Of a stretch of DNA of 64,000 nt, positions 1-64,000 are shown one piece after another. Position 1 is the first letter of the stretch. Every line of letters starts with the position of its first letter. Below the pieces are notes generated by a model. It was not told the origin of the DNA and did not search any database. It worked only from the letters and a program-made list of their open reading frames with translations. Origin of the DNA: Cyanobacteriota bacterium (GTDB taxonomy: Bacteria > Cyanobacteriota > Cyanobacteriia > CACIAM-69d); the NCBI GenBank assembly GCA_022402445.1, contig JAKRSF010000013.1, forward strand, positions 1 through 64,000, given 5' to 3'. The position numbers and the translations under genes are program-made.

Positions 1-121
1 CACGGTTTCCAGGCTCGATGACTACAGCCTAACTTCCTTAAGTTGAAGCCAGTGGCAAGACCCTCGCCCCTACGGTTGATTGAAGGCAACACAAGGGTTT
101 CAGCCGAAGGATCGACCCTTC

Positions 122-1069
122 CTAGGCCGCTGGCCCTTCCCCATTGCCGTTTTGGCCACCGGAGGGCATCGAAGGGGGCGGCATACTGCGGGGACCAGCG
201 GCGTGGGGGGTGGGCTCCTCTTCGCGCATCAGTTCCCCGAGGGCTTCGTTCATGGCCCTAGGATCCATGAAGATGACCTTGGAGTTGGGGCTTTCGCTGA
301 TCTTTTGGTTGGCGTCCACGTAGCGCTGGGCCAATAGGAATTGCACGACCCGCTGGAGGGCTTCGCGGTTATTGGTTTCGTTGTTCTGCATGGCGGCGGA
401 CACCAGTTGCATGGCCTGCACGATGCCCTCGGCCTCGGCGATCGCGGCCCGTTTGCGCCCCTCTGATTCCGCGATCGCGGCGTCCCGTTCCCCCTCAGCC
501 CGCAGCAGCGCCGCCCGCCGTTCGCTTTCCGCCTGCTTTTCCCGCTCGATCGCCTGATCGATTTCCGGGGGCCGTTCGATCGACTGGATATTCACCCGCT
601 GCACCTTGATGCCCCAGGTGACCGTCACCTCATCCATGCGTTCGAGGAGGGTGCGGCTGAGGTCATCAATGCGCGAAAAGGTATCCGCCAAATTCACCTG
701 ACCAAACTGGGCACGCACCTCCGTCAGCACCAGGTTGGCGAGGGAATCCTCCAGGTTTTCGACGGCGTAGTAGGCCCGGGCCAGGTCCACGATTTGCCAA
801 TAGACAATCACATCGACGGTGATATTCAGGCCGTCGCTGGTGATCACCTGCTGCTTTTTGATGTCCGTTGTACGCTCCCGCACCGTTTCCACCACCAGCG
901 AGTCGATGAAGGGGATGACGAAATTGAGCCCCGGATCCAACGTGCGCTGGTAGCGTCCAAACCGCTCCACGAGGGCGCGGCTGCCCTGCTCAATTACCTT
1001 GGCGGAACCGGCAAAATAGCCCCCCACCCCCAACACCATCGAAACCAAAAACGCGAGTGCCGTATCCAT
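122..1069 (-). CDS. SPFH/band 7 stomatin-like membrane protein
   Basis: A 315-residue stomatin/prohibitin-family (SPFH, paraslipin type) protein. Such proteins form oligomers at the inner face of membranes and organise membrane domains or proteases. One N-terminal hydrophobic segment (about residues 3-22) is followed by the band 7 domain (about 24-190, including VERFGRYQRTLDPGLNFVIP). An alanine/glutamate-rich coiled coil follows at about 175-225 (EREKQAESERRAALLRAEGE), then a proline/glycine-rich tail. The start lies 9 bp after the nrdR stop, so it is probably the last gene of the psbB-psbT-nrdR cluster. Family assignment is firm; the cellular role is inferred only from the family. Confidence 0.9.
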   Translation of the reverse strand: MDTALAFLVSMVLGVGGYFAGSAKVIEQGSRALVERFGRYQRTLDPGLNFVIPFIDSLVVETVRERTTDIKKQQVITSDGLNITVDVIVYWQIVDLARAYYAVENLEDSLANLVLTEVRAQFGQVNLADTFSRIDDLSRTLLERMDEVTVTWGIKVQRVNIQSIERPPEIDQAIEREKQAESERRAALLRAEGERDAAIAESEGRKRAAIAEAEGIVQAMQLVSAAMQNNETNNREALQRVVQFLLAQRYVDANQKISESPNSKVIFMDPRAMNEALGELMREEEPTPHAAGPRSMPPPSMPSGGQNGNGEGPAA

Positions 1070-1078
1070 ATCCGTTGT

Positions 1079-1714
1079 TTAGCCTCCCTTCAGGATTTGG
1101 GGCGGGCTGGGCCAGGGGGTGGCCACGTCGCGATCGCCCCCGGTCGATGCCCCTGCCCAATCTATCGGATTGTTCGGTGCGATCGCCGCCTGCCGGATCC
1201 CCCCGGGGCGATCGCCCCCGCCCATGGGCCGATGCTCCGCCGCGATCGCGGCGGGTCCCTGGCGATCCGCCTGGAGCCGCTCTAGGGTGTCTACAAAATC
1301 GCGCACCCCCCGAAACTGTCGATAAACCGACGCAAACCGAACGTAGGCCACTTCACTGAGCGATCGCAACTGCTCCAGCACCAGCCACCCCAAATCCTGG
1401 CTGGTCACCTCCCGCACCGCCTGCCCCTGTAACTGCGCCTCAATCTCATCGACCAATTCCTCAAGCCGCTGGGGATCTAGGCCCGTCTTCTCGCAGGCCC
1501 GCAGCACCCCCCGCAGCAGCTTCGAGCGGTCAAATAGCTCCCGCTGCCCATCCCGCTTGATCACCGCCACCGGCACCAGTTCAATCCGTTCATAGGTCGT
1601 GAAGCGCCGCTGGCAGGCTAGGCATTCCCGTCGCCGCCGCATACTCTGCCCCGATTCCGCCGAACGGGACTCTAGAACGCGACTCTCGGAGTGCTGGCAA
1701 AACGGACAGCGCAT
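1079..1714 (-). CDS. nrdR: Transcriptional repressor NrdR with a long C-terminal tail
   Basis: NrdR represses ribonucleotide reductase genes in response to (d)ATP. The zinc ribbon is visible as C3-PF-C6 and C31-LA-C34, followed by the ATP-cone domain (about 46-136, with [19 protein letters not shown]). The family usually ends near 150-180 residues. Here about 55 extra residues (from about 155) follow, rich in Ala, Ile, Gly, Asp, Arg and Pro. They are encoded by DNA packed with GCGATCGC-like octamers, giving the AIA and GDR tripeptides. The tail resembles no domain I know and is probably disordered. The gene lies between psbT and the stomatin-like gene on the same strand. No nrd gene is in the window. 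Confidence 0.93.
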
Positions 1715-2074
1715 GGACTCCCGACACGACTCACGACATCGAACAACACATCACATCAACTGCCCAGGCAGCGTCCCCCCAACTACGGCCCCCGGCACCC
1801 TATCCGCCGCGCAGCCATCCCTCAAATTCCTCCCCCCGATCGCCCTGGAAGCAGCCCCAAGGCCAGCCCCAAAGATACGGGAGAACCTGAGCAACGAATC
1901 AAGGCGGCTGATTTCCCCCGCCACCAAGGCCATGGGGGGCCGTCCATTCATCACCCAGGTTATTCGCTGCTACCGACGGGGCAGCAACGCCATCCTTCAA
2001 TTCCCTGCGGGCGGCCTTGACAGGAATGATCCAGTCCCCCGATGGGAATGCCTGAATCTTAGACCGCCCCTTTC
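1715..2074. other. Intergenic region between nrdR and psbT
   Basis: About 360 bp with no convincing gene. Open frames exist on both strands, but their composition is typical of GC-rich shadow frames and no family was recognised. It may hold the psbT transcript end and an nrdR promoter; I see no clear terminator hairpin with a T-tract. Confidence 0.5.
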
Positions 2075-2170
2075 CTATTTGCCAATTTTCGGCGGCTCGC
2101 GGAAGGCGATCGCGAAAAAGAGCGTCCCAAGGGCCAAGGCCAAAATCAAGATGTATGCTGCGCTTTCCAT
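2075..2170 (-). CDS. psbT: Photosystem II protein PsbT
   Basis: A 31-residue single-span thylakoid protein at the photosystem II dimer interface. The peptide begins [19 protein letters not shown] and ends FREPPKIGK, the typical PsbT pattern. It is nearly all one transmembrane helix with a short charged C-terminus. An AGGA lies about 10 nt before the ATG. It sits 194 bp downstream of psbB on the same strand, the usual cyanobacterial and plastid arrangement, so the two are probably co-transcribed. Confidence 0.97.
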
Positions 2171-2364
2171 ATCCAGCGTTTCCTAAGCAGTAACTTCATT
2201 GAATATCCAAGCAAAAAGGGGGGCCATTACACCCCACCTCCTGGGGCAAGGGGCAACGGCGGCGCGATCACGCACCCCCAGTCACCCCCCACAGATGAGT
2301 CCGGGCCACCGCGATCGCCAGCCCTAAAGCACCGCGATCGCCCCAGCCCAGACCCCAGATCCAA

Positions 2365-3891
2365 CTACTCGGCGCGGCGAGTCGTCACATCCCCCAGCTT
2401 CTGGAACAGACCGAACTCGACCTGCTCGCCCAGATCCGGGTCAACCCCAGCAAACACATCCCGGAACAGGGTCCGAGAACCATGCCAGATGTGGCCAAAG
2501 AAGAACAGCAGCGCAAACACCGCATGGCCGAACGTAAACCAACCGCGCGGGCTCGTGCGGAACACCCCGTCAGAACCCAAGGTTTCCGTATCGAAATCAA
2601 ACGGCTCACCCAACTGGGCCTTACGGGCCAGACGGCGCACATCCGCCGGATTATTGAAGGTTTGACCGTCATAGGCACCGCCATAGACCGTCGCCGTCAC
2701 CCCCGTCTGCTCAAAACTCAGCTTCGAGTCCGCACGACGGAACGGAATATCCGCCCGCACGACCCCATCCGCATCCGACAGCACCACCGGGAAGTTCTCG
2801 AAGAAGTTCGGCATCCGACGCACGAACAGCTCACGGCCCTCCGCATCCTTGAAGACCGGGTGACCCAACCACTTCTGGGCAATCCCATCACCGCTCACCA
2901 TCGCCCCAGTGCGGAACAGACCGCCCTTGGCCGGGTTATTACCGATGTAGTCATAGAACGCCAGCTTCTCAGGAATCGCTTCCCAAGCCTCCTTCAGGCT
3001 CGCGCCATCCGCCACACTGGCCTGCACTCGACGGTTGATTTCCTGCTGGTAATAGCCGCTATCCCACTGGTAGCGGGTCGGCCCAAACAGCTCCACCGGC
3101 GTCGCCGCACTGCCGTACCACATGGTGCCAGCAACGATGAACGCCGCAAAGAACACCGCCGCAATACTGCTCGACAGCACCGTTTCGATGTTCCCCATCC
3201 GCAAAGCGCGGTAGAGGCGCTCGGGGGGACGCACGCTCAGGTGGAACAGGCCAGCGATAATCCCCACAACCCCCGCCGCAATGTGGTGGGCCACAATGCC
3301 GCCCGGATTGAAGGGGTTAAAGCCATCCGGCCCCCACTCGGGAGCCACGGGCTGCACATGGCCCGTCAGGCCGTAGGGATCAGAAACCCACATGCCCGGA
3401 CCCCACAGGCCCGTCAGGTGGAATGCCCCAAAGCCGAAGCAGAGCAAGCCCGACAGGAACAGGTGAATGCCGAACATTTTCGGCAGGTCCAGGGCCGGTT
3501 CGCCCGTGCGCGGATCATTGAACAGTTCCAGATCCCAGTACACCCAGTGCCAGCAGGCGGCCAGGAACAGCAGCCCGGACAGGATGATGTGGGCGGTGGC
3601 GACCCCTTCAAAGCTCCAGAAGCCCGGATTGGCGGCGACGGTTTCACCCGTCAGGCTCCAGCCATTCCAGGATTCGGTGACGCCGAGGCGGGCCATGAAG
3701 GGCAGCACGAACATCCCCTGACGCCACATGGGGTTCAAGACGGGGTCGCTCGGGTCGAAGTTCGCCAGTTCATAGAGCGCCATGGAGCCGGCCCAGCCAG
3801 CCACGAGCGCCGTATGCATGAGATGCACAGCAATCAGTCGCCCTGGGTCATTTAGGACGACTGTGTGTACGCGGTACCAGGGTAGTCCCAT
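2365..3891 (-). CDS. psbB: Photosystem II CP47 chlorophyll-binding core antenna protein
   Basis: CP47 (508 residues, standard length) binds antenna chlorophylls and passes excitation to the photosystem II reaction centre. The start [18 protein letters not shown] is the canonical N-terminus. Six hydrophobic helices carry many His ligands, and the large lumenal loop lies between helices 5 and 6 (about 260-440). A strong Shine-Dalgarno (GAGGAGG) stands about 12 nt before the ATG. The gene leads the psbB-psbT pair. The roughly 245 bp upstream, before the next gene, presumably hold the promoter, but I could not place -10 and -35 boxes with confidence. Confidence 0.99.
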
Positions 3892-4136
3892 TGACTACAG
3901 GCCTCCTCAAAAAAATCGATTCGATTGGTTGTCTTCAAGCGATGCTGACTGCTGTGGCGCTTGGGCCAGCAGCGGTGCGTATTTATCGAAGAATCCACAA
4001 AGGCAGTTATTCAGAGAAGTGTAACGAGTCACCAGACCGATCGCAAGCGCTTTGCTGCGGGGGGCGGGGGGCTAAAAGCTAGATTCTGCCGTGCTTTTGA
4101 CGGGTCGGGGCGATCGCGGGGGGGTGGTTTGGGGGC

Positions 4137-4499
4137 CTAGGCGAGGGCGTCGGTGGCGGAAATTTGGCAGATGGCTTGGCCGTTGCTGAGGCGTTCGACC
4201 ACTTGATCGGCGTCGATGAGGCGGCGCAGGACCACTTGACCGATGGGCTGGGCGGCGGCGGCGGTGCGGGCGGCGGTGGTGCTGTTATTGCTGGGGGGGC
4301 TGGGCTGGCTGGGGCGCACCTCGAGCATGACGACGGCCTCTTCGGCCCGGTAGAGCCAGAGGGTTTCGCCGCGCTCGATGATGGAGAGGTTGGTGCGTTC
4401 GATGTGGGGCGATCGCCGCCAGGCGACTTCGTTCCATGGCCCTTCGGTACTCCAGACGCGGCCGACGGTCCAGCCTTCCGATAGAAAGAAATATTTCAT
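4137..4499 (-). CDS. Conserved hypothetical cyanobacterial protein
   Basis: A 120-residue soluble protein with no signal peptide or membrane segment. The N-terminal 65 residues are rich in Trp and acidic/basic residues (SEGWTVGRVW, WRRSPHIERTNL, RGETLWLYRAEEAVVMLEV) and look like a compact conserved domain. A Ser/Pro/Ala-rich linker follows (about 64-85), then a C-terminal stretch with IGQVVLRRLIDADQVVERL. AGGA lies just before the ATG. I believe similar N-termini occur in other cyanobacterial genomes, but I cannot name a function. Confidence 0.7.
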   Translation of the reverse strand: MKYFFLSEGWTVGRVWSTEGPWNEVAWRRSPHIERTNLSIIERGETLWLYRAEEAVVMLEVRPSQPSPPSNNSTTAARTAAAAQPIGQVVLRRLIDADQVVERLSNGQAICQISATDALA

Positions 4500-4602
4500 G
4501 GTTCCTAGGGCGATCTGGATGTGCCTGGGTCAAAATGCGTTTGCATTATCTCCGAATTTGCGGTCGGCGCATCAGGAAGTTGCGGGGGCGCGGGGGGGTG
4601 CC

Positions 4603-6873
4603 CTAGGGGGCTGGGGGCTGGCAGGCGGCGATCGCGCTGGGGCTGGAGGCGGGTGCGGCGGCGGGGGTGAGGGCGCTGTCCTGGAGCCAACCCAGGGCTC
4701 CGGCGGGGAGGGGCGGGGCAATCGCGGGGCGATCTCGGGCGGTGGGGGCGGCGGCAACGTTGGGGAGGGCGGGGGTGCGGCAGATGCGTACCTGGATCCA
4801 GCGGGTGCCGTTGGGGGTGGCGATCGCTTCGACGGCCAAGAGGGTACCGGTGACGAGGGTGCCGCTGGCGGGCCGATCTAGATTGGGCTGGGGATAGGCG
4901 GCGAGGGGGTTGGGGGCCGTCGCTTCGAGGATGTCGCCGACGGCGAGGGGGACCGGGGCGGGGGCGATCGGCGGGGGGGCGGGGAGGGGGGCCGTCGGCG
5001 TCGGCGTCGGGGCACTGGGCAAGAATGCGCTAATCCGGGGACGCAGCCACACGGCCAGGGTGCCCCCCCCCAGCAGGATGATCGCCAGGGTCAGCAGCCA
5101 CAGGCCGGGGTTGGCGGGGGCGGCGGTGGGGTTGGATGGGGGGCCAGCGGGGGCGGCAGTGGCCTTGGGGTGGGGGGCGGTGGGGGCGGTGGGAAGGGTT
5201 TTGGGGCGCGGGGGGGCGGGGGGATTGGACTCGCTCGGGGCGGCGGCGGCGGCGATCGCGGCGGTCACCACCGGCGGCAGGGGCGGCGTCTGGGGCGGTG
5301 CATCCCCCGCGCGGGCATAGATGAGGGCGATCGTGGCATTGTCGTGGCCATTGTGCTGGTTGGCGAGGGCCACGGCGCGGCGGGCCGCATCCAGGACCGT
5401 TTGGTGCCCATCGAGAACCGGCAGGGCCAGATCAGGCCAGAACCGTTCGACCAGATCAAAGTCGCTGATGCCGTCGGAGCACAGCAGAAAGATGCAGTCC
5501 TCATCCAGGAAAAAGCGCCGCAGGGCCGGGGCGAGGTAGTCCGACGAGGCCATCCCCAAAGCCTGCACCAGGGCTCCGGCGGACGGCTGACGGCACACAT
5601 CGCGGTAGAAGGCATAGCCCAGGCGGGTTTCCCGAGAAGCAAGGTCATCGTCGAGGGTGACCTGGTGGCAGCCGCTGCGGGACAGGCGATAGATGCGGCT
5701 GTCCCCCACGTGGGCGATGAAGAGGTGGCGGCCCAACTGCAAGGCGGTGACGGCGGTGGTGCCCATGCGGTGCCGTTCTTCCCGGGCTTCGCGATCGTTG
5801 CGCTCGGCGATCGCGGCATTGGCATCGAGCAGGGCGCGGCTCAGCACCTGTTCCGTGCGGCTCAGGAGGGGAATATTCCCGCCGAGGCGATCAAGAAAGG
5901 CCGTCAGGCGCTCCGACAGGATCGCGATCGCCAGATCCGAAGCCACCTCCCCGCTCTCATGGCCCCCCAACCCGTCACAGACGATCGCGAAGGACGCATG
6001 GCGCGGAATCGGAGCCGCCTGCTGATCGGCCCCCGAGGCGGGATGGCAGCCGTCCTCATTGCGCTCCCGGCTTGGCCCTGGATCCGTGCAGGCCGCGATC
6101 GCCACGGGGATGGCCGGTTCCGGCTGCACCAGGGTCTCCAGGGCCTGTTCAAGGCTGTGGAGCAGTCCGGCGACGCTGGAAATGCGGTGCAGAATCAGTT
6201 GATCCAAGAGGTGGTTGAAGTAGTCCGCGATCGCCGGATGGGGCACCAACCCCTTCCAGGTCCGCCCCAAATCCCCCAGGCGCGGCCCCTTGGGACCATC
6301 ATCCACCTGGAGCGCCATCAGACGCACCCAACTGCCCTCCACATGGATCAAGTCAAAATCCAGCAAACTCGACGCCACCCCCAGCTCCGCACAGGGCTTC
6401 CAGAGGTTCGCCAGTTGCCAGAGCCAGTTCAGTTGCCGCAGGGGCGACGTTGCCTCCCAAGCCCCCTGGAGTTTGGGGAACGGGCGGCCCGTCTCCGGAT
6501 CCACCGGCAGCCCCTCAAACAGCAGGGCGCTCCCCTGATCCGACGCATAGCGCAAAATGCCGTAGGGCTGGGGGATATGGGGTCGATAGCCCAGCAGCCG
6601 CAGGTAGGGCACCGCTAGGGGGGGCACCTCACTGGGCACATCCGGCGCTTCCCCCGGCCGCGTGTCGAGCAGCAGGTTATGGCCCCAGTAGGCGTAGCGA
6701 TCGCCCACCAGATCCCCAATGCGCATGTGGGACCAGTCAAGGTTGAAGGCCCGCACCAGGATCCTCGGAACCACCGCACCGCACTGGTGGCAATGGCGCT
6801 CCGTTTGCAGGTTAGGAGCGCCGCAGTTGGGATTCGCGCATCGGATCGAGAGGGAGGACTGGGGAGAAACCAC
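4603..6873 (-). CDS. PP2C-type Ser/Thr protein phosphatase with zinc ribbon and degenerate kinase-like region
   Basis: A 756-residue multidomain protein. In order: a zinc ribbon (CANPNC near 12, CHQC near 28); a region at about 45-240 with the rhythm of a protein kinase fold but no catalytic Lys, HRD or DFG; a PP2C phosphatase domain (about 255-520); a Pro/Ala-rich linker (about 525-600); one transmembrane helix (NPGLWLLTLAIILLGGGTLA); and a C-terminal SH3-like region ending in GWLQDSAL. PP2C metal and phosphate motifs are intact (RNEDG, DGLGGHESG, MGTTAV, HVGDSRIYR, SDGISD, DNATIA), so it should be an active Mn2+/Mg2+ phosphatase. The start is GTG. The target and the role of the kinase-like region are unknown. 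Confidence 0.9.
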   Translation of the reverse strand: MVSPQSSLSIRCANPNCGAPNLQTERHCHQCGAVVPRILVRAFNLDWSHMRIGDLVGDRYAYWGHNLLLDTRPGEAPDVPSEVPPLAVPYLRLLGYRPHIPQPYGILRYASDQGSALLFEGLPVDPETGRPFPKLQGAWEATSPLRQLNWLWQLANLWKPCAELGVASSLLDFDLIHVEGSWVRLMALQVDDGPKGPRLGDLGRTWKGLVPHPAIADYFNHLLDQLILHRISSVAGLLHSLEQALETLVQPEPAIPVAIAACTDPGPSRERNEDGCHPASGADQQAAPIPRHASFAIVCDGLGGHESGEVASDLAIAILSERLTAFLDRLGGNIPLLSRTEQVLSRALLDANAAIAERNDREAREERHRMGTTAVTALQLGRHLFIAHVGDSRIYRLSRSGCHQVTLDDDLASRETRLGYAFYRDVCRQPSAGALVQALGMASSDYLAPALRRFFLDEDCIFLLCSDGISDFDLVERFWPDLALPVLDGHQTVLDAARRAVALANQHNGHDNATIALIYARAGDAPPQTPPLPPVVTAAIAAAAAPSESNPPAPPRPKTLPTAPTAPHPKATAAPAGPPSNPTAAPANPGLWLLTLAIILLGGGTLAVWLRPRISAFLPSAPTPTPTAPLPAPPPIAPAPVPLAVGDILEATAPNPLAAYPQPNLDRPASGTLVTGTLLAVEAIATPNGTRWIQVRICRTPALPNVAAAPTARDRPAIAPPLPAGALGWLQDSALTPAAAPASSPSAIAACQPPAP

Positions 6874-6998
6874 AACGACGATCGCCTTAGGACGGGGTGG
6901 GGGTGGGGGAAGACGCCCAGAGCAACCAGGGGCCAGGGGCTCACCGGAGCGGGCGTTTGGGGTGGCGGCCCTGGGGAGACTGCCCTAGGGATTTTTAC

Positions 6999-9560
6999 TT
7001 AGGGATTGAGGGACTCGAACTCCGTCAGGATGCCGTACAAGGCCCAGATGGCGAGGGGTCGCAGGTAGGTGCAGGCCCGGAAGGTGCCCTGGGGGGTGAT
7101 GGCCTCGGGGGTGCGGAATTGGAGACCGCCGCTATAGATCTGATGGACGACCGCTTCGGTCACCTCGAAGGCTTCCGCCTTAAACCCCATTTGTAGCCAA
7201 AAGGCGGCGAGGCCGAAGTTGATGCCGGTCCAAACCTCTAGGGGATGGGTGGCCTTGGGGTTTTCGGGGCTGCCGTCGGCGAGGACACCGTTGGCGATGC
7301 CGATCGCGGGGCCGTTGGGATCGCATTGCCAACCGAGGGCGGCGGCGCGATCGCTGCGGCAGAAGTCATTGAAGGCCACGAAGCAGCTTTGGTAGATGTG
7401 TTCGATGGCGGTGCGGGCGCGATCGGCAGGCACCACGTCCGGCAGATTTAGTAAACGGGCATAGAACTGGCCACACAGTTGGTCGGCCATCACCACGTCC
7501 GAGTTGCTGGCGCTGTCGAGTCGATAGTATTGGCCGTTCCACAATAATTCGTCATAGCGCGATCGCGCCTGCCCCCGCCACTGGCTGAAGCGATCGCGGG
7601 CTTGGCGAATTTCCTCAGGATCGAGGATCACCCCCTGGGGATCGAGCAGGGTGCCGGCCCGATCGCGCTGCCCGGACCCCTCCGCCGCCAGCAAAATGTC
7701 CGCGATCGCGATCGCCGCCTCCAGTGCCGCAATCCACAGGCCGCCGCAGTAGGCACTCACCCCCTGGAGCCGCCAATCATCAAAGGTCTGATCCGGCGCA
7801 CCGGAATTTTCGGGGATGCCGTCGCCGTCCCCATCAAACCCCTTGAGGTAATCCAGCGCCCGCACCACGGACCCCCAGCATTCCGCCAGAAATTCCACAT
7901 CGGTGCCCCCCGTCAGGCCATAGTCCCGGTAGACCAGCAGGACAAAATCCGACCCCAAATCCTTCCACAGGTTGCAGTCCTGGTAGCTGGTGTAGTTACT
8001 GCGCTCCCAGGGGTGCTCATTGGGGGCACCGAGGTCGTGGGGCGTCGCATCCCGCAGTTTCCGCACGGCGGCGGCCTGGTTGTAGCCAATCACGCGGGGG
8101 GTGTCGTCGGCGGTGGGAATCGCCCGCGCAAAGGCCCGCATCACCGCCTTTTCTAGCTCCGGCCACAGTTGCAGCAGGCCAAAGGACCCATACAGCCGCA
8201 CGTCGAGGCTCTCGTACCAGCGGTAGTCCATGCATTCGAGGACGGCGAACTGGCCCTTGGGGTCGCGCTCATCGGCGGCGGTCCAGAGGCTGCCCCCGGC
8301 GCTCAGGTCGTAGAGTTCATTAAACAGCGCCATCTTGAACCAGTCGGGCCAGTCGGGGCGGTCCAGGATTGGGGCCTGCCACGCTTGGATTTTTTCGCGC
8401 CATTCTTCGTAATGTTTCAGGGCCGTGCGGGCGATCGTCCAGGCGTTGGTGCCGTTGCGACCGAAAAAGTCCGTGTAGCGCCGCTGGTAGTTCACCCCGG
8501 CGGCGAATTCCGTGGTGGGAAAATCCCAGGCGATCACGAAGGGCACCTTGCGGGTGCGGCCGGGCTGGACGGTGAAGCGCACCGCGATCGCGGCTCCGAC
8601 CCGTTCTCCGGGCTGGGCGGGGGTTTCATCGGGCTCATCGGGCAGGCTCCCCGTGCGGGCAAAGTCTTGCCAGAGGTCCGCCCCGTCCCCCGCCGGGTTC
8701 CAGTGGGTGTGGTAGGACACCTCCACGGCGGGGTTTTGCACCGTGACGATCGCCCATTGGCCGCGCCCTTCCGGGGGAGCTTCGCCGGGGTGGGCATCCA
8801 CAAACGCCAGATCCTGCACATTCATCAGCGTGCAGCCGACCCGATAAAAATCCTCGATCCAGCGGCTGAAATTCCCGGCGCTCTCGCCCCAGCGGGGTTG
8901 GTATTCATACTCGGGGCTGCCGTCGTCGCGGACTTTGACCTCGGGAGCGGCGATCGCGTTCGTAAACCAGCCCACCACATTTTCCCAACTGAGCATCAGA
9001 CTGAGGGTGATGGGGCGATCGGTAGGATTGTGGACCGACCATTCAAAAATCGCCACCGGATAGCTGGTTTCCTGGTAATTCCCCGGAATAATCGGCGAGA
9101 ACTGCTCACAGCGGATCTGGCAGTCAAACACCCCCTCATATTCAAACCAACTGCGGGGATAGAGGGCGCTGTAGGTACCGGTGGTGCGATCGCCCGTCGA
9201 GGGGGGATACCACTGCCAAGCGCCCAAACTGCCATCGTCCGCCGCTTCCGTCGAAAGGGCGTAGGCTTGGGCCGCTTTCCCCTCCCCCTGTTCAAAGATC
9301 GAAAACTGGCAGCTTGGCAGACTGCGGAAGACGCGATCGCCCCCGTCGATCTGCCAGAGGTTGATATCACCCCTCGGCGATCGGCCAAAGCAGCCCGCCC
9401 CAAAGCCCCCCAACGGCATCCCCTGCCAGGGGCCATCGTCAATATTGCTGGCGTAGCGCACCGTATAGGGCCGCTCCCACCCCAGGCCCAGGGGACGGCT
9501 CCAGGCGGCGGCGGGCACCGGGGACGAAGGGGGGGCGGGGGGAAGGGGGGTCTGGGTCAT
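6999..9560 (-). CDS. GH116 family glycosidase (non-lysosomal glucosylceramidase-like)
   Basis: An 853-residue glycoside hydrolase family 116 protein, related to GBA2 and the bacterial beta-glucosidase TxGH116. The N-terminal beta-sandwich begins with the family signature GMPLGGFGAGCFGRSPRGD and runs to about residue 370. An (alpha/alpha)6 catalytic domain follows. The Glu in AVLECMDYRWYESLDVR is the probable nucleophile, and an Asp in PDQTFDDW is the probable acid/base; both are matched by motif only. There is no signal peptide, so it is probably cytosolic. The substrate is unclear: beta-glucosides, or glucosylated lipids or sterols. It stands alone between the PP2C gene and a divergent gene. 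Confidence 0.92.
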   Translation of the reverse strand: MTQTPLPPAPPSSPVPAAAWSRPLGLGWERPYTVRYASNIDDGPWQGMPLGGFGAGCFGRSPRGDINLWQIDGGDRVFRSLPSCQFSIFEQGEGKAAQAYALSTEAADDGSLGAWQWYPPSTGDRTTGTYSALYPRSWFEYEGVFDCQIRCEQFSPIIPGNYQETSYPVAIFEWSVHNPTDRPITLSLMLSWENVVGWFTNAIAAPEVKVRDDGSPEYEYQPRWGESAGNFSRWIEDFYRVGCTLMNVQDLAFVDAHPGEAPPEGRGQWAIVTVQNPAVEVSYHTHWNPAGDGADLWQDFARTGSLPDEPDETPAQPGERVGAAIAVRFTVQPGRTRKVPFVIAWDFPTTEFAAGVNYQRRYTDFFGRNGTNAWTIARTALKHYEEWREKIQAWQAPILDRPDWPDWFKMALFNELYDLSAGGSLWTAADERDPKGQFAVLECMDYRWYESLDVRLYGSFGLLQLWPELEKAVMRAFARAIPTADDTPRVIGYNQAAAVRKLRDATPHDLGAPNEHPWERSNYTSYQDCNLWKDLGSDFVLLVYRDYGLTGGTDVEFLAECWGSVVRALDYLKGFDGDGDGIPENSGAPDQTFDDWRLQGVSAYCGGLWIAALEAAIAIADILLAAEGSGQRDRAGTLLDPQGVILDPEEIRQARDRFSQWRGQARSRYDELLWNGQYYRLDSASNSDVVMADQLCGQFYARLLNLPDVVPADRARTAIEHIYQSCFVAFNDFCRSDRAAALGWQCDPNGPAIGIANGVLADGSPENPKATHPLEVWTGINFGLAAFWLQMGFKAEAFEVTEAVVHQIYSGGLQFRTPEAITPQGTFRACTYLRPLAIWALYGILTEFESLNP

Positions 9561-9799
9561 GGGATCATGGTACCGTCGAAGGCCGGGAGACGCGGGCGGG
9601 AAACGGGCTCCCTAGGGGAGTGGGCTCCGTAAAATCCCTCATCGCATTTTGCCCCCAAATCTGGTCGGCTGCGCGGCCAAGGGGTGTCAAGGGCAGGATT
9701 TTACCGAGGGGCGATCGCCCACCTCGCCCGCCGGGGATGCGTATGATACAACCGTATCGAGATCTCTCCATCCGCAGGGCACACCTTGAGGGGCACCTT

Positions 9800-10936
9800 A
9801 TGGAAACGCTGGCCTATACCCACCATTCCCTCGCCACGGGGCACCGCAGTGACGTTGAGCGGGCCTTCGCGCGACAGTTTGCCGCGACGGTCGCCTCCTG
9901 GGATGGCCGCTGCCTGTCGTCGGCGGGATGGACGGGGATGCTGGGGCTAGCCCTGACGGTGGCCTGCTGGGGCGCGATCGCAGCGACCGCCAGCGCCAAT
10001 AGTTCCCCCGATGGCCCGAGTCCGTTCAACGGCAGCAGCTTCACGGACGGCGGCAGCGGTATCGGCACCAATAGCCTTAATGAACTGCGTCCCCGCCGCG
10101 CCGCAGCAAGTAATGAGCCCCCCGCCCGGCTGGTGGATGCGATCGATGCGGTCACCTTCGGCATCTGGAAGGACAACCCGAGCACCCCGACCGCCAGCGA
10201 AAACAATACCAATACCTCTACCCCCACGGCGGATGACGGGGCGATCGCGGCGGAAAGCGACGCCCCCAACCCAACCCAAACCGCCAGCGGCGGCGGCGGC
10301 CCCATTCCTCCCCAATACCGCACCAGCGTGGCCCCCCGGCGCACCGTGGCCGCCCGCGCCACCACCAGCTACAGCGCCAGTGGCCTGCGCTATGGCAGCC
10401 GCTCCGCCGAGGTGATTCGCCTGCAAAACCGCCTGCGGGAACTGGGCTTCTTCAGCGGCCGCAGCACCGGCTACTTTGGCAACGCCACCCTGAGCGCCGT
10501 CAAGGCATTCCAGCGATCGCGGGGTCTCACGGCCGATGGCATCGTCGGAGCCGCCACCCTGGCCGCCCTCCACGGCACCTCCAGCGGCGGCACCGGTGGC
10601 CCGATCATCAGCAACCCCTGCCGCCCCCGAATCTATAGCAACACCGGCGCACGGGGCATCGTCCCCGACGGCTACAGCCGCGAAGTGGGGGGCTACGGTG
10701 GCGGCGGCCCCAGCTATGCGTCCACCGCCTGCAGCTCGTGCAGCGGCACCATCCGCCAAAACGTCACCGCTGTCCAAACCCGCCTCAAGGAACTGGGCTT
10801 CTTCCACTTCCGCGTCACGGGCTACTACGGCCCCATCACCCGCAATGCCGTCATTGCCTTCCAGCGATCGCGCGGTCTCCAACCCGATGGGGTCGCTGGA
10901 CCCTCCACCAAAGCCGCCCTGGGCCTCAATTTCTAA
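9800..10936 (+). CDS. Exported protein with two peptidoglycan-binding domains
   Basis: A 378-residue protein starting METLAYTHHSLA, a common N-terminus in cyanobacterial proteins of this type. An upstream extension in frame is rejected because a TATGAT-like -10 lies inside it near 9752. A hydrophobic segment near 50-65 (GMLGLALTVACWGAIAA) can act as signal or anchor. A Ser/Thr/Asn/Pro-rich linker follows. Two PG_binding_1 repeats sit at about 195-255 (RLQNRLRELGFFSGRSTGYF) and about 310-375 (QTRLKELGFFHFRVTGYYG). No catalytic domain is present, so it probably anchors in the wall or periplasm. It converges on fur with a 51-bp gap. Confidence 0.88.
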   Translation: METLAYTHHSLATGHRSDVERAFARQFAATVASWDGRCLSSAGWTGMLGLALTVACWGAIAATASANSSPDGPSPFNGSSFTDGGSGIGTNSLNELRPRRAAASNEPPARLVDAIDAVTFGIWKDNPSTPTASENNTNTSTPTADDGAIAAESDAPNPTQTASGGGGPIPPQYRTSVAPRRTVAARATTSYSASGLRYGSRSAEVIRLQNRLRELGFFSGRSTGYFGNATLSAVKAFQRSRGLTADGIVGAATLAALHGTSSGGTGGPIISNPCRPRIYSNTGARGIVPDGYSREVGGYGGGGPSYASTACSSCSGTIRQNVTAVQTRLKELGFFHFRVTGYYGPITRNAVIAFQRSRGLQPDGVAGPSTKAALGLNF

Positions 10937-10987
10937 GGTCTAAGTCCCAACAAAGTCCTCAACTACCCCTCAACCCAACGTCACGGC

Positions 10988-11443
10988 CTATAGGGGCAAC
11001 AGCGATCGCTGGCACGAGGGGCACACCGCATGGATCGTTAACTGGCAGTCCAACAGGTGATAGCCCTCCTTCTGGGACTGCTTCACCCCCATCTTGAGCA
11101 CCGAATCATTGCGGAACTCAATGGTTTTGTTGCACTTCACACAAATTAGGTGATGGTGGTGATGGGGGTAGGGCTGGTTGAGTTCATAGTGCTTGTGACC
11201 CTCCGCCAACTCCAGCTCCCGCAGAATGCCCATGCGCGCCATGAGCTTTAGGGTGCGGTAAATCGTCGAAAGACTAATATTTTGCTTCTGGCGATCAAGC
11301 ACCTCATAGAGATCGTCGGCGCTGAGGTGTCGGCCCTCCGGCAAATCCTTGAAAGCCTGCAAAATCGTCTCGCGCTGGGGGGTCATGCGCCACCCCCGTT
11401 CATTCAATTCCGCCTTGAGCGACTGTGCCGTGTAGGAATACAT
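10988..11443 (-). CDS. fur: Ferric uptake regulator FurA
   Basis: A 151-residue Fur-family repressor of iron-responsive genes. The N-terminal winged helix (RGWRMTPQRETIL, ISLSTIYRTLKLM) is followed by the His-rich metal region PYPHHHHHLICVKC. The Cys residues fall at 101, 104, 133, 141 and 144 in two CxxC pairs plus C133. That is the pattern and length of cyanobacterial FurA rather than PerR- or Zur-type paralogues, so the call is FurA. The Shine-Dalgarno is GGAGGG. A promoter-like pair lies upstream. No iron-uptake gene is adjacent. Confidence 0.95.
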   Translation of the reverse strand: MYSYTAQSLKAELNERGWRMTPQRETILQAFKDLPEGRHLSADDLYEVLDRQKQNISLSTIYRTLKLMARMGILRELELAEGHKHYELNQPYPHHHHHLICVKCNKTIEFRNDSVLKMGVKQSQKEGYHLLDCQLTIHAVCPSCQRSLLPL

Positions 11444-11498
11444 ATCGTTCCCTCCCGCCCCCTCTCGCGCAACTTTTCAACAAGCCCTACTTATTGAG

Positions 11499-11528
11499 AG
11501 CATAACAGGAGATCCTTGAGAGTTGCAA
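11499..11528 (-). promoter_or_regulatory. Probable fur promoter
   Basis: On the minus strand TTGCAA (11523-11528) and TATGCT (11499-11504) are spaced by 18 bp, about 55 bp before the fur ATG. The spacing and sequence fit a sigma-70-type promoter. A/T-rich inverted words nearby could be an autoregulatory Fur site, but no clear iron box is visible. Confidence 0.5.
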
Positions 11529-12048
11529 CAAAGTCGCCTTATTGCAATTAACTAGCAACAGATTATGGAGGGGCTCACGGGGCGAGGGACCGACCGCTAT
11601 GGAAAGTAGGCCATTGGTGGTGCTGTTTTTCGGCAATCTTTTGCAATGGCGGCCCCAATTGTCCCCTTCAAGGGGTGGTTATGGTGCATTCTTTGGGGGC
11701 TGTGCTGGGGGTCTTGGGGTGGAATCTGGCCCTGGGGGCGGGTCTTTTTGCCCCACCGCAGGCCCCTAGGGTTAGGGGGGTGATCCAGGGTTTGAGGTTC
11801 TCGGCTTTGCTCGGCTGGGCGGCGGCGGTCTCGGCAGGGGGTCGGCCCTGGGCTTTTGGTCCCCGCGATCGCTAAAACTATTAGATAAAAACCATTAGAC
11901 AAAAAGTTAAGTGCCCCCAACGCTCAAAAGTCACCCAAAGGACCAAGATCACAAAAGCCTAGCCTTGACTGAGCCTGGAATGGGGTCGCGCGCGCCCCTG
12001 ATGTCCTTTGGCCGCTGAGTTCCTCTCCTCTCTCCTCTACTTCCCCCT
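11529..12048. other. Intergenic region between fur and the GGDEF gene
   Basis: About 520 bp, G-rich in the middle and A-rich near 11870-11960 (probable promoter region for the downstream plus-strand gene). Apart from one weak small frame reported separately, I see no gene, RNA structure or repeat. Confidence 0.4.
11681..11875 (+). CDS. Possible small hydrophobic protein
   Basis: A 64-codon frame with AAGGGG five nt before its ATG. Its N-terminal third is hydrophobic (LGAVLGVLGWNLALGAGLFA) and could span the membrane once. It ends in a HIP1 octamer (CGCGATCGC). Codon use is unremarkable for GC-rich DNA and I recognise no homologue. It may be chance. Confidence 0.2.
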   Translation: MVHSLGAVLGVLGWNLALGAGLFAPPQAPRVRGVIQGLRFSALLGWAAAVSAGGRPWAFGPRDR

Positions 12049-14040
12049 ATGGCCTTTGCCCCGCCCCCTGCCCCTGGTGCCCCCCTATCCCGTCAGGCCA
12101 TTGCCCATCTTCTCCTGCTGACGGGCGCGATCGCGCTGGTCTATGGGGCGGCGGCGCAGTTCAGTTTGCGATTTGCCAGCCTACCGAGCTATGTGGCGGC
12201 GGTGTGGTTTCCGTCCGCGTTCACCTTGCCGCTTTTTCTGGGCCTTGGCCTGCGGGCGGTGCCGGGTATTTTTCTGGGCTCAATCTTTGGGCTGATGGAG
12301 GTTTTGACGAACCAAGGCCCCTCCCCCCTGGCGGCCTTTGTCCTCAATCTCACCTGCGCCCTGGCCAATGTTCTGCAACCGTGGCTGGCCCGGAATTTGA
12401 TTGCGAGCCAAATTCCCCCCCAGGCCCTCTTTACAAGCATTAAATCCGGTCTGGTTTTCATTCAGGCGGCGGTCATTTCGCCTAGCATTTCTGCATTTTT
12501 GGGCGTTACGGTCCATTGTGCCGTTGGGGTGATTTCCTGGCGCGATTATGGCACCTCCTGGACGTCCTGGTGGTTGGCGAGTGCCTTGGCCCATTTGGTG
12601 TTTTCGCCGCCGCTGCTGCTTTGGCGAGATCTCCAGGATCGCGATCGCCGTCAGCCCCTGCCGAGTGCATCCTATGGAATTTTTTCGATCTTTCTTTTGG
12701 CCGTGGCCCTCAGCTTCAGGTTTGGCTATCGCGTTGGCTATGTTTTATTGCCCACTTTTTTATGTGTTTCCGTCAGCCACGGTCGCTTTTTTTCCAGTGT
12801 TCTTGTGGCGTTCATTTCCCTGTTTGCCATCCTGGTGACGGCCCATCAGACCCTGACATTCTTGGGGGAGAACATGAATGAAGGTCTGCTATTTTTGCAG
12901 ATTTTTATGGCCTCCATTTCGATCACTTCCTTGACCTTATCCCTATCCATTTATGATCGTCAGCAATCGCAAATTGCTCTCCAGGATGCCCTCAAGCGGC
13001 TGGAGGAGCGGGTTTCGGAACGCACGGCGGAGTTGAGGAATAGTCAGGCTCAGTTGAGTGGATTTTTTTCCTCGTCGCCGATTGGTATGGGGATCGTAGA
13101 TCGCGAATTTCGCTTGATTCAGTTCAATGGGGTGTTGCTGCAAATTCTGCAAATTCAAACCTCTCAACAATCCCCCATTAGATCCCTGGCGGACCTGGAG
13201 CACAACCTGGGGATTCTTGTGACCCATATTTCCCAGGTCATCAGGACGGGGGAGCCGCTCCTCAATCAAGAGTTTCGCAACTGCCTCAAGAGTGGCAATG
13301 CTGATTCCCAAAAATTGTCTTTAATTGGCGAGTTTTATCAGTTTCGGAAGAAGGGGGAGCGGACTTGGATTTTGTCCTATTTCCCAATTTTTGATGGGGC
13401 GGGGGTGCTGCATCAGGTGGGGTTTATGGTGATTGATATCAGTGAGCGTAAGCGCTTGGAATGTCGGTTGCAGCAGCAGGCTTGTCAGGATGGGCTCACG
13501 AAGTTGGCGAATCGGCGCTTTTTTGATCAGGCATTTGAGGAGGAGTGGCAGCGGGCGATCGCGCGGCGGCATCCGTTGGGGCTGTTGCTTTGCGATGCGG
13601 ATCATTTTAAGAACTATAACGATACCTATGGCCACCAGGCAGGCGATCGCTGCTTGATTCAGGTGGCGCAGATTTTGCAGCGCTATGGCCGGACGGGGAT
13701 TGATTTGGCGGCCCGCTATGGGGGGGAGGAGTTTGTGCTGCTGCTGCCCAATTTGCCGGCTCGGGAGGTGTTGGCGGTGGCCGATCGCATCTGCGGAGCG
13801 ATCCGTCAGCGGAATTTGCCCCACTGTGGGTCGCGGGTGAGCGATCGCGTGACCCTGAGCATTGGGGTGGTGGTGGCGGTGCCCCAGGAGGCCGATGGGG
13901 CGGCGGCGTTTTTGCAGGGGGCCGATCGGGCGCTCTATGAGGCGAAACGGCAGGGGCGCGATCGCGTGGTGCAGCTCCCCTTTCCGACCACGGCCGCGCC
14001 CCCCTGCGATGCCCCGGTGGCGGACTGGCCCGATCCCTAG
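12049..14040 (+). CDS. MASE1-PAS-GGDEF diguanylate cyclase
   Basis: A 663-residue membrane sensor predicted to make cyclic di-GMP. About eight hydrophobic segments in residues 15-300 form a MASE1-type sensor. A short coiled coil follows (RLEERVSERTAELRNSQAQL), then a PAS domain (about 340-470) and a GGDEF domain (about 480-645). The active-site motif is intact (RYGGEEFVLLLP), as is the Mg-binding region (LCDADHFKNYNDTYGH). The inhibitory RxxD site five residues before GGEEF reads TGID, so product inhibition through that site is probably absent. No EAL domain is present. It is probably monocistronic, since acs follows in its own unit. Confidence 0.93.
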   Translation: MAFAPPPAPGAPLSRQAIAHLLLLTGAIALVYGAAAQFSLRFASLPSYVAAVWFPSAFTLPLFLGLGLRAVPGIFLGSIFGLMEVLTNQGPSPLAAFVLNLTCALANVLQPWLARNLIASQIPPQALFTSIKSGLVFIQAAVISPSISAFLGVTVHCAVGVISWRDYGTSWTSWWLASALAHLVFSPPLLLWRDLQDRDRRQPLPSASYGIFSIFLLAVALSFRFGYRVGYVLLPTFLCVSVSHGRFFSSVLVAFISLFAILVTAHQTLTFLGENMNEGLLFLQIFMASISITSLTLSLSIYDRQQSQIALQDALKRLEERVSERTAELRNSQAQLSGFFSSSPIGMGIVDREFRLIQFNGVLLQILQIQTSQQSPIRSLADLEHNLGILVTHISQVIRTGEPLLNQEFRNCLKSGNADSQKLSLIGEFYQFRKKGERTWILSYFPIFDGAGVLHQVGFMVIDISERKRLECRLQQQACQDGLTKLANRRFFDQAFEEEWQRAIARRHPLGLLLCDADHFKNYNDTYGHQAGDRCLIQVAQILQRYGRTGIDLAARYGGEEFVLLLPNLPAREVLAVADRICGAIRQRNLPHCGSRVSDRVTLSIGVVVAVPQEADGAAAFLQGADRALYEAKRQGRDRVVQLPFPTTAAPPCDAPVADWPDP

Positions 14041-14184
14041 GGAGTGATTCATAGGGGATGAATGGGGAGGTTGCCAGGGGCCGCGCGATCGCCCTGGGAG
14101 CTAGGCAGGCATAGGATAGAACACAACCTCAAATACTCGCGCGCCAGATTCGCGACCCCAAAATATTCCCATTTAGGACCAGCC

Positions 14185-16155
14185 ATGACCGACTCAACGA
14201 TTGAATCCATCCTTCAGGAAAAGCGCACCTTTCCGCCCAGCGCCGATTTTGCCGCTGCGGCCCACATCAAAAGTCTGGCGGACTACCAGGCCCTGTACGA
14301 TCGCGCCGCCGCTGACCCCGCCGGTTTTTGGGCGGAGCTGGCCCAGCAGGAGCTGGACTGGTTCGAGCCCTGGACCCAAACCCTCGACTGGCAACCGCCC
14401 TTCGTGAAATGGTTCGTGGGCGGCAAGCTGAATATTTCCCATAACTGCCTCGATCGCCACCTGGCCACAGCGCGCAAGAACAAAGCCGCCCTGATCTGGG
14501 AGGGGGAACCGGGGGATTCGCGGGTGCTGACCTACGCCCAACTCCACCGGGAGGTGTGCAAATGCGCCAACGCCCTCAAGGGGTTAGGCATCGGCAAGGG
14601 GGATGTGGTGGGGATCTATATGCCCATGATCCCGGAGGCCGCGATCGCCATGCTCGCCTGCGCCCGCATTGGTGCGCCCCACAGCGTTGTATTTGGGGGA
14701 TTTAGCGCCGAGGCCCTGCGCGATCGCCTCAATGACGCCCAGTGCAAAGCCGTGATCACCGCCGATGGGGGCTTCCGCAAGGGCATGGCCGTCGCCCTCA
14801 AACCCCAAGTCGATAAAGCCCTCGCCAACGACGCCGCCCCCAGTGTGGAGCATGTGCTCGTGGTCAAACGCACCGGCGACGCGATCGCCATGGTCGAAGG
14901 GCGCGACCACTGGTGGCACGACCTGCAACCGAAGGCATCCGCCCACTGCCCCGCCGAACCCATGGACAGCGAAGATTTGCTCTTCATCCTCTACACCTCC
15001 GGCAGCACCGGCAAACCCAAGGGCGTCGTCCACAGCACCGGCGGCTACAACCTCTACACCCACATGACCCTCAAGTGGGCCTTTGACCTCCAGGAAACGG
15101 ACATCTATTGGTGTACCGCCGACGTGGGCTGGATCACCGGCCACAGCTACATCGTCTACGGCCCCCTCTCCAATGGAGCCACGACGGTGATGTATGAAGG
15201 GGCTCCGAGCGCCGCCAATCCGGGCTGCTTCTGGGACGTGATCGAAAAATATGGCGTCACCATTTTCTACACCGCTCCCACCGCCGTGCGCGCCTTCATC
15301 AAAATGGGCGATGAGCATCCCAACGCGCGGGATCTGACCTCCCTGCGGCTGCTGGGCACCGTCGGCGAACCGATCAACCCCGAAGCCTGGATGTGGTACC
15401 ACCGGGTCATTGGTGCGGAGCGCTGCCCGATTGTGGACACCTGGTGGCAGACGGAGACGGGGGGTTTTATGCTCACGCCGCTGCCCGGTGCGATCGCCAC
15501 GAAACCCGGATCCGCCACCAAACCCTTCCCCGGCATCATCGCGGAAATTGTCGATCTCGACGGCAACCCGGTGCCCGACAACACCGGCGGCTATCTGGTG
15601 ATCAAGCACCCCTGGCCCAGCGCCATCCGCACGGTGTTTGGGGATGACGATCGCTACCGCAGCACCTATTGGGAACACATCCCGCCGAAGGATGGGCAAT
15701 ATTTCTACTTCGCCGGAGACGGGGCGCGCCGGGACGAGGATGGCTACTTCTGGGTGATGGGCCGCGTGGACGATGTGGTCAATGTGTCGGGCCATCGCCT
15801 GGGGACCATGGAAATCGAGTCGGCCCTGGTGTCGCACCCGGCGGTGGCCGAGGCGGCGGTGGTGGGCAAACCGGACGATCTCAAGGGGGAAGATATTGTC
15901 GCCTTTGTGATTTTGGAAGGGGAGGCGGTGCCGTCGGATGCCCTGGCTACGGAACTCAAGCGCCATGTGGTCAGCGAGATCGGCGCGATCGCGCGGCCCG
16001 GTGAAATTCGCTTTAGTGAAGCCCTGCCCAAGACGCGATCGGGCAAAATCATGCGGCGGCTGCTGCGGAACCTGGCGGCGGGCCAAGAGATCGCCGGGGA
16101 CACCTCCACCCTAGAGGATCGCTCGGTCCTCGATAAACTGCGCGGCGGAGCCTAG
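14185..16155 (+). CDS. acs: Acetyl-CoA synthetase
   Basis: A 656-residue acetate:CoA ligase (AMP-forming) that activates acetate to acetyl-CoA. The ANL-superfamily core motif [11 protein letters not shown] is present, as are the acetate-site region [16 protein letters not shown] and the C-terminal [10 protein letters not shown], whose Lys is the usual target of regulatory acetylation. The ATG at 14185 follows AGGACC and gives the standard family length. A longer in-frame start at 14062 would add 41 unrelated residues and is not used. A strong double hairpin follows the stop. Confidence 0.97.
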
Positions 16156-16188
16156 GGATCGGGCCACCCCAAGGGGGGGAATTGAAGA

Positions 16189-16246
16189 CCCCTGGGGGTG
16201 GATCCCAGGGGCCATTTAGGACGGTGGATTGTCTTCCATCGTCCTA
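16189..16246 (+). terminator. Tandem hairpin terminator after acs
   Basis: Two consecutive stem-loops. The first pairs CCCCTGGG (16189-16196) with CCCAGGGG (16204-16211). The second pairs 12 bp at 16217-16228 with 16235-16246 (one G-T pair, 6-nt loop) and is followed by T/A-rich sequence. They separate acs from the mrp operon. Confidence 0.75.
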
Positions 16247-16387
16247 TCTAATTGTTAATTCCAGTTTTCTAATCACCCCCGAAACCCAGGGGGTAGGGCA
16301 GACCGGTATGATAGGGTTGCTCGCCCGCTTGCGGGTCGCCCCCAGGTTTGTTTTACCCCTAGTTGTTGTTGCTCCCAGGCCCTGCCC

Positions 16388-16726
16388 ATGCTCGAAGCCT
16401 GTGTTTTTGCCACGATCCTTTTTGGATTTTTTGGCAGCGTTCTTAAGGGAAATTTGGCAATGAAGATTATTGCCATGGATGTGATGAGTACGGGGGCGAT
16501 CGCGTACTACGTTCTGATTGCCTCGCGCGGTGGGCGACTGACGCCGATTCTAGATGAGGTGGTTGCTGGGGAAGCCTATGCGGATCCGGTGCCCCAGGCG
16601 GTGATTTTAACGGCGATCGTGATTGGGTTTTCGATCCAGGCCCTGATGCTCGTCAGCGTCATGAAGCTGGCGCGGGATAATCCCACGTTGGAAACTAGCG
16701 CCATTGAGCAGAGCAACCGCCCATGA
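16388..16726 (+). CDS. mrpC: Mrp Na+/H+ antiporter subunit MrpC
   Basis: A 112-residue NuoK/NdhE-like membrane protein with three hydrophobic helices (LEACVFATILFGFFGSVLKG, the IIAMDVMSTGAIAYYVLIA stretch, and AVILTAIVIGFSIQALMLVSV). Small NuoK-like subunits in this position are MrpC of the multisubunit cation/proton antiporter. It is the first gene of the operon, and its stop overlaps the mrpD start. About 140 bp between the acs terminator and this ATG hold the promoter, which I could not pin down. Confidence 0.88.
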   Translation: MLEACVFATILFGFFGSVLKGNLAMKIIAMDVMSTGAIAYYVLIASRGGRLTPILDEVVAGEAYADPVPQAVILTAIVIGFSIQALMLVSVMKLARDNPTLETSAIEQSNRP

Positions 16727-18294
16727 TGGACCTGAACAACCTGACCATCACCTGGCTGGCCCTGCCGCTGCTGGTGGGCTTTGGCATCTATTTATTCCCT
16801 CGGGTGGACCGGCCCTTCGCAACCCTGGCGGCCCTTGGATCCATTGTTTATGGGGGCAGTGCGATCGCGCGGGCGGAGCCCCTCACCCTGACGCTGCTCA
16901 ACAATTTTGGCGTGAGTTTGTTGGTGGATTCCCTGAGCGGATTTTTCATTCTCACCAACGGTTTTGTGACGGCGGCGGTCATCCTTTACTGCTGGGGGAG
17001 CGATCGCAAAACCTTTTTCTATACGCAGTTGCTGGTCCTCCACGGCAGTATCAATGCCATTTTCCTCTGTACGGATCTCATGAGCGTCTATGTGGCGCTG
17101 GAGGTCATCAGTATTGCGGCCTTTTCATTGATTGCGTACCCCCGCAGCGATCGCGCCATTTGGATTGCCCTGCGCTATTTATTTGTGAGCAACACGGCGA
17201 TGTTGTTCTACCTCATTGGCGCAGTGCTGGTCTATAAGGCCAACACCTCTTTCTATTTTGAAGGCATCCAAAATGCGCCGCCCGAGGCGATCGCCCTAAT
17301 TCTGCTGGGCCTGTTGGTCAAGGGGGGCGTTTTCATCTCCGGCCTGTGGCTACCCCTCACCCACGGGGAAGCGGCGACGCCGGTGTCGGCCATGCTGTCC
17401 GGCGTCGTGGTGAAGGCGGGCCTATTTCCCCTGGTGCGCTGCGCCCTGCTGGTGCCCGATTTGGATCCTTTGATTCGCCTGTTGGGGGTGGCCACGGCCC
17501 TGCTGGGAGTCAGCTACGCCGTCCTAGAGCGCGACAGTAAGCGCCTGTTGGCCTATTCGACCATTTCCCAGGTGGGGTTTGTCCTGGCGGCTCCCCCCGT
17601 GGCCGGGTTCTATGCCCTGTCCCATGGGTTGGCGAAGGCGGCCCTGTTCCTGGGGGTGGGCAGTCTCCCGGACCGCGACCTGCGGACCCTGCGGACCCTG
17701 AAGCTGGCCCCTTGGCTCGGCGGGGCGATCGCGATCGCGGCCCTGTCCATCTGTGGCGCGCCGCCCCTGGGGGGATTTGGGGCCAAAACCCTCACCCTGG
17801 ATACCCTCTTGCCCTGGCAGGTGATTCCCCTGAACGTGGCGGCGGTGGGGACGGTCATTGCCCTCAGCAAGTTGATTTTCCTCCCCTGGAATCCCTACTT
17901 CGCGGCCCTGAAATTGCCCTTCCGAGGGGCCGAGGATGCCTCAGTTCAGGCCAGCCATTCGGGTGATCTAGGGGCCGATGCGGCAGTCCTATCCCCCGCC
18001 GCTGGATCCACGGCAGCCGCTGCGACCTCTGCCCCCGCCCCCGGCGTCGGCCTCTGGCTGGCCCTGCCCTTTTTGCTGGGGGGGTTGGCGATCGCCAATG
18101 GCTTCTATCCCCAAGCCTATGGCCTCAGCAGTTTCCTAAAGCTGGCGGTCACCCTGGGCATCGGTTGGGGGATTTATGGGCTGCTGCCGCGATCGCTGCC
18201 CCTTCAACTGCCGCGCACCGTCGAAAACCTTGACCATCTCATCGGGGCCATGAGCCTTGGCCTGGTGATTCTCTTCTGGATGGTGATGCCATGA
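16723..18294 (+). CDS. mrpD: Mrp antiporter subunit MrpD (NuoN/NdhD-like)
   Basis: A 523-residue polytopic protein of the proton-translocating NuoL/M/N family with about 14 hydrophobic helices. Signature residues are present: the Glu in VYVALEVISIAAFSL, and the Lys and His in LLVKGGVFISGLWLPLTHGE. This is the only antiporter-like large subunit in the operon. It overlaps mrpC by 4 bp and mrpE by 4 bp. An Ala/Ser/Pro-rich loop (about 405-440) before the last helices is poorly conserved in composition. The assignment as Mrp rather than NDH-1 rests on the flanking mrpC, E, F, G and B genes. Confidence 0.9.
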   Translation: MMDLNNLTITWLALPLLVGFGIYLFPRVDRPFATLAALGSIVYGGSAIARAEPLTLTLLNNFGVSLLVDSLSGFFILTNGFVTAAVILYCWGSDRKTFFYTQLLVLHGSINAIFLCTDLMSVYVALEVISIAAFSLIAYPRSDRAIWIALRYLFVSNTAMLFYLIGAVLVYKANTSFYFEGIQNAPPEAIALILLGLLVKGGVFISGLWLPLTHGEAATPVSAMLSGVVVKAGLFPLVRCALLVPDLDPLIRLLGVATALLGVSYAVLERDSKRLLAYSTISQVGFVLAAPPVAGFYALSHGLAKAALFLGVGSLPDRDLRTLRTLKLAPWLGGAIAIAALSICGAPPLGGFGAKTLTLDTLLPWQVIPLNVAAVGTVIALSKLIFLPWNPYFAALKLPFRGAEDASVQASHSGDLGADAAVLSPAAGSTAAAATSAPAPGVGLWLALPFLLGGLAIANGFYPQAYGLSSFLKLAVTLGIGWGIYGLLPRSLPLQLPRTVENLDHLIGAMSLGLVILFWMVMP

Positions 18295-18680
18295 CCGGCT
18301 ATATCAACCTAGTTTTTAGACTGGGCATTTGGTTTCTACTAACCGCCAACTTCAGTCCCACCAATATCGCGATCGGCATCATCGTCACCCTGCTGCTCCC
18401 GCGCGGCCCCGTCATGTCCTCCCCCCCTCGGGTGTGGGCAAAGGGCATCAAGGATCTGCTGTTGGCGATTCCCCAGTCCTATCTGGAAGCCTTTGAAATT
18501 CTCTTGTTCCCCCATCGCCATGAATACGTCACCCGCAAGCGCGTCCCCCACCGGCGCACCTCGGGGATGGTATTCCTTGACGTTTTGCTCATCACCTTGA
18601 CCCCCAAAACCATCGTTCAAAATTACGATCCCGAGGGGTGGTACGAAATCCATCACATTTCCCGGAAGGCAGAGCCATGA
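18291..18680 (+). CDS. mrpE: Mrp antiporter subunit MrpE
   Basis: A 129-residue MnhE/MrpE protein. One or two N-terminal helices (NLVFRLGIWFLLTANFSPTN) are followed by a cytoplasmic domain with the family motif VFLDVLLITLTPKT near residues 98-112. Its ATG overlaps the mrpD stop (ATGA) and its own stop overlaps the mrpF start, implying translational coupling. Confidence 0.9.
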   Translation: MTGYINLVFRLGIWFLLTANFSPTNIAIGIIVTLLLPRGPVMSSPPRVWAKGIKDLLLAIPQSYLEAFEILLFPHRHEYVTRKRVPHRRTSGMVFLDVLLITLTPKTIVQNYDPEGWYEIHHISRKAEP

Positions 18681-18940
18681 ATTGGATTTTAGGGGCCATG
18701 GTTTTGGCGACGCTCATCCCCATGTATGCGGCCTGTCAGAATCAAGATATCTGGCAAAAGATGCTGGCCTTTGCCAGTATTGCGACCAAAACATCCGTGG
18801 CGATTATTGTCATTTCTGTCCTGCAGGATGATTGGTTTATTGGCATGGTGGGATCGATCATTTTGAGTGTGGGCAATGCGTCCCTGATGCTGTTGGCGCA
18901 GGTGCTTAAGCGGCTGAATCAAACCAATCCAGGCTATTGA
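18677..18940 (+). CDS. mrpF: Mrp antiporter subunit MrpF
   Basis: An 87-residue protein with three predicted helices. The ATG at 18677 overlaps the mrpE stop (ATGA). A longer frame from 18638 lies wholly inside mrpE and is not used. The position between mrpE and mrpG, the size and the hydrophobic pattern (AIIVISVLQDDWFIGMVGSI) identify MrpF. Sequence identity alone would be weak evidence. Confidence 0.8.
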   Translation: MNWILGAMVLATLIPMYAACQNQDIWQKMLAFASIATKTSVAIIVISVLQDDWFIGMVGSIILSVGNASLMLLAQVLKRLNQTNPGY

Positions 18941-18994
18941 TTGTCCCTGCTCTTGTCCTTGGCTTGATGAACCGGATTGAGGGAGTTTTTTGCC

Positions 18995-19273
18995 ATGCTC
19001 TATTGGCTCAGTAATGGGTGTATTGCCCTGGGTTTATTTTTCTGGTTTTGGGGGACGTTTCCCCTGCTCGGTCGCCGCTCGGTGTTGTTTAAGCTCCATA
19101 GCCTTTCGATCGCGGATACCCTCGGTTCCTTGGCGATTATGGTGGGGCTTTTGATTAAAATTCCTCGGGAATGGCCGCTGCTGGTGCTGGCGCTCTTTTC
19201 GCTGCTGGTGTGGAATACGGTGCTGGGCTACGTTTTGGCCTACTGCTCATCGGTGGAGATGGACCATGACTGA
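18995..19273 (+). CDS. mrpG: Mrp antiporter subunit MrpG
   Basis: A 92-residue MnhG/MrpG protein with three helices. The motif LGRRSVLFKLHSLSIADTLG near residues 22-41 matches the family hallmark (kLH..siaDtlG). The ATG at 18995 follows a GAGGGAG Shine-Dalgarno; a TTG six codons earlier lies within that signal. The gene ends 8 bp inside the next one. Confidence 0.88.
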   Translation: MLYWLSNGCIALGLFFWFWGTFPLLGRRSVLFKLHSLSIADTLGSLAIMVGLLIKIPREWPLLVLALFSLLVWNTVLGYVLAYCSSVEMDHD

Positions 19274-19919
19274 GGTGATGACCGATTGGGATGTGGGGGT
19301 GATTGTGCTGCTGCTGCCGCTGGCGGCGGCGATGGTGGTGTTCCAGGACAATCCCTACCATGCGCTGGTGGTGCGGGGGATTCTGGGGGCGATCGCGGCG
19401 TTGGTGTATGCGCTGCTAGGGGCGGCGGATGTGGCCCTGACGGAGGCGCTGATGGGCACGATGCTGGGGACGGCGCTCTCTGTGGTGGCGATGCGATCGT
19501 CGCTGGTGCTGCGGCTGGGGGTGCTGGCGACGGAGGTGGCGGCACCGACGCCGGAATTTACGGCCCTATGTGAGGATTTGCGCCGGGGCATTGCGCCCCA
19601 CCATCTGCGGCTGGAGGTGGTGCCCTATGACGATTGCGCGGCCCTCCACAGGGCGTTGGTGGAACGGGATATCCATGGGGTCTGTACGCGATCGCGGGCG
19701 GCGGCGCTCCATGGCCCTGTCTGTCAATATGCAACGGTGCTGCGGGTGTCCCGGTTATATGAGATTTTGCGCGCCGCGATCGCGTCGCCCACGATGCACC
19801 TGATCTATGGGGCGGATCCAGAGAAGGTGGTTCTGGTGGACCCCGTGGCCGATCCCTTCAATTCAACTGCCGATCAAGCCGATCAATCGGAGGGGCTGGT
19901 GCCCCAGGAGCCTCACTGA
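19266..19919 (+). CDS. Mrp antiporter MrpA-C-terminal-like subunit (DUF4040)
   Basis: A 217-residue protein. Residues 1-85 form three helices like the MbhD/DUF4040 module of the MrpA C-terminus (LLGAADVALTEALMGTMLG). The remaining 130 residues are soluble and of unknown role (LRLEVVPYDDCAALHRALVE). The large NuoL-like N-terminal part of MrpA is absent, which I believe is usual for cyanobacterial mrp operons. It overlaps mrpG by 8 bp and shares TGATG with mrpB. Confidence 0.75.
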   Translation: MTEVMTDWDVGVIVLLLPLAAAMVVFQDNPYHALVVRGILGAIAALVYALLGAADVALTEALMGTMLGTALSVVAMRSSLVLRLGVLATEVAAPTPEFTALCEDLRRGIAPHHLRLEVVPYDDCAALHRALVERDIHGVCTRSRAAALHGPVCQYATVLRVSRLYEILRAAIASPTMHLIYGADPEKVVLVDPVADPFNSTADQADQSEGLVPQEPH

Positions 19920-20581
19920 TGAAGTGGATCTATGTTGTGGCGGGCCTCGTGTTCTACGTGAAGATGCTGGTGTTGCCGAATATCGTATCGCCGATGTCGG
20001 GGGCCGCGATCATGAAGGCGGTGGTCCAGGACAGCGGGGTGCCCAATGCGGTGTCGGGCATCATTTTTTATAACCGCCTCTACGACACGATTTTTGAGGT
20101 GGTGGTGTTTACGATCGCCATTATGTGTGCCCAGCACCTGCTGGCGAATGAGCATCCCCTGGTGAAGGTGCGGCAGTTTACCGATCGCCCGTCGGTGGTG
20201 CTGGCGCGGCTGGGGGCGACGATCACGGCGATGGTGGGCATTGAGCTGGCCCTGCGGGGGCACCTGAGTCCGGGGGGTGGCTTTGCGGCGGGGGTGGCGG
20301 GGGGCACGGCGATCGGCCTGGTGGCGATTACGGCTCCGACGGATTGGATGCAGGACATCTACCAGCGCTGGCGGGCGGCCACCTGGGAAAAGGTGTCCGT
20401 GCTGGTGTTTGTGGCCCTGGCGGGGATTACCTTGGCGGGGTTCCCTTGGCCCATGGGGCAGATGGGGGATCTGGTCAGCGGCGGGGCGATTCCCCTGCTC
20501 AATATCCTGGTGGCGGCGAAGGTGGCCCTGGGGTCCTGGGCGGTGCTGCTGCTGTTTATTCGCTATCGCGGGTTGCTGTAG
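19919..20581 (+). CDS. mrpB: Mrp antiporter subunit MrpB (MnhB domain)
   Basis: A 220-residue membrane protein with about six helices. The C-terminal two thirds carry the MnhB signature (GIELALRGHLSPGGGFAAGV). The N-terminal about 60 residues add a helix and a conserved-looking segment (VKMLVLPNIVSPMSG). It is the last gene of the operon, 32 bp before a perfect 12-bp hairpin. The complex is expected in the plasma membrane, where it exchanges Na+ for H+ at alkaline pH and high salt. Confidence 0.87.
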   Translation: MKWIYVVAGLVFYVKMLVLPNIVSPMSGAAIMKAVVQDSGVPNAVSGIIFYNRLYDTIFEVVVFTIAIMCAQHLLANEHPLVKVRQFTDRPSVVLARLGATITAMVGIELALRGHLSPGGGFAAGVAGGTAIGLVAITAPTDWMQDIYQRWRAATWEKVSVLVFVALAGITLAGFPWPMGQMGDLVSGGAIPLLNILVAAKVALGSWAVLLLFIRYRGLL

Positions 20582-20613
20582 GGGCGATCGCCATTTCTTT
20601 ACACACAAACGGA

Positions 20614-20645
20614 CGGGGTAGAAGTCTTAATGCACTTCTACCCCG
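20614..20645. terminator. Probable bidirectional terminator between mrp and leuA
   Basis: A perfect 12-bp stem: CGGGGTAGAAGT (20614-20625) pairs with ACTTCTACCCCG (20634-20645) around an 8-nt loop. It lies between two convergent genes. T-rich sequence is present but weak on both sides, so either strand could terminate here. Confidence 0.75.
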
Positions 20646-20706
20646 CGCGCGTTTGATGGTTTTGGATTGATCGATCCCTCGGGAATTTTAGGGAACGGTG
20701 ATGCCC

Positions 20707-22320
20707 CTATCGGGCGATCGCGGCGCTCTGGGGATGGACCTTCGCAGCGCCCGCGTTTTCATCCTGGAGAACCGCCGCCAAACGGTTCAGGGCGCTCAGG
20801 TAAGCCTGGGACGCGGCCACCACAATATCCGTATTCGCCGAATGGCCCGAGAACACGCGATCGCCCCGGCGGATGCGAATGGTCACCTCACCCATGGCAT
20901 CAATCCCTTCCGTGACGGATTGAACCGAGAATTCAATCAATTCATTCTCGATCGCCACGATGCGATTAATGGCCCGATAGACCGCATCCACCGGCCCGGT
21001 GCCGATCGCCGCGTCGGTGCTGTCCGTCCCATCCGGCAGACGCAGGGTCACCGTGGCCGTGGGGGCCGCTTTGTCGCCGCAGGACACCTGCACATGTTCG
21101 AGGCGATAGAGTTCCGGCGCTTGGCGGATTTCGTCGTTCACGATCGCTTCCAGGTCGCGATCGGTCACCTCCCGCTTTTTATCCGCCACATCCTTAAAGC
21201 GTACAAACGCCTTATTCAGCTCCGTTTCCGTCAATTCAAAGCCCAATTCCCGCAGGCGGCTGGCGAAGGCATTGCGCCCGGACAGTTTGCCCAGAACAAT
21301 TTGATTCTCCGTGCGGCCAATGGTTTGGGCATCAATAATTTCATAGGTTTGGCGATGCTTGAGCATCCCATCCTGGTGAATGCCGGACTCGTGGGAAAAG
21401 GCATTGGCCCCCACGATCGCCTTATTGGGCTGCACCAACATGCCCGTCAAATTCGACACCAACCGGGAGGTTTTATAGATTTCCCCGAGGTTGATTTGGG
21501 TCAGGGGATCTTCCGATTCCGCCGGACGCCCCAGGAAGGGATTGTAGAACGATCGCCGCACATGGAGGGCCATCACCAGCTCTTCCAGAGCCGCATTGCC
21601 CGCCCGTTCACCGATGCCATTGATCGTGCATTCCAACTGCCGCGCGCCGTTCTGCACCGCCGACAGGAAGTTGGCCACCGCCAAGCCCAAATCATTGTGA
21701 CCGTGGACGGAAATAATTGCCTGGTTGATGTTAGGAACGTTGTCCTTGATGCCGCGAATTAAGGCCCCAAATTCATCGGGCGTGGTGTAGCCCACGGTGT
21801 CGGGGATATTGACCGTGGTGGCCCCCGCCGCGATCGCCCGCTCTAGCACCTCGTAGAGAAATTCCGGGTCACTGCGGCCCGCATCTTCGGGGGAAAATTC
21901 CACATCATTCGTGAAGGATTTGGCATAGGCCACCATTTCCTCCGCGATCGCCACCACCTCGGGCCGGCTCTTTTTGAGCTTATATTTCATGTGGATATCG
22001 GACGTGGCGATGAAGGTATGGATCCGCCCCTTCGCCGCCGGTTTGATCGCCTCCGCCGCCCGGGCAATGTCTTCTTTTCGGGCGCGGGCGAGGCCGCAGA
22101 TGGTGGGGCCGCCTTCAGTGCCCACCTGGTCCGCGATCGCCTGGACCGCCTCAAAATCCCCCTGGCTGGCGTAGGGGAACCCCGCTTCGATGATGTCCAC
22201 CCCTAGGCGGGCAAGCTGGCGGGCGATCGTCAGTTTCTCCTCGCGGTTGAGGGATGCGCCGGGGGACTGCTCCCCATCGCGCAGGGTGGTGTCGAAAATG
22301 ATGATGCGATCGCGACTCAT
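20707..22320 (-). CDS. leuA: 2-isopropylmalate synthase
   Basis: A 537-residue enzyme condensing acetyl-CoA with 2-ketoisovalerate, the first committed step of leucine synthesis. The N-terminal motif [16 protein letters not shown] and HGHNDLG carry the metal and substrate residues. The C-terminal allosteric domain (about 390-515) is full length, so leucine feedback inhibition is expected. A strong GGAGG stands 9 nt before the ATG. A 470-bp leader region with hairpins precedes it. Confidence 0.98.
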
Positions 22321-22793
22321 GCCGGGTTGCCTCCGTGGAACTCGCCCCTGGGGGACATCTTGATAAATTCAATAACCAACTCGATAACCCATCACGCCGG
22401 TGGCGGGATCAGTTGAGGGGGTGTCATCACTGGCCCAACATCCTTAAATTCCAGAAATCCAGCCTTGGAAAAAGCGGTAAAAAACCCCTGAATAGCTGGC
22501 TGGGGCAAGGGACTTAAGCCCCTTGTCTGGGGGAATTGGCGATGACGTTCCTAGAATCAAACAACCGCCCAGGGCCGAGGGGATTAAACCAGGACTGGGC
22601 GGCGGTATGGCGAAAATTGCAAATCTAGCGATCTAGGAGTGCTAGAAATTCTAGTCTACAAGTTTACAAAATCCACGCCCACCTAGGCGGACGAGGGGGG
22701 AATATGGCGATCGCGCGGGGGTAGCACCCGAGGCTGGGGGCTGGGTTTGGGGGGCCGGGGCCGCGATCGCGCCTCCACCGGGGAAGGTTGCTC
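22321..22793. other. Long leader/intergenic region upstream of leuA
   Basis: About 470 bp without a recognised gene. It holds a terminator-like hairpin for the preceding gene (reported separately), a second hairpin at 22505-22526 with a 9-bp imperfect stem, a T-run on the minus strand near 22470-22480, and a 13-bp palindrome CTAGAAATTCTAG at 22642-22654. The leuA promoter must lie here. Regulation by attenuation or a repressor is possible but not shown. Confidence 0.5.
22564..22601 (-). terminator. Probable terminator of the NYN gene
   Basis: CCGCCCAG (22564-22571) pairs with CTGGGCGG (22594-22601), an 8-bp stem with a 22-nt loop. On the minus strand it is followed by TTGTTTGATT, a T-rich tail, about 190 bp after the NYN stop. 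Confidence 0.5.
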
Positions 22794-23312
22794 TCAGTAG
22801 TCCACCTTTTCGATTTTGGGCCGCAGATCGTTGAGATCCAGGTAGCAGTCGGTGGCGTTGCGCAGTTCCCGGGCGATCATGCCCTCGGTGGACACCACGG
22901 TGATGTGGGTGCTTTTGGACCGCAGCAGTTCGATCGCCCGCTCGAAGTCCCCGTCGCCGCTGAAGAGCACCACGCGATCGTATTGCTCGACGGTGTTGAA
23001 CATGTCAATGACAATTTCAATATCCAGGTTCGCCTTTTGGGAATAGCGCCCGGAATTGTCGTCATAATATTCCTTGAGAATTTTGGTGCGCACCGTGTAG
23101 CCCAGGTTAATCAAGGCATCACGGAAGCCCCGCTGATCCTGGGGATCCTTGAGGCCGGTGTACCAAAAGGCATTGACCAATTGGGTGCCTTCAGGAGCGG
23201 TAAAATGCTGGAGAACGCGCCGGGGATCAAAAAACCAGCCATTTTTTTGCTGGGCATAGAACATGTTATTTCCATCCACAAAGATGGACAGGCGCGTTAG
23301 GGAATTTTTCAT
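22794..23312 (-). CDS. NYN-domain protein of the LabA/DUF88 family
   Basis: A 172-residue single-domain protein with a PIN-like NYN fold. The acidic residues expected for metal binding are present: FVDGNNM near 11-17, DIEIVIDM near 100-107 and FSGDGDFERAI near 119-129. In Synechococcus the LabA member affects circadian output; other members are RNases. The match to LabA specifically, rather than its paralogues, is not proven. It is probably transcribed alone. Confidence 0.88.
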   Translation of the reverse strand: MKNSLTRLSIFVDGNNMFYAQQKNGWFFDPRRVLQHFTAPEGTQLVNAFWYTGLKDPQDQRGFRDALINLGYTVRTKILKEYYDDNSGRYSQKANLDIEIVIDMFNTVEQYDRVVLFSGDGDFERAIELLRSKSTHITVVSTEGMIARELRNATDCYLDLNDLRPKIEKVDY

Positions 23313-23450
23313 AGGAAATTCAACGGGAATTAGATAGACCTAAAGGAGATGTAAGGGCCGTTCAGGCTGTTTTATGGGGCCGTGGCGATCGCGGGTTTAT
23401 CCCTAGCGGAGGGGGCGATCGCCTCAACTCCGATTCACTTTTACATAAAT

Positions 23451-24362
23451 CTAACGGCTTGGGGTAGCGCGATCGCCGCCCGCGAGCCATGCGTGTAGGA
23501 GTCCGGCGGTGGGTCCGGCCCATTCCAGGTGGGGCACGACGCCGCAGTTGGGCAGGGTGACGAACCAGGCGACGCGATCGCGGTTGAGGTCGGCGAGTTT
23601 GCGGCCCTGGGCGAGGCTGGTGAACCGGGCGCGATCACCCCAAACGATGGCGGTGGGGACGCTCAAGGCGGCCATATCCGGGGCCAAATCGCAAAATAAA
23701 TCCCCCCGCAAAAAGCGCAGGGCGGCGGCGGGGGCGTTGGGTTTGAGGGCGCTGGTCAGGTAGGCGTTGACCATTTCGGGGGTGATGCGATCGCGGTTGG
23801 CGAACAAAAACCGCTCTAGGAAACTGCGCACGGCGATCGCGTTGGCGGCCCCGACGGTGTAGATCAGGCGATCGAGGCCGGGGGTGTTCACCAGTTCCGC
23901 CGGGAGTCGCCGCCCGGACCCTTCGCCAAAGTCATCAAATCCGGACGGGCAACTCAAAAAGAGGCTTTCAATCCAGTCGGGATGCCGGTTCGCCAGCCGC
24001 ACCGCCAGGGCACCGCCAATGGATGCCGCCGCCAGCACCACCGGGCGATCGCCCGCCACCTGGGGGATGAGGGCTTCGAGGCTTTCGACGTATTCTTCGA
24101 GGCTATAGCCGCGATCGCGCCCGTCCGAGTCGCCCCAGCCCAGCAGATCCGGCGCAATCACGCGGTGGGTCATGGCGATCGCCCCGTACACCTGCGCCCA
24201 TTCATAGGCCGAGGAGCCGCCGCCGAAACCGTGGATAAAAATCACCGTGGGGCCGTCCGGTTGCCAGGTGGGCAGGGGGGCCACCGGTTCGTAGTAGGCC
24301 ATGCGCCCGAGGGGCACGGTGGCAAAACACTGGCGGAAACCGGGGGGCTGGAAGGACAGCAT
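23451..24362 (-). CDS. Alpha/beta-fold hydrolase with an altered catalytic His position
   Basis: A 303-residue alpha/beta hydrolase. The oxyanion-hole motif FIHGFGGGSSAYEW and the nucleophile elbow AAASIGGA are clear, as is the acid-loop VWGDRARF. Near the C-terminus the family pattern GHxPHLE reads CGVVPHLE: Val275 stands where the catalytic His is expected, although His278 is nearby. The start MLSFQPPGF is preferred; a longer frame to 24503 would translate the upstream repeat element into Pro-rich sequence. The substrate is unknown. A second hydrolase of this type at 56633-57568 keeps GHVPHLE. Confidence 0.85.
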   Translation of the reverse strand: MLSFQPPGFRQCFATVPLGRMAYYEPVAPLPTWQPDGPTVIFIHGFGGGSSAYEWAQVYGAIAMTHRVIAPDLLGWGDSDGRDRGYSLEEYVESLEALIPQVAGDRPVVLAAASIGGALAVRLANRHPDWIESLFLSCPSGFDDFGEGSGRRLPAELVNTPGLDRLIYTVGAANAIAVRSFLERFLFANRDRITPEMVNAYLTSALKPNAPAAALRFLRGDLFCDLAPDMAALSVPTAIVWGDRARFTSLAQGRKLADLNRDRVAWFVTLPNCGVVPHLEWAGPTAGLLHAWLAGGDRATPSR

Positions 24363-24380
24363 GGGCAATTTGGAGGGATG

Positions 24381-24487
24381 GGGTTGGGGGTTGAACGGGT
24401 TTGGGGCGATCGGTGGGGGCAGGGTTGGGGTTGAACGGGTTTGGGGTGATCGGTGGGGGCAGGGTTGGGAAACCCAACCCCTACGGG
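24381..24487. repeat. Dispersed palindromic repeat with tandem units (copy 1)
   Basis: Two tandem units of 41 and 40 bp (24381-24421, 24422-24461) built around TTGAACGGGTTTGGGG and GATCGGTGGGGGCA. They are followed by an 8-bp inverted repeat GGGTTGGG-AAA-CCCAACCC (24462-24480) and then CTACGGG. The same pieces in reverse order form the element at 33087-33262. It lies just upstream of the hydrolase start. Confidence 0.85.
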
Positions 24488-24505
24488 ATCGGGTGGGGAT
24501 CAATC

Positions 24506-25981
24506 CTAGGCGATCGCTTCGGCCCAGGTTTTTGCCCAGGCGAGGGTTTCGGCCACCCGGCTATCATCCGGCCCTTCGCAGTAGAGCCGCAGGACGGGCT
24601 CGGTGCCGCTGAAGCGGATCATCAGCCAGCGGCCATCGGCGAGGCGGAATTTGTAGCCATCGGTGGTTTGGCAGTCGGTGACGGCTTGGCCCGCGATCGC
24701 GGTGGGGGGCTCCGTTTGTAGGGCGGCGATGACGCGATCGCGCGCTTCCATGGTGGCCAGGGGCAGGTCAATGCGATCGTAGGCGGACGAAAAGCCGGTT
24801 TTTTCCTGCAAAGCGCGGTACAAATCCCCCAACTCCCGCTGGGCCATCACCACCGCCTCCAGCAGATACAGGGCCGCCAACAGGGCATCCCGCTCGGGAA
24901 TGTGGTGACCGTAGCCGATGCCGCCGGACTCCTCACCCCCCAGCATCACCGGCACCGACAACATGCGATCGGCAATGTATTTGTAGCCCACCGCCGTTTC
25001 ATAGACCGCCAAGCCGTACAGGGCCGCCGTCTTGGGCATCAGATCCGAACCGCTGACGGTTTTGACCACCTCGCCGCCGTAGCCGCGCCGCTGGCAGAGG
25101 TGCTCGATCAAAATCGGGATCAGCACCTGGGAACTGAAAAATGCGCCGTCACTGTCGATCGCGGCGATGCGATCGCAATCCCCATCAAACACCAGCCCCA
25201 CGGTCAGGGCCTCCGGTTTCGCCGCCTTCGCCTCCCGGACGATCGCCTGGGACGCCTGGGTGTATTGGGCCAACGGCTCTGGAGCCGCCCCCGCAAAGAG
25301 GGGATCGCGATCGCCATTGAGTTCCCCCACGGACAGGCCCAGGATTTTTTCCAGGCCCCCCGCCGCCGCCCCGTGCATCACATCCGCAAACACCTGCAAC
25401 TGGCCCGCCGCGATCGCCCCCCGGATCGCCTCAATATCCACCTTTGAGCGCAAATCCTCACAGAATCCACTCGCCCAGGGATCAATCTCCGTAATCGTCC
25501 CCGGCGTCGGCGGCGGATCGATCGCCACCGGTTCCCCCTGGGCCAGCAAATCCTCGATCTGGTGCGTCACCTCCGGCGACACCGATCCCCCAAACGCCCC
25601 CTTCACCTTCAGGCCCAGGTACGGCCCCGGATTGTGGCTCGCCGTCAGGACGATCGCCCCGAGGAGCTTTTCATGGTGGGCAATCCAGCTAAAGGTCGGC
25701 GTCGGCGCAAAGGATTTCGACAGCCACACGTCATAGCCCGCTGCCGCGATCGCCCGGGCCGCCGCGATCGCAAAATGCTCCGCCATGAACCGGCGATCGA
25801 ACCCCACCACCACCGTCCGGCTCCCCGTCGTCGGGCCAAACTCCGCCGCCAGCACCCGCGCCGCCAACGGAGCCACCCGCTCCACCCGTTCAAACGTAAA
25901 ATCCGCCGCAATCACCCCGCGCCAACCATCCGTCCCAAACTTGATTGGCTTCGGACCCGTATTCAAAGGAGCATCGCCCAT
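24506..25981 (-). CDS. Phosphoglucomutase/phosphomannomutase family protein
   Basis: A 491-residue alpha-D-phosphohexomutase, interconverting hexose 1- and 6-phosphates. The phospho-serine loop is LTASHNPGPY, the metal loop FDGDCDRIAAID, the sugar-binding loop GGEESGGIGYGHHIPERD, and the phosphate-binding loop RFSGTEPVLRLY. All four active-site motifs are intact. The start FGTDGWRG region is typical. Whether glucose or mannose/glucosamine phosphate is preferred cannot be read from the sequence. Confidence 0.95.
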   Translation of the reverse strand: MGDAPLNTGPKPIKFGTDGWRGVIAADFTFERVERVAPLAARVLAAEFGPTTGSRTVVVGFDRRFMAEHFAIAAARAIAAAGYDVWLSKSFAPTPTFSWIAHHEKLLGAIVLTASHNPGPYLGLKVKGAFGGSVSPEVTHQIEDLLAQGEPVAIDPPPTPGTITEIDPWASGFCEDLRSKVDIEAIRGAIAAGQLQVFADVMHGAAAGGLEKILGLSVGELNGDRDPLFAGAAPEPLAQYTQASQAIVREAKAAKPEALTVGLVFDGDCDRIAAIDSDGAFFSSQVLIPILIEHLCQRRGYGGEVVKTVSGSDLMPKTAALYGLAVYETAVGYKYIADRMLSVPVMLGGEESGGIGYGHHIPERDALLAALYLLEAVVMAQRELGDLYRALQEKTGFSSAYDRIDLPLATMEARDRVIAALQTEPPTAIAGQAVTDCQTTDGYKFRLADGRWLMIRFSGTEPVLRLYCEGPDDSRVAETLAWAKTWAEAIA

Positions 25982-26271
25982 GGGTGTCTCTTTCCTTTCC
26001 TGCGTCTACTGAGAGTCGGAGGTGGCCGATTGCTTAGCAAAACCGGGCCACCGCGATCGCACGGCCTCGCCCACGCCACCTCCCATAGTTACATCGATCG
26101 CCCCGCGATCGCGCCCCCCCGGATATCACAGCCCAGGTGAAACCCGCTCCCCCCCTCCATCGTCGTTTGACAAGGGCTTAAAGCATCAACCATGATCGGT
26201 GCGGGCGATCGCCCCCTCCCGTCAGCACCCTCGCCAAGCACCCACCGACCCACCCGAAAGAGGATTAGACC

Positions 26272-28503
26272 GTGGCCATCATCCAAGGGGATAACCAAGC
26301 CAACCTGCTCACCGGCACCAACGCCACCGACACCCTCCTCGGCGCAGGGGGCGACGACACCCTACAGGGGCTCGGCAGCAACGACACCCTCCGGGGCGGC
26401 CAGGGCAACGATCAACTCCTCGGCGGCCAGGGCAGCGACCAGCTCGAAGGGGACCTCGGCGACGATCTGATGCGGGGCGGCCTCGGCGAAGACCTCATGT
26501 TTGGCCGCGCCGGGAACGACACCCTCTTCGGGGATCAGGGCAACGACACCCTCTTTGGCGGCCAGGGCACCGACCTGCTCCTCGGGGGCTTTGGTGAAGA
26601 TCTCGTCTTCGGCGATCGCGGCAACGACACCCTCTACGGCGGCCGCGACAACGACACCCTCATCGGCAACGAAGAAGACGACCTCCTCTTTGGCGACGAC
26701 GGCAACGACCAACTCTTCGGCAACGAAGGCAACGACAGCCTCAACGGCGGCACCGGCGAAGACGTGCTCTTTGGCGGCAGCGGCAACGACCTAGCGTTCG
26801 GCAACGAAGGGGACGACATCCTCAGCGGCGACGACGGCAACGACGCCCTCTTCGGCGGCCAGGGCAACGACCTCGGCTTCGGCGGTGCTGGCAACGACCA
26901 ATTCTTCGGCGGCCTCGGCAACGACACCTTCTTTGGCAGCGACGGCGATGACCTGATCTACGGCAACCAGGGGGCCGATCGCCTCGAAGGGGAAGCGGGC
27001 AACGATCGCCTCTTCGGGGGCCAGGACAACGACAGCCTCTTCGGCGGCGAAGGCAACGACAGCCTCAGCGGCGACGCGGGCAACGATGCCATCTTCGGCG
27101 GCCAGAACGAAGACACCCTCAACGGCGGCGACGGCAACGACCAGCTCTACGGCGACGCGGGCAACGACGTCCTCTACGGCAACGCGGGCAACGACATCCT
27201 CGAAGGGGGCGACGGGGACGATCTAATCTTCGGCGGGCGGGGCGATGACTTCATCGTCGGCGGCCTCGGCAACGACACCCTCTTTGGCAACCTGGGCAAC
27301 GACACCCTCAACGGCGGCGAAGGGGGCGACATCTTCGTCCTGCCCAGCCAGATCGACGGCAATGTCACCACCATCGTCGATTACAACCCCGCCCTCGACG
27401 CGATCGGCGTGGAACCGGACTTTAATGTGGGCGAACTGCGCTTCCAGCAGGGGGTCGGCATCAACGGCGGCGATCTGCTGGTGTATGTCTCCCTCGGGGA
27501 AGCCACCGTGAATAACGTGGTGGGCAACACCACCCCCCCTGCCACGAATACGAATACCAACACCGGCACCAATCCCCTCGCCCCCCTGCCCACCGCCGCA
27601 GATTCCCCCGCCCAGCCCACGGAAACCCTGCGGCTGATTGCCATCTTCAAGGGCACCCTGGCGAGCAATATCCGCCCCGACTTTTTCATCACCGTGGAAC
27701 CGAGTACGATCGCCCCTCCTCCCGGCGGCGGCACGGGCACGGGCGGCACCCAGGTGGGCACCAGCGGCGACGACAACCTCACGGGCACCACGGGCAATGA
27801 CACGATCGCGGGGCTCGATGGCAATGATCGCCTCAGCGGCGGCGAAGGCTCCGATCAACTCTTCGGTGGACCGGGGGATGACAACCTCCTGGGTGAAGCG
27901 GGCAACGATACCCTCTCCGGCGGCGGCGGCAGCGATCGCCTTGAAGGGGGCGACGGGGACGATGTGCTCCTCGGGGCCGGGGTTGACGTGCCCAACCTGC
28001 AAAATGTGGGCGACGGGTCCAGCGCCACGCCGGGGGCAGAAACGACGGCGGACGCTAACGACACGCTCATTGGCGGCGAGGGCAACGACAGCATCGTCGG
28101 CGGCGCTGGGGACGACAGCCTCGTGGCGGGCAATGGGGACGATACGCTCATCGGCGGCGCGGGCAACGACACCCTGGTGGCGACGGGGGGCACGAATGTC
28201 CTCACGGGTGATGATGGGGTCGATACCTTTGTCCTGGCGTCGCCCAACGCGATCCTGGAGGTGACGGATTACCAAAGCGGGACCGATGCGCTGATCATCA
28301 GTGCCAATGGGTTCAATTTGCAGCGGGCGTTCCAGCTCTCGGCCGCTGGGGTGGATCCGCAGCCCGGTGAGTTCCAGGCCCTGAGTTCGGGGGGCGATAC
28401 GGCCCTGCGGTTCAATGATGGTGGTCAGATCAAGATTGTGGCCCTGTTCCGGGGGCGCAATGAACTGCCGTCGGGGATCACCCTCTCGAACTTTGAAGCC
28501 TAG
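26272..28503 (+). CDS. RTX (hemolysin-type) calcium-binding repeat protein
   Basis: A 743-residue protein starting with GTG, preceded by AGAGG at good spacing. Residues 10-355 are almost entirely nine-residue GGxGxDxLx repeats (GGQGNDQLL, GNAGNDILE), which wind into a calcium-binding beta-roll. A second repeat block lies at about 500-645. Two non-repeat domains (about 360-490 and 645-743, with DVFVL-like strand patterns) end the blocks. There is no Sec signal, as expected for type I secretion with a C-terminal signal; no type I transporter is in the window. No catalytic domain is seen, so it may be a cell-surface or secreted structural protein. It ends 4 bp inside the convergent RluA-like gene. 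Confidence 0.9.
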   Translation: MAIIQGDNQANLLTGTNATDTLLGAGGDDTLQGLGSNDTLRGGQGNDQLLGGQGSDQLEGDLGDDLMRGGLGEDLMFGRAGNDTLFGDQGNDTLFGGQGTDLLLGGFGEDLVFGDRGNDTLYGGRDNDTLIGNEEDDLLFGDDGNDQLFGNEGNDSLNGGTGEDVLFGGSGNDLAFGNEGDDILSGDDGNDALFGGQGNDLGFGGAGNDQFFGGLGNDTFFGSDGDDLIYGNQGADRLEGEAGNDRLFGGQDNDSLFGGEGNDSLSGDAGNDAIFGGQNEDTLNGGDGNDQLYGDAGNDVLYGNAGNDILEGGDGDDLIFGGRGDDFIVGGLGNDTLFGNLGNDTLNGGEGGDIFVLPSQIDGNVTTIVDYNPALDAIGVEPDFNVGELRFQQGVGINGGDLLVYVSLGEATVNNVVGNTTPPATNTNTNTGTNPLAPLPTAADSPAQPTETLRLIAIFKGTLASNIRPDFFITVEPSTIAPPPGGGTGTGGTQVGTSGDDNLTGTTGNDTIAGLDGNDRLSGGEGSDQLFGGPGDDNLLGEAGNDTLSGGGGSDRLEGGDGDDVLLGAGVDVPNLQNVGDGSSATPGAETTADANDTLIGGEGNDSIVGGAGDDSLVAGNGDDTLIGGAGNDTLVATGGTNVLTGDDGVDTFVLASPNAILEVTDYQSGTDALIISANGFNLQRAFQLSAAGVDPQPGEFQALSSGGDTALRFNDGGQIKIVALFRGRNELPSGITLSNFEA

Positions 28504-29462
28504 GGAAACGTAAAGGGGGCGGCGCGGTGGACCGTGAGGCGATCGCCCGTGCGGGGGTGGTCGAAGCGGAGGGTGTGGGCATGGAGCCGATAGCCACAGT
28601 CTCCGGGCCGCGCGATCGCGTCGCCGCCGCCGCCAATGGTCTGTTCTGTTGAAGGGTCTTCGTCGGGGCAAACCTCTGGGGATCGGGGCCGCCCGCCGAT
28701 CGCGTAGAGGGGATCGCCTTCGAGGGGGATGCCTGCCGCCGCCAGGTGAATGCGGATTTGGTGGGGCCGTCCGGTCAAGATCGTCACGTCCAGGAGCAGG
28801 CGATCGCGATCGCGCCCCAAAACCTGACAGTCGCTCTGGGCAAAGGCCCCATCGTCCGTGGCTCCGTAGATGTGCCCTAGGGTGGGGTGGAAAATTTTGC
28901 CGATGGGCTGGGTGACGGTGAAGCGATCGCCGATTTGGCTGGCCGTCGGTCCCGCCGCGATCGCGCGATAGATCTTGGTCATGGTGCGATCGCGCAGTTG
29001 GGCCGTCAGCCGCGATCGCGCCAGGGGAGTGCGGGCCAGCAGCACCAGCCCCGAGGTGCCCCGCCCGAGGCGATGGATGGGGATCGGCGTTTCCGTGGGA
29101 TAGCGGCGCTGGAGTTGCCCCAAAAGCGTATGGTCCAAAAAGCCGCCACCGGGCATCACCGGCAGGCCGGACGGTTTTGCGACAACGGCCAGATCCCCGT
29201 CTTCATAGACCACATCAAAATCTAGGGGTACCGGCGGTTCATGCCACGGGGGCCGGTGGTAGGTCAAGGTTTGGCCGCGATCGAGCACCTGATCCGGCGT
29301 GGCGGCCTGACCTTCCACGTAAATCTGTCCCGCCACCACGCGATCGCACCATTGTTCCGCCGTCGAGTGGCGATAGCGCTGGGCATAGTAGGCCACCACC
29401 GTCTGCCCCGCCTCCCGAGGACCGACGCGATCGCGGTATACCCAACCCCCGTTCAGCCCCAT
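28500..29462 (-). CDS. RluA-family pseudouridine synthase-like protein with HRLG motif
   Basis: A 320-residue protein with an N-terminal S4-like RNA-binding region (about 20-70) and a RluA-type catalytic domain. The conserved motif HRLDxxTSG reads HRLGRGTSGLVLLART, so Gly133 occupies the place of the catalytic Asp. Other family features are present (VVAKPSGLPVMPGG, ILTGRPHQIRIHLAAAGIPL). It may be inactive as a synthase, may use another residue, or may belong to a subfamily where this change is normal. A region rich in Glu, Gly and Pro (about 268-290) interrupts the C-terminus. Confidence 0.88.
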   Translation of the reverse strand: MGLNGGWVYRDRVGPREAGQTVVAYYAQRYRHSTAEQWCDRVVAGQIYVEGQAATPDQVLDRGQTLTYHRPPWHEPPVPLDFDVVYEDGDLAVVAKPSGLPVMPGGGFLDHTLLGQLQRRYPTETPIPIHRLGRGTSGLVLLARTPLARSRLTAQLRDRTMTKIYRAIAAGPTASQIGDRFTVTQPIGKIFHPTLGHIYGATDDGAFAQSDCQVLGRDRDRLLLDVTILTGRPHQIRIHLAAAGIPLEGDPLYAIGGRPRSPEVCPDEDPSTEQTIGGGGDAIARPGDCGYRLHAHTLRFDHPRTGDRLTVHRAAPFTFP

Positions 29463-29496
29463 CCCACTCCTAAGCTTTATCTAGATCTAGCGGCCC

Positions 29497-31614
29497 CTAG
29501 TCCTCCTCCCCCCGGCGCGGCGGCACCCCCGTATAGGTCAGCAGCACCTGGGCGAGGCGATCATAATCCAGCGGCTTACTCAGATAATCCTGCATCCCCG
29601 CGCTCAGGCAGTCAAAGCGATCACTCGCCATCGCCAGCGCCGTCGCCGCCACCACAGGCAGCGATCGCCAGCGATCATCGCGCCGCAGCCGCCGCAGAAT
29701 TTCAAACCCATCCATCCCCGGCAGGTGAATATCCAAAAACACCAGATGGGCGCGGTTGTCTTCGAGCCATGCCAAGGCGCGATCGCCATCGGGCATCACC
29801 GCCACATCGTAGCCCCAGCTATCGAGCAAATCCCCCAGCAGTTGGGCATTGTAGGGATCATCCTCCACGATCAACAGTTGCGGACGCTCTTCCCCCTCCA
29901 GCGGCGGCACCGATGGCCCCAGGGAAAGCGATCGCGTCGCCGCCCCGCCCGATCGCCCCTCCGCCCGACTCGGATTCAGGTGCAGGGGCAAACGAATCGT
30001 AAACGTACTCCCCTGGCCCAGGACCGACTCCACCGTCACCGTGCCCCCGTGCAGTTCCGCCAACTGGCGCGTCAGGGCCAGCCCCAGCCCCGTCCCCTGG
30101 TGCCGCCGCGCGAGGGAACTATCCAACTGCTGGAACGGCTGAAAGAGCTGGTGGCGATCGCCCTCGGGAATGCCAATGCCCCGATCCCACACGCTCAGAA
30201 GCAAATAACCCGCCTCCGTGTGGCCCTGGACCCCCACAGCCCCGCCATCGTGGGAGAATTTCACCGCATTGGACAGCAAATTCACCAGCATTTGCCGCAC
30301 CCGCAACGGATCCGCCATCAGCACGGGCAGGGACTTGGGCAGATCGCACGCGATCGAGATCGCGCGGCTGCGGGCCTGGGGACAGACCAAATTAATCGCC
30401 TCCTCACAGAGCTCCGGCACATTCACCGGAGCCACCTCCAGCTTGGTTTGGCCCGCCTCCACCTTCGACAGATCCAGCACGTCATTGATCAAACTCAGGA
30501 GGTGATCGCCGCTCTGGCGGATCTGCTCCACATAGACCTTTTGCTTGTCATTGAGCGGCCCATAGAGCTGCTGGCGCAACAGGGACGAAAAGCCCAAAAT
30601 CGCCGTCAGGGGCGTCCGCAACTCGTGGGACATGTTCGCCAAAAATTCCGACTTCAGACGGCTCGCCCGTTCCAGGTCAATATTTTTAGCAGCCAGTTCC
30701 GCCTGGGTTTGCTTCTGGTCCGTGATGTCGCGGCTGACGATCGAAAAGGCGATCGCCTGCCCATCCTCATTGCAGATCGACCCGACGGACACCAGCGCCG
30801 CAAAGCGATCGCCCCCCTGCCGCTGGCAAATCACCTCACCGCTCCAGCCCCCGTCCCGCGCCTGACGGGCCAGCCAGGTCACCTGATCGGCCCCGGCGTC
30901 CGGGTAAAACACCGCCGCATTGGCCCCCTCCAGGGCATCCGCATCGTAGCCAAAGGTGCGGTAGGTGGCGGGGTTCACGTACAGCAAACGGCCCGTCAAA
31001 TCCGCGATCGCGGCGCTGTCATGGCACGACTCCAACGCCCGCGACAGCATCTGCAACTGCTGCTCAAAGCGCTTGCGTTCCGTAATATCCCGCGCAATGC
31101 CCAAGCCCCCGATCAACTGGCCGTCGCAGTGGAGCAACTGGCCATTCACCTGCATCTGAATCTCCTGGCCGTCCCGGTTCACCAGGGCAAATTCAAAATC
31201 AATCAACTCCCCCGTGTGCATCAAATTCTCAAAGGCGCGGGCCGTGGGCAGTTTGTAGCGATCAGCGACAAAATCCAAACACAGCCGCCCCAGCCAATCC
31301 GCCTGGGTACAGCCCAGAATCCGCTCCCCATAGGGATTCATAAAAGTGAGCCGCCCCGCCAAATCCACCGTATACACCATGTCATTGGCCGTTTCCACAT
31401 AGGCGCGGAACAGGGCCGTCGAATCGGGGCTCGACCAATAGTCCCGCGTCGCCACCGGGGGCGTCGGCACCGGGTGGGGGGCCTTGGCGGGCATGACAGC
31501 ACCCATGGCGGCATCCATGGCGGCGGCGGCCAGGAGCCGTTCGAGTTCATTCACGCGCCGCTGGAGCCGTTGATTTTCGTGGGCGAGGGTTTCCCGATCC
31601 AATTCAATCGACAT
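29497..31614 (-). CDS. Hybrid sensor histidine kinase (PAS-PAS-HK-REC)
   Basis: A 705-residue soluble hybrid kinase. In order: an N-terminal coiled coil; two PAS domains (about 65-190 and 190-315); a HisKA domain with phosphoacceptor His in NMSHELRTPLTAILGFSSLL; an HATPase_c domain (DRGIGIPEGDR, GTGLGLALTRQL); a linker; and a receiver domain (about 583-700) with the acidic pair EDD and the phospho-Asp in LVFLDIHLPGMDGFEI. No membrane segment is present. The C-terminal receiver suggests a phosphorelay to an unlinked partner. The signal is unknown. Confidence 0.95.
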   Translation of the reverse strand: MSIELDRETLAHENQRLQRRVNELERLLAAAAMDAAMGAVMPAKAPHPVPTPPVATRDYWSSPDSTALFRAYVETANDMVYTVDLAGRLTFMNPYGERILGCTQADWLGRLCLDFVADRYKLPTARAFENLMHTGELIDFEFALVNRDGQEIQMQVNGQLLHCDGQLIGGLGIARDITERKRFEQQLQMLSRALESCHDSAAIADLTGRLLYVNPATYRTFGYDADALEGANAAVFYPDAGADQVTWLARQARDGGWSGEVICQRQGGDRFAALVSVGSICNEDGQAIAFSIVSRDITDQKQTQAELAAKNIDLERASRLKSEFLANMSHELRTPLTAILGFSSLLRQQLYGPLNDKQKVYVEQIRQSGDHLLSLINDVLDLSKVEAGQTKLEVAPVNVPELCEEAINLVCPQARSRAISIACDLPKSLPVLMADPLRVRQMLVNLLSNAVKFSHDGGAVGVQGHTEAGYLLLSVWDRGIGIPEGDRHQLFQPFQQLDSSLARRHQGTGLGLALTRQLAELHGGTVTVESVLGQGSTFTIRLPLHLNPSRAEGRSGGAATRSLSLGPSVPPLEGEERPQLLIVEDDPYNAQLLGDLLDSWGYDVAVMPDGDRALAWLEDNRAHLVFLDIHLPGMDGFEILRRLRRDDRWRSLPVVAATALAMASDRFDCLSAGMQDYLSKPLDYDRLAQVLLTYTGVPPRRGEED

Positions 31615-31930
31615 GGGCGTGGGGGGAGGTGAGGAGGGTGGAACAGATGCGCGAAACCATTTTGCCCCCTAGGATGTAGGGGACGGCCCTTTGGCTTTGC
31701 GATCACGGAACTGACACACCCTAATGGCCGGTGCTGGCCCCAGCGGATTTCTCCCTCGGCCCGTCGGCTGGGCCGGTGCGATTCATCGGTGGGGATCATC
31801 GGACACCTGCTACCAAGATATCCATTCCCCGCCGGGGTGAGTCCGTATAGATCCGTAATTTTACGGAATTTTTCCGCTTCGGTTTTCCAGTTCGTTCTCC
31901 AGTTCCCCCCACGTCCTTTTTTTCCCTGCC
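31615..31930. other. Divergent promoter region between hybrid kinase and rlmN
   Basis: About 315 bp separating two divergent genes, so it should hold both promoters. The 31840-31890 stretch is comparatively A/T-rich. No gene, repeat or clear hairpin was recognised. Confidence 0.4.
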
Positions 31931-33064
31931 ATGACTCCGGCCCCCGTTTCCTCCCGCCCGTCTGATCCCGCTGCCCCGGCGGCTGCCCCGTCCCCGAATC
32001 GCCCGTCCCTGGCGGTGCCGCCGCTGGTGGGGGCGTCGATCGCGGAGTTGACGGATTGGGTGAAGGAGCAGGGGCAACCGGCCTATCGCGGCAAGCAGCT
32101 CCATCAATGGATCTATCAGCAGGGGGCGCGATCGCTCGAAGACATTTCGGTGTTTCCAAAGGCGTGGCGGCAGACGATGGCGGCGGTGCCCGTGGGGCGA
32201 TCGCAGATCCATTACCGGGCCGTGGCGCGGGACAAAACCGTTAAATATTTGCTGAAGCTGGCGGACGGCCAAATTATTGAAACCGTCGGCATTCCCACCG
32301 CGAAGCGACTGACAGTTTGCGTATCGTCCCAGGTGGGCTGCCCCATGGCCTGCGATTTTTGCGCCACGGGCAAGGGCGGTTTCGTGCGCAATCTCTCCCG
32401 CGCGGAGATCGTCGATCAGGTGCTGACGGTGCAGGAGGAGTTTGGGCGGCGGGTGTCGAATGTGGTGTTCATGGGCATGGGGGAGCCGCTCCTCAACCTC
32501 GATGCGGTGGTGGGGGCCGTGCGATCGCTCAATGAAGATGTGGGCATCGGCCAGCGCAATTTAACCATTTCCACGGTGGGGGTGCCCGGGCGCATCCGAG
32601 CATTGGCGGCCCACCAGCTTCAGGTGACCTTGGCCGTGAGTTTGCACGCTTCCAACCAATCCCTGCGGGAGACGACGATCCCCAGCGCGAAGCACTATCC
32701 CCTGACGGCGTTGCTGGACGATTGCCGTGCCTATGTGCAGGAAACGGGGCGGCGGGTGACGTTTGAATATACGCTCCTGGCCCAGGTGAACGATACGGAA
32801 ACCCACGCGGCGGAGTTGGCGGGTCTACTGCGGGGGTTTCAAAGCCATGTCAATTTGATCCCCTATAACCCCATTAGTGAGGTGGACTACCGCCGTCCGT
32901 CGGGCGATCGCGCCCAGGATTTTCTAGAACAGTTGGAGGAGCTGGGCATTGCCGCCAGTATCCGCCAAACCCGTGGCCTGGACGCGGATGCGGCCTGCGG
33001 TCAGTTGCGGGCGTCGCACCTGGAGGTGGATTCAGATTCGTCGAATTTGGCGGCGGTGGATTAG
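31931..33064 (+). CDS. rlmN: Dual-specificity 23S rRNA/tRNA adenine-C2 methyltransferase RlmN
   Basis: A 377-residue radical SAM enzyme that methylates A2503 of 23S rRNA and A37 of some tRNAs. The radical SAM cluster motif CPMACDFC is intact ([16 protein letters not shown]). The N-terminal domain has [13 protein letters not shown], and GMGEPLLN and the catalytic C-terminal Cys region (DADAACGQL) are present. The first 35 residues are Pro/Ala/Ser-rich and may be dispensable or indicate a later start, but no better start was seen. Confidence 0.96.
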
Positions 33065-33086
33065 GGCCTATCATCAATTCCGCCAT

Positions 33087-33262
33087 CGTAGGGGTTGGGT
33101 CTCCCAACCCTCGCCCCACCGATCACCCCAAGCCCGTTCAACCCTCGCCCCACCGATCACCCCAAGCCCGTTCAACCCTCGCCCGACCAATCGCCCCCAA
33201 TCCGTTCAACCTGGGGGCGATCAGGGATCGTGGGGGCTGGGCGGGAAAACCCCGCCCCTACG
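33087..33262. mobile_element. MITE-like element with inverted CGTAGGGG ends and tandem units (copy 2)
   Basis: A 176-bp non-coding element bounded by CGTAGGGG (33087-33094) and its complement CCCCTACG (33255-33262). Each end is part of a hairpin: GGGTTGGG-TCT-CCCAACCC at the left, and GGGCGGG-AAAA-CCCCGCCC (one extra C) at the right. Between them lie two identical 34-bp units (33111-33144, 33145-33178) and a diverged third (33179-33211), each ending in CCGTTCAACC. No target duplication is obvious. It shares the unit and left end with the copy at 24381-24487. Confidence 0.75.
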
Positions 33263-33291
33263 AATGGTTGATGGGAGCGAGATGGTGCGTC

Positions 33292-35331
33292 CTAGCGATT
33301 AATGGCACTGGCGGCCATCTGGGCGATCGCGCGATCGTCCGCCTTGGGCAAGTGATAATACTTACCCCCGGCGGCGGTCACCAGTTCCTGGGCGAAGCCC
33401 GTCCGCACGAACCGACTTTGGGTATCGATCAGGAGCATCTGCATCCCCGAGGCGCGGATCTTGCCGGCGATTTCCAGGAGTTCCTCCTTGATGTCCGGCG
33501 TTTCATCGGGGTCCAGGGGCTGGCCGAGCGATCGCGCCAGGGGCACATTGCCGCGTCCATCGGTGATCGCCACCAGCACCACCTGACCGATATCGCCGGA
33601 CTGCATGGCATTGAGACCCACCCGCACCGCCTGGGTGAGGCCATGGGCCAGGGGCGAACCGCCACCGCAGGGCATGGTTTCCAGACGGCGACGGGCGGCG
33701 GCGATCGATCGCGTGGGGGGCAACAGCACCTCCGCCTGCTCCCCCCGGAAGGGAATCAGGGCCACCTCATCGCGATTTTGATATGCCTCCGTCAGCAGCC
33801 GCAGGACCGCCCCCTTGGCCGACTGCATCCGGTTCAGGGCCATGGATCCCGACGCATCCACAATGAAAACGATCAGCGCCCCCGCCTTCCGGGCCAGCCG
33901 CTTCGATCGCACATCGGACCCTTCCACAAAAACCCGGCGATCGGCACCGGGGCCACCCTTGGCGATCGCCCGCGCCCGCCGACCTTTTTGGTAGGGAGCC
34001 GACGCCCGCAGGGTCGCATCCACCGCAATCCGCCGCACGGGGCCACGGGGGATCATGGGCCGCACATACCGCCCGCGATCGTCGGAGAACACAACACTCC
34101 GCGCCCCGGACTTGCCCTGGCGTTTCGCCGCCGTCTGGGCAAAGGTCATCACATCCGGATCCAGGATCGCCCCCTCGGGATCAAAAATAAATTCCTCCGG
34201 CAGGGCGGGGGGCTCGTCCGGCTGCTCCTGATCCTCGTCGGGGCTGTCGTCCTGGTTGTCTTCCGTTTGATCGTCCTGGTCGCGATCGGACTCGTCCCGG
34301 TTATCCGGCGGCGGCGGCGGCGGTGGCGGCTGCTGATCCGGCGGCGTTTCCACCACCGTGGCCCTTGGGACAATCACCAACTGCACGGCGGTTTTTAGAT
34401 CCCCCGCATTCACCGTCGTGCGGCCATCGAGGGCGGCGCAGGCTTTGGCAACCCGCACGGCGAACAGTTCCGCCCGGTGGCCCTGGACGCGCCCGCGCAC
34501 GGCTTCTTTGACTAAATATTCGATTTGCTCGCGGCTGATGGTCACGTCCTTGAGCCATTCCCGCGCCAGGAGCAGTTGGGTTTTGAGGCTGTCGATGTCC
34601 TCCTCGTACTGGTCCAAAAAGGCGGCGGGATCGCGGGCGTAATTGGTGGCTTGGGTGACCACTTCCACCCGCTGATCGATCCCCAGGGCTCCGTCGGCGG
34701 AGAGGGTGATGGCGATGCGATCGAGCAAATGCTCCCGTAGCGGGCCTTCTTCGGGGTTGTAGGTGGCGATCAGCAGCGCTTGGCAGGGGTGGGAAAAGCT
34801 GATGCCCTCCCGTTCGATTTGGTTGCGCCCTTCGCCGATCGCGCCGAGCAGCAGGTTGGCGGTTTGGTCATCGAGGAGGTTGAGTTCGTCCACATAGAGG
34901 ACGCCGCGATTGGCTTCGGCTAGCAGGCCCGGTTGAAAGATCGTTTCGCCCCGCTTGACCGACAGGCCCACGTCCACGGATCCGATGAGGCGATCTTCGG
35001 TGGTGCCGAGGGGGATTTGGACGAAGGGGGCGGGGATCACTTGCGTGGGGGGCTCGTCGGTGTCGCCGATCGCGTGGGCGAGGCCGTCTTCCCAGGTGGT
35101 GCGATCGCGCGGATCGCAGTTACTTACGGAGCCCTGGACAATTTCAATGGGGGGCAAGAGCGCATGGATTGCCCGCGCCATGACCGATTTGGCCGTGCCC
35201 CGCCGCCCCGCGATCGCGACGCCCCCCAGGCCCGGATCCACCGCCGCCAACAGCAGCGCCAGTTTGATGGCTTCCTGGCCGATGACGGCGCTCAGGGGAA
35301 AGGCGGTGGGGGTGCGGGCGATCGTAGCCAT
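33292..35331 (-). CDS. chlD: Magnesium chelatase subunit D
   Basis: ChlD (679 residues) joins ChlI and ChlH to insert Mg2+ into protoporphyrin IX, the first committed chlorophyll step. An AAA+ module occupies about 1-320 ([33 protein letters not shown]). A Pro run plus a strongly acidic Asp/Glu/Gln linker follows (about 330-395). A C-terminal von Willebrand A domain has the MIDAS motif [13 protein letters not shown]. The standard domain order and length indicate a functional subunit. chlI and chlH are not in the window. Confidence 0.98.
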
Positions 35332-35480
35332 GGGTGGGGGAATGGGGCGTTTGTAAGGGGAGTTTTTTTAAAAGGAGCGCGTCAGAAGACAACGGCCCCA
35401 GGGGCTCAGGGGCGTCCTTCAGGATATCAAGGATTGTGGGTCGCCTCGCGATCGCGCCAACCTCTACCCCGACCTTGGTT

Positions 35481-36542
35481 TTAATTCGAGGAACCCTGGC
35501 GATCAATCAAGATGGCCGTCAGGCGCTCCGCGATCGCGGCGGTCACCATGTCATTGCCCAGGGGACTCAGGTGAATACTGTCGCGGTAGAGCACCGCCGG
35601 ATCCGGCACCTGCTGGAACGGGTCCAGGAAATCAATGAACGGAATCCCCAAACTGTCGAGCAAATCCGTCAACCGCATCCGCGCCTTGAGTTCATAATCC
35701 TTCGGGCTGCCCACCGCCTCCCGCTTCAACGGCGTCAGGGCAACTAACAATCCCGCCCGCCCCGCCGTTGCCATGGCCTGGATCTGCGCGATCGCCCGGA
35801 GATTGGCCCCCACGCGATCGCCCGGTTCCCGGTGGCGATCGGCCAGTTCCGGGTCCGGCGACGGCGGCACCACCAACTCATAGAGCTCCTGCAACGCCAA
35901 CATCGGCGGCACGGCGGGATAGTTCGGATCCCGGCCCACCGGCAACGACGACGGGGCCACCGCAAACAGATCATCCGTATTGATCAGCAGCACGATCACC
36001 TGCGCCCCAAAGGTGCCGAACTGCTCCAGGTAGCCCAACTCATTGCGCGGCCCCCAGGAATTCGCCGACGCATTGAGCACCTCCACCGGGCGATCGCCCC
36101 GATCCGGCAGCCCCAGCTTCGCAAACACCCTCGGCGGCACCTGCTGGGCCAGCGATGCCGTCAGCCGCGCCGCGATCGTCGCCCCATCGTCCGTCCACCA
36201 GCCCCCATTGGCGATCGAATCCCCCAGCAGCAGCAGCCGTAATGTACTGCCGTCCGCCGCGATCGCCCCGCCGCGCATGGAAAACTCATTGACCGTAATG
36301 GCATTACCCAGCCGCCGCAGCCGCTGATTCGGAGCCAGCCGATAGCCCGTGCGCCCATCGGCCACATACAACGGCGGCCGCCCAAACCCCAGCACCCACC
36401 GCAGGCCCAGCTCCAACGCCGCCAGCGTTCCCGCCACCAGCCCCAGCAACACCAGCAACCCCTTCACCCGGCCCCTCCCCACGCGATCGCCACCACTCAC
36501 CTGTCCCCCCAGCCTAGGCGATCGCCCCCGGTCTAAATCCAT
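35481..36542 (-). CDS. SGNH/GDSL-type esterase-like membrane-anchored protein
   Basis: A 353-residue protein with one N-terminal transmembrane helix (VKGLLVLLGLVAGTLAALEL, about 26-48) and a periplasmic SGNH-hydrolase-like domain. The block I motif is LLLGDSIANGG, block III is likely NSWGPRN, and the C-terminal Asp/His pair may be DSIHLSPLGN. Such proteins often deacetylate or esterify surface polysaccharides, but the substrate cannot be told. The first 25 residues are basic and glycine-rich, and a later start is possible. It is upstream of chlD on the same strand with a 149-bp gap. Confidence 0.78.
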   Translation of the reverse strand: MDLDRGRSPRLGGQVSGGDRVGRGRVKGLLVLLGLVAGTLAALELGLRWVLGFGRPPLYVADGRTGYRLAPNQRLRRLGNAITVNEFSMRGGAIAADGSTLRLLLLGDSIANGGWWTDDGATIAARLTASLAQQVPPRVFAKLGLPDRGDRPVEVLNASANSWGPRNELGYLEQFGTFGAQVIVLLINTDDLFAVAPSSLPVGRDPNYPAVPPMLALQELYELVVPPSPDPELADRHREPGDRVGANLRAIAQIQAMATAGRAGLLVALTPLKREAVGSPKDYELKARMRLTDLLDSLGIPFIDFLDPFQQVPDPAVLYRDSIHLSPLGNDMVTAAIAERLTAILIDRQGSSN

Positions 36543-36642
36543 TTTTTGTTAAGGGTCCGTCACAAAGCCTCAGGAAAGGCCGTATCCATTTTGGCAGGGG
36601 AGTCGTTACAATCGTTATTGAAACGCGCGAGGATGTACCCGT

Positions 36643-36672
36643 CCCCCACGTTTTGCGGGGATTGAGATCCCC
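36643..36672 (+). promoter_or_regulatory. Two mutually exclusive hairpins in the 5' leader of the 46-residue gene
   Basis: The GGGG at 36657-36660 can pair either with the upstream CCCC (36644-36647) or, as GGGGAT (36657-36662), with ATCCCC (36667-36672) around a TGAG loop. The leader lies 30 nt before the AAGGGA Shine-Dalgarno of the next gene. This could be an RNA regulatory element or chance. Confidence 0.3.
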
Positions 36673-36702
36673 ACCTGTTGGACTTTGTAAGGGACGAAAA
36701 CC

Positions 36703-36843
36703 ATGTCCGACCTCAATCGCGGAATCATGAAGTTCAAGGGCGCGGATAGTCCGATCGCCGTGACCCTCTCGGGTGCTCTGATCCTCGGAAGTATTGTGTT
36801 CTTGATCCTCTGGGCGATGGATTCTGCCTATGCCATCCGCTAG
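36703..36843 (+). CDS. Small single-span membrane protein, unknown function
   Basis: A 46-residue protein with a polar N-terminus (SDLNRGIMKFKGADSP) and one transmembrane helix (about 18-40), ending in SAYAIR. AAGGGA stands 8 nt before the ATG. A TACAAT word at 36608-36613 could be its -10. Size and layout resemble small subunits of thylakoid complexes, and the motif NRGIMKF looks conserved rather than random, but I cannot match it to a known Psb, Psa, Pet or Ndh subunit. It is isolated from its neighbours, which run on the opposite strand. Confidence 0.75.
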   Translation: MSDLNRGIMKFKGADSPIAVTLSGALILGSIVFLILWAMDSAYAIR

Positions 36844-37042
36844 GGCATTCCGGCCCTGGCTCCCCCAGGCTCCGGCACCCCTAGATTCCAGGATCCATCC
36901 TTTGGTCCCGGATCTGGCCCTAGACCCCTTGCCCCCTAAACCAATCCCCTGGCGATCGCCCTCGGACTAGTCCCGGCCATCATCAGGGGATTTTTAGGTT
37001 GGTTGGGTTTGAGGGTTGGTGGAGTTCAGGGGGCGGCCATCC

Positions 37043-38119
37043 CTACGGGATTGGCGGAATCGGCATCGTTGAGCCAAAGAACGCCGTCCGTCCCTGGAGC
37101 GCCTGGGGAGATTGCACCCCCAGCACGATCGCCACCAGATCCCGCCGCTCCGTCACCCCGCCATCGTCCGTCAGGCGCGCCACCACCCGCACACTGTTGC
37201 CATCCGGCTCGAAATCAACCCCCGGTATGGTGCTCGATGGAGCCCCCGGCTGCCCCGCCACCACCAGGGTGTCCTGGGCCAGGTTGAAGTCCGCAATGAC
37301 CCCATAGTCCGCCTCCCCAGCAGCCGTATAGAAGGGCACCTGGCGCGGAAACCGCGATCGCCCATCCGCATAGCCCACCACGAAGGAGTCCGGCCCCGGC
37401 CCACCGGTCAAAATATCCTGCTCATTGGCCCCCACACTGTCGTAGCTCCCGGCCAAAGCCCCCGTCAGGGTGCCGCCGATCGCCTCCGGCCCATAGCCCC
37501 GTTCCACCCCCGTGAGGGTATCGCCCCCCTGGCCGCCGGTGATTTCATCATTGCCACGGGTGCCGGAAAAGGGCGCGCCCATTCCCACAAACTGCCCCGC
37601 AATGCCATAGTGCTGGCTGGCGGAGAAAAAGCCCGTGGGGGCATCCACCGCCGCCGCCACATCCGGGTAGCGCCGCAGGTAGTCAAATTCATTGAGGAAC
37701 GTGGCCGATCGCCGCTCCAGGGGACCGCGCCCAAACAGGCGGAAATGGTCAAATCCGCTGGCGAAGGCCCCAAAGCGAATGGCCTGATCCACATCGGGGT
37801 AGCGCTTGCGGTAGAACGCTTCGTCGAAGTAGGGCGAAAAGGATCGGCTTTCGCGGCGGCCAAAGGCAAAAAAGTGCTGCGCCCCGGAGAAAAAGGCCCC
37901 ACTGGCGACGGCGGCGGCCACGTCGGGATTGCGGCGCAGGTAGGTTTGCTCGTCGTAGAGGCCCAGGTTTTTGCCAACACGCCCCTCCCGCGCCCCGAAT
38001 ACGAGGTAATGATCAAAGCCGGACCGCAACCCTCCGCTGGCGACGGCGGCGGCGATGTCGGGGTAGCGACTGAGGTAGTCGGATTCTTCGTAAAATTCAT
38101 CCCATTGTCGAATCGTCAT
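37043..38119 (-). CDS. Surface-type repeat protein with RTX-like C-terminal part
   Basis: A 358-residue protein. Residues 5-200 are four repeats of about 48 residues with consensus YLxRYPDVAAAVxSGxFxSGxxHxxxFG, a repeat often found in hemolysin-type calcium-binding proteins of cyanobacteria and marine bacteria. Next comes GTRGNDEITGGQGGDTL, one or two RTX-like units (about 215-235), and then a beta-rich C-terminal domain. The ATG at 38119 is chosen because upstream sequence belongs to the divergent gene. There is no Sec signal. Secretion by a type I route is possible but not shown. The gene at 26272 is a second RTX-type protein in this window. Confidence 0.82.
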   Translation of the reverse strand: MTIRQWDEFYEESDYLSRYPDIAAAVASGGLRSGFDHYLVFGAREGRVGKNLGLYDEQTYLRRNPDVAAAVASGAFFSGAQHFFAFGRRESRSFSPYFDEAFYRKRYPDVDQAIRFGAFASGFDHFRLFGRGPLERRSATFLNEFDYLRRYPDVAAAVDAPTGFFSASQHYGIAGQFVGMGAPFSGTRGNDEITGGQGGDTLTGVERGYGPEAIGGTLTGALAGSYDSVGANEQDILTGGPGPDSFVVGYADGRSRFPRQVPFYTAAGEADYGVIADFNLAQDTLVVAGQPGAPSSTIPGVDFEPDGNSVRVVARLTDDGGVTERRDLVAIVLGVQSPQALQGRTAFFGSTMPIPPIP

Positions 38120-38139
38120 AGGTTTTGCGAGGCAACTCT

Positions 38140-39402
38140 TTGGATAGTTTGACGTGGGAGCCGAGGCCGCCTGCACCGTCGTCCCTGGGCGATCGCGAGG
38201 TGCCGCTGGAGGGGTCGCATCTGGCGGGGAAGCGCATTGCCCTGTTGGTGTCGGGCAGTATTGCGGCCTACCGTGCGCCGGATGTGGCGCGGGCGCTGAG
38301 GCGGCAGGGGGCAACGGTGGTGGCCTTTGCGTCGTCGGAGGCCCTGCGCTATGTCAGCGAGGAAACGTTGGCCTGGGCGACGGACGGGCCGGTGGTGACG
38401 CGCCTAACGGCGGCGGCGGAACATTTGAGTGATCGCGCCCCGTTTGCGGCCTATCTCCTGGCTCCTGCGACCTATAACACCATTAATAAGTTCCGCCACG
38501 GGATCGCCGATGGGGTGCTGACGGCGACCCTGGCTTCGGCCTTGGGAAAATTGGAGCGGGGCCTGACGGCCATTGCGATCGCGCCGACGATGCACGGCAG
38601 TTTGCATAATCAAATTTTTACGGAATCGATCAAAACGTTACAAAGCTGGGGGGTTTCTGTGATTGCGCCCCGACCGGGCTATGGCAAACATAATCTACCG
38701 GACCCGATCGCGATCGCGGCGGCGGTGTGTCGGCTAACGAGCGTTTCGCCGCTGCGGGATGTGCCGATTCTGGTGACGGGGGGGCCAACGCCGGTGGCGA
38801 TCGATGGGATCCGGCGGCTGACCAATCGGTTCACGGGGCAGTTGGGAATCGCGATCGCGGCGGATTTATATCGGCGCGGGGCGGCGGTGACCCTGGTCCA
38901 TGGGCGATCGCCGGTGACGCCGCCGGATTGGCTGCCCCACCACATCGCGGAAACCTATGATGACTACCGCGATCGCGTCCTGGGGATTCTGGGCGATCGG
39001 CCCCACCGGTTCGGCATTTTTTCCGCCGCCGTGGCCGACTACCGCCCCGCCACGGTCCACCCCGGCAAGCTCCCCAGTGGCCGCGAATCCTGGACCCTGG
39101 ACCTGATCCCAACGGAGAAGGTGATTGATCTCGTCGGCGATCGTTTTCCTCAAGTGGACCGCCTCACGTTCAAATTCCAGGCGGGGATCGATCACGGGGG
39201 GTTGATGGCCATTGCCCGCGATCGCCTCGCGCGGGGCCACCGGGCCGTCGTCGCCAACCGGGCCGAGGAGGTCGGTCCCAACGGAGAACAAGTCGCCTAT
39301 CTCGTGACGCCAGACCAGCCGCCGCGCCAAGCCATCGGCAAACCCGCGATCGCCCAACTGATCAGCGACCACCTCGAAACCCTAGCCCACCTCCGCGATT
39401 AG
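38140..39402 (+). CDS. CoaBC-like (Dfp) flavoprotein with altered active-site motifs
   Basis: A 420-residue protein with the two-part architecture of CoaBC: an N-terminal HFCD flavoprotein domain (about 25-190; LVSGSIAAYRAPDVARALRR, APATYNTINKFRHGIAD) and a C-terminal ligase-like domain (about 200-415; TGGPTPVAIDGIRRLTNR, FSAAVADYRP). The decarboxylase PxMNxxMW motif reads PTMHGSLHN, and several ligase motifs differ. It may be a paralogue with another role; the canonical coaBC might lie elsewhere. The TTG at 38140 follows GCGAGG at 7 nt and is preferred over the TTG at 38125. Its start is only 20 bp from the divergent start at 38119. Confidence 0.82.
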   Translation: MDSLTWEPRPPAPSSLGDREVPLEGSHLAGKRIALLVSGSIAAYRAPDVARALRRQGATVVAFASSEALRYVSEETLAWATDGPVVTRLTAAAEHLSDRAPFAAYLLAPATYNTINKFRHGIADGVLTATLASALGKLERGLTAIAIAPTMHGSLHNQIFTESIKTLQSWGVSVIAPRPGYGKHNLPDPIAIAAAVCRLTSVSPLRDVPILVTGGPTPVAIDGIRRLTNRFTGQLGIAIAADLYRRGAAVTLVHGRSPVTPPDWLPHHIAETYDDYRDRVLGILGDRPHRFGIFSAAVADYRPATVHPGKLPSGRESWTLDLIPTEKVIDLVGDRFPQVDRLTFKFQAGIDHGGLMAIARDRLARGHRAVVANRAEEVGPNGEQVAYLVTPDQPPRQAIGKPAIAQLISDHLETLAHLRD

Positions 39403-40296
39403 TTCATCGAGGGAGGTTTGCATGGCCGATCGCACCCGTTCGTAGCAGTCCTGCACATAGGCGCGATCGCTCGCCGCCGCCCGCCCCGTCCGCTCGAACG
39501 CGATCGCCGGACCCACGCGCGTATGGATCTGGGTCGGGAACGGAATATTCGGCAGCGGCCCAAAGGCCAACCCCCAGGGCAAGCCCAGATAGATCGGCAG
39601 CACCACCGGATCAATCCCCAGGGGCCAATCCAGCTTGTTTTCCTTCAAAAACGCCTTCACCGGCCCATAGAGTTCCGCCAGCACAATCAAGCTATCGTGG
39701 GCACCCCAGGACACCACCGGAATAATCGGCACTCCCTGATGCAGGGCCAATTTAATAAACCCCGTCCGCCCCGCAAACTCGATGCGATCGCGCTGGGCAT
39801 GGGGCCGAAACACATCCTGCGGCCCGCCGGGATAGACCAGCACCCCCGCCCCCGCCTTCAGGGCCGCCATGGCCGGACGCGGATGGGCGCGCAGCCCCCC
39901 CACCTGCACCGCAATGCGCGCCATATAGGGGTAATAGCGCCAGACATAATCGTGCATCAGGCCATACATGGGCCGCTGCGCCCCCTGGCGACGCACCCAG
40001 TCATAGATCGTGGCGATCATATCCGGCGCGGCCAACCCGCCATTGTGGGAGCCCACCGCCAAAAATGGCCCCGTCTTCGGCACATGCTCCCAGCCGGAGG
40101 TCTGCACCCGGAAGTAGGTGTCATACAGCCAGCCCCAGATGGGCATACAGCGCTCAATCAGGTCCGGGTTGCGCTGGTCGAGCCCCCAGCCGTCGTAGGG
40201 ACCGGTGATGGTTTGGGCGATCGCGCCCCAGGATTCCGTCAAGGGGGGCAAATTCCCCAGGTTTGGCAGACTCGGAAAGGATTTAAAGGCAGCCAT
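39382..40296 (-). CDS. Phospholipid/glycerol acyltransferase-like protein
   Basis: A 304-residue protein with an acyltransferase (PlsC/LPLAT) fold related to the MGAT/DGAT-like group. The expected His-containing block is GSHNGGLAAPD and the second block LVYPGGPQDVFRP; LKENKLDWPLGIDP follows. It has no strong signal peptide. Its lipid substrate is not known; wax-ester, diacylglycerol or lysophospholipid acylation are all possible. The ATG at 40296 (MAAFKSFPSL) is preferred over a TTG 16 codons earlier. Its 3' end overlaps the convergent CoaBC-like gene by 21 bp. Confidence 0.85.
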   Translation of the reverse strand: MAAFKSFPSLPNLGNLPPLTESWGAIAQTITGPYDGWGLDQRNPDLIERCMPIWGWLYDTYFRVQTSGWEHVPKTGPFLAVGSHNGGLAAPDMIATIYDWVRRQGAQRPMYGLMHDYVWRYYPYMARIAVQVGGLRAHPRPAMAALKAGAGVLVYPGGPQDVFRPHAQRDRIEFAGRTGFIKLALHQGVPIIPVVSWGAHDSLIVLAELYGPVKAFLKENKLDWPLGIDPVVLPIYLGLPWGLAFGPLPNIPFPTQIHTRVGPAIAFERTGRAAASDRAYVQDCYERVRSAMQTSLDELIAEVG

Positions 40297-40351
40297 GGGG
40301 GGAATGGGCGATGAAACGGGATGGGACGGCGCGAGGTCGAGCAAATTCGGC

Positions 40352-40909
40352 TCAAAAGCGCAGGTAGTACATCAATGTAGCAGTTTGCTCCCCGGAGAGC
40401 CGCAGCCGCCGTTGCAGGTCCGCCAAACTCCGAAATGGCCCCCGGGCGGTGCGTTCCGCGACGATCGCCTCGGCCAACTCCGACGCGATCGCGGGGATCT
40501 GGGCCAGGGTCATCGCCAAGGTCTCTAGGGGCGCATCATTGGCATCCACCGGCTGGATCGTCGCGCTGCTGTGGGGATCGTAGTAGTAAAACCGCAGGAG
40601 GGCCGCGATCAGCTCTAGGCGCGCCACGGGCATCCCCAGGGCCACCGCCACATCGTCGAGGCCATGGAACTGGACGCCGCCAGCGGTCAGCTTCGCGAGC
40701 AAATTGGCCTGGTGGATCGACAGGCCGGGAAGCCGTAGCCAGTCGTCCGCGCTGGCCCGGTTGGCATCGATCGCCACCCCCAGCTCCACCGCCGCCGCCA
40801 CATCGATCGCATCCCGCAGCCTAGCAAAGGGATCCCGCCGCAGGCGATCGCGGGCCGCCCGCAGGGCCGGATCGAAGGTTCCTGGTCCCCGTTTCAACCA
40901 ATTCAGCAT
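40352..40909 (-). CDS. Helix-hairpin-helix (ComEA-like) DNA-binding protein
   Basis: A 185-residue protein with two ComEA-type helix-hairpin-helix regions: VAIDANRASADDWLRLPGLS at about 45-65, and PVDANDAPLETLAMTLAQIP with FRSLADLQRRL at about 118-170. These motifs usually bind DNA non-specifically. There is no signal peptide or membrane anchor, so it is probably cytosolic and not a competence receptor. It lies 21 bp after the TM2 gene on the same strand. Confidence 0.8.
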   Translation of the reverse strand: MLNWLKRGPGTFDPALRAARDRLRRDPFARLRDAIDVAAAVELGVAIDANRASADDWLRLPGLSIHQANLLAKLTAGGVQFHGLDDVAVALGMPVARLELIAALLRFYYYDPHSSATIQPVDANDAPLETLAMTLAQIPAIASELAEAIVAERTARGPFRSLADLQRRLRLSGEQTATLMYYLRF

Positions 40910-40929
40910 TGCATTGCCCCCTGGGCTGC

Positions 40930-41337
40930 CTAGGCCAACTGATCCACCAGGGCCGTGCGCTTCTGCTCAAATTCCGCCTCGGAGATCAGCCCCTCCTGGC
41001 GCAGGCGATCGAGTTCCCGCAGGGCCGTGGCGATCGCGCTGACCTGTTCCGGAGCCACCGTCGCCGCCGCCGGAGCCGCCAGGAGCCCATTGAAATTGCG
41101 GTCAAACTCCTGCTGATCCTGGGCCAGATACCACAGGGCCTCGATCGCGCAGGCAATCCGAGGCATCGGCGTCCAGGACAGCAGCAAATACAGCATCCCC
41201 CAGCGGTTTTGCCCCAGATAAAACTTGTGGAACCCCGCGATCGGAGCCGCCACCCCCGCCAACGCCAGGGCCACCGCGATCGCCCGGCGCTTCGGTGCAG
41301 AAGGGGACACCGACTTCCCCACAGAACTTGCAACCAT
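40930..41337 (-). CDS. TM2-domain protein with C-terminal SHOCT motif
   Basis: A 135-residue protein. A TM2 domain with two helices occupies about 20-75 (GVAAPIAGFHKFYLGQNRWG). A short acidic/amphipathic C-terminus carries the SHOCT-like pattern ELDRLRQEGLISEAEFEQKR (about 106-125). Both modules are common in small membrane proteins of unknown role. It is probably the first gene of a pair with the HhH protein. Confidence 0.85.
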   Translation of the reverse strand: MVASSVGKSVSPSAPKRRAIAVALALAGVAAPIAGFHKFYLGQNRWGMLYLLLSWTPMPRIACAIEALWYLAQDQQEFDRNFNGLLAAPAAATVAPEQVSAIATALRELDRLRQEGLISEAEFEQKRTALVDQLA

Positions 41338-41591
41338 CGATCTTCACAACCCCACAAAACCCTAGATTCATCATAGCGATCCGCGCCCCAAACCCCGTTC
41401 CAAAGGCCATGGGGCGGCGGGCGATCGCGCCACAAACCGGTACGGATCTCACCACCAGAAGGAACGCTGCACCGGGCGATCGCGTCCGCTAAGATCATGT
41501 CGGGTGCGGCATTTCGCGGAACCGTAGCCAGCGCGGCTGCAATCCTTCAGGGCCGCCCCTCAGGGAGAACGCCGCAAGCTGCGAGGGAACC

Positions 41592-41909
41592 ATGAGCTTT
41601 TTTGATTCGGAAGTCGTCCAACAGGAAGCGAAGAGTCTCTTCGGGGACTACCAATCGCTCGTCAACCTGGGCAGCGAGTACGGCAAATTCGATCGCGAGG
41701 GCAAGCGCATCTACATCGAACAGATGGAAGCGGTCATGGATCGCTATCGCATCTTCATGAAACGCTTCGAGCTCTCCGACGATTTCTCAGCAAAGATGAC
41801 GGTCGAACAACTCAAAACTCACCTGGGGCAATTTGGTATGACCCCCCAACAGATGTTCGACCAGATGCACCTCACCCTTGAACGGATGAAGGCGGAAATT
41901 GACTCCTAA
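41592..41909 (+). CDS. DUF1825 family protein
   Basis: A 105-residue alpha-helical protein conserved in cyanobacteria (DUF1825), with the typical start MSFFDSEVVQQEAKSLFGDY and helix VEQLKTHLGQFGMTPQQM. A GAGG stands 6 nt before the ATG. The function is unknown. Its end is 29 bp before the tsaB start, so the two are probably co-transcribed. Confidence 0.9.
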   Translation: MSFFDSEVVQQEAKSLFGDYQSLVNLGSEYGKFDREGKRIYIEQMEAVMDRYRIFMKRFELSDDFSAKMTVEQLKTHLGQFGMTPQQMFDQMHLTLERMKAEIDS

Positions 41910-41937
41910 CCAAGCTTTTTCTCAATCCAGTGCGTCG

Positions 41938-42603
41938 ATGCAACCGGCCCCCGTGGTCGGTCTGGCCATCCACACCACCGGCCCCCAGTTGGGCTTGGCG
42001 GCCCGCTGGCCCGATGGCACCACCACCGATCAAGTCTGGGATCTGGGCCATCAGCTTTCGACGGATTTCCATGACTATCTCCAGGGGTTCATGGGCGATC
42101 GCCCCTGGACGATCCTGGACTACCTGGCGGTGGCGACGGGGCCGGGGGGGTTTACGGGCACGCGCATCGGCGTGGTGGCGGCCCGGACCTTGGCCCAACA
42201 GCTACGAGTGCCCCTGTTTGGGGTGTCGTCGTTGGCGGCGGCGGCCTGGACCTACCGCGATCGCGCGATCGACAACGGCCTAGCGCTGCAAATGCCCGCC
42301 CGCCGGGGGGAATACCATGTGGCGTTCTACCAGGTGTCGGCGACCCAAACGCCCCTGCCGATCCTCAATGATTGCGTGATGGCCCTGGAGGACTGGAAAC
42401 TCTGGCTCGAAGCGCGCGATCGCCCCCATGGCCTGGTGGAGGTGGGGGATCAGTTGGGTAAAGATGCCCGATCGGTGCTGGAGCTGGCGGAGCAGGTGTG
42501 GGGCCAGGGCGATCGCCGCTCCTGGGAAGCCACCTTGCCCTACTACGGCCAACACCCGGTGGACTCGCCCCAGAGCCGCCCCCCCGCGATCGAGCCCCCC
42601 TAG
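41938..42603 (+). CDS. tsaB: tRNA threonylcarbamoyladenosine synthesis protein TsaB
   Basis: A 221-residue TsaB, the inactive ASKHA-fold partner of TsaD in making t6A37 on ANN-decoding tRNAs. The N-terminal GLAIHTTGPQLGLAA and the dimer-helix motif ATGPGGFTGTRIGVVAARTL are clear. The ATG at 41938 is preferred; a TTG at 41899 would overlap DUF1825 and add 13 residues. Its stop overlaps the convergent small membrane gene by 4 bp. Confidence 0.92.
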   Translation: MQPAPVVGLAIHTTGPQLGLAARWPDGTTTDQVWDLGHQLSTDFHDYLQGFMGDRPWTILDYLAVATGPGGFTGTRIGVVAARTLAQQLRVPLFGVSSLAAAAWTYRDRAIDNGLALQMPARRGEYHVAFYQVSATQTPLPILNDCVMALEDWKLWLEARDRPHGLVEVGDQLGKDARSVLELAEQVWGQGDRRSWEATLPYYGQHPVDSPQSRPPAIEPP

Positions 42604-42962
42604 GGCAACGGCCGACCCGCCGTCTGGGACAGTTCCCCAAACCACCGGTCGGCCATGCCGTGGGTGCCCTGCCACGCGAGGCCCAAGGCCCAGATGTACA
42701 CAATCATCGCCACCAGGCCCGTGAGCACGGAAAACACACGGACAAAAATCTGGCCGGGGCTCGGCGACGGCGGCGGGACGCGGTTCCCCCTGGTGTCTCC
42801 GGCCCCTGGGGCGGCGGGCGAGGGGAAATCCCCCTCCGATTGATCGCCCGCCACCTCCTGCCAGCGCGGAGCCCAGAGGTGTTTTGACTCTTGCCAATAG
42901 TGAAAAGACGGCATCCGTCCACCGGAGTTGCCACCGGCGCTGAAGTGATCGGTTGCTCCCAT
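42600..42962 (-). CDS. Small membrane protein, unknown function
   Basis: A 120-residue protein with a strong Shine-Dalgarno (GGAGGGG) before the ATG. The N-terminal half is polar with a Trp-rich patch (FHYWQESKHLWAPRWQE), then Pro-rich. One transmembrane helix follows (FVRVFSVLTGLVAMIVYIWALGL is the region, about 73-95), and a short C-terminal tail. No family was recognised. The ribosome site and the membrane helix favour a real gene. Confidence 0.65.
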   Translation of the reverse strand: MGATDHFSAGGNSGGRMPSFHYWQESKHLWAPRWQEVAGDQSEGDFPSPAAPGAGDTRGNRVPPPSPSPGQIFVRVFSVLTGLVAMIVYIWALGLAWQGTHGMADRWFGELSQTAGRPLP

Positions 42963-43135
42963 GGTTCCCCTCCGATGGGGCGCGGACGCAGCGGGGGGTG
43001 CATACCCTCGGCACTCCCACCGGTAGTATGGCGCGCGGGGATGGGGCGATCGCGATCGCGCAATGAAATTTCAACCCCCCCCATGTGGTTCGCCCGCCCG
43101 CCGAAACATTGGTTAGGACTTGGGGAGCCTTCCCC

Positions 43136-43966
43136 CTAGCCAGCATCCGGGGACGGTGCCCGCCGCCGCAGGGCATCCGCTAGGCGGGCGTGGGCCAATT
43201 GCAGATAGGTCGGATCCGCCTCGATGCCAATGAACCGGCGATCGCCCCCCAAGGCCGCCACCCCCGTCGTGCCGCTGCCCAAAAATGGATCGAGCACCAC
43301 ATCCCCCGGCCTCGTACTGGCGGCGATGACGCGATCGAGCAAATCCAGCGGCTTCTGGGTTGGGTGCTTGCCATGGGCCTTTTCCGACGCCGACGGGGTG
43401 GGGATCGCCCACACGCTCCGCATCTGGCGGCCCGGCAGTTTCAACTGATCCCGGTGAAAATCGCCATTTTTCATCGCCTCATAGTTAAAGACGTGTTTGT
43501 GGCGATTATTCGACGACTTGCGCGCCCACAGGAGGGTTTCGTGGCTCGCCGTAAAAAATCGGCAGGACAGGTTGGGGCTGGCGTTGGGCTTATACCAGCA
43601 AATGTCATTGAGCAGGCGAAACTCCAGCAATTGCAACACGTAGCCGCAGGCATAGATATTGTGGTAGGTGCCGGAAATCCAAAGGGTGCCCTGGGGTTTG
43701 AGGACGCGCTTGCAGGCTTTGATCCAATCCATGTGGAAGGCAAAGTCCCGCTCGATGCCATCGCTACGATCCCAGGATCCTTTGTTGACGCTCACCGCTT
43801 TGCCCCCCTGGCAGGTGAACCCGTCGTTGGACAGGTTGTAGGGGGGATCGGCAAAGATTACGTCAATGCTCGATTCCGGTAGGCGGGGCAGGATGTCGAG
43901 GCAGTTGCCGCCGTAGAGGGTACAGCGATCGCTCAGTTGAATGCGCATGGATCCGAGGGCGCTCAT
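43136..43966 (-). CDS. DpnA-like DNA amino-methyltransferase, apparently solitary
   Basis: A 276-residue beta-class methyltransferase. The catalytic motif ADPPYNLSNDGF comes first and the SAM-binding motif FLGSGTTGVAAL last. The order and the blocks QGGKAVSVNKGSWDR and GKHPTQKPLDLL resemble DpnA (M2.DpnII), which makes N6-methyladenine in GATC. The target here is inferred from that resemblance only. No restriction endonuclease or specificity subunit is adjacent, so it is probably an orphan enzyme for genome maintenance or regulation. Confidence 0.9.
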   Translation of the reverse strand: MSALGSMRIQLSDRCTLYGGNCLDILPRLPESSIDVIFADPPYNLSNDGFTCQGGKAVSVNKGSWDRSDGIERDFAFHMDWIKACKRVLKPQGTLWISGTYHNIYACGYVLQLLEFRLLNDICWYKPNASPNLSCRFFTASHETLLWARKSSNNRHKHVFNYEAMKNGDFHRDQLKLPGRQMRSVWAIPTPSASEKAHGKHPTQKPLDLLDRVIAASTRPGDVVLDPFLGSGTTGVAALGGDRRFIGIEADPTYLQLAHARLADALRRRAPSPDAG

Positions 43967-44125
43967 ACAAGCCTCCGATCACAACAGGGCGCGCCCCAAA
44001 GGGGTGGCCTTGGGGATGCCCTGGGGCGATCGCGATGGGGGACCAAAACGTCGCCAAGCTCGCTGTGGGTGAGGTGGAGATGGTCGAGATTGTTGTTGAC
44101 TCTAGCAGCCCTGACCCGTTCACGG

Positions 44126-45901
44126 CTAGGGCTCGGATGGGGCGATCGCGGCAGCGGTGCTCGCTTCAGGGTCCGCTTGGGGATCGCCCGTGGGGTCTGC
44201 GTCCGGATTGGCTTGGCCGGAGTCTTGGCCAGGGTTGACGCGCCGTTGGAGGGGGATAGCAAATTCAAATTCCGTGCCCTCGCCCGGTTGTGAGCGACAG
44301 TCGATGCGGCCGCCGTGATCTTCCACGATGGTTTTCCAAACGATCGCGAGGCCCATGCCGGTGCCTTGGCCCGAGGCTTTGGTGGTGAAGAAGCTGTCGA
44401 AAATGCGCGATCGCACGGCCTCGTCCATCCCCGGACCACTGTCGCGGACGCGGGCGATCGCCCATTGGCCATCGTCAGAAAGGCGGGTGCTGAGGGTGAT
44501 GGTGCGCGCTGGGGGTGGGGGTTGGGGAAGGCGCGGTTTTGAGGTCAGGGGTTTGGGGCCGTCATTTGCGGGGGTGTCCCGTTCATTGAGCGCTTCGATC
44601 GCATTGGCCACCAGGTTCACAAAGGCGCGATCGATGGCTCCGGGCAAACAGACCACCGGCGGCAGGGGGCCGTAGTCCCGCACCAGGGTGATGGGGGGGT
44701 AGCCATTGTTGCCCCGGCAGCGGTGGCCGAGGACGACCAGGGCATTTTCCGCCAGTTGCTCTAGGGGGATGCTCTGCCAGCGATCGCCACCCCCGTGGAC
44801 CTGTCCCTTGAGGGCGGCGACCAAATCGCAGATGCGATCGGCGTTGCTGGCCATGGATCCGAGCAGCTTGCGGGCATCCTCAACCACGAAGGGCAGATCG
44901 AGATCCTCGAGGGTTTCCGCCAGGTGGGGCGGCGGTTCCGGCAGGGCGGTGCCATAGTCCGCTAGGGCCGCCACGAGGGTTTCGAGGTACTCGTGCAGGT
45001 GGCCGACGCTGTTGCGCAGGAAGGCGAGGGGGTTATTGATTTCGTGGGCGATGCCGGCGAGCATTTGCCCCAGCATGGCTAGCTTTTCCGTCTGCATTTG
45101 CCGCTGGGTTTGGGCCTGGGTGAGGGCGTCCATGGCGGCATTGAGTTCGACGGCCCGCTCCTCGAGGGCTTGGCGCGATCGCCGGAGTTCTTGCTCGACG
45201 CGATCGCGATCGCGCACCTCCATCAGCAGCCGCACGGAATCGGCGACGGAACCGACAAAATTTTCCTCATCCAGGGTCCAGTGGCGCGGCCCGCCCAAAT
45301 GTTCGCAGCACAGGACGCCCACCATGCGATCGCGCTGCCATAGGGGCGCATCGAGCATCGCACCAATGTTGAGGGGCCGCAGATAGCCGTCGGTAAATTC
45401 CCTCGTGCGCAGATCCCGCTGGGCGTCGTGGGCCGCGATCGTCCGCGCCTCCAACAGGGCATTGAAATAGCTGGGGTAATCCTGCGCCAAAAGCTGAAGG
45501 CCGCTGCTATGCTGCCCGGATGCGTGGCAATACAAACTCGCGCAGGTGATGCCGCTGCGATCGTCGTCATAGAACCAAATGCTGGCCCGCCCCACCGCCA
45601 GCCCATCCGCCAGCACCGCCACGATATAGGCCAACGACTCATCAAAGGTGATGCCCTGGCCCGACTGGTGGTGCATCAAGGCCCGCAGGGATTCATTGTG
45701 CCGCCGCAGCCGGGACTGCAAATCCGCCACCGCCTGCCATTGGGGAAGCAGGGGCTGGGCAATATTCGATCTCCTCGCCTCCGACATGGCTTGGTCCAAC
45801 TCCGTAAAGGGCAACCCTAGACTGCAACGACTAACCCCTCGGGCCACACCGGCACCAATGCCGATGGGCGATCGCGGGCGGGGTGAACGGTTCCCCTCCA
45901 T
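44126..45901 (-). CDS. GAF-domain sensor histidine kinase
   Basis: A 591-residue soluble kinase. A GAF domain (about 85-235) is followed by a coiled coil and the HisKA box [20 protein letters not shown] (His near 300). An HATPase_c domain follows ([47 protein letters not shown]). A Pro-rich insertion lies before the ATP lid (about 460-480), and the C-terminal tail is Ala/Pro/Asp-rich and probably disordered. The first 38 residues are of unusual composition; [11 protein letters not shown] at residue 39 may be the real start. No receiver domain or partner regulator is adjacent. Confidence 0.92.
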
Positions 45902-46382
45902 TCTTTTCCTGCTTAACCCCGTGGCCCCAGGGTTGACAACTTGCGGTAACGCACCAGCGTTCGGCCCCGCTACGGTTCAACGGCGGCAATCCATCGAGGC
46001 GGAACGTCCCCCACTGAACTGCCGCCCCTTTCCCCCGCACCGCCGCCGCTAGTCCGGTGGCGGGATGCTGTCCCTGAAATGAATTAATGAAGTATGCCCA
46101 GTCTGGCCTGATTCCCACCGATTTCGCAAAGCCCTGGGCGAATCTTTATCAAATCTTCCACTGGATTGGCGATCGCAACACAGCAATTTGCGGCCCGTTT
46201 CCCGGCGGCGTTGCGCCCCATAATCCTCAACCCGATCCCCCCCTAAAAATGAGGGCCACGCGATCGCGCAGCCCCCGCCCCACCATGGGTTGTTTGATGG
46301 ATCAATCTCGATTGAACGGCATGGAACGGATCCGAATCGGGCGCAGTTAAACCTCAACTTCCCCCGACCCGCTCACCCCGCC
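45902..46382. other. Intergenic region without recognised genes
   Basis: About 480 bp between the GAF kinase start and the sqdB stop. Short frames exist on both strands but none has a convincing ribosome site, composition or homologue. It should hold the kinase promoter and the sqdB transcript end. No clear terminator was seen. Confidence 0.45.
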
Positions 46383-47639
<1,257 letters not shown>

Positions 47640-47704
47640 TTAAGAAGATCTTAACGCCCCCATAATTCCCCGTTGATGGGCGTGGCCCCCGCGATCGCGT
47701 GGCC

Positions 47705-49240
47705 CTAGGGACTGGTCACCAGGGTGGTGGGGGTTGCCTCGGCTGCGGTGCCCTGGGGGTTGGCTTTGGTTTCCTCGAACAGGCGGAACAGGCGCTTGGC
47801 CCAGTACTGCACGTCGTATTGGGTGACGGTGCGATACATGGCCCCCATGCGATCGCTCGCCTCCGCCGGATCCATGTCTAGGGCGCGATCGATGGCCTCA
47901 TCCATCTTGTCGATCGAGTAGGGGTTGGTCATCACCGCCTCGGGCAATTCCACCGCCGCCCCCACAAATTCCGACAGCACCAGGACGCCGCCCTTGCCCT
48001 CGCGGGCCACCACATATTCCTTCGCCACCAGGTTCAGGCCGTCCCGCAGGGGGGTGGTCCAGCAGATGTCCGCCAGGTGGTAATAGCTCATCAAATCCGC
48101 CAGGGGAATCGGCTGGGCAAACAGCAGAATCGGCGTCCAGTTCAACCGGGCAAATTTACCGTTGATTTTGCCGACGAGCTGCTCGATCTGATTTTGGGCG
48201 GTTTTGTAAACGCGCATCCCGTCCGCCGCCGGGGCGCAGGCCAGCAAGAGCTGCACCTTGCCGTGGAGTTCCGGGCGACGCTCCAGCAGGCGGCCGTAGC
48301 ATTCCAGCAGTTCCCGGTTGCCTTTCACATAATCCACCCGACCGGCGGACACGATCAGCTTGCGATCGCCCAACTCCTCCCGAATGGTGGCTAGGCGCGT
48401 CTGGGTTTCCGGCTCGTGGAGTTTCGCCACAATCTGCTCGGGGTTGGTGCCCACGGGGAAAGCGTCAATGCGGACGGTGCGATCGCCATGGCGCAGGTGG
48501 GTCACCGCCTCCGGTTCCGCCAGGGCCGTACCCACCGGGGTCATGTGGCTGGTGCTGGCCACATCGGCTTTTTGCAAAATTTCCACCGGGCGCAGACTGC
48601 GGGCCACATTCACAAAATTCTCAGAATAGCGAGGAATGTGGAAACCCACGATATCGCAGCAGAGCAAACTATCCACGATCTGTTCCCGCCAGGGCAGGAT
48701 ATTAAAGATATCCACCGACGGGAAGGGGGTGTGGTGGAAGAAGGCAATGCGGGCGTGGGGCATCCGCTGGCGAATGAAATAGGGGGCCAGCCAGAGGTTG
48801 TAGTCATGGATCCAAATCAGGGCGTCATCGGCGGCCTCATCGCAGGCGGCCTCGGCGAACTGGCGGTTAATTTCCTGGAAGTTGGCCCAATTGGAGGACT
48901 CGTAGGTGAAGTGATAGGGGAACGAGTGGAGGATGGGCCAGAAGGCTTCCTTGGAGGTGATGTGATAAAAATGCTTGACCTGTTCGGCGGTTAGGCCAAT
49001 GCGCCGCACGCTGTAGTTGGCGTTTTCGACCTGGACGCGCTCCTGGAACTGGTTGCGCTGCTTGGCATTGACCTGGGTCCAGGCGATCCAGGTGCCCTGG
49101 CTGGCCCCCGCAAAGAAGCTGCGGAGGGTGGGGACGATGCCGTTGGGGCTTTTCTTTTCCTGGAAGCGCACCTGGCCCTTTTCATCGATGTATTCGTCGT
49201 AGGGCTGGCGGTGGTAGAGGATGACGAGGGAGGATTTCAT
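47705..49240 (-). CDS. ggpS: Glucosylglycerol-phosphate synthase
   Basis: A 511-residue GT20-family enzyme transferring glucose from ADP-glucose to glycerol 3-phosphate, the first step of the compatible solute glucosylglycerol. The N-terminus [20 protein letters not shown] and [15 protein letters not shown] match cyanobacterial GgpS rather than trehalose-phosphate synthases. The GT20 core is intact ([35 protein letters not shown]). The ATG at 49240 follows TTGGAG. It lies 123 bp downstream of a HAD phosphatase gene on the same strand and near divergent gghA, forming a salt-acclimation locus. Confidence 0.93.
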
Positions 49241-49363
49241 GGGGATTAGCTCCAATAAATTAGAAGGTTGAAAAAGGGAAAAGAGGTGAGTCCCCAAGGG
49301 GGTGGACCCAATAATTGGCGGGGGCGCATCACGGCGGGGCCGGAGGGCGATGGCTCCGGGTCC

Positions 49364-50152
49364 TCAGGGGACGATCGCGGGGGGACCAGGAACCCGTGCG
49401 GTGGCCCAATGCCGCAGGCCGTCGAGGATGCCCGCCGCGCCCGGTTGGGGGCTGGGGTAAATCGGTGGTTGGCCGCTCCACTGGCTCAGGCGCTGGGTGA
49501 GGGCCGGTTCGCGGTTGCCCACGGCGATCGCGGGGACACCGCAGGTGAGCAGGGACCAATCATTGAGGGTGTCGCCCGCCACGATCGCGTCGGCGGGGCC
49601 ATGGCCGAGGGTTTCCAGCAGCCGCAGAAAGGTGGGGCCTTTGGAGACGCCCGGGGGCAGAATGTCCAGGAATTGGCCCCCATCGGAGAGGATGGCCCCA
49701 TAACCGGCGGCCTGGGCCAGGGCGATCGCGCGATCACCCGTCGCCGCATCCTCACAAAAGTAGGATCGCCGATATTGAAACGAACCGGGCTGTCGCCGCA
49801 ATCCGGGCAGCCCATCGAGCAGGACCGCCACGCGATCGCTTCCACTGCCCCAGCGGTGGGCGATCCAGTCCTGGACCGCCGCCACCGGTTGCCCCGTGCG
49901 CCAGTCGGTCACCGTGGTGCCCACATCGCCGATCGCGTAGTCCGGCGCGGGCAGGTCCGGCCAGTCCCCATCCCCATACAGGGCTTCAATGAGCGCACGA
50001 TCGCGCCCCGTCACAAACACCAGCACCACGCGATCGCGGTGGGCCGCAATCCAGCGGTAGAGGGCCTGCCGTTGCGGGCGATCGCCCCCCAAAAACGTTC
50101 CGTCTAAATCAGTCCCTAGGATTAACCTGCGTTCCTTTTGCAGTGGCTCCAT
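49364..50152 (-). CDS. HAD-IIB (sucrose-phosphatase-like) hydrolase, candidate glucosylglycerol-phosphate phosphatase
   Basis: A 262-residue HAD phosphatase of the S6PP/C2B-cap group. Motif I is DLDGT (residues 15-19), motif II FVTGRDR, motif III SKGPTF and motif IV AGDTLNDWSLL, all intact. The start MEPLQKERRL is used; an upstream extension looks unrelated. It precedes ggpS on the same strand. The known glucosylglycerol-phosphate phosphatase (GgpP/StpA) belongs to a different, longer family, so this protein is a candidate replacement on context alone. Alternatives are sucrose or mannosylfructose phosphate phosphatase. Confidence 0.85.
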   Translation of the reverse strand: MEPLQKERRLILGTDLDGTFLGGDRPQRQALYRWIAAHRDRVVLVFVTGRDRALIEALYGDGDWPDLPAPDYAIGDVGTTVTDWRTGQPVAAVQDWIAHRWGSGSDRVAVLLDGLPGLRRQPGSFQYRRSYFCEDAATGDRAIALAQAAGYGAILSDGGQFLDILPPGVSKGPTFLRLLETLGHGPADAIVAGDTLNDWSLLTCGVPAIAVGNREPALTQRLSQWSGQPPIYPSPQPGAAGILDGLRHWATARVPGPPAIVP

Positions 50153-50777
50153 CACACAGGATTGAAAAACAACATCCCCGGCGGCAATGCCCCCTCGAAA
50201 TGGGAGCGCTGGCGGGGGCACCGATGCGATCGCCCATGACCCCTTCGGTCACGGCCACCCCATCGAACGCGCCCCATCAACCATTGCCAGAATCTCCATC
50301 CATCGCCCAGATTGGGCCATAACGGGGTCTAAAACCGGGGTAACCCATCCCTAAATCACTGGATTCAGCGGCAGCGCATCGAAAGTTCAGATCATTGGAC
50401 AGGTCGTGGGCAACAGTCACTCGGGCAGTTTTGCCGCTCCATCTAATACGAACCCTGGGGGTTTTGAGCCGGTTTGCCCGCCTTGGGTTGCCCTTAGTTT
50501 TTAGGCCAATTTCAGGCCAAACTTGAACCTTGGCCTTACCCCAACCTAAATGAAATCTAAAAAAAGTGCAAATTTCCCCGGCGATCGCGCCCTATTGCAA
50601 CCCCCTAAATCCCTTGCCACAGCGGGCATAAGGGGGATTTTAGACAACCTGATATGTGGGAGCCTTCGCGAGAAACGCGCTACCCTTTTTGCAGGTTAGG
50701 CGATCGCGGTTTTGAGCCCCTCTGGTCCCAGCTTTGGCCCCGCCTCGCCGTCCGATCGCGCGTTAGGAGCATTTCCC
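50153..50777. other. Divergent control region between the ggpS operon and gghA
   Basis: About 625 bp without a recognised gene. It must carry promoters for both directions. A hairpin pairs AAATCCC (50607-50613) with GGGATTT (50634-50640), continued by TT/AA and GCC/GGC pairs, about 140 bp before gghA. The A/T-rich stretch at 50480-50570 is a likely promoter area. A small regulatory ORF such as ggpR could not be identified. Confidence 0.45.
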
Positions 50778-53495
50778 ATGGCAAACCGCCCCCAGCCCAC
50801 GGCCACTCCCCCCAGCCCCCCGGAAGCTGCCCCCGAACCGCCGCCGATCACCCTGGTGGAGGACGCCACGGACACCCTCTTGGCCTGGGCCGCCCTGATG
50901 GAAAACAGTTGCGAGACCTATCTCCAGCGATCGCAGCGGCTGGCGGCGCGTCTCGGGGCTCGCTATCGGCCCGATGGACTCACCGAAGTTGGGTTTTGGA
51001 CGCCGGAGCTGGCCGCCGAGGTGATCCCCTCCGAGCGGGATATTTTTCTGGAAATTTTCACGCCCACCGAGCCGGTCAACTTCGCCGCGCCGGAGCAGAC
51101 GGTGCGCTTCCGCCGCGATCGCGTCCCCCTGCGACACCGGGGCGAATTTGTCTGGGGCGTCCTGTCCGGCATGATCCCCGGCGATCGCGATCGCCTCGGC
51201 TCCCTCTACTGGCTACGGTTCGTGGACATGGACGGCCACCCCCACATCATCCGCGACGTCCTCTCCCACTCCCGGCCCTACGGCGTCTTCGGCCCGCCGG
51301 AACTCTACGACATCGATCAACTCCAACTGCACCGGCGCGATCGGCCCTACTTCGACGCCACCGGCATCCCCGCCCACCTCGAAGCCGGCCTTCTCGCCAG
51401 CGACCTCGACGACCCCAACCTCATCCCCCGCCTCAGCGCCCCCACCGCCATCCTCCAGCTCCACGTCAACACCGCCACCCCCGACGGCAGCCTCGCGGGC
51501 CTCACACGCCTGTATCAAACCATCTCCGACAAACTCGATCGCGGCGAACCCCTCACCCCCGCCGAAACCTGCTACGTCGGCTACGACGCCATCCAATTGC
51601 TGCCCGTCGAACCCACCATCGAATATCGCCGCGAGGACGACAACCGCCCCCACGAACCCTTTTCGCTCCCGGACGACGTTGCTGAGCCGGACTGGAGCAA
51701 CCTGGACTGGAGCCCCCAAACCCTCGCCATCACCCTGCGCAAGGCCCGCACCCAAAACTGGGGCTATGACGTGCCCATCGTCGGGGCCGCCGCCACCAAC
51801 CCTTCGGTCCTCGAAACCCTGCGCCCCGATGAATTGGTGGATTTTATTGCCACCCTCCACAACTTTTCCACCGGCCCCATTCAACTGATCTATGATCTGG
51901 TCTACGGCCATGCGGATAATCAGGCCCTAGATCTGATCAATCGCCAGTTTTTGAAAGGGCCAAATATGTATGGCCAAGACCTCAACCATCAGTTGCCGAT
52001 GGTGCGGGCGATTCTATTGGAAATGCAGCGCCGCAAGATTGATACGGGGGCCGATGGGATCCGTGTCGATGGGGGGCAGGATTTTCGCTTCTTTAATCCC
52101 CTCTCGGGACGCATTGAACAGGATGATGCTTACCTGTTAGCCATGGCGGATGTGGTGCAAACCGTGGGCGATCGCCAGCGCCGTTTGTTTGTGATCTATG
52201 AAGATGGTCGCCCCTGGCCCGCTGAAGGGTGGGAAGAGACCTCCACCTATCGCGATTTGGTGGAACTGATGCCCGAGGCATACCAGTGGGGGCCGCTGAT
52301 CTTTGCCCACAATACCCCGGCCCTCAAGGGGTTCTGGGATCGCAAGTGGGAGCGGGTCTGTCAGGTGATGTTTGGGGGCGATCGCTGGATCACCGGCTGC
52401 GGCAACCATGACACCCTGCGGCGGGGCAATCAAATTCCGGTGGCTCGCTCGGGGCCGCCTAGTCTATCAGATTCATCAGCCCAGGCAGAGCAAGCGTCGC
52501 AATCTAAAGGGGAAGATAGTAACGCCGATTCATCCCAGGATTTAGTGAATTGGAATCTGGGCAAAACCCTGCCGGAGGTGTTTAAAAATGCCTACGACAA
52601 TTCCGCCACTAAATTGTGGGTCTATGGCTTTTCTCCCGGATTGCCCATGGATTTTTTGCAGGGCAATTTGCGGGCTCCCTGGGGATTTTTTCGCAATACG
52701 GACGATCGCTACGGCGTCAAGGTGGCGGCGGAGGAAATGGGCTTTTTGGACTGGCAGGTGTGGCCGGAGCGCTATGGCCAGCCGGATGTTTTTTTGCAAC
52801 TGAAGGGGTTAGGGTTTGAGGATTTGGCGACCCTGAAACAGTTTGGCTATGCCCTGGCCCAGGCGATGGTGGAGACGGACTATGACTTGAATGCGGTGGT
52901 GGACATTTGCCGCGCCTGCTGGGGGGAGGGGGGCGATCGCGCCTGCCCCATTCCAGATTTGGAAGCGTTGAAGCACCATGCGAAACCGCCCGCGATCGCG
53001 CCGGAGCAGGATGGGGACCCGTCGCGGGGGCTGGCGTCCTTCATGGCGGCGTTGGATGTGCCCCTGCTCAAGCACTTTGCCATGGCGTTCATGGAGGATG
53101 GCCATGACTACTGCAATGCGGGCCATTGGACGGCGGCGGTCGAGGAGTCTTGGGCGAGCTTTGGCTGGCGGCTGCGGCAGTTTCGGGCGGCGAATCCGTG
53201 GCTGCGGGAGAATTTGGGGGGGAGCGATCGCTTCAACCGCATCAGTGATGGGGAGCGCACGGTGTTCTATGGCCTGCGATCGCATCCGGAGCATCCCGAC
53301 CTCCAGCTAGCCCTGGTGGCCCATATGGGCGGCGCGCCGATCGTGGCGACCCCCGGCGACTGGCTCCAGCTCGATCTAACCCAGTGGCAGGTGGCGATCG
53401 CTACCCCAGGGCTCCTCGACGGCGACGCGATCGCGGATCTGCGGCACTTTTCCCTGGCGGACTCCCAGGGCATCCTGCTCCAGCGCTGCCCCTAG
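50778..53495 (+). CDS. gghA: Glucosylglycerol hydrolase (GH13-like)
   Basis: A 905-residue enzyme breaking down glucosylglycerol after salt down-shock. The central TIM barrel carries GH13-type catalytic blocks: nucleophile Asp431 in GADGIRVDGGQDF, acid/base Glu475 in FVIYEDGRPWP and the third Asp545 in CGNHDTLRRG. A Ser/Gln/Glu-rich insert lies at about 560-590. The ATG at 50778 follows TAGGAGC at 8 nt. Identification as GghA rests on length, GH13 motifs and the divergent position next to ggpS, as in Synechocystis; other GH13 functions cannot be excluded. Confidence 0.85.
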   Translation: MANRPQPTATPPSPPEAAPEPPPITLVEDATDTLLAWAALMENSCETYLQRSQRLAARLGARYRPDGLTEVGFWTPELAAEVIPSERDIFLEIFTPTEPVNFAAPEQTVRFRRDRVPLRHRGEFVWGVLSGMIPGDRDRLGSLYWLRFVDMDGHPHIIRDVLSHSRPYGVFGPPELYDIDQLQLHRRDRPYFDATGIPAHLEAGLLASDLDDPNLIPRLSAPTAILQLHVNTATPDGSLAGLTRLYQTISDKLDRGEPLTPAETCYVGYDAIQLLPVEPTIEYRREDDNRPHEPFSLPDDVAEPDWSNLDWSPQTLAITLRKARTQNWGYDVPIVGAAATNPSVLETLRPDELVDFIATLHNFSTGPIQLIYDLVYGHADNQALDLINRQFLKGPNMYGQDLNHQLPMVRAILLEMQRRKIDTGADGIRVDGGQDFRFFNPLSGRIEQDDAYLLAMADVVQTVGDRQRRLFVIYEDGRPWPAEGWEETSTYRDLVELMPEAYQWGPLIFAHNTPALKGFWDRKWERVCQVMFGGDRWITGCGNHDTLRRGNQIPVARSGPPSLSDSSAQAEQASQSKGEDSNADSSQDLVNWNLGKTLPEVFKNAYDNSATKLWVYGFSPGLPMDFLQGNLRAPWGFFRNTDDRYGVKVAAEEMGFLDWQVWPERYGQPDVFLQLKGLGFEDLATLKQFGYALAQAMVETDYDLNAVVDICRACWGEGGDRACPIPDLEALKHHAKPPAIAPEQDGDPSRGLASFMAALDVPLLKHFAMAFMEDGHDYCNAGHWTAAVEESWASFGWRLRQFRAANPWLRENLGGSDRFNRISDGERTVFYGLRSHPEHPDLQLALVAHMGGAPIVATPGDWLQLDLTQWQVAIATPGLLDGDAIADLRHFSLADSQGILLQRCP

Positions 53496-53704
53496 ATCCG
53501 GCCCGCCCTTCGGCACCGGCCCAGCCCTTCCACGGCCCTCAGGCAAAATCTTCCAAAATCTTAAGGAAAAAGGAAAAGCGGCAAAACGGACGCGATCGCG
53601 GACACGTTGGGCAACACCCTGCCCCTAGGCTAGGGAAACCCGGCCGTCGGCGGTGCTGAACGCGCCCCCAGGCAGGGCCATGATTTGGAACAACGGCCTG
53701 GAAG

Positions 53705-54712
53705 ATGATCTTGAAGCATACGTGGCAGCGGTTGGGCCTGTGGGGCATGATCGGCGCGATCGTGGCGAGCTGTAGCGCCGGACCACCGCCGCCGCCCCTG
53801 CGGGTGGGGGTTAACCCCTGGCCGGGATATTCACCGCTGTATTTAGCGCGATCGCTCGACTACTACCCCGAAGGCACCGTGCAACTGGTGGATCTCCCCT
53901 CCACCACCGAAGTCACCCGCGCCTACCGCAACGGCGATCTCGATGTGGTGGCCATCCCCCTCGATGAACTGCTGCAAATTGCCGCCACCCGCCCCCAGAT
54001 CCGCGCGATCGTCGTAGCCGACATTTCCGCCGGGGGCGACGTCATCCTCGGCCGCGCCCCCGCCCGCAGTATGCAGGACCTACGGGGCAAGCGCGTCGGC
54101 GTCGAATCCAGCGCCCTGGGGGCCTATGTCCTCGCCCGCGCCCTCCAAATCGCCAACATGAACGTTGCCGACGTACAGGTGGTGCCCCTGAGCATTGCCG
54201 AGCAGGAGCAGGCGTTCCGTGACGGCCACATTGACGCGGTGGTCACCTTCGACCCCGTCCGTTCCCAACTGGTGCAGGCCGGCGCGGTGACCCTCTTTGA
54301 CAGCCGCCAAATGCCCGGTGAAATCGTGGATGTGCTGGCGGCGGAGGCCCCACTGCTCGATCAGCGCCTAGAGGATATCCAGGGGCTGGTGCAGGGGTGG
54401 TCGCGGGCCGTGGCCTATCTCAAGGAAAACCCCAAGGATGCCATGCAGCGGATGGCCCCAGCGCGGGGCATGACTCCCGAACGGTTGCAGCAGGCCCTCC
54501 AGCTCCTGCACACCCCCTCTGCCCCGGAGGTCTACACCATGCTCAATGCCCAGGGGCAGGGTTCCCTGGTGCCGACCCTGGAGCGGCTGGGGCGCATGAT
54601 GGTGGATCACCAACTGCTGTCGGCGGTGCCCCCGAATTCCGCTTCCCTGCTGGATCCGCGCGCCCTGCCGCCGGAGGCCCGCGATCGCGCCCCGGATTCA
54701 GGTCAGCCCTAG
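53705..54712 (+). CDS. NMT1/SsuA-like periplasmic solute-binding lipoprotein
   Basis: A 335-residue ABC-type solute-binding protein. The N-terminal helix ends in the lipobox VASC (Cys23), so it is predicted to be a lipoprotein. The binding domain begins LRVGVNPWPGYSPLYLA and contains DLRGKRVGVESSALG and the hinge VTFDPVRSQLV, as in the nitrate/sulfonate/thiamine-precursor family. No permease or ATPase gene follows; instead a membrane histidine kinase starts 76 bp later. It may act as a ligand receptor for that kinase. GGAAG abuts the ATG, so the TTG two codons on could be the true start. Confidence 0.87.
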   Translation: MILKHTWQRLGLWGMIGAIVASCSAGPPPPPLRVGVNPWPGYSPLYLARSLDYYPEGTVQLVDLPSTTEVTRAYRNGDLDVVAIPLDELLQIAATRPQIRAIVVADISAGGDVILGRAPARSMQDLRGKRVGVESSALGAYVLARALQIANMNVADVQVVPLSIAEQEQAFRDGHIDAVVTFDPVRSQLVQAGAVTLFDSRQMPGEIVDVLAAEAPLLDQRLEDIQGLVQGWSRAVAYLKENPKDAMQRMAPARGMTPERLQQALQLLHTPSAPEVYTMLNAQGQGSLVPTLERLGRMMVDHQLLSAVPPNSASLLDPRALPPEARDRAPDSGQP

Positions 54713-54788
54713 ATAGATCGGCTCTGGATCAATAGATTTCCTGGATAGATCTCGATCATCCCCAACGGCCCCATCTCCCCGCTCCCCC

Positions 54789-56540
54789 ATGGCTAGCCTC
54801 TCCTTCATCCCGACCGGTCTCCCCTCCTTGGCGAAGCAGCCCCAGGAGCCCTGGTGGGCGCGGTTTTTTCTGCCCCTGCGGATTGCCATGCCGTCGGTGC
54901 TGCTGCTGGCGGGCCTGTGCGGGACGGGGCTGCTGCTGACGGGGGAGCAGAGGGTGAGTGAGCAGAGGGCGCGGGAGGCGATCGCCCAGGAAGGCCGCAC
55001 CCAGGGCCACCGCACGGCCGCCCTGCTGGCCTATTTGCACCGGTCGAGTTTGCTACTGAACGGGCCGACGGAAGGGATTGATCTGATGGTGACGGGGCTG
55101 GCGACCGATCGCAACCTGTCGGTGGCCCTGGTGCTGAACCAGAGCAATAAGGTGGTCCACACCAATCAATACGATCTGCGGGGGGAGTTTGTAGAAGAAC
55201 TGCTGCCCCAGGATGTGATCGCGGCGATCGCCCAGAGCCGCGCCGATCAGGAAACCAAGGTGGTCGAGGAGGAGGGCAGGCCCTATCTAACGGTGATTGC
55301 GCCCTTTTTGCTTCAGCCCCAGCCAGGAGTGCTGCGATCGCGGGACACGGGCCTGTTGGTCTTGCGCTATAGCCTGGTGCGGCCCCTAGCCGAGGCCCGG
55401 AGCAAGGTATTGCAGCAGGTGGTTCTCCACAGCCTGCCCCTGATCGTCACCTGCTTAGCGGCGTGGCTGCTGCTGGATTTGATGCTCACCCGGCGGGTGC
55501 AGCGGCTGGTGGAAGCGAGCCGCCAGCTTCAGCGGGGGGACTTTTCCGGGCGGGCGGCGCTCCAGGGGCGCGATGAAATTGCCCAGTTGTCGGGGGCGTT
55601 TGATCGCATGGCGGCGGCGCTCCAGCAGGATACGGATGCGCTGCGGATCTCGGAATCGACCCTGCGGCAGCGGACGGCGCAACTGGAGAAAACCCTGACG
55701 GAGTTGCAGCGGGCCCAGGCCCAGTTGGTGCAGACGGAGAAGATGTCGAGTCTGGGGCAGATGGTGGCGGGGCTGGCCCATGAGCTGAATAATCCGGTCA
55801 ATTTCATCTATGCCAATAGTCTCCATGTGCAGACCTATGTGCAGGGGCTTTTGCGGTTGGTGGAGGCGTACCGGGGCTGTGTGGACGATCGCGATGGGGC
55901 GATCGCGGCGTTAGAGGAGGAGTTGGAGCTGGATTTTTTGGTGGAGGATTTTCCGCAGTTGCTCAAGTCAATCCAGATGGGCTCGACGCGCATTCGGGAT
56001 TTGGTGCTGTCGTTGCGGAATTTTTCGCGGCTGGATGAGGCGGACCACAAGCGGGTGGATCTCCACGAGGGCATCGAAAATACCCTGACGCTGTTGTCGG
56101 GTCAGTTGAAGGGGACGCCAAAACAAATGGCGAAGGGGGTGGTGCGCCAGTACGGGAAGCTGCCGCCGGTGGCGTGCTATCCGGGGTTGCTCAATCAGGT
56201 GGTGATGAATTTGCTCAATAATGCCCTTGATGCCCTCGATGGGCGGGCGGCGGCGTGTTTGACGGATCCAACCCTGGACTTGCCCTGCATTACGATCCGC
56301 ACGGCGGTGGAGGGCGATCGCGCGGTGATTGAGGTGACGGACAACGGGGAGGGGATGACGGCGGCGGTGCGATCGCGGCTATTTGATCCGTTTTTCACCA
56401 CGAAGCCGGTGGGTAAGGGGACGGGCCTGGGGCTGGCGATTAGTTATCAGATCGTGGTGGATCGCCACGGGGGCGAGTTGACCTGCCGTTCGACGCCCGG
56501 GGTGGGCAGTACGTTTACGTTGGCGATTCCCCTGGGTTAG
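54789..56540 (+). CDS. Membrane sensor histidine kinase with HAMP domain
   Basis: A 583-residue kinase. Two transmembrane helices (about 20-45 and 215-235) bracket a periplasmic sensor of about 170 residues. A HAMP domain (TRRVQRLVEASRQLQRGDFS, about 235-288) and coiled coil lead to the HisKA box GLAHELNNPVNFIYANSLHV. An HATPase_c domain follows (NLLNNALDALDG, TDNGEGMTAAVRSRLFDPFF, GTGLGLAISYQI). It is downstream of the solute-binding lipoprotein and probably co-transcribed with it. No response regulator is next to it. Confidence 0.94.
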   Translation: MASLSFIPTGLPSLAKQPQEPWWARFFLPLRIAMPSVLLLAGLCGTGLLLTGEQRVSEQRAREAIAQEGRTQGHRTAALLAYLHRSSLLLNGPTEGIDLMVTGLATDRNLSVALVLNQSNKVVHTNQYDLRGEFVEELLPQDVIAAIAQSRADQETKVVEEEGRPYLTVIAPFLLQPQPGVLRSRDTGLLVLRYSLVRPLAEARSKVLQQVVLHSLPLIVTCLAAWLLLDLMLTRRVQRLVEASRQLQRGDFSGRAALQGRDEIAQLSGAFDRMAAALQQDTDALRISESTLRQRTAQLEKTLTELQRAQAQLVQTEKMSSLGQMVAGLAHELNNPVNFIYANSLHVQTYVQGLLRLVEAYRGCVDDRDGAIAALEEELELDFLVEDFPQLLKSIQMGSTRIRDLVLSLRNFSRLDEADHKRVDLHEGIENTLTLLSGQLKGTPKQMAKGVVRQYGKLPPVACYPGLLNQVVMNLLNNALDALDGRAAACLTDPTLDLPCITIRTAVEGDRAVIEVTDNGEGMTAAVRSRLFDPFFTTKPVGKGTGLGLAISYQIVVDRHGGELTCRSTPGVGSTFTLAIPLG

Positions 56541-56553
56541 GGCCAGATCCACC

Positions 56554-56621
56554 GTGGGGGCGGGGTTTCCCCGCTCAGCCCGCGATCGCGATCGCGGGTA
56601 TTCCCAAGGTTGAACGGGTTT
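56554..56621. repeat. Diverged fragment of the dispersed palindromic repeat (copy 3)
   Basis: A palindrome GGGGCGGGGTTTCCCCGC near 56557-56574 and the core GGTTGAACGGGTTT at 56608-56621 match pieces of the elements at 24381 and 33087. It sits between two convergent genes and may serve as a terminator. Confidence 0.6.
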
Positions 56622-56632
56622 ATGGGGATTGG

Positions 56633-57568
56633 TTAGGGGGTAGTGAGGAATTCGTTGATGGCGATCGCGGTGAATTCAGCCTGCTCCAGGTGGGGCACAT
56701 GGCCGCACTGGGGGACCCATTGCAGTTGATTTTGGGGCAAGGTGGCGGCGAACCGCTGGGCGGGGGCGGTGCCGAGGATGCGATCGCGATCGCCCCACAG
56801 GATCAAGGTGGGCTGCTGGACCTGGGCGATGCGATCGGCGGCGATCGTGTAGCCCCCGTTGCGGGTGAAGGAAATCAGGGCCTCGCTCCAGCGATCCATA
56901 CCCAGGTGCAGGGCACCGCAGCGGTAGGCGTCGATCGTGGCCCAGGTGTCCGGATCGCAGTAGGCGTTGCGGCCAATGCCGTTGCGCACCTTGGGATTGG
57001 CGAGGAAATTGGTGGCGAGTTTGCCCAGCGGTTCGATCAAAAACCGGCTCGCCAGGGGTTTGCCGACAAAACCGGCGCTGTCGAGCAAGATCACCCGTTC
57101 CACGGCGTCCGGGTAGGTGGCGGCAAAATCCAGGGCGACGGCTCCCCCCATGGAGGCCCCCACGACGATCGCGGGCCGCTGGATGACGGTTTCCCAGAAG
57201 CGGTGGAGGTGGGCCTTGACGGCGGCGGCGGTGTAGGCCACGGGGGCGGGGCGATCGGTGAAGCCAAACCCCAGCAGGTCGATCGCGTAGAGCCGGTGCC
57301 GCTCGGCCAGGGGCGGGATCAGTCGCCGATATTCCAGCAGGGAACTGTCAAAACCGTGGATCAGCAGCAGGGGGGCGCGATCGCCAGAATCTGGACCAGC
57401 GGCGACAAAGCTGGTGGCGATGGTTTGGGATCCCACCGGCTCGGGTAGAGATACGGTTAGCGCTTGGCGCTGGATTTGCTGGGCCAGGGCGATCGCATCC
57501 GGGTCACCGATCGCGGCGATCGCGGGGGGCAAAAAATCAGGAAAATCCGTCACGGCTTTAGTTGGCAC
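56633..57568 (-). CDS. Alpha/beta-fold hydrolase
   Basis: A 311-residue alpha/beta hydrolase with a complete catalytic set: oxyanion motif LIHGFDSSLLEYR, nucleophile Ser in VVGASMGGAVAL, acid Asp in LWGDRDRIL and His in CGHVPHLEQAE. GTG is the apparent start. It resembles cyanobacterial and plastid hydrolases of unknown substrate. Intact residues indicate an active enzyme, in contrast to the protein at 23451-24362. Confidence 0.9.
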   Translation of the reverse strand: MPTKAVTDFPDFLPPAIAAIGDPDAIALAQQIQRQALTVSLPEPVGSQTIATSFVAAGPDSGDRAPLLLIHGFDSSLLEYRRLIPPLAERHRLYAIDLLGFGFTDRPAPVAYTAAAVKAHLHRFWETVIQRPAIVVGASMGGAVALDFAATYPDAVERVILLDSAGFVGKPLASRFLIEPLGKLATNFLANPKVRNGIGRNAYCDPDTWATIDAYRCGALHLGMDRWSEALISFTRNGGYTIAADRIAQVQQPTLILWGDRDRILGTAPAQRFAATLPQNQLQWVPQCGHVPHLEQAEFTAIAINEFLTTP

Positions 57569-57618
57569 GGCTCAATCGGCTGAAAAAAGTTAACAAAAAG
57601 GATTTCCTAGATTAGGCG

Positions 57619-58809
57619 CTACTTTTCGCGGCCATAGCTGATGAAGGGCAGGGCGATCGCCGGGGCCGTTGCCACCGTTCCATCCGCCGCCGCCGTGGTC
57701 ACCACCGTATCGGGGCCGCCCGCCTTCCGCCGCAGGTAGCCCAGGGCGATCGCGCCGTTGCCCCCATCGGCCAACACGCTCGTGAGACGGCCCACCGCCC
57801 GCTGCCCAGTTTCCCCTTGATCCGGTTGATCGGGCTGGTCGGGATTCGCCACAAACAAATCCGCACCAACGGCCACGGGGCGATCGAACCGAAACCCGTA
57901 GAGATATTGCTTCACCCCGTCATAGGTATCCAGGCGCGCGATCGTTTCCTGGCCGATGTAGCAGCCCTTCTGGAACGACACCGCCCCCCACAGGCCCGCT
58001 TCCAGGGCATTAAAATCTTCCGTCAATTCCGCACCGGGCCAGGGGCGACCGTCCTCCACCCGCAGCCGCTCCCAGCCCTCGGATCCCAGGGGCACCGCCC
58101 CCGCCGCCGTCAGGGTTTGCCAGAGGGTCGCCGCGCGATCGCCCAGGGAATTTCCCGCATCCTCAGCCGCGCCAGCCCCATCCTCCACCTCGACCCAGAG
58201 GGTAAAGCCAGGTTGCGCCAGCCCCGAGCCCGCCGCCAGCCGCACGGGAATGCCCGCCAACTCCACCTGCCGATGGCCGTGGGGTTCGAGATCTTCGCCG
58301 TGGATCCCCAGGGTTTGCAGCAGGGTACACGCCTCGGGGCCGATCAAACTGAAGGCGATCGCCGCGTCCTGGGCATCCGTCACCTCGACCCGATCCATGG
58401 GAAAAATGAAGCGATCGAACCAGGTCAGCAGGCGGTCCGTCATTCCCGGCGACGCCAGCAGCAGAACCGCCGCCTCCGTCACCCACGCCGTCGCCAGATC
58501 CAGGGGGCGGGCGGTGGCATTGACGATCGCGGCGATCGTCCCCTGGCCCGGTTGCAGGCTTTTGAAATCATTGGTGGTTTGGTTGTGGAGGAACGTGAGG
58601 CGATCGGCCCCCGTCACCCGCAGCCGCGTCCAGTCGCTCAGGTCCACCAGGGCCACCCGCGATCGCGCCGCCGACCGGGCCAGATCCTCCGCGCCGTCGC
58701 CGCTGGGGCCATAGCGAACCGGCGATCGCGCCGCCGCCCCAAAGACCGCCCCGCCCTGCCGCTGCACCATCCGCAGGGGAGATAGGAAATCTGATGCCTC
58801 TGCTGCCAT
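57619..58809 (-). CDS. ygfZ: YgfZ/GcvT-like folate-binding protein
   Basis: A 396-residue protein of the GcvT-like group. The YgfZ signature K-G-C-Y-x-G-Q-E is present as FQKGCYIGQETIARL. YgfZ uses folate to support Fe-S enzymes such as MiaB. The N-terminal domain has the folate-fold stretch RLRVTGADRLTFLHNQTTND. ATG at 58809 is preferred to GTG three codons earlier. It is about 30 residues longer than the bacterial type because of short Asp/Gly/Gln-rich insertions (about 330-345). Confidence 0.9.
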   Translation of the reverse strand: MAAEASDFLSPLRMVQRQGGAVFGAAARSPVRYGPSGDGAEDLARSAARSRVALVDLSDWTRLRVTGADRLTFLHNQTTNDFKSLQPGQGTIAAIVNATARPLDLATAWVTEAAVLLLASPGMTDRLLTWFDRFIFPMDRVEVTDAQDAAIAFSLIGPEACTLLQTLGIHGEDLEPHGHRQVELAGIPVRLAAGSGLAQPGFTLWVEVEDGAGAAEDAGNSLGDRAATLWQTLTAAGAVPLGSEGWERLRVEDGRPWPGAELTEDFNALEAGLWGAVSFQKGCYIGQETIARLDTYDGVKQYLYGFRFDRPVAVGADLFVANPDQPDQPDQGETGQRAVGRLTSVLADGGNGAIALGYLRRKAGGPDTVVTTAAADGTVATAPAIALPFISYGREK

Positions 58810-59010
58810 GGAAACCACCCGCCCAATCGTTATGGCCTGATGTTGAACTGGTTTGCTAAGTTGCTAAATCGGTTGATGAACCGCCCCGGCCCCTGGGGAT
58901 GCGCTTCTAACGGTGGCCGCGATCGCGTCTGCCCGGACGGCCCAATCGTAGATGGTAGCATTGGGGCACTTCTCCGCTGGCCCAGCCTCCCCACTTCCCC
59001 CCGACTGCCC

Positions 59011-59688
59011 ATGTTCACCGGCCTCGTGCAGGGCCTTGGCACCCTCCAATCCCTTGGCCCCTATCAATTGGAAATTCGCTGCGCCGATGGGGCGATCGCG
59101 GCGATCGTGCCGACTTTGGAAATTGGCGACAGTGTGGCGGTCGATGGGGTGTGCCTGACGGTGGAAACGATCCGCGATCGCGGGTTCATCGCCGCCGTGT
59201 CCCCCGAAACGTTGAGTAAAACCGTCCTCGGTCACCGCCTCGAACAGCAGCAGCCGGTGAATCTGGAAACGTCGTTGCGGGTGGGCAGCAAAATCGGCGG
59301 CCATTTCGTGACGGGCCATGTGGACGGCACCGGGGAGCTGGTGGGGGCGATCGCGTCGGCCACCTCCTGGGAGCTGGAGTTTTTGGCGTCGGCGGCGATC
59401 GCGCGCTACATCGTCCCCAAGGGCAGCGTGGCGGTCAATGGCATCAGCCTGACGGTGGCGACCTGTTCGGAAAGTGGCGATCGCTTCACGGTGGCGGTGA
59501 TTCCCCACACCTACGCGGAGACGAATCTCAGCGCGATCGCGCCGGGGGAGCCGGTCAATTTGGAGGGGGATATTTTGGGCAAATACGTCGAAAAATTAAT
59601 CCGCCACCCCGCCCACCCATCCCCGCGATCGCCCGAGTCCGAAGAACCGCTCACCCTCGAATTTCTCCAGGATCACGGCTATCTGTAG
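59011..59688 (+). CDS. ribE: Riboflavin synthase alpha subunit
   Basis: A 225-residue enzyme dismutating two lumazine molecules to riboflavin. The start MFTGLVQGLGTLQ is the canonical N-terminus, and two lumazine-binding repeats are visible (about 1-95 and 96-200), including GGHFVTGHVDGTGEL. The frame upstream to 58840 has no family homology. No ribosome site is clear. It is convergent with the S1-domain gene across a nested inverted repeat. Confidence 0.96.
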   Translation: MFTGLVQGLGTLQSLGPYQLEIRCADGAIAAIVPTLEIGDSVAVDGVCLTVETIRDRGFIAAVSPETLSKTVLGHRLEQQQPVNLETSLRVGSKIGGHFVTGHVDGTGELVGAIASATSWELEFLASAAIARYIVPKGSVAVNGISLTVATCSESGDRFTVAVIPHTYAETNLSAIAPGEPVNLEGDILGKYVEKLIRHPAHPSPRSPESEEPLTLEFLQDHGYL

Positions 59689-59731
59689 GGGGCGATCGCC
59701 CTCGTCCAATTCCCCCGAAACGCTGCCCCTG

Positions 59732-59813
59732 CGAACGCACCGATCCCGTCCAACCTCACCGATTCGTTCTGCGAGGGAACGCGATCGCGTTGATCTTGGG
59801 GCCGGTGCGTTCG
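59732..59813. terminator. Nested inverted repeat between ribE and the S1-domain gene
   Basis: An outer perfect 11-bp pair CGAACGCACCG (59732-59742) and CGGTGCGTTCG (59803-59813) encloses a CGTTC/GAACG hairpin near 59765-59781 and the 14-bp palindrome AACGCGATCGCGTT (59779-59792). It lies between convergent genes and may end both transcripts, though there is no clear T-tract. Confidence 0.5.
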
Positions 59814-59857
59814 GGCTAGGGACGCGATCGCGGGATTTGAAGCGTACCGAACGCTCC

Positions 59858-61006
59858 CTAGACGGTGGGTTCCTCTTGGCGGGCCGGTTTGGGCTGGAGG
59901 GCCACGATCTTAGGCGCATCCTTAGGCGCTTCCGGCTTGGGCGCAGCGGGCTTGGGCGCTTCTTCAGCCACCGATTCCGCCGGTTCTGCGGGGGCGATCG
60001 GGTCTTCAGCCACTGGTTCCACTTCAGGGGATTCTTCCGCCTCAGCCGCTTCTTCCGCCGGTTCCGCCGCCGCTTGCGGTTTAGTCGAGGGCTCCGCCGC
60101 CACCGGTTCCGGGTTCGCCAGCTCCAGCGTCAGGAAGCGACTTTCCGCCTCCGCCATCACCGTGTCCTTCGCCTCTAGGATTTCGCCGCGATAGGCTTCC
60201 AAAACCGCCGTAGACAGGGAAATGCGCCCCTGCCACTCGTCAATATCCGTGACGATCGCCTTCACCGTATCCCCCAGGGCAAACAGATCCTCGACGGACG
60301 CCACCCGCGCCTGACTCATTTGCTTAACGTGCAGCAGCCCCCGCAGGCCGTTGATGTCCACAAAGACGCCAAAGGGCCGAATGCCGCCCACGCGCCCGGT
60401 CACCAACTGGCCGGTCTTGAGCTGGGCCATCAGCCCCGCCTTGGCCGCCTCCCGGTGGGAAAAGACCAATTTCTTGCGATCGCGGTCAATCTCCAGCGGC
60501 ACCACATTGAGCACCTGACCGATCAGGCGATCGAGCTCCTCACGCTCCAGCAGATGCGATCGCGGAATGAACCCCCGCAGGCCGCGCACATTCACCGTCA
60601 CGCCGCCCTTATTGGTACCCGTCACCTTCACCGCCACGGACCCCTTAGATTCCACCAGGGCCGCCAGCTCCTCCCACACCTTCCGCAGGGCCAGCTCCCG
60701 CAGGGACACGGTGACCTGACCGTCCGCATTGGGGGCGCGCACCACCAAAAATTCCTGCTCTAGGCCCAGGGGCACTTGCTCACGCAGGGCATCCCCATCC
60801 TTCGCCAGGGTTTCCGCCATGGGCAGCAGGGCCGCAGATTTGCCCCCCACATCCACCAAAACGCCGTCGCTGCTGTACTCAAATGGCTTGCCCCGGACCG
60901 TTTGGCCCACCTCGAAGGCGGAAAAATCCTGCTGGTCGAGGGCGGCCATAAAATCTTCCATCGAAAACGATGGTTGGCCAGACGAAGGCTGCGTTTTTGC
61001 GCTCAT
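59858..61006 (-). CDS. S1 RNA-binding domain protein (ribosomal protein S1 homologue)
   Basis: A 382-residue protein with three S1 domains (about 32-105, 118-185 and 198-268). The third is typical of ribosomal S1 (GQLVTGRVGGIRPFGVFVDI). A C-terminal Glu/Ala/Pro-rich tail (about 295-382) is probably disordered. The three-domain form fits cyanobacterial and plastid S1, which helps mRNAs bind the 30S subunit, but cyanobacteria have more than one paralogue and I cannot say which this is. Confidence 0.9.
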   Translation of the reverse strand: MSAKTQPSSGQPSFSMEDFMAALDQQDFSAFEVGQTVRGKPFEYSSDGVLVDVGGKSAALLPMAETLAKDGDALREQVPLGLEQEFLVVRAPNADGQVTVSLRELALRKVWEELAALVESKGSVAVKVTGTNKGGVTVNVRGLRGFIPRSHLLEREELDRLIGQVLNVVPLEIDRDRKKLVFSHREAAKAGLMAQLKTGQLVTGRVGGIRPFGVFVDINGLRGLLHVKQMSQARVASVEDLFALGDTVKAIVTDIDEWQGRISLSTAVLEAYRGEILEAKDTVMAEAESRFLTLELANPEPVAAEPSTKPQAAAEPAEEAAEAEESPEVEPVAEDPIAPAEPAESVAEEAPKPAAPKPEAPKDAPKIVALQPKPARQEEPTV

Positions 61007-61185
61007 GGACTCGATCGGTTGAACGATTTAAAAAAGTAAAGATGGGATGGCCTTGGGGGCGATCGCGCCGGGGGACGGGGTGCGGCGGCGATCGCCCTTC
61101 AACTTCGGCTTTTCAACTATAGCCACTTTGTTGGGCCACTTTGGTGACCCCCTCGCTTGAACTGCCCTGGGGCGATCGCAACCCC

Positions 61186-61932
61186 CTAGGGATCAACGGC
61201 GAGGCGGGCAAAGAGGGTTTTGACCTGTTCCCAGGCGGCGGCGGCGGCGGCGGGGTGATAGCTGCCCCGGCGATCGCAGAAAAATCCATGGTCCGCCCCG
61301 TCATAGGTCAGGATGCGATGGGCGATCGCGTGCCGCTCCAGCGCCGATTCAATGGTGGCGATGTGGTCCGGGGGAATGCTGGCGTCTTCCGTGCCAAAAA
61401 AGCACCAGATTTCGCCGCCAATCTGACCGGTGCGATCCACCGTGGGGGCACCGCCGCCCGGACACCAGTTCACGATCCCCGCCCCATAGAACGACGCCGT
61501 GGCGGCCACCTCCGGCAGGGTGGCGGCGAGATAGGCCCCATGGCCCCCGAAGCAAAAGCCGATGCAGCCGACGCCCCCCGCCTTGGCCTGGGGATGGTCC
61601 TGGGCGATCGCGATCACCGCCTGAATATCGCCAAGCAGTTGCGCCGCCTGGGTTTGGTCTTTGTATTGGCGACCCACCTGGATATCTTCCGCCGTGTAGC
61701 CCGCCTCGAAGCCCGGAGCCAGCCGGTGGTACAGGGCCGGGGCGATCGCCACATAGCCCTCAGCGGCGATGCGCTCCGTCACCTCACGAATGTGGACATT
61801 CACCCCAAAAATTTCCTGCAACACCACCACCACCGGCCACGGCCCCGCCCCCGCTGGCACTGCTCGGTAGGCCGCGATCACCCCATCCGCCGTCGGCACG
61901 GTGATCCATTGGCCAGTCACAGGATCAGTCAT
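61186..61932 (-). CDS. Dienelactone hydrolase family protein
   Basis: A 248-residue alpha/beta hydrolase of the dienelactone hydrolase type. The Cys nucleophile is in GFCFGGHGAYL, the acid Asp in FFGTEDASIP and the His in DGADHGFFCD, the expected triad. The ATG at 61932 follows CTGGAG; a TTG ten codons earlier is less likely. The substrate is unknown; in cyanobacteria these proteins are annotated by family only. Confidence 0.92.
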   Translation of the reverse strand: MTDPVTGQWITVPTADGVIAAYRAVPAGAGPWPVVVVLQEIFGVNVHIREVTERIAAEGYVAIAPALYHRLAPGFEAGYTAEDIQVGRQYKDQTQAAQLLGDIQAVIAIAQDHPQAKAGGVGCIGFCFGGHGAYLAATLPEVAATASFYGAGIVNWCPGGGAPTVDRTGQIGGEIWCFFGTEDASIPPDHIATIESALERHAIAHRILTYDGADHGFFCDRRGSYHPAAAAAAWEQVKTLFARLAVDP

Positions 61933-61974
61933 CGCGGCTCCAGTTGAAGACCCCACGGGCAATTGCTCCCAAAC

Positions 61975-63504
61975 TCAACACCTATCCAGATCGAGTTTAG
62001 AACCTGCCTCCGGCCCCGGCGCGATCGCGGCCTTTTCCCCCCTTGGTTCGCCCTTGCGCCCCAGCAGCCAATAGGTTTCCATCTGGCCGCGCCCTTTCAC
62101 TTCCACCGGCCCGCGCGCCTCGAAGTCATAGCTGTCCTTGAGCCGCTCATAGACCGCCTTGGTCACCTGGATGCGATCGGGTGCCCCCAAGGACTCCATG
62201 CGGCTCGCCACATTGACCGTATCGCCCCACAGGTCATAGATGAATTTCTTGGTGCCAATGACCCCCGCCACCACCATGCCCGTGTTGATGCCGATGCGCA
62301 GTTGCAGACAGTCGGTGGCGTAGAACGGACTGCGGGGGCAAAATTTCGCCGCCGCCGTCAGCATATCCAGCGCCATTTCCGCGATCGCCTCCGCATGATC
62401 ATCCCGCTTGTCCGGCAGGCCCCCCACCACCATGTAGGCATCGCCAATGGTTTTAATTTTTTCGAGGCCGTGGCGATCGGCTAGCTCATCAAACGTGGAA
62501 AAAATCTGATTGAGCCAATGGACTAGCTCCTCCGGCGGCGTGCGGGACGAAAATTCCGTGAAGCCGACGATATCCGCAAAGAGCACCGTCACCCGGTCAA
62601 ACTGCTGGGCGATCGCGCCGGGATCCTGCTTGAGGCGCTCCGCAATGGGCATCGGCAAAATATTGAGTAGCAGGCGATCGGCCGTTGCCCGTTCCTTCGC
62701 CAAACTTTGGTTCGCCTGCTGAAGATCCGCCGTCCGGTGGCGCACCTGCCGCTCCAGTTCCCGGGAGGTTTGTTTGATGCGCGCGACGGTGGTGCCAATG
62801 CCCGCCATGGCCAGCACCCCCAACAGCCCAAAGGCAAAGGCCGTGCGGCGGGTGCCCTCCTGGGTTTTGGCTAGGAAGGAATCGAGGGGCTGGGTAATTT
62901 CCAGCACGCCGCGCACGTCCCCCACCTTCCAGTCGCGCTTGGGGCTGTCGGGGTGGGTATTGTGGCAACCGACGCAGCTTGGCTTGAGCACATCCGCCTG
63001 GGCATAGCGGAAGGCCCGCTGGCCGCGAAAGGTTTCGGTGCGGGTGTAGGGCTCTTTGGGATTGCGGCGCAACTGGGCGATCGCGGCCCGTTCAAAATCA
63101 TCCCGTGGCCCCCCCTCTTCGGCCCGCCAGGGGAAGGGGTAGTCACTGAACAGGCGCACGGAGAGGTTTTCGTTGCGCTCTTGAATTTCATTGCCCAATT
63201 CGATCAAAAAGGTGGCGGGCAGGGGCACCACCCCCGCCAAGTCCCCGTGTTCATGGGACACCCGCACATTGGGCAGCCCCTCGATCGCCTGGACGGCGGT
63301 GGAGTTATAGAGGGTGCGCGCTTCCGACAGCACCTGGGCATAGAGTCTGGCGCTGGCGAGGGCTTGGAAATCGATCAGTTCCTTCGACAGTTGCGACAGG
63401 TGGGCAACGGCGGCGATGCCCCCCAGAAACAGCAGCACCGCCAACACGCGCACGGTGCGGCGATAGAGAAATTGGATGAGCGCTTGGCCGAGCGATCGCA
63501 CCAT
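61975..63504 (-). CDS. Class III adenylate/guanylate cyclase with heme-c (DUF3365) sensor
   Basis: A 509-residue membrane cyclase. An N-terminal helix (about 18-38) and a second helix (about 220-240) bracket a periplasmic DUF3365/Tll0287-like domain containing CVGCH (Cys177, Cys180, His181), a covalent heme c site. A coiled coil leads to the class III catalytic domain (about 300-480). Metal Asp311 (LFADIVGFTEFS) and Asp355 are present, with Lys351 in EKIKTIGDAYM and Asp in YDLWGDTVN, the adenine-selecting pattern. It is probably an adenylate cyclase responding to redox state or a gas ligand; specificity is inferred. Confidence 0.93.
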   Translation of the reverse strand: MVRSLGQALIQFLYRRTVRVLAVLLFLGGIAAVAHLSQLSKELIDFQALASARLYAQVLSEARTLYNSTAVQAIEGLPNVRVSHEHGDLAGVVPLPATFLIELGNEIQERNENLSVRLFSDYPFPWRAEEGGPRDDFERAAIAQLRRNPKEPYTRTETFRGQRAFRYAQADVLKPSCVGCHNTHPDSPKRDWKVGDVRGVLEITQPLDSFLAKTQEGTRRTAFAFGLLGVLAMAGIGTTVARIKQTSRELERQVRHRTADLQQANQSLAKERATADRLLLNILPMPIAERLKQDPGAIAQQFDRVTVLFADIVGFTEFSSRTPPEELVHWLNQIFSTFDELADRHGLEKIKTIGDAYMVVGGLPDKRDDHAEAIAEMALDMLTAAAKFCPRSPFYATDCLQLRIGINTGMVVAGVIGTKKFIYDLWGDTVNVASRMESLGAPDRIQVTKAVYERLKDSYDFEARGPVEVKGRGQMETYWLLGRKGEPRGEKAAIAPGPEAGSKLDLDRC

Positions 63505-63847
63505 GGGGGCCTCATGAATATGCGGAACGGTCCTCCCCTAGGGGAAGCGGAAGATGCCACGGTGGAGAGCCGCCGATGTGAGGCCCTGACGGACGGCTAG
63601 GGGAAATGTAGATGCGGGATTTGCCCACCTGGGGGATCCGCCAGTGCGGAGTCGGAGGGATCAATATGGGCTCCACTGCTTCTAGTTGTAATCACTGAAG
63701 CGGTGCGATCGCCACTGACCCCCACCCAAGCACCCTAGGGCAACGTTGGATCCATGGAGCAACGGAGCGGTAATAGAAAATTAATAGATCAATGGCTTCC
63801 GGGCGATCGCGGCCCCCGTGATCCCCCGACCGACAGCCTTCCCTGGC
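63505..63847. other. Intergenic region before the EAL fragment
   Basis: About 340 bp with no recognised gene. It includes a palindrome CCCCTAGGGG near 63536 and an A/T-rich patch at 63770-63795. It should carry the cyclase promoter. No tRNA or repeat was found. Confidence 0.45.
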
Positions 63848-64000
63848 CTAGGCGATCGCCCCCCAGTCCACCGCCGGAAGCGCCTCAAAGGCCGGCCGCG
63901 CCAGATAGAACCCCTGGAACAGACAAATGCCAAAGCCCCGCAGCACCTCCAGTTCCGCCCGGGACTCCACCCCCTCCGCAATAATTTCGATATTCAGCTC
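63848..64000 (-). CDS. EAL-domain protein, C-terminal end only (cut by window edge)
   Basis: The last 50 codons of a protein running off the right edge. The sequence IEIIAEGVESRAELEVLRGF and FQGFYLARPAFEAL matches the C-terminal part of an EAL cyclic di-GMP phosphodiesterase domain. The rest, including the EVL/EAL active-site motif, lies beyond the window, so activity cannot be judged. It may be a stand-alone EAL protein or a GGDEF-EAL fusion. Confidence 0.85.
   Translation of the reverse strand, partial: ELNIEIIAEGVESRAELEVLRGFGICLFQGFYLARPAFEALPAVDWGAIA

Follow-up and report, generated by a model that had tools for sequence, protein, structure and literature searches.

A polarised GTAG-REP heterodimer in a cyanobacterium of the Limnothrix family, probably spread as the core of an IS5/IS427-type MITE

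A 176-bp element at positions 33087-33262 was analysed within a 64,000-nucleotide stretch of cyanobacterial DNA (contig JAKRSF010000013.1, assembly GCA_022402445.1, positions 1 to 64,000), which is called the window here. The element lay between two convergent genes, rlmN (31931..33064, plus strand; TIGR00048, 451 bits) and chlD, which encodes magnesium chelatase subunit D (33292..35331, minus strand; TIGR02031, 773 bits). The inverted CGTAGGGG ends, the terminal hairpins and the 34-bp units described in an earlier note on this DNA were all seen. The left hairpin (33088..33110, plus strand) matched exactly the L-type GTAG-tagged REP pattern, GTAG-GGGTTGGG-TCT-CCCAACCC, in which GGGTTGGG and CCCAACCC formed a perfect 8-bp stem. 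The right hairpin (33239..33261, minus strand) was an exact match to the R-type pattern and read GTAG-GGGCGGG-GTTTT-CCCGCCC. Three tandem 34-bp units (33105-33138, 33139-33172 and 33173-33206, plus strand), two of them identical and one 82% alike, lay between CAACC direct repeats, and the inter-REP spacer (33111..33238, plus strand) was expanded compared with the 60 bp of canonical 106-bp copies.

Outside the left tag, an IS5/IS427-type terminal repeat, TAGGGCCTATCATCAATTCCGCCATC, was found at 33062..33087 (plus strand). This left outer arm opened at a TA, exactly 26 bp outside GTAG, and had 1 mismatch to TAGGGNNTGTCRTCA; the stop codon of rlmN was the TAG that opens it. On the other side, a possible degenerate right arm (33262..33294, plus strand) closed at a TA, and the chlD stop (TAG, minus strand) occupied 33292-33294. 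With 5 of 15 positions mismatched to the terminal repeat, the match was not significant, and the right arm is therefore not established. Two partial elements in the window agreed with those noted earlier. The reversed piece noted at 24381-24487 was a half element on the minus strand (24378..24484) with an exact L hairpin (24462-24484) and two unequal units; its R end was absent, and no outer arm was found there. The diverged piece at 56554..56621 (plus strand) was a degenerate half element with an R-type REP-like hairpin (3 mismatches) and the TTGAACGGGTTT core. Elsewhere in the window, positions 26272-28503 encoded a 743-aa protein of calcium-binding glycine-rich repeats; its RTX-like NCBIfam repeat matches, among those listed (8), were all below the curated cut-offs.

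The window's genome (G000; 4.08 Mb, 13 contigs, 99.93% complete, Limnothrix family) contained at least 47 paired copies of the family and many half copies. A BLAST-type search of this genome with the element, in which 40 of the 185 candidates were scored, gave at least 61 matches. Pattern searches that allowed up to 3 mismatches found 83 L-type and 100 R-type hairpins, with two sites in both lists, and the reversed hairpin patterns that served as control gave 0 and 0 matches. Moreover, there were 38 spans from CGTAGGGG to CCCCTACG with at most 300 bases between them, some nested, against 3 in the control. The dispersed, non-autonomous family with common ends that had been suggested was thereby supported, and neither a scarcity of copies nor unshared ends was seen across the genome. 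The consensus R hairpin was GTAG-GGGCGGGG-TTT-CCCCGCCC, alternatively with the loop GTTTT. Head-out pairs within 500 bp comprised 45 L-R, 1 R-R and 0 L-L pairs, where three of the 45 L-R pairs use one common R end. The two hairpins thus differ and are ordered, and the view of the element as one simple palindrome did not hold. Likewise, the CGTAGGGG ends, which had been taken for MITE terminal repeats, were the GTAG tags of REP hairpins. At its core lies a polarised heterodimer of GTAG REPs, which are described in the literature as inverted dimers of a GC-rich, short-looped stem with GTAG immediately in front (PMC3733652, PMC6006769). Hairpins of this class are the substrates of an HUH tyrosine transposase, RAYT. 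An autonomous element between CGTAGGGG ends was also sought and rejected: four spans of 1.5-5 kb held no transposase and apparent host genes, the latter call being a reading of ORF translations.

The copies analysed (n = 45) were drawn from 46 distinct L-R units in the genome, that is, the 45 pairs minus 2 nested ones with the common R end (C13:352480 and 352563) plus 3 hand-added units with diverged ends. One unit (C7:633202) was dropped as too close to the edge of its stretch, and at least one further unit (C7:394067) was left uncounted. The canonical copy had a spacer of about 60 bp and an R hairpin inverse to L, with GTAG outside. The commonest GTAG-to-CTAC length was 106 bp (9 of 45 copies), and the range of 86-246 bp between the tags agreed with the earlier proposal that the number of tandem units varies; 29 of the 45 copies exceeded 112 bp. 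CAACC stood at positions 18 and 52 of the canonical copy and at 18, 52, 86 and 120 of the window copy. According to this spacing, each 34-bp unit repeats the segment that two short direct repeats enclose, and on sequence grounds the units were probably made by slippage between the CAACC repeats. A different array was observed at C13:352480-352784 (L036), where an 83-bp tandem unit carried the whole L hairpin with its left flank, and three L hairpins stood ahead of one R end.

Flank profiles of the copies showed that conservation reached past the GTAG tags. The left outer arm was TAGGGCGTGTCATCAATTCCGTCACC, and the right arm, read inward, began TAGGGAATGTCGTCAAAATGG. The combined outer motif, itself derived from such flanks, had 39 matches in the genome and 1 in the control. 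At up to 3 mismatches, an arm was present on at least one side of 24 of the 45 own copies (left 17, right 11, both 4), against a shuffled-flank expectation of 2%; in the remaining 21 copies no outer arm was recognised at this threshold. The CGTAGGGG ends are therefore not the outer limits that they had been thought to be, at least in the 24 copies conserved further out, and the true MITE-type ends, which are IS5/IS427-like, had been missed. Across the own copies, dimer similarity was modestly correlated with arm preservation (Spearman -0.38, p 0.01).

The outer layer was better preserved in three sibling genomes. Among 19 relative dimers, at least one arm was found in 17, the left in 16, the right in 15 and both in 14 (up to 3 mismatches); these loci were found through well-preserved dimers and hence are not a random sample. 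In 14 of the 19, the distance from GTAG out to the start of the left arm was exactly 26 bp, and the right arm lay at 59-60 bp in 13 (up to 3 mismatches). Thirteen of the 18 units with both arms and both tags in the examined loci measured 191-194 bp. These units had TA at both ends, TA being part of the search motif. Several composites sat in a palindromic CAAGGGGCT-TA..TA-AGCCCCTTG site, from which a TA duplication is inferred by way of the flanks, and the uninterrupted CAAGGGGCT/AGCCCCTTG palindrome occurred in REP-less elements. A dimer-free 70-bp MITE with both outer arms was found at C4:17395-17464. A REP-less MITE about 146 bp long (L209, L213, L217, L229) was also abundant in the Limnothrix-type genomes, and its central hairpin, CAAGGGGCTTAAGCCCCTTG, is the hot spot of the composite and of the IS5 gene.

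The earlier suggestion of a transposase encoded elsewhere was met by candidates only, namely one IS5 gene and one RAYT-like gene. The IS5-family transposase gene (IS5_3, NF033580; C10:100454-101319) had outer-arm ends and was inserted at the TA of CAAGGGGCT-TA-AGCCCCTTG, the hot spot of the composites. It was read in two overlapping frames, so its activity is uncertain. A second IS5_3 copy (C5) had only one partial end match nearby. The insertion sequence ISPssp5 (IS5/IS427) has the inverted repeat GGGCGTGTCATCAATTA and the direct repeat TA (PMC6514802), and an end-string search of the literature returned just the ISPssp5 ends and plant microsatellite papers.

The RAYT-like gene (C9:211263-211847) encoded 194 aa with NHVH, WQ and YIITNP motifs. 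Its NCBIfam NF047646 match (C9:211317-211790) was split around an in-gene REP and scored 61 bits, below the curated cut-off of 80. Pfam PF01797 (Y1_Tnp) had no match anywhere in the genome, a blank that alone would have misled, since NF047646 did find the gene. One R-type REP was in frame within the coding sequence and a second was just upstream; these REPs, flanking and entering the gene, formed the sole R-R pair of the genome. Two sibling-genome orthologues (85% and 82%) had the same upstream and in-gene R-type REPs, and in-frame tandem units accompanied the in-gene REP in two of the three orthologues. The next four homologues (49-51% identity) had the R hairpin upstream in 4 of 4 and inside in 3 of 4. 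In the best 30 of 87 places over 388 genomes of the class, orthologues included, a loose scan run without a control found hairpins with a GTAG or similar tag, which lay within the gene in 12 places and beside it in 21. No L-type REP was found beside the RAYT gene of the window's genome; such a hairpin did lie upstream of a RAYT homologue from a different family (L141), and in a Poribacteria MAG the gene immediately downstream of an exact L-R dimer was RAYT-like.

In-frame REP-derived stretches were observed in the RAYT genes L033:264-848 (minus), L081:994-1551, L082:845-1441 and L092:606-1163 (minus). The peptides read off the translations were GRGDPAPT and, in the Poribacteria gene, VGARSPRP, and in-frame tandem units occurred in the RAYT genes of G000, G004 and Poribacteria. 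A second REP system (GTAGGGGCGTACCGCCGTACGCCC and similar) flanked another RAYT-like gene (L083:754-1590 and L084:394-1662, in G002 and G005), beside a gene that we take, from its translation, to be an isopropylmalate dehydratase.

Exact L-R dimers were found in 4 of 388 genomes of the class, all of one family (G000, G002, G004 and G005). The RAYT orthologue was present in G000, G002 and G004; at 80% or more it was absent from G005 and from the 384 dimer-less genomes of the class. G005 also had no IS5_3 match at E 1e-10. The third genus of the family (G001 and G003) lacked dimers and matched neither NF047646 nor the MITE query; it did have IS5_3 genes, and three loci of G003 held REP-less units with IS5-type outer ends. 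Single hairpins alone occurred in G012, G013 and G024 among 39 genomes of the class compared. The exact dimer search of named genomes, which may omit records of the window's own genome, returned 15 stretches, of which 12 were cyanobacterial and 3 belonged to Poribacteria MAGs. The Poribacteria L-R pairs (L092:1195-1285, L101:4437-4554 and L104:4245-4346; stretch GC 40-52%) may reflect convergence, transfer or a binning error.

The 45 copies lay in 30 convergent, 14 tandem and 0 divergent gaps, with 1 ORF overlap, as counted with a crude codon-usage caller and without a genome-wide baseline. No copy was wholly inside a predicted ORF, and of the 90 element sides, 13 had an adjacent predicted ORF that stopped on the TAG of the GTAG tag. 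The copies sit downstream of genes, mostly convergent ones, and sometimes give a TAG stop as a by-product. Between genera, identity was 95% for the L hairpin, 88% for the R hairpin and 64% for the spacer (9 own 106-bp copies compared with 16 relative copies, or with 7 for the spacer); since hairpins were the basis on which the copies had been found and chosen, the hairpin values are inflated. The element folded strongly as DNA (z -3.7). In an RNAalifold analysis of 36 copies of 100-117 bp (17 own and 19 relative, other lengths excluded), only the two hairpins paired, and paired cells made up 96.5% compared with 96.4% after shuffling, which indicates no covariation. Within 32900-33500 of the window, Rfam had 0 matches at E up to 1, and the terminator scan found a single site, inside rlmN, and none in the element.

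According to these results, the polarised GTAG-REP heterodimer has probably spread within a non-autonomous IS5/IS427-type MITE, of which it forms the core; a probability of about 0.7 was assigned to this reading. The nested arms, the TA and the hot spot of the well-preserved copies are best read as a REP dimer within an IS5-type MITE, an account based on static sequence comparison, not on observed movement. The near-constant size of the composite and its TA target argue for movement as a MITE, and the REP-marked RAYT gene together with the conserved hairpins argues for a core that RAYT uses, or once used, as a substrate. Several findings count against this account. No IS5_3 gene with outer-arm ends was found at the loci examined in G002 and G004 (some at contig ends), where the composites are best preserved, and G005 has dimers with neither a RAYT orthologue nor an IS5_3 match. 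Conversely, G001 and G003 carry IS5_3 genes and no dimers. To these are added the non-significant right arm of the window copy, the partial end match of the C5 copy, the two frames of the IS5 gene, the weak profile matches of RAYT and the absence of an L-type REP beside it. Moreover, with 21 of 45 own copies arm-less and only 4 carrying both arms, a large share of the copies may be REP dimers that lie in no MITE. Copies lacking arms could be either ageing composites whose arms have decayed or dimers that RAYT has moved, and the weak correlation of dimer similarity with arm preservation favours neither reading.

The strongest competing explanation is a pure REPIN/BIME system, in which RAYT-moved dimers often landed in older IS5-type MITEs that offered safe sites, without any contribution of the MITE layer to their spread. 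It is favoured by the arm-less copies, by two dimers bounded on both sides by predicted coding sequences (C9:618968 and C11:526134, both gaps -4), by the R-R dimer around the RAYT gene, and by the Poribacteria dimer beside its RAYT-like gene, which had no outer arm in the flanks shown. The dimer-free 70-bp MITE points the same way, as does the failure to find an IS5_3 gene with outer-arm ends at the loci examined in G002 and G004. However, the left arm at exactly 26 bp and the right arm at 59-60 bp weigh against it, because independent insertions would not reach one position in a MITE each time; so do the 191-194-bp composites at TA, several of them in the hot spot. This explanation is accordingly judged unlikely, though it deserves more weight than those that follow.

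A plain IS5-type MITE, with the hairpins as structural or regulatory cargo (a bidirectional terminator or an mRNA stabiliser) and with GTAG tags and a link to RAYT that are coincidental, would fit the preponderance of convergent gaps, for which the crude caller gave no baseline, and the strong folding as DNA. In contrast, all three RAYT orthologues have the R hairpin both upstream and within the gene, and the closest homologues carry it nearby or internally; coincidence does not explain such repetition. Furthermore, the element contained no terminator-like site by the scan, and nothing beyond near-invariant hairpins covaried. The cargo explanation is hence very improbable. As for ordinary intergenic tandem repeats or an RNA gene, the 34-bp units are what such a reading would account for; the end-defined dispersed copies with 0 control matches, the lack of an Rfam match and the lack of covariation leave it a negligible chance.

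If the heterodimer is indeed the core of an IS5-type MITE, an IS5-type transposase would move the 191-194-bp composite in trans into TA. RAYT would act, or would once have acted, on the REP hairpins, which could account both for hairpin conservation and for copies without MITE arms. The 34-bp units would come from replication slippage between CAACC repeats. A more specific version of this scheme, a two-engine element in which a unit of about 190 bp bears working signals for two unrelated transposases, is put forward tentatively and seems rather doubtful. The DDE enzyme of the IS5 type would use the outer arms and disperse whole units to TA sites, and the HUH enzyme RAYT would copy or maintain the core through its REP hairpins. 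The REPs would thus ride the MITE, and the RAYT gene, with the same REP in frame, would stay at one locus.

The dimer resembles known GTAG REP, REPIN and BIME systems in several respects. GTAG stands 0-2 nt 5' of a GC-rich short-loop stem-loop, as in the published definition of GTAG REPs (PMC6006769), with a stem of 7-8 bp and a loop of 3-5 nt. The REPs are inverse with GTAG outside, the canonical 60-bp spacer falls within 20-100 bp (expanded copies, the window's included, have longer spacers), the copies lie downstream of genes, and a tyrosine transposase gene (TnpA-REP) is flanked by the same REP. The strict L-R polarity, the putative slippage units and the enclosure in a MITE of a DDE transposase are different here. 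REP heterodimers are known in other genera, and the cyanobacterial families GTAG-12, GTAG-15 and GTAG-16 have been named in the same source (PMC3733652); the present REPs may or may not be identical with one of them. TnpA-REP subclass 2.4, a cyanobacteria-rich group, is described by NH[IFV]H, WQ and YIxNNP motifs and by REPs inside the transposase gene (PMC6006769). The present RAYT is similar, by motifs alone, in its NHVH/NHIH and WQ and in its in-gene REP. Its YI-TNP is one residue off the published YIxNNP (PMC6006769), and its in-gene REP carries in-frame tandem units in two of three orthologues.

With MITEs of the IS5 family and IS427 group (ISPssp5), the composite has in common the terminal repeat GGGYGTGTCATCAATT, the TA duplication and an IS5_3 gene with such ends; the interior here is a REP dimer, not remnant transposase sequence. 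In Pseudomonas putida and P. fluorescens, degenerate GTAG-1 REPs adjoin unrelated stem-loops in double inverted repeats (PMC3733652), which are likewise REPs fused to another repeat and dispersed. Those repeats flank RAYT genes and, in the available portion of that account, are not described as IS5 or DDE ends with TA. A limited search of open-licence literature, as far as the texts were available, found no REP dimer inside a DDE-type MITE. Each layer is of a known kind, and the nested combination appears to be undescribed within the limits of that search.

RAYTs are usually single-copy and, to our knowledge, have rarely been seen to mobilise REPs, and for this reason the way in which REPs and REPINs multiply is, as far as we know, still unclear. 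REP dimers as the core of an IS5-type MITE would provide an alternative route of spread, by hitch-hiking on another transposase. The family would also offer a natural comparison among genomes with dimers and the RAYT orthologue (G000, G002 and G004), a genome with dimers alone (G005) and genomes with neither (G001 and G003).
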